Assembly (NCBI GenBank): GCA_030847615.1
Contig: JAUMIR010000001.1
Span: 184,035,001-184,099,000, forward strand
DNA: 64,000 nucleotides
Source: Gambelia wislizenii
Taxonomy: Eukaryota; Chordata; Lepidosauria; Squamata; Crotaphytidae
Direction: 5' to 3'
Position numbers and translations under genes: made by a program. The notes below the pieces were generated by a model. That model saw nothing but the letters and a program-made list of their open reading frames with translations, was not told the DNA's origin and searched no databases. Shown piece by piece: positions 1-64,000 of this stretch. Every line of letters starts with the position of its first letter. Within the stretch, counting starts at the first letter, position 1.

Positions 1-175
1 GGATCCAAATCTTCATGATGAAGTTACATCATCAGTGTCACAACTTGCAACAAAGGTATATGCTTAATCTTGAGATGTCAAATTAAGATTATTTCATGTA
101 ATAATTATTTTCTGGGTATTTCCAGAACACACTCTTTTGTTCTGGATTGTTAACAAGCGACATTACTTTATTGTG

Positions 176-393
176 TGTGTGTATGTGCCTTCAAGTTGTC
201 TGCCCACTTGGGAGCCCATGAATTTCATAGGGTTTTCTTAGGCAAGGAATACTCAGAGGTGGTTTTGCCAGTTCCTTCCTCTGAAAGATAGCCTACAACT
301 CCTGGTATTCGTTGGCAGTCCCCCATCCAAGTACCACCCAGGGCTGACCCTGCTTACTTTCCAAGATCAGACCAGATCGGGTGCCTTTAAGTT
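176..393 (-). repeat. 5S-rRNA-derived SINE
   Basis: Read on the - strand, the head resembles 5S rRNA (…tctgatcttggaaagtaagc… and …tacttggatgggggactgcc). The body then carries the glued 3' region shared with the other copies (gaaggaactggcaaaacc; cttgaaggcacatac). The element ends in a GT-rich run. The same family occurs at 9226 and 57349. Confidence 0.85.
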
Positions 394-1473
394 TACTTTA
401 ATGTGTCTTTATTGACTTTTATTTTGTTTTCTTTGTTTCCTCTTCATTCTTTCCATTTCAATGATAGGATTTTTTAATGTTTTGTGTAGTTCATACTTTC
501 TCACAATCAAATAGATGAAAACATTTGTCAATAATGTTTGTTTATGTTTTTTGTAAATGGCGTATGTATAAAATATTTGCAGCACTTTAGGGTCTTCATT
601 TTAATGCTATTATATAATGTAGGGATGCTGTGGGGCAAAATTATAAGTGGTTATATACTTAACAGGATGATCTTAAACTTGCTGCTCCAACATCCAGTAT
701 ATTAGAGTTTTGGAGAAAACACAACAAAAGCCTTAACTTTACAAAACATTATTTTATGGATGTGTAATATTAGAGATGTTTTTCTGGCATAGGAAGCAGA
801 CATACAAGTGCAATTATTTAGAATCACTATGTCACTATAATTTAATAAACATTGAATATTCAAATTAGATTTGCATGTGCAAGGAAAAAGTGAGCATTTT
901 ATGATTTTCACTTGCTTAATCTTCTAGTAAAAATCATTTTTCTTAATTTGTGTTTCAATATCACCCATTTTGTGGGGGGGGGGGCAAAATTAGAAATGAG
1001 AAAATTACAGTGCAGTTTTGCCGCCAGTCATGCAATTCATGAATCACCAGTGTTAATTATAACATTTGCTCTCTGAAAGTACTGAAATAATTAGCAGTGG
1101 AGACTGGGATTATACAAGGTTCTCATAACAATGTAACTTTTTACATAATGTATTACTATAAAAGCATAACAACTGTCTTGCATTTGTTGGGTTTCAGTGA
1201 GGTATCTTCTTTTTCCCTTTATGAAACATCAAGTGAAAATCTGTGGTCCATTCTAGACTGCAATTCAGATTTACTCATAGTATTTGCATGACCAGTAAGG
1301 TTTGGCTGGAAGTTTTATCTTTCAGCAACATTTCCCATTCACAGCATTCTCAATCCCCAACACACACATGTGTATTCATGCATGCATGTATGTGCATATG
1401 TGCGCATGCTACCTGCTTTTTAAAACTCAGGGTTTTGTTTTTTTAATGAAGCAGTATAGCCAAGCCCTATTAC

Positions 1474-1611
1474 TATTACATCCAAGGAAATCTTCTGCTG
1501 TGCTTTCTGCAACCGGACTTGTCTATCTTGGATTGGCCTTTTTAGTCATCAGCGCGTTTGCAGAAAACACGGGATGAGTCCTTCCTGAATCTTCATTTGC
1601 GAAGAAAAGCC

Positions 1612-1640
<29 letters not shown>
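1474..1640 (+). repeat. LINE 3' tail fragment
   Basis: This matches the tail of the LINE fragment at 60855-61398 (shared phrases include ttggattggcctttttagtc and gagtccttcctgaatctt). It ends in a (GA)n run at about 1613-1640, probably the element's natural 3' repeat. It is a heavily 5'-truncated insertion. Confidence 0.75.
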
Positions 1641-1642
<2 letters not shown>

Positions 1643-1766
1643 TACCTAAAGAACAAGGGAGTGCCCCTTTTCTTCCATACTTCATGTCTTGACATTCCAA
1701 ATTTATTGCTTTTGCTTTAGTTCAGAAGAACAAAGAAGGCTTTCTAGATATTGATTTTTCTTTATT

Positions 1767-1995
1767 CAGTTGTCCCACCATATCCACGGATTTGGTATCC
1801 ATGGATTAAGTATTCATGGCTTGAAAATATTCTTTAAAAAAATAATAATCCAAAAAGCAAACCTTGATTTTGGTATCTTATGTAAGGGACACCATTTTGC
1901 TATGCCATTGCATATAATGAGGCTTGAGTATTCACATATTTTGGTATCCACCGGGGGTCCTGGAACCAAACCCCAACAAATATGAAGGGCCAACT
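1767..1995 (+). mobile_element. Tigger-like MITE (Tc1/mariner)
   Basis: The 5' end CAGTTGTCCCACCATATCC and the 3' end …GAAGGGCCAACTC form an imperfect terminal inverted repeat. Words such as 'tatccacgga' and 'ggtatccatggatt' are typical of pogo/Tigger MITEs. No transposase is present. Related ends are seen at 50985, 55735 and 61479. Confidence 0.6.
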
Positions 1996-4900
1996 CTTAC
2001 TCTAAAATGCTACCAGGCTTTTCCTAGAGGGAAATGAGACAAGGAGAATACTGTAGTAATGATTACTGCTTGGTTATTCAACAAGGTGTCTTGTGAACAT
2101 ACTAAAGGCATTTACAGTATAAAGATCTCAAATCTGGCAAATTGTCACTCTTCCTGCTTGAAACAGCTTTTTTATGTGCACACTGTGCCAATCCTACAGA
2201 CATGTGACAAGCGTGATTCTAGCAAAAGCTTGAAAGGTAGTGGAGAGAGTGGCCAAAAGTGGGAGATTGGCTTGCCTTTAAAGAGAATATGTAAGTCATG
2301 CATTCAGTCCTTGATATAATGGCATGGCAGCTATATACTTGTCACATTCTTATTGAATGAAACATTGTGTATTTCTCTAGCCCAAAGGCAAGAAACCTGT
2401 GACCTTCTGGATGTTGGACTGCAACTACCCTGAATCCTATCCAGCATAGCAAATGATGAGAGACATTCCTCATCCCTGCTGTAGCCTATGCTCTTTGCCT
2501 TTTGTAGTCAGAAAAGCTATTCTGTTGCTGTCTGTGCAGCAATGAATTAGATAGGTAATTTACTGAGAAGGAAGAAGCTTCCCAAAAATCTCTAGATAGC
2601 TGTCAAAACTATGCAGGAATTAAACACAAATAACTGTAAATCAAGTGTAGCAGTGTGTTCAAACACTGAGAAGTGATGTAATAAGCTTATTTGTGAAGTG
2701 GTCATGCCAGTCAATCTGTTCCCCATGTTGGATATTTACAGGTACTTGACCTCAAAATTCAAGCTAGTGATCTAGAGATTTCTGGTTAGAGGGCACCTTA
2801 TTGTAAGATAAATGTTGAGCTGTGGTCTAAAACCCTGTGAAAAAGATAGAACAGGGAAATACTTGGTCACATTTTCTCCTGTGGCTACTGGGTAAACCTA
2901 TACGGTAATTGAAAGCTAGAGTGCAAGGGACACCCTTCTCCCAGCCAGCAAGGCAATTCTGTCTCACACTAATATGCAAGCCTCATTTCTCCCCATTTCC
3001 TGTACTACTTTTTCTCAACACCCTCCCACAATGAATGATTTTGCTGTTATTTTCAACATCAAACTGTCCTAGATTTCTCCTTTCCTTGTTTTGCTTCATG
3101 CAGCTTACAGCACAGAAAACTATGACCTGGGCTTGTTAGTTAAACAGCACAGATCTACACTGTGACAATTTGTCAGTGTCCATACTGTTGCCCGTTCAGT
3201 TTTGTGTTGTGAAAACAATATGAAGTTCATCACAAATTATCTCATTTCCAATTAGGCATTCCCCTAGGCACACCTGCTCAGTTGAGAGATAGTAATAGGG
3301 CTTGCTGTAGAAGATAATATGCTAGATTTAGTGTCACATCTGAGGCAACAAATTTATCCATAGGAAGTAAAAGTAAGAGCAACAGAAGATTTCTGAATTC
3401 AAGAGAGAAATGAACATGATTACAGTACTTGGATATTTATGAACACTGAATCCTATGCGTACTGGCAAGGATCTTTATATTTGGAACAAAACTCCAATTA
3501 TGGTCTATCCTTAAAAAAAAATCTGGGAGTTGTAGTCCAAAAAAAGGGGGGGGGTTCCAATCACTAATTTTAAATCTTAATTTCAGGTGGCATAACAGTT
3601 TCTTTGTGGGGCAGAAAGTCTGTGAATTCTGTATGTATCTACCAATGAAGAGTTGCCACAGAATACACTCACTACCAAAGAGGCTGGGTGTTGGAACTGT
3701 GGAAGGTATTTGTTCTGTCCAGCCAATAGCTAATTGGCTGCTGGACTAAACCAGTTGAATGCCTAATTATGTTGGAAAAGAGAGAGCTGATACTCACTCC
3801 ACTAACTCATACAGAGCCAACCCTAGGATAAATATGCCCTTCAGCATCCTCCTTTCTCATGTCAATTTTGCAGGGCCATTCAAAGGGTTTATGTGGTCTG
3901 GGGCAAATGTAATGTTGAGAGTTCCTAATGTTGGTCCCCTGGAAGGATACATGCATTTGCATATAAAGCCATATGTCAACATTATTGCATGAACAGATTG
4001 TATGTATGACAAATAAATTTTATTATTATTATTATTGTTATTATTATTATCATCTTAACTGCAGTTCCTCCTTGCTCTGGGCTCAGGAAGAATGATAGAA
4101 TGATAGCTATGCATTGGGGTTTTTTTCTCCTTATACTGATTATTTACTAAAATATTTATATCAAAAGCTCTCAGGACACCATACAATGAAAATCAATTTA
4201 AACAATTTAAGACAATGTAAAATTTTAAAATAGTAAAATATAATTACTGTACATGACTAAAAAGAAATTAGGTTGTACAGTACTCTTTAATGTGTGTGTA
4301 TGTGCCTTCAGATCACCTGTCAAATTTTTCACAGGGTTTCCTCTTCCAAATCCCTTTTGGCAGAGCTTTCTGTTTCCTGGGGCTCAGTCTCACAGGTGGT
4401 GCTGTCCTCCTTCAGAGCACCACCACCACCAGCAGGAGGGATTGATTCATCCTTTAAAGTTTGGCCTCACACTGCTCTTACACCTTTGCCTGTGGTAACT
4501 GCCTCAGAAGATTGCTCTCTGGTGTCACCTCATCTGGAAACCTTAGGGGGTCTTCATTTACTCACTACTTGACTTTTCCAGTCTCTCTTGGAAGGCCTAG
4601 GTTTTTTACCTATGGTAAGAACAGAGTGCCCACTCTGCCACAATTCCACTCTTAAAGCCTCTCCAGTTCCTTCTCTCCTTACAACAAACTCTTAACTGGG
4701 CCTGCTTGGTAGCTTGTAAGCCTGTCTGACTAATCTTATCTGTATTGCTGCCCAGACATAAAGAAAGATTTTATATTACATTGGTTAGGCTACAGACATA
4801 GATTGGGCTGCAGTCCCCATCCTTCTAGCAAATTTATGTTTGACTGCTTTACAACCATCTTAGGTTTGGCCAAAAGGGGAAAAATGTTTATTTAATTTGT

Positions 4901-5469
4901 TCTTTACCAGGCTGAATTCACACCTCTGCTTTAAAAAAACTACTGAAGCACAGCTTAGACTGTATTCTATTTAATATACAACTATGTAAAAATATTTACT
5001 TCATCATAGCTGAGGAGACATCCCACAGAGTCATAATTACACATTGAGATTCTGCCCAAGATCCTACATAGCTTAAGTATTTGTTAGTGTGGGTTTTACT
5101 GAACCCATTTACCCAATGGATGCCATGGCTTTTAGCTCAGCTGTTCCGTAACAGTTGGTTAGCTCCCCATCATCAAGTCATGTGTGTGTGATTATGGAAT
5201 AATTAAATGTGCTAGGGATCATTTCCTCTGAGGAAAGTACAACTACACTGATTTGTGCAGCGATTTTATACTCGCTGTCAGCATACACTCTTCTGAATTT
5301 AACAAAAAGTAATTTAAAGAAGGTGGCATTTAACAAAATGTCCTTTAAAAAGAAGGGCATTAAAAAAAAGTATGAAAAACTTCTTTAAAAATTCTGTAGC
5401 CAGATACACAATGATGATTGTATGGTCCAGGATGTCCTGGGGGTCCTCTGGAGGTCCCAGAGGACAATA

Positions 5470-5975
5470 GTGTCATTGGGATCTACATGGGCTAAATACC
5501 TGGCTTGCCTCCCTTCCAGAACCCTGTAGTCCATATGACACAGGGCATTTACCCCAATCTGCTCCTGGGCAGCCCCCCCCCGGACAGGTATGGGGCTGGA
5601 ACAGGGGCAAGATGGGATAGGCCCCTTTACCATTAAAAAAAAAACAGTTTAATGCATTCCCAACTGGACAGATTGGACCCCATGTGTTCACAGGAGCCCA
5701 TCCCAGCAGGCTGGCCTTTGCTGGTCACCATTGCTCTGCTGGGTCTGGGGAGCAGACTTTTAGCATGTGACCAAGGCTGGTCACATGCCAGGAGCATATC
5801 AATATGGGGTGGCTGGCTGCTCAGCCCAGCAGACAGGGGAAATGGTGGTGGCGGCTGCAGCAACAGGCCGGCATTCCTGTGTGGACTCTGGCCCATTTTC
5901 TTCAGGTAACAGGAGCAGAATGAGCCACCTTCGCAGCAGAGCCGGTGTATCCTGGCTGGTGTAGATGAGCCCATT
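5470..5975. mobile_element. GC-rich non-autonomous DNA element, copy 1
   Basis: It shares distinctive phrases with the element at 10103-10650 (gctcctgggcag; 'gcatgtgac..aaggctgg'; a 'gactc.ggcccattttc' type core). ORFs across it are in shifting frames on both strands and look like noise. The boundaries are approximate. Confidence 0.5.
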
Positions 5976-7753
5976 ATGTGCCTTGTTAGAGGAACAAAGC
6001 CAGATGCTTTGTTTAGTTAGTTGCTCCAAAATCACCCCACAAAGGAAGATATAGCATTGTGCCCCTTTCTATTATGATCTTTGTTTCCTTTCCCCCATCC
6101 TTTAATCATTAACCAGAAAATAATCAGTTGATTAATCCTAGGTAGTACTTTTCAACAGTTTTTCCTAAGAGTTATATACCTTGATGTATTTGTGCATGCT
6201 TCAGTAAGTTGATTCATGCTTTCCCTTAATATATAATATACCTGAAAGGTGTTATCGTCATTCAAAAATTATTTTCAGCTGGTTATCTCCTAGTAACACA
6301 CAAATGACAGAACAACATAATTTATTGGGAAGTAGAACAGTTCTATTCTGAAAACATTTTTCATATCATTCAAGTTTTCATTTTTGTTAAAACAATTATG
6401 GGTTCTGTTTGCCATTTTTTAGTTCACAATATGCCTCTACATATCTTATAATCCTATGATTCTTGCTGGATTGTCTTTTCCCTCTGACTGTAAAATTCTG
6501 AATGACAACCACCTCTGCTTCTTTCTCTTGACACACATAAATGCATTCATTTCTCTTTGGGTTTTAGAGAAGATAATACACACGCTTTGTAATTTCTATG
6601 GATTTCCCCCCCCCAGCTGATTTTATTTTAAGCAGATGTATTCTTTATTTAATTTTTTAAATGTTTGGCAGAATTCTGATTTTACTATGCTGATCGCTGT
6701 AGGTAACAGTAGATTTAGGATTATCATCCTCATCTACTTTAACAACTATACATTCCTGTTCATATTCCTTATTGCACAAGCTGTACTCACTAAATTACAA
6801 TTACTTATTGGCAGAAGATATATTTATTGGATTTCTGTCCTGCCTTTCTCTCATGATGGGATTCATGGCAGCATACAAAGATTATTTCTGGGACTTGAAG
6901 TTTTAAAAGTACAGGTATCTGTTCTAAGTAGTTGGGTAAAGCTGTGAGACAAAAATCAGATGATGGCTTCTTGAGACTGTCATTTGACCTACACAATGTA
7001 GTTGTAGAAGATCAATGTGGAAAACTAGTGTAACACGTTCTACAACAAAACAGCCATAACCTACAAAATTGTGTTCTTGCTTTATTTCTGCTTTACTGCT
7101 ACCAATAGGACTTCACTAGAGGAGATATTGTGGTGTGACCTGATTCGAAACATTATTTGCCAGTTTAAATAATTGATTTAAATATTTTTTTCCTATTGGA
7201 ACTTGATGTATTTATTAAATAAAAGTGTGAGAATGGTTTGCCATAACTATTAAAATCTGTTGCAATGAACTAGAGCCATATGTGGTATATTCTGACTTTT
7301 CTGGCTATCTTAAAAGATTTAAGAACAGGTACGGTAGCTTGAACAGTGTGAATTCCATTCAAGTATCATCACACTTTCTTATCCTCCCAGGAAGACAAGA
7401 CACAGTTCAAAAGGGAAGCAGTAATTCAGTAAATGGGACTTTAACCTTTCCTCTTACATTTGATACATTCTGAAACAGAATCCCATTTTATACAGTCCTA
7501 TCAAAAAGAAAGTACACCCTCTTTGAATTCTGTTTTTACATATCAGGACATAATAACAATCATCTGTTCCTTAGCAGGTCTTAAAATTAGGTAAATACAA
7601 CCTCAGATGAACAACAACACATGACATATTACACTGTTTCATGATTTATTCAACAAAAATAAAGCCAAAATGGAGAAGCCATGTGTGAAAAACTAAGTAC
7701 ACCTTATGATTCAATAGCTTGTAGAACCGCCTTTAGCAGCAATAACTTGAAGT

Positions 7754-7971
7754 CAGAGCTGGTTTAAGGCACCAGCGGCATCAGCATCCTCAGGGGGCCC
7801 ATCATTGTGTGGACCCTGTAGTAACCTTCCTCCTGCAAAAACATCAGTAATCTGAATATCCTGTACTGTGAGTAGCTTAGGTTGAGTTAGGTTAAATTGA
7901 CCTGAGATAAACATATGGGCCCCCCAAAATAAAGCATTGCGGGGGGGGGCAAATTCCTTAAACCGGTCCTG
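7754..7971. mobile_element. hAT MITE nested in the Tc1 element
   Basis: The ends CAGAGCTGGTTTAAGG and CCTTAAACCGGTCCTG are inverted. A perfect 8-bp target duplication, cttgaagt, lies at 7746-7753 and 7972-7979. This is the hAT signature. It has no coding capacity and was inserted after the Tc1 copy. Confidence 0.92.
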
Positions 7972-8191
7972 CTTGAAGTAATAGTTTTCTGTATGACTTT
8001 ATAAGTCTCTCACATTGTTGTGGAGGAATTTTGGCCCACTCTTCTTTACAATGTTGCTTCAGTTCATTGAGGTTTGTGAGCATTTGTTTATGCACAGCTC
8101 TCTTAAGGTCCCACCACAGTATTTCAGTCGGTTGAGGTCTGGACTTTGACTGGGCCATTACAATACCTTGATTCTTTTCTTTTTCAGCCAT
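7958..8191 (-). pseudogene. Tc1 transposase fragment (C-terminal)
   Basis: The frame contains the conserved Tc1 C-terminus: WWDLKRAVHKQMLTNLNEL and CKEEWAKIPPQQCERLIKS. Its final codons read into the nested MITE. The middle of the transposase between this and 8444 has lost its frame. Confidence 0.88.
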
Positions 8192-8443
8192 TCCGTTATA
8201 GATTTGCTCATGTACTTGGAATCATTGTGCTGCTGCATGACCCATTTTCGGTAAACTTTAGCTGTTGGACAGATGGTTTCACATTTGGTATACAGAGGAG
8301 TTCATGGTTGACTCAATGGCTGCAGGGTTCCCAGATCCTGTGGCTGCAAAACAAGCCCAAATCTTTACCCCTCCACCACCATGCTTGACAGTTGGCATGA
8401 GGTGTTTGTGCTGATATGCTGTGTTTGGTTTTCACCAAACATG

Positions 8444-8740
8444 TCACTGTGCATTATGTTGAAACATCCCCACTTCAGTCTCATCTGTCCAAAGGACATT
8501 GTCCCAGAAGTCTTGTGGTTTGTTCAGATGCAACTTTGCAAACCTAAGCTTTGCTGCCATGTTCTTTTTAGAGAGAAGAAGCTTTTTCCTGGCAACCCTT
8601 CCAAACAAATCATACTTGTTCAGTCTTTTTCTAATTGTACTGTTGTGAACTTTAACATTTAACTTGCTAACTGAGGCCTGTAGAGTCTGAGATGTACCTC
8701 TTGGTTTTTTTGCAATTTTTCTGATCATTGCACAGTCCAA
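8444..8740 (-). pseudogene. Tc1 transposase fragment (N-terminal and first catalytic Asp)
   Basis: The 98-residue frame contains a second helix-turn-helix region (TLQASVSKLNVKVHNSTIRK) and the DFWDNVLWTDETEV motif with the first Asp of the DDE triad. It is part of the transposon at 7493-9115 and is not a host gene. The frame is lost beyond it. Confidence 0.88.
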
Positions 8741-9225
8741 CCTTGGGGTGAATTTGCTAAGATGTCCACTCCTGCTGCTAAACTCCTAAAACTTTGGCTT
8801 TTATAGATGTGGTCACACTTGCTGATGATAATTTAATCAAGGGCATTTGATTAGCAGCACCTGTCTGCTACTTAGCATCTTAATTCATATGGAAGCAGTA
8901 AGGATGTACTTAGTTTTCCCCACATGGATTCTTCATTTTGGCTTTATTTTTGTTGAATAAATCATGATACGGTATAATGTGTCATGTGTTGTTGTTCATC
9001 TGAGGTTGGAGTTACTTAATTTTAAGACCTGTTAAGGAACAGATGATTGTTATTATGCCCTGATATGTAAAATTATACAATTCAAAGAGGGTGTACTTTC
9101 TTTTTGACATGACTGTATATCTTAAATAAGTTGCTTCTGGACTAGAGAACTCCAACATTCGTGAGGGATTTTTCCACATGTAATTATATGGAAGTAGAAT
9201 TAAAATGCTGACTAAATACACTAAA

Positions 9226-9442
9226 GGCACCAGATCCTGTCTGATCTTGGAAACTAAGCAGGGTCAGCCCTAGTTAGTACTTGGATGGGAGACCGCCAAT
9301 GAATACCAGATGCTATAGGCTATATTTCAAAGGAAGGAACTGGCAAACACCTCTGAGTTTTCCTTGCCTGATTAAAAAAAAAAGTATGACATTCATGGGG
9401 TCACCATAAGTTGACAGGCAACTTGAAGGCACACACACAGAA
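9226..9442 (+). repeat. 5S-rRNA-derived SINE
   Basis: The head resembles 5S rRNA internal promoter sequence (ctgatcttggaaactaagca; acttggatgggagaccgcc). The body and 3' part (ggaactggcaaacacctctg; gtcaccataagttgacaggc; aacttgaaggcacacaca) are those of squamate SINEs with a Bov-B-like tail. It includes an A-run at 9372-9382. Confidence 0.88.
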
Positions 9443-9746
9443 GATTAGAAGTTTCACCCAATCATTTAATAATATCCATCAATATTCTTCCCTGTGGTCC
9501 ATTTCTTCCTTTTATGTTTACTTAAAAGTAAGCCCAGTTCAGCAAAGATTCCCAGCAACATTAATTAAAAGTTTCCTCTCCCAGCAGGCTAAGCCTCTTT
9601 TATTGCTTCCTGATGAGCATGGGTGGGGGATTAATAATGAATAATCTATTAACTGCCCTTGACTAGCCTCCCTTAATTACTCTGTTCCCATGGGGAGGGG
9701 TTAAGGAGGCTTTAACTTTTGATTTCTTCTTTTTATTCATGTTCTG

Positions 9747-9771
9747 TGTGTGTGTGTGTGTGTGTGTGTGT
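9747..9771. repeat. (GT)n microsatellite
   Basis: An uninterrupted GT dinucleotide run of about 12 units. Confidence 0.95.
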
Positions 9772-10102
9772 ATGGTGGATGTTTCTTCATGTTTATGTAT
9801 ATTCTAATATAATTATTACTGGAGAAGAAAACTAAGGAGACAAAACCATTACAAACTGAAATTGATATCAGGAAGGTTAAGACACACTATTGATTACTAA
9901 CCCCACTCATGTTCATTATGAACGAGTGAAATGGACAAAGCCTGCAAACTAGAAACTTTTAATTAACAGCATAGGAGCCTTTTAAAACCCAACAGAGCTT
10001 TGCCTGTCCCCACTGGGCTGATTGTGAAATTGCTTTATATTATCAAAGATTGCCACAAATCTGGTCCTCAGAAATACAGAAGGAGAACAACGAAAAAGTT
10101 AG

Positions 10103-10650
10103 GGCTTGTCTACATGGCAGTTTAGCCCATCTTGCCCTTGTCTTGGAGCCCTGCAGTCCTGATGATGCAGGGCTTTTGCCCCGTTTTGCTCCTGGGCAGT
10201 CCTCACAACTCCCAGGGCAAAGATGGGGGGAAGATGGGGTAGGGTCCGATAAAATGTTTTAAAATAATACCTGTTTAAATCTATTCTAGCTGACAAAAAA
10301 AAAAAAAAAAAAAAACGGATCAGACCCAGCATGGCTACAGGAACCTGTTACAGCATGCCGGTCCGTCACTGCAGCTGCCCTCTGCCTCACTCTTCCATAG
10401 CCAGGGAGGGAGCATGTGACTAAGGCTGGCCACATGCAGGGGGCCTTGCTCACATGCTGCGGGCCTGCTTCCTGGCGTCAGAGAGCATGAAGCGGAGGGC
10501 AGTGGTGGAGGCTGCAAGGCCAGGCCAGAATGTTTGTTTGGACTCCGGCCCATTTTGTGCAGGTAATGGGGAAGGAATGGGCCCGATCTGTGGGCAGGAA
10601 ATGCTGGTGGGGAGCCAGTGTGTTCTGGCCACATGGGTGAGCCCTTAGAA
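10103..10650. mobile_element. GC-rich non-autonomous DNA element, copy 2
   Basis: The ends AGGGCTTGTCTACATGG and CCACATGGGTGAGCCCT are imperfectly inverted, suggesting a hAT-type MITE. An A-run at about 10296-10315 lies inside. No transposase is present. It is a sister of the copy at 5470-5975. Confidence 0.55.
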
Positions 10651-12402
10651 TACAGTGGGGTAGATGACAATATTATCCAGCTGCTTTGTAAAAAGTGAGT
10701 GAACAAGGATGGCCATTTCAGAGAAAAGGCTTAGTGGAAGCAACCCAAGATGGTAAGTCTTGTTCCTTTGTCCTGAGTTTTCATCAGAGGAGAATGATTG
10801 TGCCTTCTGTTCTGATGTTCATTTGTGAGTGCTTTTGCCCAGGTAGCCAAAATGACTTGGCAGATTACCAAGGTTAGCAGCAGTTCAGAAAACTCTTCCA
10901 AAGCGGGGGCGGGGGACCTTCCAAACCACCCCAGTAAGGAATGAGCATATTCAGTGGCCACTGAAAGCTAGGTGGAAGCAGAAAGGAGGCAGGCATGGCT
11001 GTCTGAAAACATCAGTGAACAGGAGGAGCACCCCCACCACTACAACATTCATAGTACGTCCTACATGTTTTCTCTCTCTTATTTATTTATAAATAAAATA
11101 GTCAAAATGGCACTGCCCCACAAAGGAGCAGAGATATCATCAATTTGTACAATTTGTAGGGGAGAAATGAAGGGTGGGGGCCACACTAGGCCAATGAGTA
11201 CTGGACATACCCAATGGCCATGCAGATCTGACTGACTTTTTGGGAAGGCAGACTAGCCCCACTATGTTTAAAAGTTGACAAATATTGTTTTACAATGAGT
11301 AAAGGAGTTTCCCTGTTTTGGTGAACTGAAGAATTGGAAAATGTAGCAATGCTATGCAAACCATTCCACTTCACTGATTCAGGAGCAAGAATGTGAAATC
11401 AGGGGAATGGGAAGAAGATCTGATGCTTGGGAAAGACATTTGCCTGTGCACATGTCTTTCAAGCTTTGAATGTGAGAGTAGGAGTGATGCAGCATGAACT
11501 TAGGAAAACCTCCATATTTCAGCACTCCAAACCAAACCAAACCAATGTAAAATAACTTCTCGTAACTGTATGTACGTACCCATCCGGGCTGAATGTGATC
11601 ATTTCTGAACATAATTGAGCATGCCTTGCTTACTTTATATCCAGGAGCCGTTTTTAGCCCTGTCTTATGACAGCACTTTCAATCTGAGAATGTAGGTGAA
11701 CAGATTAGCAAGTGAGTAGCAGTAGTTTTTTAAAAGTCAGAGACAGCAGTACATTTAGACCTCTGATTTATATATCTCTGTAGATTAGAATGAGGGCATT
11801 TTTTTTAAGGTGGAACCCACTCCCCACCCCAAATCATGCATAGGTAATTGCATAGTGCTTGGTAGTTAAGCTTGCATAGTTACTATATCAAGAAAAAAGA
11901 TTCTTTAGGTTAGCTGTCAAAGCACACTGGGGGGAATCTTGTTGGGCAGTTACAAATATGTAACTTATAATTATGCCTTCGTAACTCCTCTATGTATTCA
12001 TGATCCCTATATAGCCCCTAGTTTAGGGGCTATGCAGGGACCATGAAAGTCCCCCAAATCCCACTTACTGGTAAGCAGCCACTGGGATCAATGGGGATCT
12101 GTTCTCCTATTGATCTAGAAGTAGCTCCCTGATGTTCCTACCCTCTCCTGTGAGCAACCTCTGGCATGACAGGCAGAAAAAGGGCCCCTGTTACAAATCC
12201 CCTCATGCTGGAGATTGCGTGTAAGGGGTAGGAGTGTCAGGTAGCCACTTCTTGATTGACAGGGGAACAGGCCCCCATTGATTCCAGTGGCTGCTTGCTG
12301 GTTAGTGGGGCTTGGGGGGTTCTGGCTAGAATCCACCATGTAATACCATAGTTACAGTGCTCCGTAGTATGTATTGGTCATACAGGATCCTGCTGATTCT
12401 CT

Positions 12403-13541
12403 GGGGTCGGTTCCACGGCTATTTTTTTTGCGCAAAGTATCGCATTAGCGCTCTTTCGAATTTGCACCGCGGAGTTCCCATGGAAAAGTTTCGCTTCCTA
12501 CTTACATCCGTGTTGTAGTTCCCATGTCATTATAATGTGTATTATTTAAAATTTCGAATTTCTACAATTCGAAGTACTTTAATTCCCACGATGTCGATAT
12601 TACGCATCTTTTGTCAATATTATCTGTCAATCAACGTAGTACGTCATTCGTTGTACACGTACTTCCTTTCGGAATTCCCGCCACCCGCACACTCATTGGT
12701 CAACCTTTTACACCCTCTTGGGTTTCTGATTGGGCATCTACTCTTCTTTTATGGCCTTTGTTGTCTTCAATCTTCCAAAGTAAATTACTGCCACCATGGA
12801 GGTTTTAGCTACCATCATTTCCTGCTTGTATTTGGCTATCAAAGTACTCTCCACAATGGTTTCATTCTCTGAGAAGTGTCGTTCCTACCGAAGAAGAACC
12901 CTTATTAGGAAGCGAAGACTTCGCAAAGGAAAAAACGCTTTCACTGAGTACTTTGCTTTGCGTAACGATTTTAAGAGGAATATTATCACCGCATTCAACC
13001 TACAGAACGAGCTGCCATGCATGCTGGCCCCGTTAATACACAGCTCACTGCGTCAACAGAGATTTTGTCAAACACATCGATATTCCGATGACATAGACGT
13101 AGCTGCTCCTGTACTTTTTCCTCCCCCCAAAGATCCAGTAAATCAATTGTTTCCGCATGAGTCCAAGCTATTCCCCTGCCCCCTTCTTTGTTCTCTGTAG
13201 TGAATCCATAAGAAAAAGGAAGATGTTTACAGATGCTTCAAAAAGAGGGATGCCGGATGTGTAGGCGGGTTTTCGATTGCGTCACTTTACAATCCGCACA
13301 CACCTCCTACATTTAACATCGCGAATATAAAAATGTCGGATAGTTCCCATATGCGATAATGCGCAAACTTGCGACACTTTTTTAAAAAAGGCGGAAAATC
13401 AGCGGTGTCATTAAGTGCGCCACTTACGGGTATTTTTGCCCCCCTCCTTCCGAAAAGGGCGATACAGATGCGGAAGACGTGGGAACTAACAGAATTCTAG
13501 GCGAATTCTTTGAGGAATATTTTTGCCGTGTAAACGGCCCC
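12403..13541 (+). mobile_element. CpG-rich terminal-inverted-repeat transposon
   Basis: The element is 1139 bp. Its ends GGGGTCGGTTCCACGGC and, inverted, GGGGCCGTTTACACGGC match at 14 of 17 positions. A 3-bp direct repeat TCT flanks it (12400-12402; 13542-13544). Subterminal blocks repeat a GCG-ATAATGCG/CGCATTAGCG theme near both ends. CpG is conspicuously frequent compared with surrounding DNA, suggesting a recent insertion. It contains a 134-codon ORF. A 3-bp duplication would fit the PIF/Harbinger group, but its usual TWA target is not seen, so the superfamily is unresolved. Confidence 0.7.
12796..13200 (+). CDS. Hypothetical 134-aa basic protein inside the TIR element
   Basis: The ATG lies in an ideal Kozak context (gccaccATGG). 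The product starts with a hydrophobic stretch (about residues 1-22), followed by a strongly basic block around residues 29-46 (RSYRRRTLIRKRRLRKGK), then an aromatic/charged segment EYFALRNDFKRN. I do not recognise it with certainty. Arg-rich N-termini occur in Harbinger-type transposases, so it may be the remnant first exon of one in an internally deleted copy. It could also be chance. It has no DDE motif. Confidence 0.4.
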   Translation: MEVLATIISCLYLAIKVLSTMVSFSEKCRSYRRRTLIRKRRLRKGKNAFTEYFALRNDFKRNIITAFNLQNELPCMLAPLIHSSLRQQRFCQTHRYSDDIDVAAPVLFPPPKDPVNQLFPHESKLFPCPLLCSL

Positions 13542-14455
13542 TCTGTCTCTGTCTCGCGTAGCCATTGGAACAGACAGAAGAGAAAAAAGGTGATCATGGT
13601 AGAGTCAAAGACCTACATTTTGTATCAGATGTTGTTTCTATTGTAGTTCAGTTGTTCTGGAGGGATCTCAAGGCAGGCAAGGCCACTCCCCCTCTTGGCC
13701 ATATGGGGACCAGGGTCAAAGGGCAATAAAAGACAGGCAATAAAATTTAAACTCCACTAGCAACAGAAAAGCAAGTTCCCTTGAGACCCAGGTTGTCCTT
13801 CGCCTATGTGAAGCTAACTGCCTATCTCTTAGGCAGAGAACACTGAATTTCTCAACAAGGACCTGTACTGGAAAAACTTTTAGATACTGTATAGGTAAAA
13901 CCTGCCAATTGTAGTTCAAATGAAAGAGGTCTACTTTTATTGGGGGTAAAAACCTCAAAGAGCTAAGTCCCAGCACATTAGCTCTTCTTAAAGTTTCCCC
14001 TGTTGGAGCAAAATTCATTATCTTCAGATGCAAGAATTACATTTAGGGCCATGCAGCAAAATACAACAAAATCCAAAATCCACTAAAGAGCAATACCTTT
14101 ATTGGACAACCAAAATACACCATGCAAGCTTCTGAAGCTACACTGTCGCCTTCAACAGGCAAAAGATGCTTTAAAAATCATAAGGACAAGAAAGTGTTTA
14201 CAAATGCCAAGGTTTTTTGAAGAGCGAAGCCACAGATAACTAGCACATGGAAGGGTTTAACATTTAGGTGTCAGGGCTTTACCCTGCATTACAGCATTGC
14301 AAAAACAGGCTGCAGTAGGAGTTTTAACATATTTCCCACATGATATTAAATCTGTGATAATGAATATAGTTGCATTTATAAGCACTTTACTTTCTACATC
14401 AGTGTTGTACATCATGCAGGTTATGTTCTAAAAATTATATTATCATTATTATTAG

Positions 14456-14559
14456 GTTCAAGGTGCAGGTTTTCGGGGCTGGAAAGAGGTAACATCCATA
14501 TTCAATAAGGAGGATGAGCAACAATTACTAACAGGAAGTAAATCTCCAAAATCAAAAGG
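14456..14559 (+). CDS. TDRP: TDRP internal coding exon (testis development-related protein)
   Basis: This 104-bp exon sits between an acceptor ending in attag and a donor GG|gtatgt. It reads in frame as 34 residues plus two bases of a split glycine codon. The translation contains FRGWKEVTSIFNKEDEQ and ends KSPKSKG, the conserved core of TDRP (C8orf42). TDRP is a small nuclear protein of about 185 residues, strongly expressed in testis and linked to spermatogenesis; no enzymatic domain is known. The exon joins in phase to the exon at 15412. The N-terminal exon (acidic, Ala/Gln-rich in mammals) was not found upstream here and probably lies before the window. I rely on remembered family sequence, not a search. 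Confidence 0.93.
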
Positions 14560-14826
14560 GTATGTATGTAGAGGAGTGGGCAATGATAAAAAATGCAATA
14601 AGCCGTGCCTTTGACAGGGTTGCTTATCAGGTTGCTAAAGCTATTAAAACTAAAATAAAAACTATCAGCTTAGGAAAAGTTTTGAAGATGAGACACTTAT
14701 TCTGTTATAAGGTTCATATTCACACTGTTCTTCAGATTAAAAGACCCTGTTTAAACAAAGGAGCTGCACTAGGACAGGAAGAGCAGTTATTGTAGACATT
14801 TTACTAAAGTGGAATGGCATTTTTAA

Positions 14827-14985
14827 AAACAAGGCAGTGGGCTGGATCCAATGCTTTTGCTCCATTCAGGGAGGTGGGGGGAAATCCTCAAAACAGATGC
14901 AGACCTTCAGTGGCTTAACTCCTATTTTTTGAACGGAAATTCCTTCCACAGTGAAGCGAAAATGTGGGATCCAGCCCAGTGCACT
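14827..14985. mobile_element. Small MITE
   Basis: The ends CAGTGGGCTGGATCC and GGATCCAGCCCAGTG are inverted repeats about 130 bp apart, with no coding capacity. It lies in the TDRP intron between the two coding exons. Confidence 0.65.
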
Positions 14986-15411
14986 TAACTCCTTTGATAA
15001 CCACTCACACAAATCTGTGCCCCCCACCTCTGTGATCCAGTGTTTCATTTGAAATCAAATGCCTCTTATGCCTATTACTAGAGGACATATCCAATAAAAA
15101 GACACGTAGGAGAGGAACGCTCACCCTCAGCCAGTGTTGCTTGATGGAAAGATATGAATTTTGTATCACAGCTATTTTAAATGTATGCCATTCTGCATCA
15201 TCTTATTTCATTCTGTGCTTTTGCCATTTAAATGGGTAGAAAAGTAGAATAAAATGTTTTAAGTAAATAAAAATATATGACTTAAACAGTAATATAAGGA
15301 TAATGGCAACATTGCACTGGTCCTCATCTATCAAAGATATTTTTCTTTAAATTCTTTCCACCTGGAATGTGTGTCCCTCTAAAAATAGTTTGTTTTTTTA
15401 TTGTTCCCTAG

Positions 15412-15757
15412 AACAAGTTCAAAATTAAAAGAGGATGTGAAGTCAGAAAAGAAAGCTGGATTTTGGGACAGTTTGGTGACAAAACAGAACATCCCGTCCA
15501 GGAAGCCAGATGAGATTGAAGGATGGGAGCCCCCGCAGATTCCTGCCGGTGACCACCTCAGTGATGCAGGAAATGCTTTAAGTGACTATTCATCTTGGTC
15601 AGGCTGGGAAGATGAAACCAAAGGCTCCACAAAATACACAAACCTGGCAAGTTCAGGAAATAGTTCACGGTGGAGTATCAAATCAGCTGGGAGATTGGTT
15701 AGCATTAGGCGACAAAGCAAGGGTAACCTTACTGATAACTGGGAAGAACTAGAATGA
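15412..15757 (+). CDS. TDRP: TDRP terminal coding exon with stop codon
   Basis: The exon begins after a pyrimidine-rich acceptor (ttgttccctag) and ends at TGA 15755-15757. Its first base completes the glycine codon split from the previous exon, followed by 114 codons. Landmarks in order: KSEKKAGFWDSLVTKQNI, KPDEIEGWEPP, SSWSGWEDETKGSTKYT, SSRWSIKSAGRLVSIRRQSK, and an acidic end EELE. These match the C-terminal two thirds of TDRP. With the previous exon it gives 149 residues, leaving about 35-40 for the missing first exon. An upstream in-frame ATG at 15401 lies in intron sequence and is not a start. Confidence 0.95.
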
Positions 15758-16737
15758 AACAAAGAATATGAGATGTTCTATAAATGATTATAGACAATGT
15801 GATTTATGTATATCCTCAAACCAAAATCAAAACTGCTTATTATTGCACCTTTTTACAAACAATATTATTCAGATTGTCCTGTAGTTCGCTCACATTATTG
15901 TACGTTTCTTAGTCTTTGTTTTCCATGCTGAACAAAAGTCAAACTCCTGCTTTTTACTTTTGTTTCACATATTCATACTGTCTAGTGTCTTGAGGTTTTT
16001 TTTTTTAAACCTTAATGAATGTATACAGTGGATGAATATTGATTGCCTTATATAAGAACTTCGCTAACATGAAGTTTTAGATTTCTTGGTCTTTGGATGT
16101 AATTTTATATTTGAATGCTTTCCCTGCTATTTAAAAGTGCTTATTCACAGCTGACACTGCATTGTTTCAACTTAATACATTGCTTTCCTTGTCCTTAGCA
16201 TGAACATATGATTCTCAGGCTGACACGTCAGAGAGCCTGCATTTTCCCAAAGTACTGATTGTACTTGAAGTATGAGAATATTATGTGTTTTTCTTCTTGC
16301 ACCAGAAAGACTTCAGAGCGGTTAGATAAGTCTTCTCTATATTATTTTTTTAAATCTATAATTCAGCTAAAACAGGATTGCAGTCACTATAAGCCAAATA
16401 TTGGAAACCAAGCAGAGATAACAGCTAAGGTCTAGTTTTGCATTCTCTACATCCTTGTAATAAGCATCAAAATAGCTTCTGTGTGATTGGGTTCCATCTT
16501 GCAGAAATAATAGAAGCAAAGGCTCATCACTTGGATAACCTGGATCACATGGATACTTTGCATGCCATAATGCTGTTTGTCAGCTGGGTCTCTGATTATA
16601 CTACTGCTGTGAGGTGGAGCCTGCCTGCCTGCAAGTAAATGTTCTGTGCAATTATTGCATCAGTCAGGGAATGTAGGAATCAGACCTGTTCTTCAGAAAA
16701 TTGAGTCTATGCAGATATATTATCCATCAGTTTAGAG

Positions 16738-16871
16738 CAGTGGTTCTCAACCTTTGATCCTCCAGATATTTTGACATCAGCTCCCTGAATCTCTGATTGT
16801 TGGTTTTACTGGCTAGAGCATTTTGGAGTTGAAACCCAAACATGTGGAGGATCAGAGGTTGATAACCACTG
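16738..16871. mobile_element. hAT MITE (CAGTGGTTCTCAACC type)
   Basis: The ends CAGTGGTTCTCAACC and GGTTGATAACCACTG are inverted, and inside them 'atcctccag' and 'ctgag'-like arms continue the fold. This terminal motif is typical of SPIN/Charlie-like hAT families. No clear 8-bp duplication remains. It would lie in the TDRP 3' UTR. Confidence 0.7.
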
Positions 16872-17189
16872 GAATTATATGGCCTCTCAAATGCTATTGA
16901 ACTGCAGCTCCCAGTGGCCCTAGCCAGCATAGGCAATAGTGAGGAATTCTGGGAGGTGTAGTTCAGCAATATCTGAAGGGCCACACATTTTTCAAAGGAT
17001 GGGTTTTCAATCTTTGTCCTTCTTTCTCCTAAACTACAACTATGGTGTAGTTTTTGAGGATGCCCTCTCTTTGTATTTTCAGGGTGACAGAGGTTAACAG
17101 TCTGGTTCTTTTATGTACAAAGATTATTTTAGTGGTTGCATTTGCTGTTGAGTTTTAGTCCTACTGGTCGCTGCTATATTTTTATTATT

Positions 17190-17195
17190 AATAAA
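17190..17195 (+). terminator. Candidate TDRP polyadenylation signal
   Basis: A canonical AATAAA lies about 1.43 kb after the TDRP stop. A competing one is at 20554-20559. No transcript evidence is available. Confidence 0.35.
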
Positions 17196-17215
17196 GAGCT
17201 ATGCATTATAGTGCA

Positions 17216-20200
17216 CATGGGAGAGTGAAAAAGTACTGTAAAGTATAGGATTCTCTCTGCCTCCAGTTGAGTATTTTTAGAAGTCCATTTTATTACAGAT
17301 TTCCTGATTTATGAGACTAAAGGATACTACATACCACAGTGTGCCTACATACCACTGTGATATGAGAAGAAAAGCTCAAGTATATAATCTGAGCCACTCA
17401 TTCAGTTTACAAAGAAAAGAGTATCTGATCCATGCACATCTTTTTTGTGTTTGTCATAGCCAGATTCTGGTCTCAAACTGTATGGATTTGAAATGTAATA
17501 CAATGTCATCTGTGTCACAAAAGTCCATTTTAATGGCCAATATAACTGTGCATCAGACCTTTTCCTGTTCTTTTGATGACTCGCATAAGCTTCCCTCAAG
17601 GACTGGAGATCTAACTGGATAAGAATGATTTTGCCACAACATGTGTCCTTGCAGAAGAGAATCCAGTAGTGACACCACTTGCAGGAAAGGAGCAAGTGGC
17701 AAGGAAGAGGGAGTGCAAGAGACAGGAGTTACTGGAGATCCATCTTTTTGTCTGACTACTGATTTGAAATACAACAAAAATGTTAAAAGTGCCTTGTTCT
17801 GTCCTGTAAATGCTTGGTTAAACATTTTAATGACTTTCTTGCTGTTCCTTATGCATATTTGTTTAACTCCTGTCTTAAGATTCTGTGAAAGGATTGTTTA
17901 GTCCAGGTTGCTAGAATATTTGGTTTCCCTTAGTTGCAGACCTTTACTTGATGGTGATATTAAGCCTGAACACTACTGCTTATGTAATAAGCTTATTTAG
18001 CAATATGGACACCAAAAAACAAAGTTCACATTTTGCTTCCAACTATCAATTTTTTAGTAAAATGGACTTGTTTATAACTATGCAGAGAATTCCTATGTAT
18101 CCCCTCCCCCCAATTCAATAACCTAATCCACATAAAAGTGTGGAATCCAATTAAGGTCATCTGCTGTATGGAGAAAGAACAATTTATCTTCCCCTCTGCT
18201 GCCTTCCCCACACCCCCAGTATCTACTTCAGAAGTTTGGGGGGTCCTCTAGAGTAATGTAAAATACTGTAGTGTGAAGGAGTGAGGGATTATTAGTCTTG
18301 ACGTATATTATCCTCTCCCCCATAGCCTCCATTAATACAAACACACCTGGCCTCCTTCATAAATATAAATACTCTGCAATGCCTTTGAACTTGCATAATC
18401 CTTTGGTCCCTCTCCCTTCCTGCCCCTATTCATTCTAGGAAATTCCTGTGCCAGCAGGAGCTTGTGACTCCTGTGCAGATTGCAGGATTCCTGGACTAGT
18501 CATTCATAACCAGAGAATACTTGCGTAACAGGAGAACCATCCTCCTGTTATGCCCAGTTAGCCTGCAACTTGGAAATGAGTATCAGTTCAGATCTTCTCG
18601 CTTACTTTTTTGTTCCTGAAGAGATGTATTTGACTGCATCTGTGCTGTTTTGAAGGAGCTGTAATACAGCAAGTGTCTCTTCAAACACCAAACGTTAAAA
18701 GTTACAGCTCTGATATGAATTCTGTGGCAAAACCTTATCTTTTGCTTTGGGGAGCGGGCTTAAGATTTTGATAACGGAACCTCCAATGAGGAATGCACAT
18801 TAGTTTAAGCAAGTTGAAACGCAAGCCAGTGAGAATTAATTTTCTATTCCATTTTGGTCAGAAGAAGAGTTGAAGGGGTGTTTAACGTTTTCTCATTAAA
18901 GGTGATAGGACTTCATGTTGCTTAACCTTGCCTGCTTTTTCCCCCTTCCATCCTGAATGTATGTAATTGTAGAATATAGTCACTTCTTTATGCAAAACTT
19001 TTTCTAGTTTACACTTTATGGAGGACCTTTCTACAGCATAAGTTAGAAGTGTGGCCTGCTGGCGATGAGCCCAGCCTTGCAGAGAACCCCAGGAATGATT
19101 GTGGAAGAGATCAGGAGTTCAGGGTTTAGCACTTGTGGAAGCTTTTTGATACTGTGACAAGTGGAGGTTCTGCCCTGCACATTACACAGTCAAGTGCCTG
19201 TACTTCACTTTTTGTGATTCATAGCTCTTTTCTATCACAGCTCTTTTCTATGTGAAAGCAAAGCTCACATAATTTTGCTGCATTTAGAGCCACTGAAGAG
19301 TACAGTTCCAAAGCTGGAGCTTATTGTACTAGCAAATATCCAACATCTGGACCCTGTGTGTTGGGTAAAGCTATTGTTGTGTAACCGACTCATGCTGCTG
19401 AAGCTGAAGTGTGTGATCTTATGCCTGAGAAGCAGGATGGATTTGGCTCATTTTGCCCCACTTTTCAGAAAACCTTTCTCTTCACTTCTCACAGACCCAT
19501 GTCTGGCCAGCCTTTATCGCAGCCTGCACCAGTCGTGTAGACTACGAGGATGCCTAGCCTTGCTTTCTCCTTATTAACATCATGGCATATGTTGCTGTGA
19601 ACAGGGACAGCTTTTCACAGGTGCCCTGAGGGAAGCACCAGCAGACTGGCTGTGCTGGATCCCTTCCCCAGCACTCACGCCAGGCTCTCTGTTGTCTGCT
19701 CAGTAGGTCTTAATACTGAACCCTGGGTGCTCTGGTTAGCAGGTCCATAGATCAGGCCTCAAGGTGGAATCTGAGATACATAAAGTATGGCCTGATTTAT
19801 TTAAGCTATATAGGTGTTTTAAAAATGGGACACATCCCATCCAGAGTTCTGTACTTTCATACCTCATTGATTTCTGTGGCGTTCAGTGGCCGAAATCCAA
19901 TTATAGTTTCAACTAGCATAGGCCCATTGAATCAATGAAATTTGCATTAAGTGCTGATTTACCAATGTCCCATTGAGTCAATGTCTCTACTGCAGTTAGC
20001 ACTAACAAATGGATTTAGGCCAATATGTTTAATCCTTTCATTGAAATTAAGGGGATAGAAGTGCCCTTCACTTTGGCTGGGTCATATCCATGTTTTCCTG
20101 AAGCAGAATTGTTTAATTTTAAAGGCTGTAATTAAATTTTAATATAATTTATTGTTGTGCTATTGTAGAATTATTTGAGTTTTTTCCCCCTTGTGTGTTT

Positions 20201-20600
20201 TTATTTGTTTGATGAATGTTGATTCTTTTTGCTCTTTTAAAATATCACTACCTAGACTTTGGGTCTTCCCTTAAATGTAATACAACTTTCTTCTTTTGCT
20301 TTGTAACTATTTGATTATATGTCCACTGGTTTAAAGAAGACAACCATTGTGATTGTATTCTTAAAATTGCACATATGTAATGAATCAAGTATTGTTTGTG
20401 TTGCCTTTTCACTGTATCTATGCATAATTTTTGGCTTAAACTCAAAGAAGGTGAAATGCTTTATGTGGCTGTTAACTAGTCACGTATGATCACATATCCT
20501 TTTCTCTAGTATTTTATTAGTTTCACCTCAAAAATATAGTATTTTCACAGATGAATAAAAAAATAAATTGAAACCAAAATGTTAGATTCCTTCATTTCAT
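17216..20600 (+). other. TDRP 3' flank or long 3' UTR
   Basis: No gene or clear mobile element is seen here. Short ORFs are AT-rich noise. A possible degraded repeat lies around 19880-20030 (phrases such as 'cattgaatcaatg' recur in inverted form). An AATAAA at 20554-20559 is followed by a further A-rich run and may be an alternative polyadenylation site for TDRP. Confidence 0.3.
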
Positions 20601-21033
20601 TCTTTTAATTTTATTATCTAAAGAACAGTTTCTCCAAGAAGTGGGCACTGAGGTACCTTTTGGAAATCCTGCAAATCCATCCTCTTTGCTACCTCTGTCT
20701 AAATTCTTTTGCTTTGATTTCACAGCAATAGCATGAGAGCCAGCTTCCTGGTACTAGGCAAAAAGCTGGTGAATACGCTTCTGGTTACCATAGGTTCAGG
20801 TCTTGCAGTGTCACAAAACTTCTAAGAGGCTTTCACTGCTTAAGGAAAATGGAAAAGACTTTGATGCATGCTATGGGATTTTTAATAACCCCTAGCAAAT
20901 GCAGATGTGTCCAGTGGACCCTAAACCTTTTGCCAAAACCCAGCAAAAGACTTGCTGCTTATTTTCTTCTTTTGTATCTTGTACTCTCAGTACAAAAATA
21001 CAATGACAGCACGGCAATACACCATCATGAGAC

Positions 21034-21247
21034 CCAGTGTGGTGTAGCGGTTTGAGTGTTGGACTAAGACACTAGGAGACCAGGGTTTGAATCCTTGCTC
21101 AGCCGTGCATACCTGTTGGGTGACCTTGGGCAAGTCACATGCTCTCAGCCGCAGAGGAAGGCAAGGGCAAACTCTATGAACAAATTCTGCTAAGAAAACC
21201 CTGTGATAGATTTGTTTTAGGGTCACCATAAGTCAGAAATAAACACC
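21034..21247 (+). repeat. Sauria-type tRNA-derived SINE
   Basis: The head carries an A-box-like tggtgtagcggtttgagtg and a B-box-like ggtttgaatcc. The middle contains gtgaccttgggcaagtcac. The tail (gggtcaccataagtcagaaa) resembles the Bov-B-derived 3' end of Sauria SINEs. Confidence 0.9.
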
Positions 21248-21844
21248 ATAATAGTTTAAGAACAGGAAACTGTAACAGACAAAAACCAAAAACCTCATAC
21301 TACTCCAATCTTCTTGCAATGTTAAAATGTTGAGAAAATATGAAGGTCTTCACTCAGTGCTGAAGCATCAGGATAGAGTGCCAGACAAATCTTCCTGGAG
21401 AGAGACTGTTCAGGTGCCATTAACTTTATCCCAAAAGAACCCAATACAACGGAGATGCAATAACCTTGCTGATGGATTCCCACTGCCCTTCCTGGTTTGG
21501 ATTTTGATGGAAGACCTGTGAAATATTACTTCTGTGCATTACTTATATGAAGCATGATCAAAGATGCTGCATGTCCTTCCCTGCTCTTAATGATTTACAG
21601 CTCCCCCTGCTGTCCATGTCTGTGGGTAGGAAAGCCTTTGCACACAGTTCTGCACAAGCTGAGCCTCCCCACCCCCAGTCTTTGGCTCCTGAGAGTGCAA
21701 CTTGTTTTTACATACATTGGTTGACATTCTGTACTGCATTTATGGATTCATAATCTACAGTTATGGATCCTTACCTGCTCCGTGTTCAGTAAGACTATGT
21801 AGTTCCCTACTCCTGCTCACCCTAACAGCCAGCAGCCATTCAGG

Positions 21845-22620
21845 TGAAGGAAGTCTGTTCAGCTGCCGGTCAGGTGCATGATGTTTCCAAAGTTCCCCAT
21901 GATATTCTTGCAATTAAGCTAGTAAAATGTAAGCTAGACAATGCTACTGTCAGGTGGCTTTGTAATTGGTTGACAGACCGAACCAAAGGGTGTTCACCAA
22001 TGGCTCATCTTCATCCTGGAGAGAAGTAGCCAGCAAGGTGCCACAGGGTTCTGTCTTGGACCCAGTGCTATTCAACATCTTTATAAATGACTTGGATGAT
22101 GGAATAGAGGACATACTTATCAAATTTGCAGATGACACTAAATTAGGGGTAGTGAATATCCCAGAGAACAGGGTCAGAATTCAAAATGACTTTAACAGAT
22201 TGGATTGCTGGGCCAAAACTAAACAAAATGAATTTCAACTGGGAGAAATGTAGTATACAACACTTTGGCAGTAAAAATGAAATGCAGATATGGATGACAC
22301 CTGACTTGACAACAGCCCATGTGAAAGGGATGTAGGAGTCTTCGTAGACCACAAGCTGAACATGAGTGAACAGTGATGTGGCAGCTTAAAAAGCCAATGT
22401 GGTTCTAGACTGCATCAATAGGAGCATGGTGCCTAGATCGAGGGATGTAATAGTACCACTATTTTGATTTAGTCAGACCTCACCTGTGTCCATTTCTGAG
22501 CACTGCTATTCAAGAAGGATATTGACAAGTTGGAGTGTGTCCAGGGGAAGGTGACCAAAATGGTGAAAGGTCTGTAAGCCATGCCCTATGAGGAAGGTCT
22601 AGGACGTTTCAGTGCAGCCA
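21845..22620 (+). mobile_element. CR1 LINE fragment, old copy
   Basis: The translation near 21966-22253 contains the CR1 reverse-transcriptase block [20 protein letters not shown] and the FADDTKLG catalytic motif. Further 3' sequence aligns by eye with the reverse complement of the better-preserved CR1 copy beside it. Numerous stops and indels mark it as old. It is 5' truncated. Confidence 0.88.
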
Positions 22621-22647
22621 TTTCAGTGTGGCACAGTTCTGCTTGTG

Positions 22648-23711
22648 TATCATAGAATCATAGAATTGCAGAGTTGGAAGAGACCACGAGGGCCATCCAG
22701 TCCAACCCCCTGACACGCAGGAAATCTTGATCAAAGCATCCCCGACAGATGGCCATCCAGCCTCTGTTTAAAGACCTCCAAGGAAGGAGACCCCACCACG
22801 CTCCGAGGGAGTGTGTTCCACTGCCGAACAGCTCTTACTGTCAAAAAGTTCCTCCTCATGTTGAGGTGGAATCTCTGTTCCTGGAGCTTGCATCCATTGC
22901 TCCGTGTTCCAGTCTCTGGAGCAGAAGAAAACAAGCCTGCTCCATCCTCAGCGTGACATCCCTTCAAATACTTAAACAGGGCTATCATATCGCCTCTTAA
23001 CCGTCTTTTTTCCAGGCTAAACATACCCAGCTCCCTAAGTCTCTCCTCATAAGGCATCATTTCCAGACCTTTCACCATTTTAGTTGCCCTTCTCTGGACA
23101 CGCTCCAATTTGTCAATATCCTTTCTGAATTGTGGTGCCCAGAACTGGACACAGTATTCTAAGTGAGGTCTGACCAAGGCAGAATAGAGTGGCACTATTA
23201 CTTCCCTTGATCTAGACACTATACTTCTATTGATACAGCCCAAAATCGCATTGGCCTTTTTAGCTGCCGCATCACACTGTTGAGGCATGTTCAACTTGTG
23301 GTCTACTAGGACTCCTAGATCCCTTTCGCACGTAGTCTCATTCAGCCAGGTCTCTCCCATCCTATATTTATGCATTTCATTTTTCCGCCCTAAATGCAGT
23401 ACTTTACATTTCTCCGTATTGAATTTGATTTTGTTAGCTTTGGCCCAGCTCTCCAGTCTATCCAGGTCATTCTGAATTTTGATCCTGTCCTCCAGGGTAT
23501 TAGCTACTCCTCCTAATTTGGTGTCATCTGCAAATTTGGTAAGTATGCCCCTAATTCCCTCATCCAAGTCATTGATAAAGATGTTGAATAGCACTGGGCC
23601 CAGGACAGAACCCTGTGGCACCCCACTGGTCACATCTTTCCAAGACAAAGAGGAGCCACTGCTGAGCACCCTTTGGGTTCGGCCGGTCAACCAATTACAA
23701 ATCCATTGTAT
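22648..23711 (-). mobile_element. CR1 LINE, 3' part of ORF2 and 3' UTR
   Basis: A long open - strand frame (23690-22731, 319 codons) encodes the second half of CR1 reverse transcriptase: [29 protein letters not shown] (the catalytic Asp pair), then SALVRPHLEYCVQFWAP and RRATKMVKGLE. The 3' end at about 22648-22670 carries CR1's characteristic short tail repeats (attctatg units). It is 5' truncated and lacks the endonuclease. The intact frame suggests a younger insertion. Confidence 0.95.
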
Positions 23712-23958
23712 AATAATTGATCATTTTGTCAAGAAAATGCAATCAAAACCATTTCTGTTTGGTTGGGATTGTCTTGCTAAACTATTTAGGTTAGGGTTAA
23801 GGTTAGGATTAGGGTTATTTTCAATTATCAATAATATAAATTGACAATAACACTAATCTTAAGCCTAACCCTTTTCCAAATGGTTTTGCAAGACAATCCC
23901 AACCAAACAGAAATGGTTTTGTTTGCATTTTCTTGTCAAAATGATCAATTATCAATTG
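23712..23958. repeat. Foldback element with telomere-like repeats
   Basis: Two arms of about 105 bp are inverted copies (shared words attgatcattttg, aagaaaatgcaa and ctgtttggttgggattgtc), with a short AT-rich loop near 23822-23850. The inner part of each arm is degenerate TTAGGG (23785-23817: ttagggttaaggttaggatt). It directly abuts the truncated 5' end of the CR1 copy. Confidence 0.75.
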
Positions 23959-26068
23959 ATACGCAAGCAGAACCACACCACACTGAATTGGCCACACTGA
24001 AATGTCCCATTCCATTTAAAATCCACTCAGCGAACCACCAGTCATTCCCAACTTTTCATACTCTCACCTCCTCCTTACCATATCACATCTATTATGCTTT
24101 ACATACATTAGCACACTTTACCATAATATATCTAGTAAAAGCAACATTTTCTAAGAAAAGTCCATATCATTACAGTAGCAACCAGCCACTTCAGATCCTA
24201 AACACAGCCAAATTTAGTGCACATGGCAGAAGGTTCTGTTTTCTGTAGGCCCATTAGATGACAGGCTCATCGTCCATTGTGATGTTGCCCCTGTCTCCCC
24301 CTTTGTCCTTCAGAAGAATGAAAATAATGAAGTAATTATTGAAGAGCTGCCGTGTTTGGGCAACATCTTAGTGGGTTTTGCTTTTGCATAAATATTAAAA
24401 ATAAGGCAGAACCCAAAATCAGTGTCACTACTGCTTTGTGTAAATAAAAGTATCGTACCAGCCGAAAGGCTAACAGATTCACTGTAGTGTACACTTATGT
24501 GGATTGGAAGGTTCTCTATTCAACAAGAGTTGATTGGCACCAATAGAGGGTGCCAACACACCCTCCTTTTTTAGGTAGGAGGGAGAGAATTTCAGGAAGG
24601 AAATGGTTGGGGGTAGATAAAGAGCAGATAAGCTACACACTGTGGAACATCACATGAGCCTCATGGAGTGCAATGTTACATTGTGGAGATGCAGCCATTG
24701 AGAAGGGTCTTTCTATCTTCTTCTAGGCTGCCTTAATGAGGACTGGATCCAGATTTATTTAGTAACGTATAGAGTAAATCCACTGTAATCAACAGGATTT
24801 AAATTGCTCACGAACAATTTATGGTAAGTGCATTGATTTTGATGGCTCTGCTCTAAGCATGACTAACTGGATCCAATCAGATGCATTCTTCTCAACATTT
24901 GTAAGAACAACATCATTGCGAATTATTTTTCAAACCGTTTTGCAATAATGTTTTGGATTGTGTATTGTAATTTTAGTGCTTTTTTTTTGGTAAGCTGCCT
25001 TGTGAAGACAGTGTCCTAAAGGGTAGAATAGAAGGACCCAAAATCATATTTTACATATTTAAAACCCTATTAGTGTGCACACAGGTCCCTTGGTCAACCA
25101 TTTTACACCTTGCTGGGACAAAATTCCAGAGCTTACCTATCACAGTGATCACAGTGAAATAGTAACCAAATTGCTGTAGAGGCAACAAGGCAGATTTCAT
25201 TATATTTGTATGTCAAGTAAGAGAGTTCATAGGGGGAATTGGATGGGGGATGAGAGCATAAGTAAACCCATGGTGAAACAGTGCTTTGCAACCAATTTTT
25301 CTGTGTTTTCTCTACGTTTTCTCATTAAAAAGTTGTGTAAACAAAGACCACCTAACTGGTCTTCAGTACTTCTTATGTTTTGCCCAAGGTTGCTCAAAGG
25401 CCTTGACTCTCCCCACTTTCCCCTGCTGTGCATTCTGTTTAAACAGTAAACAGCAGATTTATGACAATAAATTGGCAGTACAGCATATGGCAGACACAAA
25501 CAAAAGGGAAACAAATCAGTCTTTGCTTCCCATGAGGAAGCAAACTATTGTTTGATAAGATCTACGGGTTGGTTACCTTTGGATGGAGAAAACTGTCCTA
25601 AGAAGTTCACAGCCGATTTTTAAAAATAGTTTTAACTTTATTTGTACAGCAAAATAATTAATACTCTTGGTATGAAAAGATTTTGTGTAAAATAGAGCCT
25701 CTTTCAAAGTAAATGTAAAAAACCCCCAAACTATCCAAAGTCTCCAGTATTACCAAACACTGCATCTTACTGTAAACGTAAGTGCTCCATCCTCTGCTAT
25801 ATTTTGGATTTGGGCCAAGGTTAATCCTAGGTGGGGCCTAAAAACTTCCTTCTCTTTGTGTATTAGCTTGCCTTGAAACCCTTGCCTTGCCATGGGATAC
25901 TTACCAAATGCCACACTAAAACCAAAGGCCCCTTTCGCTCAGACTTTTCTTTCTGAGGGCAATCCATCTGAAGCACACAAGGAATTTCACACACAAAGCC
26001 AAAGCCAGCCACACAAAGACTTTAGCATCCTCCACTCCTGACTTTCCTGGTTTTTCAACCACTTCTTG

Positions 26069-26069
<1 letters not shown>

Positions 26070-26109
<40 letters not shown>
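26070..26109. repeat. (AT)n microsatellite
   Basis: About 20 AT dinucleotide units. Confidence 0.95.
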
Positions 26110-26110
<1 letters not shown>

Positions 26111-26154
26111 TGTATATTCTTGCCCAAGTAGTTCTGTTAAGGACAGAGAAAGAG

Positions 26155-26705
26155 GGGTTGTCTAGACAAAAATATATAATGTGGATTGGTGTGCAGTAAC
26201 ACAAATTTGCAGCAGTGAATCAAGATGGTGGGCATGAGTGAATTACTTGCGTTTTTATTCTCCACAAGTTGCCACCACTGAACCATTTTTTTAAAAAAAA
26301 ACTGTAAATCTAAGGTGCACAAGTGTGACTTTCCAGTTAAAAAGCTGTTTGGTTGCCTCAGCGCAGTGAAAAAGCACACAACTGTTACCACACAAATCCA
26401 AAATGGTTGTTCCAGCCACTTTGTTGCCAGCAAGTCCATCCCCCACACATGCCCAACCAATCAGTTTTCCACTTCCGCTCTTTTCCAGAATTGTGCTGCA
26501 ATGCAATTCAGTTGTCCTAATGAGCAGGAATGCACATTTCCCCCTGCTTTTTTTAAAAAAAAGCTTGGGAGAAGCCACAAAGGCTTCTCCCACATAGTTT
26601 TTGGCCCTCCTCCTTCCAAATATGGTGAATCACTGTGGGGTCTCATTAGGACAAAAGGTATTCTCCTCACATTCCATGAGGAGGTATTTCACTGTCTAGA
26701 CAACC
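26155..26705. mobile_element. hAT-like non-autonomous element
   Basis: The ends GGGTTGTCTAGACA and TGTCTAGACAACC are inverted. The interior phrase 'ggccctcctccttccaaata' recurs in the inverted related copy at 42812-43220. The ORFs are short and frame-inconsistent between copies, so no protein is claimed. Confidence 0.65.
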
Positions 26706-26728
26706 GCAAAATAACTGTATCCACAGTG

Positions 26729-26906
26729 AAGTCGAAGGCTTTCATGGCCGGCATCCATAGATTTTCCGTGGTTTTTTTCCGGGCTGTGCGGCTGTGTTCT
26801 GGAAGAGTTTATCCCTGACGTTTCACCTGCATCTGTGGCTGGCATCTTCACAGAACTCTTCCAGAACATGGCCTCGCAGACTGGAAAAAAATCCACAGAA
26901 GTCCTA
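26729..26906 (-). mobile_element. Penelope-like terminal repeat fragment with hammerhead-like motif
   Basis: The segment contains the 'gacgtttcacctgcatctgt' / 'ggctggcatcttcac' block that I associate with squamate Penelope-like pseudo-LTRs. On the - strand this gives CTG..GAAGA … GGTGAAAC, resembling the hammerhead ribozyme core. A 13-bp direct repeat tgtatccacagtg lies at 26716-26728 and 26907-26919. Internal inverted repeats (gttctggaagagtt / aactcttccagaac) fold the segment. The family assignment is from memory. Confidence 0.5.
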
Positions 26907-28274
26907 TGTATCCACAGTGCTTTCTAATTGCAAGCACAAGGACCTATCCATCTTGATGCACCCACACTCTCTGGTCTTACTCTCAACACCAAACTAGACA
27001 TTGTACAAATACCCCATGTGCCAGAATCAGACCTGTCACAAAACCTCTATAAGGTGCAGGGGAGAGTCAGTAAGGTAGGTCTGGGATTTAAACTATGTCA
27101 GAAGGAAACAGAAACCCCATCCAAGGTGTTCTCCCACCTTACAAACAAAAGAATTTTAATAAGAAGCCATTTTCCTGCTGGGCGTGGTAGTAACTAACGC
27201 TGGGAAGGAATCTGTATGAGGAAATACTAAGCTTTTAAAGAAAAGCAATTTCAGATAGGAAAACTGCAGCAGGGGAAAAGTTTCCACATCTTCTTCTCCG
27301 TCTGGAAATGTCTGCATTGCTCCAGCAAAAAAGCTTTGTGGCTCCAGCAACCACCACAGTTCAGAAGTTGATTTATGGGAGTCCATTGTTAGTGAGCACA
27401 CAAGCTACTCCAAGAAGTACCAGAACTCCCCCTCCCCCACCTACACACACCCTCTTTTTACTCCTTCCAGAACTCAACGGAAGGTAAATTGGGTTGGAAG
27501 CACTTTGGCACAATTGCTGGAAGTCATGTGAATTTGAATCATCTGACACCCCCCCCCCCTTGTTCATCTCCACATTCCCCAGCTGCAGGGGACACATTTC
27601 AGTTCAGGCCACTTTAAACTTTTTTAACTCAACCATTTTGGTGCTGGTGTTGTTAGGATTTTTTTAAATTACATCTTTTTTTTTTTTAAACCAGCTTCTC
27701 AAGTTAAAAGACCTTGGGAGGAAAGGCTTTTACAGACAATGTTTAATCAGTACAGTTTGAAATTAGCCATCCAGAGAACATCAGTAATATTGGACAATTA
27801 AAGGTCTTGTTAATGAATAGGAGAGGCACTGCCAGCCAGAGGATATAGCTCTGGGCAAGATGGACTGAGTGCTGAGTCCAGACAGGTTGCCGGGGTTGCC
27901 CTGCAACCTACTTGAAAAGCAAATTGCCACTCCTGGAGGCTCCTGGGAGAGATAATTCTTCCTTTTCTGTTAATCAGAAAAAGGGTGTTTCAAGGGCAAA
28001 TGTGAGGAATATCACTGGATTTCTCAAGCAGAGTAATAAAATTGGTGAGACAGAAGCTGAACAATAACCATTCCCATGGCCACCCACCCATACACAGGGT
28101 GCAGCACAGAAAAATGATATGTTCAGTCTTGTTTGTAAAACATAAAAATAGCTTTACTTCTTAAAACTTGTGCATAATTAATGCAGGCAAAAGAAGGGGA
28201 AAATATGGTTGCAGGTTAAAGTGATACAAGAAAAGAGAGAATGTGGGGGGAAATTAATAAGCAGGAAGACAACA

Positions 28275-29139
28275 TCTATCTATATAATTCTCTTGGGTAT
28301 GTTGCCATTTCCAGTGTGCTGATTGGCTGCTTAGGAAACTGACCAAACAATCAGAGTTTGGTTGGGCAGTCAATCAGCACACTGGGGGTGGGAACATGTG
28401 GATCTTTAGGGCAGAGGAGGTGTGAGTAGCACATGTGTGTGCACGGGCACACAGGGGGGAGGGCAGTGCATGGGGAGGGCGCCAAGGGTGTGGGGTGATG
28501 GTGGTGTGGGCACAGGGGGGCAGCGTGGGGGCGGGGGAATTCAGGGAGGGCGGCACAGGTGTTGGGTGGTCGTGTGAGGGTGGCATGGGTTTGGGGAGGG
28601 CGGAGCAGCCACAGTGCCTTGGGCGTGGGTGGTGGGTGGCAGGAGGGCAGCGCAGGCAATGTGGGGAGGGCAGCATGGAGAGGGAGGTGCAGGCAGGGGG
28701 CAGTGCAGGCATGGGGAGGGTATGGGGAATGCGGGGAGGGCTTTGGGGAAGGCAGGGAGGGCAGTGCAGGGCATGAGGGGGTGCAGGCTGCGCGGGTGCA
28801 GGTGAATGCGGGAAGGGAGGCGCAGTGAGGAGAGTGTGAGGATGGTGTGAGTTTGGGGAAGGCATGGGGGTACATGGGGAGGGCGGCATGGGGAGGGTGG
28901 CATGGGAAGGGTGGCATGGGCGCAGGCAGTGGTGTGAGGGTGGCGTGGGCGCAGGGAAACATGGGGAGGGCAGCACGAGGAGGGAGGCACGGGGGTGGTG
29001 CAAGGGCGGCACTGGAACGGGGAGGGTGGCATAGGCATGGGGGATGGCACAGGGAGGGGCATGGAGGCGGCGTGTGTACTGCTGGGAGGGAGTGTAGCGT
29101 ATGGGGGGGAACGGTGTATGTTACACCAGATATAGCTAG
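28275..29139 (+). mobile_element. Non-autonomous Helitron containing G-rich minisatellite
   Basis: It begins TCTATCTATATAATTCTC and ends with CTAG. A perfect 6-bp-stem hairpin (GGTGTA-tgt-TACACC) lies 8 bases before CTAG. It is inserted between host A (28274) and T (29140). These are the canonical Helitron termini. The interior from about 28440 to 29080 is a degenerate G-rich tandem array with 'gggagggcggcatgg'-like units; long ORFs on both strands there are compositional artefacts. No Rep/helicase is present. Confidence 0.8.
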
Positions 29140-29177
29140 TAAATATATATTGTATCTAAGTTACTTGCAAACTAGCA

Positions 29178-29232
29178 AATATATAGTCCTCAAATAGAGG
29201 ATGTATCAGCTATTAAACTGATAAGAAGAGAT
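29178..29232 (-). pseudogene. RNU2 pseudogene: U2 snRNA 3' continuation (nt 38-92)
   Basis: Aligned by hand to U2, about 49 of 55 positions agree, with differences at nt 42, 60, 68, 77, 78 and 85. It covers the stem-loop IIa/IIb region (ttatcagtttaata, ctgatac, cctctat..gagga) and the Sm-site-side ATATATT. It resumes essentially where the 5' part stops, with up to 4 bases (nt 38-41) present on both sides. Confidence 0.92.
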
Positions 29233-29338
29233 TAATTGGTTTATTAGAGAATGTTTAGCATACATTTTAACATAACAACACATAGTAATACATAATAGAT
29301 CCAAAGAATGCAATTCCAGAAAAAATTACAATAGAATA

Positions 29339-29720
29339 ATACCATTGCTCTGTGTTCCAGTCTCTGGAGCAGAAGAAAACAAGCCTGCTCCATCCTCAGC
29401 CTGACATCCCTTCAAATACTTAGACAGGGCTATCATATTGCCTCTTAACCATCTTTTTTCCAGGCTAAACATACCCAGCTCCCTAAGTCTCTCCTCATAA
29501 GGCATGGTTTCCAGACCTTTCACCATTTTAGTTGCCCTTCTATGGATATGCTCCAATTGTCAATATCCTTTTTGAATTGTGGTGCCCAGAACTGGACAGA
29601 GGCTGGATTGCCATCTGTTGGGGATGCTTTGATTGTGATTTCCTGCGTGGCAGGGAGTTGGACTGGATGGCTCTCGTGGTCTCTTCCAACTCTACAATTC
29701 TATGATTCTATGATTCTATG
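29339..29720. mobile_element. CR1 insertion with inverted 5' part
   Basis: 29339 to about 29596 is CR1 RT sequence in - orientation (RRATKMVKGLETMPYEERLR). About 29597-29720 is the CR1 3' end in + orientation (ggctggattgccatctgttg through tail repeats attctatg). The parts meet at a short overlap (acag), and the CR1 sequence normally between them is missing. This looks like a single LINE insertion with 5' inversion. Confidence 0.75.
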
Positions 29721-29829
29721 AATATATAGAGAGCAAATCTCATTCCTAGGATAAGTTAAAATTATTAAAATATATTTTAAAGAAACAGCACATACTAAAA
29801 GGAGACCAATAATACATTTTACCTTCAGA

Positions 29830-30207
29830 TCACAATGTGAATCTCCAAGCTTCAAAGGTATCTCCTTCTTTAAGATGGACCATGGGTTTCCCTTTGATGG
29901 TAAAGGGAGTTGATAAAACCCGGTCTTTTAAGCTACAATTAACATGCAGCGTTGCACACTTGTTGGAATTAAATTGCAGACCCATCCAATCTGCAACATG
30001 TGCAGTCACATTTAACATGTGTTGGAGGTATTCAGGCTTCTCAGGTACCACAACCAGATCATCAGCATAGGCTAGAATGTTCGCTTCATTTCCATACAAG
30101 TTGAAACCTCTGGGGCCGTTGATGAAATATTGGAGGAGGGGCTCCATAGCGAGGTTAAAAATAATTGGGCTGAGTGGACAACCTGTTTTACCCTGTAACG
30201 GACCCAA
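29830..30207 (-). pseudogene. Reverse transcriptase fragment of the U2-inserted element (YADD part)
   Basis: A 125-codon stretch carries GCPLSPIIFNLAMEPLLQYF and the catalytic LAYADDLVVV motif, then a thumb-like region VADWMGLQFNSNKC that is typical of R2/NeSL-type elements. It is out of frame with the upstream RT fragment. Confidence 0.87.
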
Positions 30208-30432
30208 ATTTTTACAGTCTCACCTTCTGCAGTCCGCACTGTAGTGCTACAGTTACAGTAATTTGGGAAGAAGATTGAGAAATGTTGAGGGCTGAGTAAG
30301 ACAACAGTTTTACCCCGCAACGGACTCGAATTTCTGCAGTCTCGCCTTCCACAGCCCGCATTGTAGTGTTACAGTTGTTGTAAAGTTCATGGAGAAGATT
30401 GAGAAATGTTGAGGGCACGCCCAGTTCTGTCA
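30187..30432 (-). repeat. Internal tandem duplication of about 122 bp in the RT
   Basis: Copy A at about 30187-30307 and copy B at about 30308-30432 share 'agattgagaaatgttgaggg' with offset 124, and ttttacccYgYaacggac with offset 121. They are diverged by roughly a tenth of positions by eye. Confidence 0.85.
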
Positions 30433-30814
30433 AGGTTTCTAGAATGTACCAGGCAGGAACAGAGCCAAAAGCATTGCTGATGTCAAGCCAAGCCACAGCG
30501 CACTCTTGTCTGGTGCGACGAACAATGTTGAGGACTGTTTGGATTAAGAAATTATGTTCATAGCAGCCCTCACACGACATAAATCCTTTCTCTTGAGGGC
30601 TGACTATGTGGCCTGTAATGGCCCAGTCCGTGACTCTGGCGGCAATGCAGCTTGCGTATATTTTGTAAATGGTCCTACAGAGTGAAATTGGACACCAGTT
30701 ATTAGGGTCCGTAGGATCATCCTTCTTATGAATAAGGACGATCATAGCTTGTTTCCAGGTGGTCGGCGTATAGCAGACCTGCTTGGTATGAGTGAATATT
30801 TCCATTAAAACCAA
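30212..30814 (-). pseudogene. Reverse transcriptase fragment of the U2-inserted element (N-terminal RT motifs)
   Basis: A 200-codon open stretch carries RT motifs 1-3: NWCPISL, the EGCYEHNFLIQ region and LDISNAFGSV with the first catalytic Asp. The last about 60 codons run out of the conserved frame because the segment encoding LHELYNNCNTTMRAVEGETA is duplicated. The initial Met is not a true start; homology continues upstream to about 30910. Confidence 0.85.
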
Positions 30815-30971
30815 GCAGCCAGGATCATATTTCTTTAATAGGTTGTATTGGATGCCATCCTTGCCTGGAGCTGTGTTCTTGGCCCTCAGTAGTCTTGCCT
30901 CGACCTCCTGGGGATAAAGTCCCTTAGGAGCATGGTGTTCAATTCCTCATTGGCTCTTGGGAGCTTGGCTA

Positions 30972-31012
30972 AGATACTACGCTTGATCTTAGCCAAAAGG
31001 CTGAGAAGCGAT
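30972..31012 (-). pseudogene. RNU2 pseudogene: U2 snRNA 5' part (nt 1-41)
   Basis: Aligned by hand to remembered vertebrate U2, 39 of 41 positions agree, with changes at nt 11 (G to A) and nt 32 (U to C). It includes the branch-point recognition region (nt 33-38, GTAGTA). U2-like sequence stops at nt 41 and retrotransposon sequence follows. No snRNA promoter element is recognisable upstream. Confidence 0.93.
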
Positions 31013-32561
31013 AGCAAACTAGCAAATAATGAGTATAGGGAATGCAGAGGTTCCTAATTCTTAATGCCAGGGGAGTAAAAGCACTAAAAAGCCAGTCTTG
31101 GAGACTGCATGCAGTCCCAGGTTGGACTTTGCCCACCCCTGATTTACAACTGGAGCTTGGAAAATGTGCAATGGCCAAAGAAGAGCCTGTGCTGGTTGGG
31201 GGAATTCTGGGAGCTGTAACAGCCAAACATCATTTTTCCAAGCTGTGGTTCTGCACCATACACATGTCCACAAAATGAAATAAATAAATAACGCAGGCAA
31301 AACCCTTTTTCTATAATATTAAGACAAGCTTTTGGGAACTGGTAAGTAAGGAAGGGACTTTTAAGAAAGGGATGCCACACTTTTAATTGGTTTTAAAATG
31401 GCTTTTTAAATTTTAAATAAATTTTAAATTCTAAATAAATAAATAAATAAATAAATGTTAAATAAAATTAAACCTTGATATATCTAAAGAGATACTTGCT
31501 TTGTATATTCAACCTGCATTAAGAGACTTTTACTTGTATGCCATAAAACTTAACCTAGAGAGACTCTGCAAATCTTAACCATGCAAGGGGTTCATAGAGA
31601 AATGTTTGTTTCTATTGTCCCTTTTTTACTGGAAGAAAGTATGCCTAATTCAACTGATGTTGTAATTTTGAAGTGGTGAAAAGGATTTCTTGTACAGTTT
31701 TCCTTTGGCTTCACAAAGCCTATTAAAAATCCACCTGGGAAAAAAAGCCTTTTAAATCCAGTTGTTTTTAATATGATAATCTGTTAAATTGTGTTTTCAT
31801 ACAATAATTTACTGTTCTTTGTCTATTTTAAAACCCTTGTTCTGAACCACCTTGAGTCCCAGTTTTGGAAGAAAAGTGGGCTATAAATCAAATCAACCCA
31901 TGTGATTATGTAAACTTCCATTCCCATAAATTAGAGATGTTCCCACAAAGAGTTGTGAATGATCCAGAATAAAAGAGAAGGTTGGATGTGGGTGCACCAG
32001 GGAGAAATTTCATTGTGCAGGCCTGCTCTGATTCATATTACATCAAGCCAAACCTTTCTCCCAGTGTCTATACAACAAGATTATTTGCATCCTCTCTACA
32101 GTACTGATGCAGTTTCTTCAGGCGTCATAAGTCTTAGAAAGCATTGGTTCCTAAAGCCGTTATTGTATACAATGTCTTCATTTTTTTAAATAAAAGTCTC
32201 TTTGCCAACAGAATGCCAGGCCCCCAGACATTTAAAACAATGATAAAAGCTTGCTTCTTCACTTGAGCATTCTCTGAAATTGATCTTATATCATCCCCCT
32301 CCTGTTGTGCATTTAGGCTTTCTCATATTGTAACCTTGTGCCTTTCCATTTACATGCAGACCCTAGTTTATGTAGGCAGCTGGCCAATGTGCATATATAT
32401 GGAAAAAACATCTACATGTCTCATTAGGGTATAACATACGTGCTTTTCATAAGGTAAAGTCAAATTTATGTAGGAAAAAAAATTAGGTAAGCAGTTCATG
32501 ATAGCTTGTGTATTATATCACTGTCCTTTGCTCCTTTCTAGAATTTCTTCTGTTTCAAGTA

Positions 32562-33377
32562 CAGTCGTCCCTTCACATTTGTGGGGGTTAGGGGCGCAAG
32601 ACTCCCATGAAAGTGAAAAAAAATGAATAAAAATTTATGTGAGTACTGTTGGGGGGTGCGCGTGGATGGAATGTCCTCAAGGAGGAGGAATGGAGGGAGA
32701 GAGGCTCGTACCGTAGCCGCCACCACCTCAACCTGGGCCACCTAGGCCTTCCAGGCCTCCTCCTCCACCACTGCCATCACTACCGTCGCTCACCGCATCA
32801 CCATCACCACGCTGCCACCACTGCTACCACCCCCAACCATGCCCCCGCCACCATACCTCCGGGGCCTCCACTGCTATGTCCACCATGGTCTCTTCGCCCT
32901 TTCCTCTTCACCCATGGCCCAATCCGTAGTGCCCAGGAGAAAGGGGGCAGACAGCCAAAGTCTCCCCCCCCACTGTTTCCCTTTGCCCATGGCCCAATCC
33001 ACTTCAACATGGATTGGGCCCTGGGTGAAGGGTAAACGGGGCGGACAGGCAAAGTCTCTTTGCCCTCTTCCCTTTCACCCCCCATCCCTGCCACCGCCCC
33101 CCATCGCCACTGCTGAGCACTTAAGAGGCTTGGCTTTAAGGCTTTGTGGCTTTGCTTTGCGGCTCAGCGGCTTTGCAGGGAACATGGTGGGGGTTTGCTC
33201 AGCCTTCAGCTGTCCCTCTCCTCAGGGAATGAACACCAAGCAAACCGGTGGTACTCACAGCAAAGCCACGTGTTCCCTGTCCGGGGGGGGGGAGCCAGAG
33301 GACAAGCAACCCTCCAGCAGCTTTCTGTGAATACACAAACTGCAAAAGTCAAAGCTGTGAAAGTGAAGGGACAACTG
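32562..33377. mobile_element. Tigger/pogo-like non-autonomous element with low-complexity core
   Basis: The ends CAGTCGTCCCTTCACATTTG and, inverted, CAGTTGTCCCTTCACTTTC are flanked by TA (32560-32561; 33378-33379). The interior has a (CAC/CCA)-rich tract at about 32720-32880 and C-rich DNA whose long ORFs (His/Pro-rich) lack any domain. Confidence 0.8.
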
Positions 33378-33787
33378 TATTTTGTAACTTTCCATAGAGG
33401 GCTATGCCTGATTTGCACTTTTGATGTGCATATATTAAAATGTGGGTACAACACAATCAAGCAAACTACATAGCATGAACTTCAGGGATGGAAGGGCCAT
33501 TGTTAGGGAGAAGATGGCTTTCCAAAGGTAAGCCGTAACAGCTTCCACACATCCTTGAAAGCTTCAATTTAAAATTACTCACAATAAAATTACACAAAAT
33601 TACTCACAATTTCTTTCTAAGTGGAAATAAGGCCTCTCAAACCAGATGTTTATGGTTGGGGATGAGCAACAGGTTAAGTAGAAGTAGTAGTTCTCCCCTC
33701 CACAAGTTTCTCTCTCTCAGTCTCAAAGGTGCTACGAGATCCCTTTGCTCCCCTCCACCTAGTTCTTTAAATATTTCTAGGTTATGC

Positions 33788-34156
33788 CATACCCTCCAAT
33801 ATTTCACAGATGAAAATTGGGACCTGCGTGGCTAAGCAACATCAGAGTGTGGTCGAGATAGCAAAAGTTATTAATGAAGAATATACAAGCTAGGAGAGGC
33901 TGGAGCAGTTTGCTTTTTTGCCTGAGCCTACTAGGAAGGGCAAGACTCCCCCCGCCATTGTCCATGCTGTGTTAACTGAGTGCAAACTATTTCTGCACGT
34001 TGAACTCAGTGTGTTCCAATGGGAGTAAACCAAGGATCAAGGGGAAAACAGGAAGAGGAGAGTGAAACGGGGACATTTTAAAAGCAGCTGAAAAAGTGGG
34101 AGGACAGAAGATCAAATGGGAAAGTCCTCACTAAATCAGGGCAATTGGAGGGTTAC
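33788..34156. mobile_element. MITE with CATACCCTCCAA ends, copy 1
   Basis: The ends CATACCCTCCAA and TTGGAGGGTTAC are inverted. A 7-bp duplication gttatgc lies at 33781-33787 and 34157-34163. The interior matches the copy at 34756-35320 (agcaacatcagagtgtggtc; cattttaaaagcagctgaaa). Confidence 0.8.
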
Positions 34157-34216
34157 GTTATGCAGCTTACTTACATCTTTGGGCCTGTGGGCTGGATGCA
34201 GACTTGTACCCAAGAC

Positions 34217-34595
34217 CAGTGGTTCTTAACCAGAGGTCCGTAGACCCCCCAGGGGTCTGCCAATGTCCTCACAGTGGGTCCGCAAAGGCTTGACGGCTTA
34301 AAGGCTGCTCAGCCCACCTGCTTCCCATAGCAGAGAGGGCCATGTGACAGGAGCCAAGGCAAAGGCTGTCTGGCTAGGCTTGCAAGTTGCTATTCAATCC
34401 ACTCCGGCTGCAAACTAGCCAGTAGCAGGGGGAGAAGCGCCCCTGAGGAAAGGTTTAACTGACACTGTAATTGTTAATGGTTCAGTGATTTATTATTATT
34501 GTTGTTTAAAATCTTGGGTTTAAATTCTTGGGGGTCCACAGCAACAAAATATATTTAAAGGGCGGCCCTGGTAAAGAAAAGTGTAAGATCCACTG
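34217..34595. mobile_element. hAT MITE (CAGTGGTTCTTAACC type), copy 1
   Basis: It begins CAGTGGTTCTTAACCAGAGG and ends …GTGTAAGATCCACTG. The 8-bp flanks cccaagac (34209-34216) and ctcaagac (34596-34603) differ at one base, as expected of an aged hAT target duplication. The same family is at 52952-53324. Confidence 0.88.
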
Positions 34596-34755
34596 CTCAA
34601 GACCATTCTACTGCTGCTGGAGTTTCTCTGGAACATATGTGATGCTACAGTAGAAAGTTGAGAAAATGGTCACCCTCCCCCAATGGGAAGCCTCTGCTGG
34701 AGCTTCTGTCTGCAATGGGGCATGACTTGATTCAACCCATATTATTGGCAGATTT

Positions 34756-35320
34756 CATACCCTCCAACATTTCAGAGATGAACACTAGGACGCATGTGTG
34801 GCCAAGCAACATCAGAGTGTGGTCAAGATGGCAAAAGTTATTAATGAGGAAGAAGTGACAAGCTGGGAGAGCCTGCAGCAGTTAGCTTTTGCTTGAGCCT
34901 ACTGGGAGAGGCAAGGTTCCCTTCCTGTCCTCTCCCCCTGCTAACTGAGCGCAAACAGCAAACTCAGGCCAAATCCACACTACACAAATAATCCTGTATG
35001 AAGCTGGATTATTTGCCATGGCTCCTTCCTATGGAATTTTGGGATTTGTAGTTTGGTGAGGCACCCCCACTCTTTGGCAGAGAAAGCTAGAGACCTGGTA
35101 AAACTACAAATCCTAAAATTTCTAAAAAGGAAGGAGCCATGGTAAATAATCCAATTTCAGACTGGATTACTTGCATAGTGTGGATGCAGCACTTTTAAAT
35201 GTAAGCTGAGGACAAAAGGGAGAAGAGAAAAACTGAGACATTTTAAAAGCAGCTGAAAAATGGGTCAACAAAGGATTAACCTACACTGTCCCTGTCAAGT
35301 TGGGACAATTGGAGGGTATG
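34756..35320. mobile_element. MITE with CATACCCTCCAA ends, copy 2, interrupted
   Basis: The ends CATACCCTCCAA and TTGGAGGGTATG are perfect inverted repeats. The interior matches copy 1 at 33788 but is split by another palindromic MITE at about 34967-35190. The flanks gcagattt/gcaaatct resemble a diverged target duplication. Confidence 0.8.
34967..35190. mobile_element. Palindromic MITE nested in copy 2
   Basis: Near-complete inversion symmetry: 'ccacactacacaaataatcc' and 'ggctccttccta' on the left mirror 'ggattacttgcatagtgtgg' and 'aaggaaggagcc' on the right, around a GTAGTTT/AAACTAC core. There is no coding capacity. Confidence 0.75.
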
Positions 35321-35702
35321 CAAATCTTTGTTTCCCTCTCCTTTACCTCAGCCATATGGCCTTGTCCCCCTGCAATGCTAGGTGATAGTTGCCAGGAAAT
35401 GGGAATGTACTAGACAGAGGGTGTTGTGTGTCATATTTCTATCTCACTTTTTCTCCCAAGAGGTTCCACAGTCCTCCACATTTTTATTCTTACAAGAAGC
35501 CTGTGAAGTAGGTCATGCTGAGACACTGGGACTGGTTGAAGTGGGGATCTGAACCAAACACCACACTGGGGTTCTAAAAAAAAAGGCCCCCTTTTTTTAT
35601 TTCTTGGTTGTATAGAGATGTTATTGTATACTATTAGTGAGGAGAGTCAGATATTAGGGCAGGTGCAACAGGGGATTTCAGTTAAAATATTCACTACACA
35701 CC

Positions 35703-35925
35703 AGCATGGTATAGTGGGTTTGAGTGTTTGGAATACAATTCTGGAGATCAGGGTTCAAATCCCCCTTCGGCCATGGATGACCTTGGGTAAGACACACTCT
35801 CTTAGCCTCATAGGAATGCAAAGGCAAACCCCCTCTGAACAAATCTTGCCAAGGAAACCCTGTGACTGGTTCACCTTAGTGTTGCCATCAGTTGGAAACC
35901 ACTTTAAGGCACACAAGAACAACTG
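35703..35925 (+). repeat. Sauria-type tRNA-derived SINE
   Basis: The A-box-like 'tggtatagtgggtttgagtg' and B-box-like 'agggttcaaatccc' head, the 'tgaccttgggtaagacacac' middle and the Bov-B-like tail are in order. It is more diverged than the copy at 21034. Confidence 0.88.
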
Positions 35926-36474
35926 GTGCTTTATCACTCAATGGTCAAATCTCTCAAAACAAGAGATTAAAGTAGTTTTGAGACAGTTTGACACAGCTGG
36001 GGAGATTTGTAGTTAGCTGTGTTTACAACATTTTTATACCATCCATTAACTAGAAATTATCTTGTACCAATCTATTTAAAGTCATGTAGTATATAGAAAC
36101 AACTTATATCAAAGAGAAACTAAAACAGCAGAATAAAACTTGGGCGGGGGGCGGGGGCAGCAGAAAACTATAATCTCCATTTGGAAAAGCTTCCAAGTAT
36201 TCTAGTTTCAAAAAGATATTCTGGAGTGTAGAACTTTTTCAAAATGAAATTCTAGGGTTTTTTTTTTTTTTTTAAATAAAGATGTTCACCAGTTGCTGAA
36301 AAAGACTCCAATGTAGGCAGCATCACACAAGCCTCAATGGGGGAGGGCATTCCAGAACCAGGGTACCACCATAGAGAAGGGCATCTCCTTACCTCCCCCT
36401 TATTTGGCAGGGAATATAGAAAGGCTCTGGGAAAAACTGATGTGGGATAGACTCCGAGGTGGAATGTCCCCAAA

Positions 36475-36835
36475 GGCCGTCTAGTCCAATCCTCTCCAAA
36501 TGCTGGAATCCATAGCTAAACGTAAGTCAACCACCTTCCGAAGTATTCTATTCCACTGTCAAACAGCTCTTGCTATCAGCAAGCTCTTCCTAAGGTTTGA
36601 TTGAAATCTTGTAATCGGAATACATTGGTCCAAGTCATAGACTCTGGAGCAGCAGCAAATAAGCTCTCTCTTATCTTCCACCCAATAGCAATGTTTAAGT
36701 ATCTGAAGGGCTATGTAACTTCTCAATCTTCTCTTGTCAAAGCTAAGCTTTCTCAAAAATTACTCACAAGGCTTCAATTTCAATTTTACCATCTTGATCA
36801 CCCTCCTGTAACGAATGTTGCCCGGGGAATGCTCC
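36475..36835 (-). mobile_element. Old CR1 3' end fragment
   Basis: Phrases such as gtctagtccaatcctctcc, ttccactgtcaaacagctct and agactctggagcagcagc correspond to diverged versions of the CR1 3' region at 22680-23000. Frames are lost. Confidence 0.75.
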
Positions 36836-38014
36836 TGCCCAGGGTTCCAGGAAAGCAGCTGTGCCCTCTTTTACAGTATCCTACTCCCCTCTTTTCCATG
36901 AGCCATCCTTGAATGCCAATGAACATGCTCAGCCTTCATTGAGGGAGAGCATATATGTTTTCTCTTGAAGGTTATCCACTCTTTCTTTTTGTCCTTCTGA
37001 AAACTGTTTGGTTCCCCATGCTGGTGGTTGCCTTTTCCTGCTTGTGTGTGGATGCTGCTTTACTGGCACTCTTAAGTTCACTATTAGGATTATCTACGAT
37101 GCACAGACCTTCTCTGCTTGCACCAGTAATTAGATTAAAAAAAAAAAACTACTGGTGGTTGCACTTACTTAATTGGCAATGAAGGAAAAGCAAGACACAA
37201 GAACCAGAATTGAATGTTCATGTTATCTTGCCACCATATAAACCCCAAGATCACTATGCCTTCAAGGAGATAACTTTTCTCTCTCTTGGATGCATTCTTG
37301 CAGAATGACTGGGGGCCTCATCCCAGTGGTAGGTGGTGTGAGTGAAAAGTAGGTGAGATTTGTAACATGCAGGATTATATAGCTCTCCCCCCACCAACCC
37401 TTGTGCCACTACATCCCTTCCTTTTCTCACTGCCATGCCTAACCTGTGGGTTGCGTGCAACTCTCAGGCCGCAGACAGCCCATTCACCGCACTCGAGGAA
37501 TTGATGTTCTGGACCCTCTCCCATCTGTTGTTATGCCATAGCGCTCCATGACAGCACAAGGAACCATTAAAATGAGCTCATAGCCCATAATTCCTTGCCA
37601 ACTGAGCAAGTGAAGACACTGAGGCTTTTGCCCTTTCCAACATCTCTTGGCAAAGTAGTTCACTTCTTGCTGAAAGTGAGCCTTGCCCAAGTTCATGCTG
37701 TTGATGTTATGTTAATTCCTTCCCATTTTGGAACCTCCTTCTTGAGAAAATATAAACTTTATGCAAAACTCTTTGAACAAAGAAGGTACCTAATTATGAG
37801 ATCAACATTCAGTGCAAAAGCATGTTAATTTCTCCTAGTGTCTTTGCCTGGTGATCATAACCAGTATAGTTATGTATTCAATCCTAAACCTGCATGCTTT
37901 TAAGTAAGCACCATGGAAAAATCAATAGAATTTCCTTCAGTCTAATGTGAAATGATGAGCACATAAGGTACCAATATTAAAAAACAAAACAAAACAAAAC
38001 CACTCCAAACACCA

Positions 38015-39474
38015 GTTAAAAGGCAAAAACATGATTTATTTGTATATAAAACTAAATTCAATACACACTGTTGTGTACAATGTAAGGTCTGTATTAATCT
38101 GCACACAATATTACATTGAAATTATTGTTTAAGACATCCAGAACAAACTATCAGTCATTCTGAGTTCTAAGTTTGCCATACAATGACTTGCTTTCCTCCG
38201 CTCCTGCAAATTTGCAGAATAAAATGGCAGCTTCCGAGAGATTTCTAGCCACTTCAGCCCAGCTTCATCTCCCCAGAGTGAACTAAGGGTCTTATCACAC
38301 AAGGGAAGCACAAGTAAAGCCTGAGAGCAGCACGTCCCACCTTGCCTTATTGCATGACATTGGCATGGTTCAGCAGTTCTCCCGTCCCGGTCCTATGGGA
38401 GATGCTGATAAACATGAGTCTTTCTGCCAACAGATTTTCCCAGTTACCAAAAAATCTTGTGTTTATCACCATCTCCCATGGGACCAGAATGGGAGAACCT
38501 CTGAACCACCCAGACATCATGTGATAAGGCAAGGTGAGACACAGGCTATTCTCGGGCTTTACTGCTGCTTCCCCTCCCTTGTGTTACATGGCTTTCAGAG
38601 TTCTTGTAGCAAAACCTTAACCGGTACCATGTAGGACTTTGCAGTAAGAGCCTCGCAATACGTTTCTTACTTTCTCTATTAAAGCTCAGTAAGATCTTTT
38701 TTAAGGAGCCTGATGGCAGTGAAGACTAACAGCAAATCACTTAGAGCATAAACACATACCATATAAACCCATGGGACTACCATCTGAAAACTCCATCTCA
38801 CCTCACTAGCCACAATCAGCAGCTCACATTATTTAGACTACAGTTAGATAGATGTGACATAATTAACAAAATAGATTTTAAGAAAATAAATAATCTGCAA
38901 AAGGTATTTACAAAACGGAATTGGCTTCTTTCATAAGAGGATGCACAACAGGTCTGCACAAATATGTTTCACCAACGTGCAACACTCACAGCCAACACAA
39001 TATGTACAAAAAATCCCAAAGAGTATCCTCTGAATATTTATACAACATGCCAACTGTATACGTTTGGAAAAGGAAGCCAGAAGGAGTAAATCCTTTTTTT
39101 AGTCACCTCTCCTCAATGAAACTGCCTACTTCTCCCAACTCAAAATCCATGACAGCCCTAACAAGATGATAAATCACTGATAAATCACTTGATAAAAGTT
39201 CCAAAGCTTGACAAACTTCAATTATTTATCTTGTTGACACCCCCCACCCCCGTGTTATATCTTTCCTTGCAAACAAAACTTTCCTTCAATTTTCTTCCTA
39301 CAAACTTAATGAGATGCACTGGTCAATATTCTCTCCTTTTGATCCAATTATGTCCCTTTATAACTACAAAGCACACTTACAGAAATATTGCACAAAAAAG
39401 CATTAGATATATATAAGTGCATGACAATGTCAAAAAAGAAGAACAAGGAAAAGACACACAAAAATGGATTACAC
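38015..39474 (-). other. FBXO25: Probable FBXO25 3' UTR
   Basis: About 1.45 kb downstream of the stop is free of recognisable SINEs, LINEs and DNA transposons, unlike its surroundings. A polyadenylation signal AATAAA on the - strand (TTTATT at 38035-38040) lies just before an aaaac/gtttt repeat at 37983-38001. I infer that the transcript ends near 38010-38025. Confidence 0.55.
38035..38040 (-). terminator. Candidate FBXO25 polyadenylation signal
   Basis: A canonical AATAAA is read on the - strand. It is the first such signal that ends the repeat-free stretch downstream of the FBXO25 stop. Its use is inferred. Confidence 0.45.
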
Positions 39475-39564
39475 TTAAAACTTGAAGAGGTCTATGAAGT
39501 GCTGAGGAGATACTGGCATGAAACAGCTGTTGGGATCATTGGCAGTGCAGGGATGTCCTGTATC
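39475..39564 (-). CDS. FBXO25: FBXO25 terminal coding exon with stop
   Basis: After a tttctttag acceptor, 29 codons and TAA (39475-39477) are read on the - strand. The product runs DTGHPCTANDPNSCFMPVSP and then QHFIDLFKF. The SPQHFIDLFKF end is the conserved C-terminus of FBXO25/FBXO32-type proteins. This exon is hidden on the opposite strand of an overlapping + strand reading frame. Confidence 0.95.
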   Translation of the reverse strand, partial: DTGHPCTANDPNSCFMPVSPQHFIDLFKF

Positions 39565-41767
39565 CTAAAGAAATGAAGGGCATAGTTATTTTCTTCAGGT
39601 ACTGATTCACAGTTGTAAAGCAGTTTCTCAAGCCAGAAGTTTATATATAACAGCAGCACTGAGATCAGGATCTTCTTGCTTCTATTTTTAAATCAAGTCT
39701 GAGGCAGTGCCAAAAGCCTCTCCAAGCTCCAGTAGGGCCCTGCTGACCAATCTTATAGTTGCTTATAATGAACACTCCCAGTAGCAGAAACACAGGAAGC
39801 TGGCATACATTGTGTCAGACTGACTGCTAGTGGCTCCACTGTGGTAGAGGTTTCTATGCATGGCTGTGATTGAGATGGTTAGCAGCTTAAGAATCAGTTC
39901 CTCCTCTTGCCAACTAAGTCCCCCCCCTTCACTGTCCAGAGCTCTGTGCCACTCCACCAGAAGAATGGTACATTCTAACACTTTTTAGGCAGAATGCAAC
40001 AGATAAATGGAATAGGCACATTCTTCTTATAAACTACAGGTTTTGTTTTGACTCGGGTCTGACATTCAAGAGGGCCACGCTAATAGAAGAGTTGACAGCT
40101 AGATTTAAAGAGGATCTAGTTAGGTAACCCACTAATCATTCAACAGCTCACGACATGTTACTGCAGTCCAGGAAGTAACTCTCTGGACTACTTGTTACTA
40201 GGGCATTGCCATTACTGTTATTACTGGGTCATTTTTAAAAAACTGAGGAAAATGCATTCAGATTCTCCCCCCACTCCTTCTCTTATCATCATAAGTCTGA
40301 ATAGCCTATCCCATCTGGACTCTGTCCCTGCTCCCTGACACATACCAACACAGTGTAGCAGACCATGTACCAGCCATGTGTGGTATACAGAAGATGCTCT
40401 GGTTGGGTACAATGAAGCAGTCAATCAGTCAGTCCCTTTTCTTCCTGATTTTCTGCTCCCCCAAACAACTGCTCTAAATCTCGTGGTTAAGCTGGCCTCC
40501 AACATGCAGAGAAACACCCCTTCTTCCTCTAAACTCTCTCACACAGCTCACACCGTTCCATATGTACAACCTGTACCACTGTTTGGAGCAACCAGCCTAC
40601 CACTCCATTCATTGCTCTTTCTCATTCTGATACTGGCAACAGTCTCTTTCATTTAGGAAGAATGCAGAAAGGCAGAGAAGGAAGGGTAGCATTTAAAAGT
40701 TTTTTTTAAAAAATCCAATTAACCTGAGTCTCTAGTACAGCCCGTGTTTTCAACGTGTCTTCTTTTCTCCCTTTTGCTTGCTCTTCTGCCCCTTGCTTGC
40801 GGCAGCCCACACCACAAAAAAGGGTCATGGGCAACCACCCATTTGAGCCTTCCCCTTCTACCTCCCATTGCTCAATTTGAATCAAATCCTGTTACTCTGA
40901 AAAATAATGAATCACAGTCCTAGCCACTACAGGAAAATAAAGAAAAAGTAAAGGCATTTGGCTTATTAGTCCAAAATGTTAACTAGTTAACAAAGTAACT
41001 TGTTACAAGTTAATGTTACTTCCCAGCTCTGGGGAAAAGATAAATCAGGATCAAATGGTAGTTCACTGGGTCAGTTGCAGAAGATATGCAAGGATTTTTA
41101 GTTCCTAATTTTAAAAAAACATGAGCAAAAAGGCTTTTCTCCTCCTGCTGACCCTGTCCCCAAAATAAGGATGGCGGGGGGTAGAAAAAGCTTGTGGGGA
41201 TGGATGTGTGTGGAAGGACTGATTTCTATTCAGTTCTGGTAGTTAAATCAAACACCTGGCCTCAGACTTCTTCAGTTTTAAATGCACACGTCTTACACGA
41301 CTCTAGTTGGCATATCTCAGGCATTTCATTAAAAAACTAAGAGAATCCCTAGATGCCAGAAGTCTGCCAACTCCTGCATAGAAGTATACCAGAGTAGGGT
41401 CTTTGTTTCTGCAATCAAAATGCTAGAACTGCCTTACTTCTTATTCCAACCAGTTAGAACCTCTCTCCCACCTACCTTAACTTTTCAGCTGTGTGAATGC
41501 TGACTTAACAATCTGGGAACTATTTACACAAGAAATACCAATTTGTCTCATTTTCCTTTACTTATTTCCTAAAGAGAGAGATCCCCACCCCAGAACTCCT
41601 GTTGCCCTGGACAGTTAGATTGGTGCATCCCATGTTCTGATGCCAGCCACCACATGCTGTTACCTTGTAAAAAATATTCTGGTTAGTACTTTAGTCACCT
41701 TCAGAGTTCATTAAGTTCTGACCACTTAGAGAGAAGAGCTGCTAAGCAGAGTCAGTCCTGGTTAACA

Positions 41768-42118
41768 CTCAGATACTGTTGTTGCTATGTGCCTTCACAT
41801 CATTTCTAACACATGGTGACCCTAAGGCAAACCTATCATGGGTTTTCTTGGCAATATTTGTTCAAAGGCAAGCCTTTGCCCTCCAAGGTTGAGACTGTGT
41901 GACTTGCCCCAAGGCCACCCAGTGTTTTTTTTCTGGGCTGTGAGGCCGTGTTCTGGAAAAGTTTATTTCTGATGTTTCCCCTGCATCTGTGGCTGAAGAT
42001 GGTGGCTGTGAAAGCCTTCAGCTTCACAGTCACCCAGTGGGTTTCCATGGCTGAGTGGGGATTCGAACCTTGGCTACTAGAGTTGTAGTCCAATCCTCAA
42101 ACTGCAACATCACGGTGG
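41768..42118 (-). repeat. Sauria-type SINE interrupted by a later insertion
   Basis: On the - strand it has the B-box-like gaatcc head, the cactgggtgac middle and the Bov-B-like tail. The SINE is split at 41925-42030 by foreign sequence flanked by the 9-bp repeat cacccagtg. Confidence 0.82.
41925..42030. mobile_element. Penelope-like fragment nested in SINE
   Basis: The sequence is related to 26729-26906 (ctgggctgtgaggccgtgtt; cctgcatctgtggctgaaga). It has a 9-bp target duplication cacccagtg at 41916-41924 and 42031-42039. The piece 'gaaagccttcagcttcac' is inverted relative to the other copy, so the fragment is rearranged. Confidence 0.6.
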
Positions 42119-42811
42119 GTCTCACTCAGACATGGGACCACCAAAATATATCTGCAATTGCCAGGTAGGGACAGGAAAGATTTTTGCCTGAAATTCTGGA
42201 GAGCCACTGCCATTCAGAACCGGCAATACTGGGCTGGATAGACTTACAGTCTACAGAGCTTCCTATACTATATTTGTTACAGAAGCAGTTTCATATTTTG
42301 AGCACGGCTTGCACTGCACTTGTAAAGAGTAATATTTTAAATTTTTAGCCCATTTTTCATAGCTCAAGGCAGTTTATAGCGAGTCAAAATACTATAACAG
42401 AATAGCAATCCATAAATGTATAAAGTAATTCATGGTGTGGATTATGGAGATGTTTTTCTCTTATCAATATTGGATGTCATCCAGTGAAGCTGAATGGTGG
42501 GAGATTTGAGATAAAGCAAGTTCTTCACACAGCACACAGTTCAGCTACAGAACTCATAACAAGATGTAGCAATTACCCTAAACTTGAACACTTTTCAAAG
42601 GGGGATTAGAAAAAATCATGGGAAAATGTCACCATGGTGTTTTATTACCTCTCAAATCAGAAAGTATTCGTCTTAATACCAGTTGCTAGGGAACATAACC
42701 AGGAGAATGCTATTGTTTTCATGCCCTGTTTATGGGCTTCCAATGATACACCTGTTTTTCCATTGTGTGAACAGAATACTGGACCAGGCAGGCCTTTGGT
42801 TTGATCAAGGG

Positions 42812-43220
42812 GTTGTCTAAATGGTAAAAATACACCTCATGGAATTTGCTGGGAATCGTATCTGTGTAAATGGGATCCTGCATCAATCCACAGTATTTGG
42901 AAGGAGGGGGGCCCAAAACGGCAAAAAAAAAAAAAAACAAAAAAAAACAAAAAACCCCAACCAACCAACCAACCAACCAACCAAAAAAAAAAAAAAAAAC
43001 TGGAAAAGCCTCCATAGCTTTTCCTGTAGTTTTTAAAAAACAGCCAGGGGGTGAGCATTCCTGCTTGTTAGGACAAGTAATTCGCTTTCCCATACAAGAG
43101 GATTGGAAAGTTGATTGGCTGGGCGAGCATGGGGGTGGGGCTTGCTAACAGGGTAGGCACCTACTGCTACCATGTTGAATTTTTGCCTTAGTGAGCAATT
43201 GCTAAGGTAAAAAAATGGGG
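42812..43220. mobile_element. hAT-like element, second copy with simple-repeat insert
   Basis: It is the reverse-complement relative of 26155-26705 (tttggaaggaggggggccc; gagcatgggggtggggcttg). It holds an A-run and a (CCAA)n tract at 42920-42999. The far boundary is uncertain. Confidence 0.55.
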
Positions 43221-44393
43221 TGCTGAGGGTTTTTTTGCTGTCCTTTTAACTTGAAAAATTGCTCTATCACTCCAGTGAACCTTAGACAATGTTTTTTAAA
43301 AAAAGTTTGGCGGTGACAAAGTACTAACAGGAGTAAATCACTCATGGCCGTCATCCGGCATGCAAAACTTATGGGTGCTTCTGGGGCCGAAAACACCATC
43401 AAGACAAATCGCTGCTGCTGCAAAATGTCATTACTGTGAAGTACTGCATCCCCCCCCCTCATATACACTAGCCCCAAGGATGCCTCTTACACTCTTGGAA
43501 GTAGGGGAAGGGGAAAGATCACCTGCATTAGCCAATCAAAGTCAAAACAAAGTGAACTAGATTTCTTACTTTCCTCTTCAAAAACAGTAAAGAGGGGGAA
43601 AGCATGGGGTGGGTGGGGAGTGATCAGTTCACAACCTCAGAGCCTGCTTGTAGCTAAAAACATCTTGTTCCAAATGTGTGAAGTAGGGCCTTATTAAAGG
43701 AGATGGCATGCGTGATGATACAAGGCTCTGAATTATGTAGGGTGCAGACAGGGAAGGGCTTTGTTGCTCTATGGCTTTATGGCTCTAACTGATCCCTTGT
43801 ATTTGGCTGAGGATGACGTATCCTTCTCTGATCAGAGTCGGGCAGTACCCTTTTCTGCATGGAACATACCTCAATTCCCTTGCACAAACTACCTAGAGCC
43901 AGCTTGTAGAAGAGGACAAAACACTCCTCCTCCTCCAACTGGTTGCTTCCAGATGTCTCAAAATATGTTGACTGGCCACACTGGCTAGGGATGGTGAGAG
44001 TTGCAGCCCAGGACAGTTGAAGGGCATGAGGTTGGATAAGAGTGTCAGACTAGTACCAAGGAGACCCATGTTCGAAGCCACACACTCAGCCATTAAGTTC
44101 ACTAGATAACATTGGACCAGTCACTCTGTTTCTCAGCCTAACCTCACAGAGTAAGACATGGGAATGTGGGAGGGGGGGGGACATGAGAACCAAACTAAGA
44201 AAGGTGGGATCTAGATCTAATACATTACATTTTATACACTTAAATCTAACACAGTGCAGTACACTCTGTTCCTCATTTGCAAAACACTGTAGCCAAGATG
44301 GTGTAGGTTGAGGTAAGGAAGAACAGGAAAAGTCATAATCAATTTTAGCTTTGCTGTGCAGCACCTTTTATTATGTCCCTCATTCAAGACACT

Positions 44394-44541
44394 GGCCTTT
44401 CCCAATCCGCCCCCCTCCCCCGAATGTACTGGACTACAATCTCTATCTTCTTTGCCTGGCATGACCATTGGCCAAGCTGGTTGTGGGATGACAGGAGTTG
44501 TAGTCCAACAAATCTGGTGATTGCTAGATTGGGAAAGGCTG
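44394..44541. mobile_element. Small MITE
   Basis: The ends ggcctttcccaatc and gattgggaaaggctg are inverted, with an internal 'ttgtagtccaacaaat' phrase seen in several squamate MITEs. It lies in FBXO25's last intron. Confidence 0.65.
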
Positions 44542-45183
44542 TCAAGATATAACTAGGGACCAAAAAATGATCCAAGGCATTTCTGGACAGTCACAGCTGG
44601 GCAGAAGCAACTTAAAATAAACCCTTACCTTTAAGATAAAAATCCTGTTCCTCAGGAGATAAACTTTATTTATAAGAGACACTCTTCTGCGAGAGCATTT
44701 TCCTGCCTTTAAGCTAACTGGAAGCTTAAAAACAGCACGGTTTTGTTTGTTTTTTTGTTTACAATTCTTAAAAAACAGTAACCTAGACATACTCTACAGC
44801 ATCCAGAGCTGTGAGAACAATATGCTTGGAGTTGTTACATTCCATTTACAAGGAAACATAGCCTAGGCTCCAATTGGGGATTATGCTGACAGAAGAAGCC
44901 CAGCAGAAGATCAAGGGAGAGGTGAGTGCCATTTCCACCTGAAGCAAGATCTTCTCCTTCCCATCCACACCCATACTTCACAAAGCTCTGCTTTGGTAGG
45001 TTTTCCAGTCCTCAGAAGCAGTTGCTGATGGTGCACAGGGGTGGCACGTTAGGGGAATTACCTCTACTTGAATCTACTTTTTGACAGCCTAAATATGTCC
45101 AAGTGGACATTGGCCATACTATTTAGTTAAGCTACACAATATGGACACAGAAGAAAGCCAAGAAGAAAAGCACATGGTAATAC

Positions 45184-45210
45184 CTTGAGTAACAAAGCAA
45201 GATGGTAGTC
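45184..45210 (-). CDS. FBXO25: FBXO25 27-nt microexon
   Basis: A 27-nt segment flanked by ag and gtatta on the - strand encodes DYHLALLLK. It fills exactly the nine residues missing between the FCRHCSILFWK exon and the terminal exon starting DTGHPC. The vertebrate protein, from memory, reads DYHLALLFK here, so one residue differs (F to L). It is phase 0 on both sides, so skipping would remove nine residues without a frameshift. It is too short for ORF finders. Confidence 0.92.
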
Positions 45211-46620
45211 CTTTTGAGGTCATGAGAGAAGAAACAGGAAGGAAGGCAGTGAAGCAAAAGAGAGGAAGGTTTTACTGAACAGAATGACAAGAAGTAGCAA
45301 TGTTCAATACATGGTTATGACAGTTGTTTGCAGAGCATTACTATCTAGACAATATGACTGAGTTGGAAAAATGATCTCTTTTAAAAAAGGCAGAATAAGA
45401 GGTTTGTAGATCCTGTTAACATCCTATATGAAAGTTAAATTTGTTACTGAATTCCTGTGACAGACCAAAGATCCTTGATGAGGACATTTATAAAAAAAAA
45501 ATCTGAATATCACTTACTTTCTCTGTCTAAACCTGGTAGGTCATATTATTTAATTACAGAATTTCAGCCATCTTCACATTTCACAAACACATGGTTTTAT
45601 CTCATGAAACAGTGCTTGGCAGCCATTGTGTCCTCAAAGCCCTCCTTTGAATTTAACAGTTGTGTTAGAACCAGCAGGTCTTGCTTCCAAAGCAAACAGG
45701 CATAGGTTCTCCTTGTAAATAACTTTAAAAGCTAGTAGTCAAACATTGTGGGTGGGAGGCTCTTAACCTGACTATTAGTCATTGCCAAGGACTGACACTA
45801 AAGATTTCTCCCCCTCTCATCTCTTCACCCCTGTTTGCACTATTTCTGCCTCCTGGCATTTTCATGTGTGATGCTCAAATCATCTCCAAGTTTTTCCTGT
45901 ACTATTTATGTTAAAAGTCTGATGGCTGTTAAGAGGCAGGCAGCTGTTACACAGTGAGCACTGTATTCCAGCACTCTCTTTATAAATCTGACTGAAGTAA
46001 GAGCTGCTTAATACCCATGTGTGTACATAAACTTAGCAGTAACTTTAGATGTTATTGAATGTGCTAACATATAGAATATAGGAATACCTGTTCACTACGC
46101 TCTAGAATCAAAGGCAGCATGCCTCAGAACAGTTGTCATGAGAGACTAGCAAGAGAAGACTATTGTCCCTGCAGCTGGCTTCTGTGCAGAAACTGAATGC
46201 TAGGTAAGAACGGCCTTTGACCTGGCCCTCTTGGATGCTGACAAACTTTCATTAATCTATTCAACATGGCAAATATGGCTCTGGAAAGCTTAATGTGCAA
46301 CCAGACTTCCTTCCAACTTTGAAGCTTGGGAAGTGACTAAGGATCATTTGAGCAGTTGTATGGCAGCTTCCACCATCTCCCTAGCTCTAATCCACGGGAA
46401 GATTAAGGACTGCTTAGGGCCTGCCTGGACAAGGGTGCCTCAATTTAGCAAGGCCAAAGTGGATGGCTCCTGCTGTCTAAATGTAGCCAGTGTGTATTTA
46501 GGCAGCCTTTTTCAACTTTTTTTTTAACCTTGGAGGAACCTTTGAAATAACTTTCAGATCTCAGGGAAAAATTAAAATTATTATATTGCATAAAAATTAT
46601 TATAGCTATAGGTATAGCAT

Positions 46621-46621
46621 G

Positions 46622-46677
<56 letters not shown>
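46621..46677. repeat. (CT)n(AT)n microsatellite
   Basis: A compound CT then AT dinucleotide run in an FBXO25 intron. Confidence 0.95.
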
Positions 46678-46680
<3 letters not shown>

Positions 46681-47181
46681 CAATCATTTCTTCTTCTTGT
46701 GGCCTGCCACATCATTTTTCTCCATTTAGGTCACACATTTCTAAATGGCTAATGTGGGACCAAAAAGCTAATATCACTTTACAGGACATTATCTTTTGTT
46801 GATCTATTTACTAAGCCAATCTCTCCCATGGAAATTCTATCTAGATAGTTGACAGAAGCTCAAAAAGAAGAAAATGGAAGCATCTATTAGCTGGCACACC
46901 TAGTAACATCAAAACTACTTTCATCTCTAAGTTCCCAATCATGTCTAAGTTCCCAATGGAAATCAATATCCTCTCAAAATAATATCCCCAAACAATTTAC
47001 TACTAAAAATAGTGCAATGCTCATTTGTTTAAATAAGGATATTTGGAAAGTTATTTATATTTTAGAACTGTGATTACCCTAGACAATATGTGAAAAAAAT
47101 AGTATTATTGACAATGACATTCCTCACTGCTACCAACTAACTGTTAAAAGGTTTATAACCACTAAGCATTTTATTTATTAC

Positions 47182-47325
47182 CTTCCAGAAAAGAATACTG
47201 CAGTGGCGACAAAAATGTAAGGTGTCTCCATACTGTTCCTTTATGGGATAACATTTCTGAAGTGCGAAATACATCAGCTTCCAGTCAATATGACCTTTTT
47301 CTGACAGAATAAGGTGCCTACAGAA
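47182..47325 (-). CDS. FBXO25: FBXO25 coding exon (post-F-box region)
   Basis: This 144-bp exon (48 codons, phase 0) follows a tatgttcag acceptor and precedes a gtaataaa donor. It encodes FCRHLILSEKGHIDWKLMYF and then EQYGDTLHFCRHCSILFWK. The cysteine/histidine-rich FCRHC-S-I-LFWK block is conserved in FBXO25 and FBXO32 and forms part of the C-terminal region. Confidence 0.96.
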
Positions 47326-47887
47326 CTGAACATAAAAGTAACATTTGAAAGCTATCATGTTATTTCAACCAGCCTTCAACTCAGGTAAAAATATCTAACA
47401 GAAAGAAAAAAAAAGGTTCAACTCCAAACACAGCTACAGAAAACCATTTCTAAAATTTCACACAAGATTATGGTTTCGCTAAACAATGGTAAATTCCTGT
47501 AGTTACTATATTCCTAGTTGTAACATTATACAGGCTTGTTATGAGGCAAGACCAACTGAATCCAGAATTACTTATGAGTAAAGGTTATTTCAGATTGCAC
47601 TATTTATCTACCATCATAAGCACATTTGACTGCAAGGAAACTCCACTGAAATGAGCGGGGCTTACTTCTTAAAAAAAAAAAAAGGCTTACAACGAGCATG
47701 TGACAGCAAGGAACACTCTCCTATTTTTTGCTTAGTTGAGTTCTGCTATCTACATAATTCCTGGACCTTTAAACAAATCTGAAGGAGGGAGGGGTAAATT
47801 CCTTCTTTCTTTCTGCTGTATTTACACAGAACCAAACTTGTAGAAGCTCCTTATATCTGTGCAGATGTGTAATAAATCTTCTCTTAC

Positions 47888-48070
47888 CTGCTTTTCAGCA
47901 AAATGGTACTGGCAGAGTTTTTTCCACAACTGTCTGTCTTCACTGAGCATATACAAAGTGGGAGTCACTTGGCCCAAAGTAATGATGTCCCAACCATCTG
48001 AAAATCTATATAAAATGTTGTTCAGCATGTGCAAAGGAAGATCACTGAGTGTAAGTCCGTTGTTGACCTG
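47888..48070 (-). CDS. FBXO25: FBXO25 coding exon carrying the F-box
   Basis: This 183-bp exon (61 codons, phase 0) encodes the F-box: LTLSDLPLHMLNNILYRFSD, then the W-D-I-I-T-L-G stretch and EDRQLWKKLCQYHFAEKQ. The F-box binds SKP1 and tethers the protein to CUL1-RBX1. The donor is CAG|gtaagag. The acceptor is a tandem NAGNAG (gcagcag), so the first glutamine may be included or skipped; I placed the start so that it is included, as in the remembered vertebrate protein. Confidence 0.96.
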
Positions 48071-48294
48071 CTGCAAAGCAAGTTGATAGCTGTTAGTAGT
48101 TTTAACAGCTTAACCCTCAAGTCATCAAACACACCCTGAAAGCACTGAAAGCAACCCATAAAAGATTTTGTCAGGCTTCCACATCATCATGTTCCACGTA
48201 GCCTCCAACCACGATGAAGTGTAAGTTGTTGTGTGGTGTTTCAAGGCACCACTTTTTAAACTTAGTGCAAAGATTTAAGGTTTTACTTTTACAG

Positions 48295-48452
48295 CAGGGG
48301 TGGGAGTTGTGTGGCTCTCCAGATGTTGTTGGACTGCACATTCCAGTATCCCTTGCCATTGGCTAAGCTGACTAAGGCTACTGGGAGTTGCAATTATATT
48401 TGGATGGCAATAAATAGCAATAACTGGAGGGCCACACAATTCCTATACCTAC
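48295..48452. mobile_element. Small MITE
   Basis: The ends 'aggggtgggagttgtgtggc' and 'gccacacaattcctatacct' are inverted. There is no coding capacity. It lies in FBXO25 intronic DNA just upstream (in transcript sense) of the F-box exon. Confidence 0.7.
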
Positions 48453-49959
48453 GTTACAGCTTTGTGTTAATTCTACTTCTACCAGGATGACTGCAACAAC
48501 TGGAAAATCATGCATATGAGGAGCTAGGTGATTACCCCACATCCAGTTTCAAGCTATTTAAAGAAATTAATACAAGGTAGTACATAGAGGTGCTTAGCCC
48601 AGAACCTTCCCATCTGAGAAAAGAGCATACAGCACAGAGAAACAGTATTTTATCCATTTTCTTAACAGACAAATTAACTTATTTGCTACAGCCACAAATG
48701 GCAGCTGGCATAAGAAAACACCTTTACCAACCTGAGTTTTAAAATCCTTTTCTTCCAGTTAGGAACCTCCTTGTAATACAGCAAAGCACACACACAGATA
48801 CATGGATCCTACCTAGTATTTTGTACACACATAAAATATAATTCTGGCTTTTACAGTTATTTCTGCCTCAACTATGAGATCCTTCCACAGTGCTTCATAT
48901 AAGATAAACAATGTTGCAACTGGAAGCTACTAGTGCCATTTAGCCCATTGTTATTACAGATATGGTTATGGGCTGACATCTAAGGATGCACCAGCAGCTC
49001 AAAATCTAGCCTCAGCAATGGTTCATAGAACAACATATTTACAGGACTCCAAATTAATTATAACAACTGATAAAGATTATACAAGTTGTGCACTAGTCAG
49101 GGAATTATGGATTTGGTTGGTACACTGAAGAAAATTTTTCCATGAGTTTCTTTCTCATAGATACTGGAGTGTGAAGAATGTTTTTGGCTTTCAAAAAAAA
49201 AAACAAAAAACTTGGCACTTATTATATATCAAAGAAATGAGCAAGCAAGGTTGGTCCCATGGCTAAAATTAATGTACTACAGTGTAGGCACAAGATTGCA
49301 CATACACAAGAGCCAACTTTCACAGCTATGGTTGGCTGCACTAAGCAACATTCAGACGAAAATGATAACCACAAATTACTTCTGGTTGTGATTTCTAGGT
49401 TTGTTCCAGATGTTTTAGGGTGTTGCAGTGGGTATTTTAAGTTAATTAAATAGCATCATGGTTAATTTTCAGCAGGTATTTGGTTCATATGGCTCTCCTG
49501 GGGTACATTTGACTCTAGTATTCAGCTGTAGAGTATTTTTTTAATTGATAGAGAATTACAAGTAAAATCATTAGCATAGTTTATACAGGTTCTTTTTTGT
49601 TTGTTTGTTTATCCCATTACTAAAACACAAAAAGCTGAATTAATCTGAATAACTGTCAAAGAAATGACTGCTCTGTCCTTCATAGTTTTTGTTGCTAAGT
49701 AATTTGCTTTACTACAGGGGGTGTTAAGCACTTTTTATTTTGTACAACTTTGTCCTTGTGCAAGAAATATCTTAAATCCAATATTTTCCTGAGTAAGCAA
49801 ACATGAACTGATGGCACAAAGATACACAAACTTGATATCTATAGCATTTTACATTCACCTGCTTGTGATATTATGGCTGTAACAGTATGCATGCTTATAA
49901 CAGGCAGTAGGTAACAGTTAATCAGAGCTAAATGCTCCCTGAAGTGTAAAGATGTATTA

Positions 49960-50425
49960 CTGAATACTAAAGTTAGGATTATCCATGCCATCATATATCT
50001 AATTTCTATGTATGGTTGTGAAAGCTGGGCAGTAAAGAAAGCCGATAGAAGAAAACCAACTTACTTGAAGAAAATCAACTCATTTGAAATGTGGTGCTGG
50101 AGAAGTTTTATGGATACTGTGTACTGCTAAAAAGACAAATAAATGTCTACTAGAGCAAATCAAATCTGAACTCTCCCTAGAAGCCAAGGTGACTAACCTG
50201 AGACTCTCGTACTTTGGACATATCATGAGAAGACAGGACTCACTAGAAAAGACAATAATGCTTGGTAAGGTAGAAGGCAGTAGGAAAAGAGGAAGGTTGC
50301 ATTCCAGATGGAGAGACTCAAGCAAGGAAGCCATGGCCCTGAAACTTCAAGACCTGAGAAGAGCTGTTGATGATAGGGTGACTTGGAGGTCTCTCATTCA
50401 TAGGGGTTCCATAAGTCCAAGTTGA
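49960..50425 (+). mobile_element. BovB/RTE LINE C-terminal fragment
   Basis: Translation gives MYGCESW.VKKA, then FEMWCWRSF, then YFGHIMRRQDSLEKTIMLGK with RKRGR and LRRAVDDRVTWRSLIH, the well-known end of BovB/RTE ORF. Frames are partly broken. It ends with the gggttccataagtc-type 3' UTR. Confidence 0.88.
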
Positions 50426-50429
50426 CTTA

Positions 50430-50512
50430 GAATCACAGAATCACAGAGTTGGAAGAGAGCATGAGGGACATCTAGTCCAACCCCCTGCAATGCTGGAATA
50501 CCCAATCACTTG
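50430..50512 (-). mobile_element. CR1 3' end fragment
   Basis: It contains aatcacagaatcacagagtt and tctagtccaaccccctgcaa, which match the CR1 3' terminus on the - strand. It abuts the BovB 3' end. Confidence 0.82.
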
Positions 50513-50984
50513 ATGGCAGTTAACAACAACAAAAGTGTAAACAGCCTCTCAAAAATCTCCAGCTTATTCATAGGTACGGAAACATGACATTTCTAATTGC
50601 ACCTTAGCGCTGGTTTCAAATCGTGATCTAATATTACATGCTGATTTTTAAATAGTGGCTGTGCTCCACACCAATCCACCAGATGGATGGAGTATCTAAA
50701 GCCTTGCCCTTTCCAAAAGCAGCCAATGCTATGGATAGTGCCTAATGATCTGAAATTTGGAGGAAGGACGGGGGGGGGGGACAAGAATATGTAAGCATGC
50801 CTAGTTGTTTTTACTTCATATTTAGCAGTTATATGCTATTGAAAATTAGACAAAATGTATATTTTCATAGCTATGGTACACTTCCAAATGCTTCAGTAAG
50901 ATACTCCTCCTCAATGGGGGGGGGGACCTATTTTGTAAAATCAAACACAGAAAAACAAACAAACCACTACTGCCTAGCTAGTTT

Positions 50985-51244
50985 CGAATTTCAATTACAA
51001 ACAGACTCTGTACCCGTGGGGGATTGCTTCCCAGACTTACCCTGGATACCGGAAACCACAAGTAACAGCAAACCCTATTTAAATAAAGGAGTTCCAGTAA
51101 CTGCCATGGAGGATCTAAAATATGCCTGGAGAGGATGCTTCTCTAGGCATTTTCCAGTGCAACTCTGTGGTATGTGTCCCTATTTTGTGTCCTGTCGATA
51201 ACTGAAACCATGGATACTGGTTCTGCGGATATGGGGGACTGACT
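50985..51244 (-). mobile_element. Tigger-like MITE
   Basis: On the - strand it begins TA|CAGTCAGTCCCCCATATCC; the other end carries acccgtgggggattgcttcc. The interior words match 55735 and 61479 (ctaggcattttcca; aggatctaaaatatgcct). Confidence 0.65.
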
Positions 51245-51459
51245 GTACTTATCTATGGTTAACTTTTTTTTAAAGAATTCAAAGATTTTGCTTTATACTT
51301 TCTTGCAATTGCTTTTTTGCAATTTGAGGGTAGGGAGGGGAAAAGAGACCCTATCCAGAAGTTTAGAGAAAAGGATTTAATGCCCTAAAATTTTTATTTG
51401 CATTCCATTAAAACAAAACAAAACAAAAATCAATGACATAATATAAAAAACAGATATAC

Positions 51460-51644
51460 CTTGGTCATCTGAAGATTACTGAGCTGCTGCTGCCACAAAA
51501 GGATAGTTTCCAATCGGCAAATCCAAATATTGATGTTTCCTACTAGCACGGACTTCCCCACACCTCTTATTAACATGCAGAGTGTAGAACTGAGATCTTG
51601 AAGGAGGTCTTTGATGAGTCGTGGGTTGTACTGGTCTTCTAGAA
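51460..51644 (-). CDS. FBXO25: FBXO25 coding exon (pre-F-box region)
   Basis: This 185-bp exon follows a cccatcaag acceptor and precedes a gtatatc donor. Two bases complete the split valine, then 61 codons follow. Landmarks are [36 protein letters not shown] and [12 protein letters not shown]. The block is nearly identical to vertebrate FBXO25 as I remember it; the SNL near the end is a local variation. Confidence 0.96.
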
Positions 51645-52951
51645 CTTGATGGGAAAATTTAACACACACACACACACTGGATTACTGTTAAGGTTTTTTT
51701 TAAAAAAAAAAAGGTTATGCTAAAATAAGCATTCAATTCTGTTTAATCAAAATGAAACTGACATTTTTAGAAAAAATCCAGAAGGTATGTTGAGCTGCAG
51801 TAACTAAATACTCAGCCAGCTCCCCTTGCTGTCTTAGTATGCATGCATGGGGGCAAATAATGTTGCTTTATATGCACCCCCACCCTCTTTTTTCTTTTTC
51901 CTCCTGTCCTACCTTGCAGGGAAGGTTTTTTCCCTTCCTCTGCTCTTTACCCTTTCTGCATCCAAAAACTTGAGCCCTTTTCCCCCTCTTTCTGTCAAGG
52001 TAATATTGGTTTAAGTACAAAAGGAAACATGTTGGAGCAACAGACCACAGACTAGCACAGCTGAAGTGGGTTTGTTCACAGCTGTGGCTAGGCAGAGGGA
52101 TGACTAGCAAACACTCCTGTATAGCCGAAGCACAGATGCATTGTGTGTGGATTGGTGTTGTGGAGAAAGAGGAGTGTTGCTGTTGAGTTTGTTAATGAGG
52201 TTTGCTGTGTATATACTGTGTTTGTTTGTACTGAAACTGAAGATATTTTTGGATGAACCTTGCTGTCTATCTGTAAGTCTTTTTTTGTGTGTGCGAAAGT
52301 GGTTCAGAGAAGTGAAACAGCTGCTAGCTGGAGGGTTTGTTTTTGTGCCCTTTCTGCTGTGCAGTTCTGCTGTTTTGGCTACTCCTGGGTTAGTTTGTCC
52401 CCAGGCTGTGCCTGATGCCCCTCAGTGAGCCTATGCTGAGTGGACAACTTTTGCCCCGAGGAACTTACAGGATGAAAAAAAAAACTGGAAAGGGGTGGGA
52501 AGGAGATGGGAGGCCGCCCTGGGGTTCCAGGCCCTCTTTTTCCTCCTTGGGGGACCCCTTGGGGCTCTCTGGCCACCCCTGGCTCTGCTTTCCATGGGGA
52601 GAAAGACTTTCTTTGCAAATGCTGCACTGGACAGACTGCTGCCTAATAGAATGGAGTAAAGTGGGCTATTATTGGCCGCCAGCCTCCCCCCATGGGAATC
52701 CAGCATGCTGCCCTCGAAGGGCAGATGGTGTCGGAGCAGAAGGTGAAGCTCTGCAGTCTGTGGGTGGGGCAAAGGTGAGCCCAAAAAGTCATGAAAAAGT
52801 TAAGGGTGACCATTCCACCCCTTGCTGGAGAGATTCCTTCACTCCCTTTTCTATTCATTTGTTTTAAGAAGTGGTAGAAAGGGGTTCCTCGATCCCCTCT
52901 TCTCTAAATGAGGCAGAGCTTTTGCATGCTACTTTTGCCAAGCACCTAGAC

Positions 52952-53324
52952 CAGTGGCTCTTAACCTGGGGTCTGGGGACCCCCAGAGGTCCTCGATGTC
53001 CTCATCATGAATCCGCGAAGGCTTGAAGACTACTCAGACCACCTCCTGCCTGCAGTGGAGTGGCTGTGTGACAGGAGCCAAGGCAAAAGCTGGCTGGCTT
53101 GGCCTGTGCATTGCCATTCAATTCACTCCAGCCACAAACTTGCAGGAAGAATCAGAAGAAAAGTCTTCCCTCCCACTCCAATGCCTCCGAGGGAAGTTTT
53201 CATGGATGGTGTAATTGTATTATTATTATTGCTGTTGTTGTTTTAAATCTAAAGTCTTGAGGGACCATGACAACAAAAGATATTTGAAGTGGGTCTCTGG
53301 TAAAGAAAAGGTTAAGAGGCACTG
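52952..53324. mobile_element. hAT MITE (CAGTGGTTCTTAACC type), copy 2
   Basis: The ends CAGTGGCTCTTAACC and GGTTAAGAGGCACTG are inverted. The interior matches 34217-34595 (tgtgacaggagccaaggcaa; atcattcaattcactccag-like). No clear 8-bp duplication remains. Confidence 0.82.
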
Positions 53325-53330
53325 GCATAA

Positions 53331-53395
53331 CTGTATTAGTATTGGTATTAGTATTAGTTTTAGTATTAGTATAGGTGTGCCCGGTGTAACATACA
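53331..53395. repeat. (TTAGTA)-type tandem repeat followed by a Helitron-like hairpin
   Basis: Degenerate attagt/attggt hexamers at 53334-53373 are followed by the perfect hairpin CCGGTGT-aacat-ACACCGG at about 53379-53397. Read on the - strand, the hairpin resembles the 3' hairpin of the Helitron at 28275-29139. Confidence 0.6.
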
Positions 53396-53689
53396 CCGGT
53401 ATTGTGCCCTGCTGGGGATTCAAGCAGTGGTTACAGCGTGGAGTTTGGAGTGGCAGTGTTCCTTTCACACAGTTCAGGTACATGGTATTATTTTAGGGAA
53501 AAATATTGCATTTTTTAACATGTAATTAATTGGATTTTTTGAATAACAGACATTATTTACTCTGTTATAGAACTAGATCAACTTTTGATATGGGTTTTGA
53601 TATCGCCTGGGGGGGATAACATCATTGACCTGCCACCCCTGCTGCTGCTGCAATGGGACCCAGGCAGTCAACTGGTGGCAGTGGTGGCA

Positions 53690-53750
53690 GGGCAACAGAG
53701 CAACTGACGCTTAATGCACCACCGGCATATGTTACGTCAGGTACAGCTAG
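53690..53750 (+). mobile_element. Helitron 3' end candidate
   Basis: The terminal sequence 'cgtcaggtacagCTAG' followed by T resembles the 3' end at 29116-29140. The hairpin is imperfect and no 5' terminus was found. Confidence 0.4.
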
Positions 53751-55734
53751 TAGTTTAAGAAATCATGGTGACATTGTGCTTGGGAAAGTAAGGACAAAAT
53801 ACTGGCTGACCAGGCCAGCCCTTTGTCAAGGGATGAGTTAAGATGGCGGTGTTCATTTTGCATATATGGGCCATTAACTGTGCATATCCCAGTGGGTGCC
53901 TGATCTGTATGGCTATCTATGCAATTAGGACTAGAAGCCTGCTACTAGTAATTTAGCTGCTTGATTAAAACATGGAAGATAGCTCCCCTGCCTTGCTATT
54001 TTTCACCAAAAGCAGATTTAAAGTTGTCCCACAAACTATACAGGCATACTTCAGCTAATTAAGCCTCTGACAAAGAAGCTCCTTTTTACAAAATCTTTTC
54101 CTTCCCACCCAGCCCTTCTTATCCTTCTTGTCATCAGCCTAGCTGGAAGTTTTTAACAGCATTTGGATGGTGATGAAGGTGTACTGGAGAAACACAGACT
54201 CTTAGTTGCTGAATTGCAGCAAAGTGTCTGCAGTAAACAGTGCAATAAAGCTTGTGCTGCGAAAGAACAAAGTTCTCCCCAGCTGATCCTACTCTAGCTG
54301 TGTACCCCTACCCACAAAAGGCAAGGTAAATGCCTTACTGAGCATGCATGAAAACCAAAACAGAGAGAAAGGAGGAAAGAAAATTGGTTTGCCTCACCAA
54401 TTTTAATAGCATGTTTTTAAAAAAAGTATAGACCTATATAAGTATGACCACCAAAATGGAAATCATTAAAAAAGTGGAAGTTTGTGAAAGAAAATAAAAT
54501 ATTCTTGGATGCATTTTGGAAGAAGCCTGCAAATGGTCTCTAGAAGGTCCAAAGTGTTTTTGGTTTATTTATGCAAGGCTTACCTGACCTGGTTGTTTCA
54601 TTTCACATGTGAATACGGTTAGTTTTCTAAATAAAAACTTTGGTGAAACATGTTGAACTTTTCTCCTTTTTTGTGGTGCAGGAACCTATCCTTATTCTTT
54701 TCATGTTATTTCTACCTCTAGTACCAATTTTTCTGTTAAAGTAGTAATATCTAGAAACACATTTACTTCCTTAACCAAGGTATGTACTGTAAAAAAAAAA
54801 ATCATTTTCAATAATATATTCCACAAGAGCATGAACTTCCCAAGGCAGCCATGTCTATGGCCCAATTGCTTAGACCTATCTGAAGACAGAATATGAGAGA
54901 GGACTATTTACATGCAAGCAAAAAGGAGTGGAAAAGGTGAGGGAATGAGGCTGGGCATCAGACCAACATTTGGTTAACTGACCAGTCAACGAAAGACAAG
55001 TGTTTTTGAAGCATCAACATTATGAGATTATCATTACCAGGTTTCACACATGCTAATTGCTAGCAACAAATTCAATAGCTATACAATAAATTACATTACC
55101 TTGGAGAGGCAGTAAGTTAATTCATTTAAAACAAACATACAAATAAAAAGCAGTTCAGGGCAGTTCCCTTAACACAATTTTACCCTCCATTAAGCTTTTG
55201 AGGTAGGCTCGTCTGAGTGTGTCCCACAGCTCAGTGTCATCCAATGAAACTCAAGGTTGAGGGAAGACCTGTCATTTCTCTGGCCTTAATTTGACACTAA
55301 GAATCTGTGGCCTTTGCCAACAATTGCTTTGAGATGTCCATAGTAAGAGAACCTGTATTGTGCTGCTATGGTTTCCCCTAACTGCTGTAGGGCTCTGAGG
55401 TAAGCAGCCCTGACTCCTCTTCAGAGGTTGCTTACCAGCTCTCAGAATCCCCTAGAGAACATGACTGATGGCCACCCTGGTTTGCAACTGAAGCCCCCAA
55501 AAGTAATTCTTCCAGATCTTTTCTCATATCCTCGCTAACAACATTAAAAAAGCAAAGGAAAGCAGTTATCTACAATGCACATTCTGCCTAGCGATACTAG
55601 AAGGTTCCGTATGCTCTGCGCAGGAATAACCCAACTGTGTGATTCACAGAGGCCACAAAGAAGATGAGCCTGTATCTGCAAAACCAGTACCCATGGGTTC
55701 ACTTATGTATCCTTGTCCAAAAAACCACCGTCTC

Positions 55735-55977
55735 TCTAGGCATCTTCTAAATCCTCCAGTGTGATTCTATGGTATGCTCCTGCTGAAAGCTAACCATAGA
55801 GTTGTGCAGGAGGACCTAGAAGATGCCTAGAGAAGTGTTCTAAGTCCTCCAGCATGACTCTATGGTACGCTTGGGCTGCATGTTGTTCATTTTAATAGGG
55901 TCTGCTATTATCTGCAGTTTTCAGTATCAGTGTCCAGGACCATATCTCCCGCGTATACGGGGGGTCATACCGTACTC
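55735..55977 (-). mobile_element. Tigger-like MITE, diverged
   Basis: It shares interior blocks with 50985-51244 and 61479-61703 (tctaggcatcttctaaatcc; ccatatctcccgcgtatacg). A local repeat of the 'gatgcctagag' block makes it partly palindromic. Confidence 0.5.
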
Positions 55978-56327
55978 AGGTGACCAGTATACCAAGCATA
56001 TAAAAGATTAAACCTTCTCTACCCTGTAAATAATTCCACAAATTACTAGCTTGCTAGGGGATGACAGGGGAGAGGCCAAGAACCCCAGGCTTCCTTCTGC
56101 AGTCTTGTGCCTGTCTGTGTTGGGTTGGCGAGGAGGAACGGGCTGGGTGGGTGCCACTTCCACTGCCAGCTTGCTCATTCACTCACAAAGAATCCCTGAT
56201 TTCCCACAGCTATAGGGAAGCTGTTAAATACAAGGCAGCTTAAACTTAAACAAGCAGAATCCTCACCCACTCCCAAACCCCCATTATTTCCTTGCATTTA
56301 AGTAGATCAGGATAGCTGTGGTCTTAC

Positions 56328-56421
56328 CTTTTTGAACAATTTTGTCCAAGATGTTGAAATAGTTCTTCTGAGCTGCACCACTCAATGATGTCAACTGGGA
56401 TTTGGCTATTAACTGCAAAAG
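56328..56421 (-). CDS. FBXO25: FBXO25 coding exon (leucine-rich segment)
   Basis: This 94-bp exon lies between ttctcttag and gtaagac. It starts in phase 0 and ends one base into a codon. It encodes [13 protein letters not shown] followed by [15 protein letters not shown]. The split valine codon is completed by the exon at 51644. It matches the helical region upstream of the F-box in FBXO25. Confidence 0.95.
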
Positions 56422-56967
56422 CTAAGAGAAATCAGCCTGTATTAGAAAAGATGTAAACCAAATCAAGCATAATGCTGTGCCCTTTGAATTCATAAAAACA
56501 CAAGAGGTGGAGGCGGGGGGACTGTTGTGCATTTGCTCCCCTTGGGCCAAATGTTAGACTGTGAGCACCTTAGGGCAGGGACTTGCCGCCTTGTCCTCTA
56601 GAAGTACAGTCACACTGACAGTCTCAGTGGATTCTAGGGGCCCTCAAGCCTGGCACCCTGAGTGGACCCCTCAATCTGGGAGCAATGGAGCATGCAGACC
56701 AAGAATGCTTAGGCTGCACTTGATCTTTGTGGATACACTGCACAAAGTGGAGGCCAGAGCCTATGTTTGATCTATAACTCCCAGTATCCCCCATCTAGCA
56801 TTATGATTCTCTAAGCTCCAGTGGAAACAGCAGCACTGCTAGGATGGTGAGCTCGCTGCCATCTTTGGAGTCCTGCAAAATGCCCAGCCTTAAAACAATT
56901 TGTAAGCTGCTCCGATAGCCTGTGGCTGAAGAGCGGGGTATAAATAAATAAATATAAAAAATACATA

Positions 56968-57342
56968 TTTGTTATTTGCTGTCAAGCTGACTTTTTGACT
57001 GTCAGCGACCCTATGAATGAGACCCCCAAGAGCCCCTGTCATCAATTGCCCTACTCAGGTCTTGCAAACTCAGGGGCATGGCTTCCTTGACTGAAACAAT
57101 CTACCTAGATTGTAGACTCCCATTTTTCATATTGCCTTCCACTACATCAAGGATTACCATCTTTTCCAATCAGTCACATCACCTCATGGTATGCTCCAAG
57201 TACCAATGCCTTGGTTTTACTCATCTTCTCTTCTAGTGAGAGTTCAGGATTTATGGGCTCTTAGACCCATTTATTTGTCTTTTAAACAGTCCACGGTATC
57301 CAGAGAATTCTTCTCCAGCACCACATTTCACATCTGGTACCC
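56968..57342 (-). mobile_element. BovB/RTE LINE fragment, old
   Basis: On the - strand, tgaaatgtggtgctggagaa corresponds to the same word in the copy at 50087. The two copies align to the 3' end (ttcatagggtcgctgacagt). All frames are broken. Confidence 0.8.
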
Positions 57343-57348
57343 CTAAAG

Positions 57349-57562
57349 GTATCAGATCCTACTTGATCCTGGACGCTAGGCAGAGTCAGCCCTAGTTAGT
57401 ACTTGGATGGGAGACTGCCAAAGAATAGCAGGTGCTGTCAGCTATATTTCAGAGGAAGGAACTGGCAAACCCACTTCTGGGATTCCTTGCCTAAGAAAAC
57501 TCTATGAAAATTCATGGTGTTGCCATATGTCAACAAATGATTTGAAGGCATATACATGTGCA
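57349..57562 (+). repeat. 5S-rRNA-derived SINE
   Basis: The 5S-like head (gatcctacttgatcctggac; agtacttggatgggagactg) is followed by the body and 3' tail as in 9226-9442. It sits directly beside the BovB fragment. Confidence 0.87.
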
Positions 57563-58872
57563 CTATACTGTATTGTTATTTAATTTTAAACTAGTGATTA
57601 CTACTAGTCAACAACAGCTGCTTGGGAAAGATACTAAAAATTAAGAGCAGCTCTAGAGAAACAGATGGGCAAGTGAATGACACTTCTGAAGTTGCCAAAG
57701 AGGGAATTCTTATTAGGGAAAGGCATAGACTGTATTTGAATCATGGGTGCCTACACCTCACTGATCCATGCAAATTCCTCTTTCAGCATCACAGCTGGAG
57801 TCCATGTCACTTGTATGTATCCATTTGTCAGCACTTGCTGTTAACATCAGAAGCTCCTCTAAGAGTTACACACAATTCCCCTTCAAATTGAATTCTGTTA
57901 ACTTCAAAACAAAAAGGTACTTGCTTGAACAATCCACTTTTTAAAAAGATTACCATACAAAGGGAAAAAGCAATTGGTTCCTACTTACTGCATGGGAAAT
58001 TAAATCCTCCAAAAATGTTCTCTCAAAAACAGTTTTAAACTCTAGAGTACACTTTAACGGAACACCCAGGAAGGAGAGAAAATATTGTTCACCTCCCTAC
58101 ATTTTTGGAACACTTCAAACACAATTCAGCTACAATGAAGCACAGTTACAACCCACTGCTTTCAATGGGGCAATTAAAGCAGATCAGATATAACTGCACA
58201 TTAAAGAATATCAAATGGGAACAGAGGAAAAAAAATAGTGGGAAAGGCACACTCAGCATATTTATACTTGCATGTTTAAAAGAATGGTGTTCAAGATATA
58301 TGGACATTTAAACTTAAAATATATTTATGTGAATCACTATGCAATCATGCACATTTAGTCAGAACTTATTAAATCTAATTGAACAAGCCACACTGTGTTC
58401 AATGGAGCTTAGCTCCATTACAGAATAGCTGCCTTAGAAAGTCTGCAGCATTGGGGTAATGTTCCTGTGGACTACCATAAGCTGCACAGTGCTGAGCTAG
58501 TGACTCCTGGTTTGGTATCAACCCTACTGTGCAAGTTCCACTCTTAGCATAAAGACTGCATCTCTACAGAGTCAAAACTTATGGCTGCCATCGCTCCAGT
58601 TTATTCCAAGGCCAGTGTAAACTTAGACATGTCCAGAACCTAAGGAATGTCCCTGAAACTATTTGAGAAGAAGGGAGAAAATGATGCAAGATGTTTGAAA
58701 AGCTATCAGGGAATTAGGGCAGAATTCAGCTTAGACAGTGAAGCTGTGTGAGATGTGGATTTAACAGTGGTTGGGGCAGGCTAATATTTTAACAATTCAG
58801 AAAGTTTACCTGTCGAAACCACACACTTCTGTACAGTAAGTAATTATCTTGTTTAATACAGTCTTGTTCTCT

Positions 58873-58878
58873 CTCACG

Positions 58879-58911
<33 letters not shown>
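58873..58911. repeat. (CT)n(CA)n microsatellite
   Basis: A compound dinucleotide repeat in an FBXO25 intron. Confidence 0.95.
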
Positions 58912-60854
58912 TTCTCTTGAGTTTCTCTGCCAGAGTTAGGACAAGTGATATTAATTTTATTGGTGATATAAATGAAGACACACTTGTGCGTGTGGTAGCA
59001 GTGATGGAAGAATTTGGGATATCACATTTGGTGGCCAGCAGAGGGATATTAGAAGAGTCTCATGTAAGGGTTCCCAAAGACAGCAGCAGCAGTGGGAACA
59101 AGCCAACTTCCCATACCTTGTCATAAACTTTTAAAAACATCTAACAATGAACAAAGGAACCGTAACCCATGTTATAGGCAAAAGTGGGCCACTGCTGAGA
59201 CAGACCCTAGTAGCCAGTGTGGGGGGAAATTAATAAAGGAAAAAAAAATCCTCAAAGGCCCCAACTTTCCACAACTTAGGCCTTTCACACTTGCTCCCTG
59301 CCAATCTGGGAAAACTACTTCTATTGCAGAGGCATTTATGAAAAGCAGGACCTTGTAAGCACACTTGCAAACAACAAACAATACAAGTACAAAAGCATTG
59401 TTTCTTAACTATGTGAATGCTAATTAACAGATAATATTATCTAACAAAGGTTTAAAGCTGAAGTGGATAAAGTGCAGCCTGCATGTAGCCCCTAGGGCTG
59501 TTTGTGTGGCCCACTGAGTCAATTCTCCCCACCCCCTCACACACATTCCCTCCAGGAACTCTAGGGAGCCTGAGGGAAATTTGTAACATTTTTGTACCCA
59601 TGCCCAATGAATAGGAAGTGACTTCTGTGCACTTACTCTTGTTAAAAAGGCTTCTTAGGCGTCCTTGGAAATCTTAAAAGGTGGCAAAAATATCTCCATG
59701 TCCCCTACAGGCTGTTTGGAGGCATTTAAAAAAACTGCAGGAGGGGTGTGAAGTCCTCCAATGCCTCCTGGGGGAGAGCTAATGCAGCCTCCTACCCTTA
59801 CACAGTGCCCCATATTAGTTTAAAGCAATACAGACCCAAAGCAAAGAACTTTATTTATTAACATGCAGTAGTATGACATCTACTTGCTAGCTACAATCAG
59901 TTTCATTACAATACACTAACATAAGTAATTCTTCCCAGGAAGGAAAAGTTATTGTTGGAATACAGAAGACTCAAGAGTGCACAGGTTTTAACTGAAAAAC
60001 ACAAACACCATCCGATTGTATGAAACAACCCAAGGCTAATCCAACATATGTTTACTCAGAAGTGAAGTCCATTGACATTTAATAGGATTTTCCTTAGTTA
60101 CTGGATTTTTATCATAAATACGGTATTTAAGACAAGCATATACATCTACATGAAGATAAGCTTGTGGTAAGGATCCACATTTTAAAATGTGCATTTTAGA
60201 TTCCGGTTTGAGTGGGAACCTTAGCTATCCCTAAATGGAGATAATTACTACCACCCAAGGTTATTTTAGTCAGTCAAGTCCAGGGAAACAAACACTCCTC
60301 CCAAAATCAGTAGCATTGTATCTATATCAGCCCTGCATTTTAGCAACGTTAACAATGTTCTATACTTGACTAAGAACTCTGACCCCACACCCAATCCTGA
60401 TTTTTACCGAAGTATGTATAGATGTCTGAATAAAAACAAGTCTACATGGGGTCATTTTGAGGATCATCTTTTGGCAGATGATTTGCATACAAGAATGATG
60501 AAACAGACATCCAAATATATTTTGTATTTTAACCAAAACAATGTGAATCAAAATAGATAATTCCAAAACATTATCTGTTGTCTCGTTTTTATTTTAAACA
60601 TATATATCCTGTCTTATGATTCACTAGAGGAATTCAAGGCAGGTAACCAACCAGGAATGATCACATAATATAAGAGGACAAATATAGCACTTCCTGTTCC
60701 CAATAAAATTAGGAAAGCACAGCTCTGATACACACCAACAACAACTTCTAGGAACAGCAGTCAAAACAAGGGGAACTGTGTATTTTTACTGTCATAATTA
60801 TGATTATTTTATTATTATGTAGATAAGGGCTTACACACAATCCTAAATATACAC

Positions 60855-61362
60855 TGGACTGACTATGTGACAAATGTTGCTGTCCTTGAGCAAGCAGGGA
60901 TCACCAGCATTAAGGCCATGATATTGAGAACACAGCTGCACTGGGCAGGGCACATTTCTAGGATGGAGGACCATCGCCTCCCCAAAATACTACTGTACGG
61001 TGAACTCGCCACAGGTCAGCCTAAGAGGGGCGCTCCAAAAAAGCGATACAAGGACTCCCTGAAACAATCTCAGGCTCGGACAAATTGATTACCAACAATG
61101 GTCCGCCTTGGCCTCACATCGGGAGGCATGGAGACGCACTACCCACAATGCTGCAGCCTTATTTGAGAACTCATGCCAAACAAGTCTTGAAGAGAAATGA
61201 CAACGCAGAAAGAATCACAACCCGGAAACATCACCCAAGGAGACCTCCTGCTGTGCTTTCTGCAACTGGACTTGTTTATCTTGGATTGGCCTTTTTAGTC
61301 ATCAGCATGCTTGCAGAAAGTGCAGGATGAGTCCTTCCTGAATCTTTGTTTGCGAAGAAAAG

Positions 61363-61398
<36 letters not shown>
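60855..61398 (+). mobile_element. LINE 3' end (RT C-terminus and GA-rich tail)
   Basis: The 73-codon frame at 60867 contains LRTQLHWAGHISRMEDHRLP and YGEL.TGQPKRGAPKKRYKD, a domain found at the end of many non-LTR retrotransposon ORFs. The tail matches 1474-1640 and ends in (GA)n at about 61366-61397. The clade is not resolved. Confidence 0.8.
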
Positions 61399-61400
<2 letters not shown>

Positions 61401-61478
61401 GCTTAGTTCTCCTAAACTTATGCATCTTGCTATCATCGTAATACATGAGATAGCAACACTAGAGGAAGAATGACAATA

Positions 61479-61703
61479 CACGTTGACCCTTGTATCTGTG
61501 GAAGATACGTTCCAAGACCCATCATGGATACTTGAAACTGTGGATAACAGGGAACCCTATTATTTTCTATGAAACTGATGCTGGAGTTGCCCACAGAATC
61601 ACACTGGAAGACCTAGAAATGCCTAGAGAGAACATATTTTTTCAGACATAGATAAGTGAAACTGTGGATACTGAATCCGTGGATGGGAGGTGGGGTTGAC
61701 CTG
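61479..61703. mobile_element. Tigger-like MITE
   Basis: It is flanked by TA at 61477-61478 and 61704-61705. The ends CACGTTGACCCTTGTATCTG and, inverted, CAGGTCAACCCCACC are related. It is 225 bp with no ORF. Confidence 0.75.
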
Positions 61704-62269
61704 TACAGATATTAGCAAGCTCACTGAAAGCAGCCTCAAAAGATTTGGTTGGAATATAAAAATAAATTATACAGGAGAATTCCGAATTGGACATCCTCAC
61801 ATGAAGTGTCTTTTTTTTTTTTTTTTTTTAAGGAGGGAAGTATCAGTAAACAAGGAATGGGTGACTTATAAAGAATTATTAATTAAGAAAAATGAGGAGT
61901 ACACAATTAAAACTAGGGAAGAAATAGAAAGGGAAGGATACAGATGTGACTGGTTGTTATATCAACAAATTTGGGAAAGATATAAGAGATAATCAAGAGT
62001 CAATATAAAATACAGAAGAACTGGAAAAATTATTAAAAGGAGAAAAAAACCTTAATTGGCAAACTATACAAGACGTTATTAAATCTTGATATGGAAAAAC
62101 AAATAGTAAAAAAATGAACAAATGGAAAAATAATGTGGGTCATATATCAGAATTAGACAAATGGGAATATGTTTGGAAAACTGGGGTAAAATTTACAATT
62201 GTATAACATTACAGAAAATGTATACAAAATGTTCTTCAGACGGCATCTTACACCGGGAAAATTAGCTAA

Positions 62270-63038
62270 AATACCGTAATATAGAGTTTGGAATATATTT
62301 GCCATATAAGACCACCCCCCAATTTGACTGACTGGCTGGGGGAGCCTTGCCAGCTGATCCTCTTTGTTCCCCAACTCACAAGGATCTCCTCATGAGTTGG
62401 GAAAGCGAACAGGATCAGCTGGCAGGGCTCTCGCAGCCAGCCAGCCAGCCAGCCAGCCTCAACATTCACCCCTCTCTTCCACATTTGGTTGCTCCCCAAA
62501 GGGGGTGAAGGCAGAGGAGGGAGCCGATTGAACCAGATTTACCATGACCACCACCCATTCCCTCCGTCTTCGTTCCCTTTGCGAAGGGAATGAAGACGGA
62601 AGGGATAGGCGGCATCTGTGGCAAACCACGGCATTCACCCATGGAGGCCTCCCCAGCCCTCCCCCCTCCCACCCAGGGCCTCCATGGGGCCTACGGAGAC
62701 GCTCCGTAGGCCCCATGGAAGCCTCCGCAACCCTCCCCACTCCCCCCCCAAGGCCTTCACGGGGCCTCGCAAGGTCCCATGGAGGCCTCCGCAGCCCTCC
62801 CCCTCCCCCCAAGGCCTTCACAGGGCCGTGGAAGGCTCCGTGGAGGCCTCCGTGGCCCTCCCCCTCCCTCCCAGGGCCTTCACGGGGCCTCCCTGGCCCT
62901 CCCCGCTCCCTCACAGGGCCTTCACAGGGCCTCTGGAGGCCCCATGTCGCGGTTTTGGGAGGGCGGGGGGGGGGTCTCCCAAAACCACAAATAATCAAAA
63001 CCGTGAATGCCAAGTTCGCGAATGTGGAGGGGCAACTG
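62270..63038. mobile_element. GC-rich element nested in the L1
   Basis: Its right end GGAGGGGCAACTG followed by TA (63039-63040) resembles the Tigger-like end at 33377. The left boundary is unclear. The interior has several strong hairpins (62342-62430, about 62561-62600, 62681-62719) and a repeated 'ggccttcacggggcct' theme. Long ORFs on both strands are compositional. Confidence 0.6.
62681..62719. repeat. Perfect 18-bp inverted repeat
   Basis: Arms at 62681-62698 (tccatggggcctacggag) and 62702-62719 pair perfectly around the 3-base loop acg. Confidence 0.95.
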
Positions 63039-63858
63039 TATACCTACGCTTGATGAATGGATACTGAGGTGGAAGAGTTCTCAGAAATGGATATTCTTAC
63101 CCTCTGGTTAAAAGGAAAAACAACACAAAAAACTGAAAAACCCTGGGAAAAGTAGAAGGACTATCTGAAGACTAATCATAATGTAAACTAAAGATTGTGA
63201 AGAATATTTTGATGGGTAAAAGTTAGATTAACAGTAGATTATCACAAATAATGTAAAGATAAGGAGAAACAAGTAATCAGCAGTAAAAGCCAACTGTTTG
63301 AATAGGTAGGAAATCCTTAGTAGAATTCGTTTACTGTATATACTGAACTGTATAAATAAAGATGGTATTATAGTAGAATATTAGATTACATAAGATTGTT
63401 AGGTAAGATTAATAGAGTTACTAAATTATAATTTTTAGGATATTAAAAGAAGGAAAATAGTAAGCAAATTACTACATATATGATAGCAGCTATTTGTAAC
63501 ACATGTGTGTTTTATAATAATGTAAAAATCTAATAAAAAAAAAAGAAAGCAGCCTCAAAAGGAGGCTGAAATCACATTAAACTGGCAGGAGGAGAAGCAC
63601 AACTCCAATGACAGTGCACTGTGAAAGTGAGGAGCCCAGACTTGGGTTACTGTTGGAGAAACATTTCCTGACTGCTTAAACATTGTTACAATATAACTAA
63701 CTCTCCATTCCTTTTTAATTTGAGAAATGGAGGCAATTGCTTCCTCACTGTCTAAAATAAACTCTCTCTAGAAGGTCACCAACATACAATGAGATTATAA
63801 TTTTTAACAGTTGAGTGAAATTCGAACATGGAACTAACACAATAGGAAAACATCTTAC

Positions 63859-63951
63859 TTTAACCACATAATTGAATCTTCTGATGTCCTGAATTGCACT
63901 TGAAAAATCTAGGCGATTAAACGCTTCTCCCAAAGTGCAATAGCCATGCCT
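63859..63951 (-). CDS. FBXO25: FBXO25 coding exon (N-terminal region)
   Basis: The exon is 93 bp and phase 0 at both ends. It follows a tttttcag acceptor and is followed by a gtaagatg donor. It encodes 31 residues beginning [16 protein letters not shown] and ending RRFNYVV-K. This block ([20 protein letters not shown]) is strongly conserved between FBXO25 and FBXO32 and precedes the leucine-rich region. It is the most 5' FBXO25 exon in the window, 49 bases from its edge. Confidence 0.95.
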
Positions 63952-64000
63952 CTGAAAAAGAAAAATGAAAATGTAGGTTAGCTGTGCATAAAATAAATAA

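Follow-up and report, generated by a model that had tools for sequence, protein, structure and literature searches.

We consider that a 5′-truncated LINE of the Utopia type was inserted by target-primed reverse transcription at nt 38‒42 of a LINE-made, 92-nt U2 snRNA retropseudogene, a reading to which we assign a probability of about 77%. The locus lies in the window, the whole stretch of 64,000 nucleotides analysed here. Read along the minus strand, it comprises a 15-bp direct repeat, a single T, U2 nt 1‒41, a decayed reverse transcriptase (RT), an AT-rich stretch, a CR1-like insert, 109 nt ending in CTAATAAACCAATTA, U2 nt 38‒92, and the second 15-bp repeat. Its features are as follows.

31014‒31028, minus strand: 5′ copy of the 15-bp direct repeat, likely the target-site duplication (TSD) of the U2 retropseudogene (15/15 against 29167‒29181).
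31013, minus strand: single extra T between the repeat and U2 nt 1, read from the sequence.
30972‒31012, minus strand: U2 nt 1‒41, the 5′ half (39/41 identical; RF00004, E = 1.4e-6).
30965‒30996, minus strand: inverted repeat spanning the 5′ junction (fold z −4.40).
30986‒30996 and 30965‒30975, minus strand: arms of this inverted repeat, TTGGCTAAGAT (U2 nt 17‒27) and ATCTTAGCCAA, respectively.
30190‒30971, minus strand: first part of the RT, 5′-truncated and likely of the Utopia type (Pfam RVT_1, tblastn, and reading frames against turtle proteins).
30167‒30416, minus strand: tandem duplication of ~124 bp within the RT (copies 30289‒30416 and 30167‒30292).
29833‒30189, minus strand: second part of the RT, ending after GDTFEA (RVT_1, E = 4.3e-14).
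29723‒29832, minus strand: AT-rich stretch, perhaps the Utopia 3′ region (no BLAST match elsewhere in the window).
29342‒29722, no strand assigned: nested CR1-like insert in two oppositely oriented parts (related copy at 22649‒23151).
29233‒29341, minus strand: putative 3′ end of the element, with CTAATAAACCAATTA immediately before U2 nt 38 (from the sequence).
29178‒29232, minus strand: U2 nt 38‒92, the 3′ half (49/55 identical; RF00004, E = 5.9e-5).
29167‒29181, minus strand: 3′ copy of the 15-bp direct repeat, overlapping U2 nt 89‒92 (TATT).

When the two U2 halves are joined at 41/42, they form a gap-free U2 nt 1‒92, in which 84 of 92 positions are identical to the vertebrate U2 sequence, the reference for all identity counts. 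Both halves were matched independently by Rfam RF00004 in a permissive search of 3 kb. Since each half alone (bit scores 42.8 and 36.1) falls below the gathering score of 46, U2 was not listed in the default Rfam scan of the window. The local alignment scores of the halves, 37 and 43, are above chance, the maximum in 200 dinucleotide shuffles of 29100‒31100 being 15. These results confirm the claim of an earlier note on this DNA that U2 halves at these positions flank the insert. Its statement that no U2 sequence was lost holds for nt 1‒92 at the insertion point, but not beyond nt 92, where U2 sequence is absent from the locus. The outer limits given in that note, 29167 and 31028, are the outer ends of the perfect 15-bp direct repeat, which its text did not mention.

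The direct repeat bounds the U2 copy, lying one base from nt 1 on one side and overlapping nt 89‒92 on the other. No convincing U2 promoter element was found in the 118 nt upstream; the best place, 7‒24 nt upstream of U2 and overlapping the direct repeat, agrees with 12 of 18 positions of the proximal-element consensus, a score at the 99th percentile of the window (window maximum, 15). Since the copy is bounded by a direct repeat, lacks the sequence past nt 92, and has no convincing promoter, the insertion target was likely a truncated, ‘tailless’ U2 retropseudogene rather than a U2 gene. The copy was probably never a working gene, and the fragment is probably promoterless. The previous reading of U2 as the target is thus upheld for the position of the cut, which lies within U2, and revised for the nature of the target, likely a truncated retropseudogene with its own TSD.

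Tailless retropseudogenes were screened by Noll et al. (2015, PMC5322556) for a nearly complete 5′ end, a 3′ truncation of at least 10 nt, and a TSD of 8‒35 nt, and are described there as arising via internal priming by complementarity with the target. According to the same text, genomes with suitable LINEs commonly contain short retropseudogenes of small RNAs, and the green anole was the only non-mammalian lineage with tailless retropseudogenes in a vertebrate survey with 5S rRNA and U2. The U2 copy in the window resembles these elements closely: it starts at nt 1, is 3′-truncated without an A-tail, passes from nt 1‒92 into the direct repeat, and likely belongs to a lizard host. The repeat, with 15 of 15 bases identical, falls within the range of 8‒35 nt at an identity of at least 70%. 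The TATT of the target is shared with U2 nt 89‒92. In contrast, the nick site AT/TATTTGC departs from the target consensus TT/WAAAAWW described for tailless retropseudogenes (PMC5322556), which speaks against a standard L1 origin of the U2 copy. The copy also differs from those described there in being interrupted by another LINE at the target site of that LINE. Elsewhere in the window, at 15389‒15754, lies a TDRP exon 96% identical to that of Sceloporus and 95% identical to that of Anolis, which makes an iguanian-like lizard the likely host.

The insert carries an RT in the same orientation as the U2 halves, recognized by Pfam RVT_1 in two pieces (E = 4e-11 and 4.3e-14), which bears out the earlier claim of a real, co-oriented RT. 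Its reading frame shifts at CCCC 30913‒30910, so that the first coding stretch is read in a different frame from the rest; in a tblastn search, the stretch 30913‒30308 matched turtle proteins. The copy is 5′-truncated: in P0203, a turtle relative, the LPR matched by the first coding stretch of the window is preceded by 96 further residues. At the other end, the 336 residues that follow the place matching GDTFEA in turtle protein P0186 are absent here. These residues include a Cys-His stretch from residue 558, which may fall under the C-terminal restriction-like endonuclease domain of Utopia; Pfam found only RVT_1 in P0186. The two tandemly duplicated RT segments are identical at 104 of 125 aligned bases.

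Among PDB sequences, R2 proteins scored above LINE-1 for the window RT (E = 3.4e-19 versus 2.6e-9), and the same ranking was obtained for P0186 over a stretch that covers the RT and extends past it (2.1e-54 versus 2.3e-22). The 40 database proteins found comprise 17 from turtles, three from alligator, three from beetle, coral, and spider together, and 17 without an organism name; no lizard is among the organisms named. The best-scoring protein shows 56% identity across 83% of the query. When a 21-row alignment was used to search more widely, 792 matches were obtained, of which the best 120 were listed; scanning viral contigs for the RT alignment yielded 35 pattern matches with no relative among them. 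A tree was built from 32 chosen rows (the window, 28 database proteins, and three R2 stretches, with no authenticated Utopia, NeSL, R4, or HERO sequence) and rooted at the midpoint for drawing only. In this tree, the window groups with two alligator and five turtle rows with support 97/99, and the three R2 rows lie apart. Within this group, the window pairs with alligator at 84/70, where the alligator rows fill only 36‒38% of the columns, and the shortest path leads to a turtle row. The insert is likely a Utopia-type LINE, a name that rests on the junction and its site, the published host list, and this kinship.

Utopia belongs to the NeSL clade, and its reptile families, such as Utopia-1_AMi, are described by Kojima and Jurka (2015, PMC4640811). 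The hosts listed there include Alligator mississippiensis, three turtles, and Anolis, in which the Utopia termini are reported as not detected. In Phytophthora, nt 39 is the first U2 position on the downstream side of Utopia, and the 3′ boundaries are called precise across families (PMC4640811). In the window, ATCT (U2 nt 38‒41) occurs on both sides of the insert, giving an overlap of 3‒4 bp (TCT or ATCT). Since ATCT occurs on both sides, the junction is compatible with a cut at nt 38/39, and the insert lies in the sense orientation. The likeness to Utopia thus comprises site, orientation, an R2-type RT whose nearest relatives are turtle and alligator proteins, and a host range that includes Anolis (PMC4640811). 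Junctions, kinship, and published site together support what the earlier note had proposed, a fossil Utopia-like insertion in sense orientation, cut at nt 38‒42, with the target kept on both sides.

The locus also differs from the published elements. Reptile Utopia families are reported to have 20-bp TSDs; the same account describes TSDs as rare in crocodilian copies and as absent from arthropod families (PMC4640811). A 20-bp duplication, a feature of the reptile families and not of the whole clade, was not found at the insert, where the overlap is 3‒4 bp, and the copy is 5′-truncated and internally deleted. A truncated U2 retropseudogene is the likely target in the present case, whereas the word ‘pseudogene’ is absent from the main text of PMC4640811. 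In searches of open-licence papers, no title or abstract opening told of Utopia within a U2 retropseudogene. R2 resembles the insert as a LINE with a restriction-like endonuclease (RLE-type), a sequence-specific target, and a related RT; however, its target is 28S rDNA, not U2, and its rows stand apart from the group of the window in the tree. Identity with R2 was rejected on these two grounds.

At the 5′ junction, TAGCCAA, the seven nucleotides directly after U2 nt 41, extends an inverted copy of U2 nt 17‒23 into an 11-bp hairpin across the junction. None of 200 shuffles was as stable as this hairpin. At the position where a leucine would be read in the window (L..LP), all six turtle proteins examined also have one, so the bases after U2 nt 41 may be Utopia's own, pairing by chance or guiding the join. 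Alternatively, the top strand could have formed a fold-back and served as its own template before it was joined to Utopia. At the 3′ side, the 109 nt before U2 nt 38 are a putative Utopia 3′ end. TCTGTTCTT is an example of the U2-like sequence expected after the 3′ end of other copies of the element if insertion is targeted.

We propose the following history for the locus. A LINE would have nicked the lizard chromosome and primed cDNA synthesis inside U2 RNA, where TATT of the target could pair with nt 89‒92, leaving a probably promoterless U2 fragment with a duplication of 11‒15 bp. A Utopia protein would then have recognized U2 DNA within nt 1‒92, nicked the bottom strand after nt 38, and copied its own RNA by reverse transcription. 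It is likely that the Utopia enzyme recognized the U2 sequence itself, though the copy was probably never a working gene. Copying would have stopped early, just upstream of the RT core, to give the 5′ junction at nt 41, and the short overlap could be explained by trimming of the top-strand end, or by its joining through microhomology, ahead of second-strand synthesis. During later decay, the element would have lost its C-terminal region, duplicated ~124 bp, and gained the CR1-like insert. Speaking against this history are the overlap of 3‒4 bp in place of the 20-bp reptile duplications, the nick site off the consensus, and the single copy seen.

The U2 copy diverges from the reference by a Jukes-Cantor (JC) distance of 0.092, and the duplicated RT segments diverge from each other by 0.190, or 0.095 per copy, with sampling errors that we estimate to be near 0.03. 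Given these values, the two ages seem equal within the estimated error, and both seem old, on the assumption that the RT duplication postdates the insertion. Utopia would have arrived either soon after the U2 copy or together with it. Equal ages therefore also fit a joint arrival, in which Utopia entered a functional U2 gene whose promoter, starting transcription at U2 nt 1, gave a chimeric RNA made of the 5′ part of U2, Utopia, and the 3′ part of U2; another LINE, priming at nt 89‒92, would then have retrotransposed this RNA whole. In such a history, the outer 15-bp repeat would bound the whole composite, as it does, U2 nt 1 would be the RNA start, and the equal divergences would be expected; chimeras of LINE-1 with other RNAs are a published class (PMC13174262). 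However, the interrupted U2 gene would have had to be transcribed, and a long chimeric RNA, a rare kind of template, would have had to be copied, whereas short retropseudogenes of small RNAs are described as common where suitable LINEs exist (PMC5322556). We regard the whole-chimera origin as unlikely.

Other explanations fare worse against the junctions. A non-targeted LINE or a rearrangement could have fallen into the U2 pseudogene by chance, as reptile Utopia is weakly specific, with few copies flanked by U2 (PMC4640811), and the 3′ flank of the element in the window is only putatively Utopia. Chance would have to account for a position within nt 38‒42 of 92 and a sense orientation that both agree with the published site, and for an RT whose nearest relatives come from hosts with a reported U2 preference; we consider it very unlikely. 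For L1, it is established that the RT can jump between LINE and snRNA templates, and a single insertion could in principle have switched template twice, first from U2 RNA to that of Utopia and then to U2 RNA again. Both jumps would have had to fall at one position of U2 with nothing missing, as the gap-free join of 84/92 demands, and that position would also have to coincide with the published Utopia site. Such template jumping is highly improbable, and its dismissal in the earlier note is borne out by the gap-free join. Keno was named alongside Utopia in that note, correctly as regards the U2 site, since Keno has the same 3′ flanking U2 sequence and target site (PMC4640811). However, Keno has an APE endonuclease and belongs to the Tx1 clade rather than the R2 group. 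The preference of the window RT and of P0186 for R2 over LINE-1, the latter a proxy for Keno/Tx1, leaves a Keno-type element at this site with almost no probability.

In itself, the locus represents a known kind of element by a single decayed copy; what it adds is a target that was probably a promoterless 92-bp fragment. If Utopia did enter a retropseudogene already in place, the locus is a natural deletion experiment that limits the U2 DNA needed by Utopia to 92 bp, and it suggests that neither U2 transcription nor the array context is required. The same history makes a countable prediction, that lizard U2 retropseudogenes are struck at nt 38‒42 more often than elsewhere. More speculatively, U2 retropseudogenes scattered by one LINE might serve as promoterless, safe landing pads for the U2-specific Utopia, which would need only U2 DNA within nt 1‒92 and no transcribed U2 gene. 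The activity of a second element would then keep making harmless targets, and this may explain the survival and loosened specificity of reptile Utopia despite few U2 genes. We hold this last idea to be unlikely.

The nested insert seems to be younger than the U2 and Utopia sequences. We presume it to be CR1-like from its motifs. It matches the copy at 22649‒23151 at 95% over 258 bp and, in the opposite orientation, at 92% over 119 bp; the opposite orientation of its parts is as twin priming would leave it. The match ends at 29714, and the (ATTCTATG)n end was extended by eye to 29722.

Six further features accompany the remains of the U2-inserted LINE, likely a Utopia element, in the window:

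15389-15754, TDRP exon with 96% identity to Sceloporus undulatus (TDRP: testis development-related protein), which suggests that the host is an iguanian-like lizard
22731-23720, minus strand, open stretch of 329 aa, RT-type LINE fragment
28350-29110, low-complexity tract with strong strand skew, C-rich on the minus strand
29342-29722, CR1-like insert nested within the Utopia remains
30167-30416, tandem duplication of ~124 bp in the RT core
30965-30996, 11-bp inverted repeat (TTGGCTAAGAT / ATCTTAGCCAA) spanning the U2/Utopia 5' junction

At the 5' junction, 7 bp of the inverted repeat lie past U2 nt 41, and fold-back synthesis, microhomology-guided joining, and chance are all possible origins of the repeat. 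When the two copies of the RT duplication are aligned, the leading 24 bases are identical and the remainder has diverged; the duplication is an internal clock, perhaps perturbed by partial conversion.

The nested insert, CR1-like by its motifs, carries its ORF-derived part in inverse orientation to its own 3' end, an arrangement resembling that of twin priming. A related copy is located at 22649-23151. The LINE fragment, CR1-type by its motifs, is matched weakly by the Utopia relatives in tblastn at 23376-23714.

The low-complexity tract holds 14- and 21-bp repeats and is located ~60 bp away from the 3' direct repeat (29167-29181), the copy of the 15-bp flanking repeat on that side. The long ORFs over this C-rich tract are chance ORFs.
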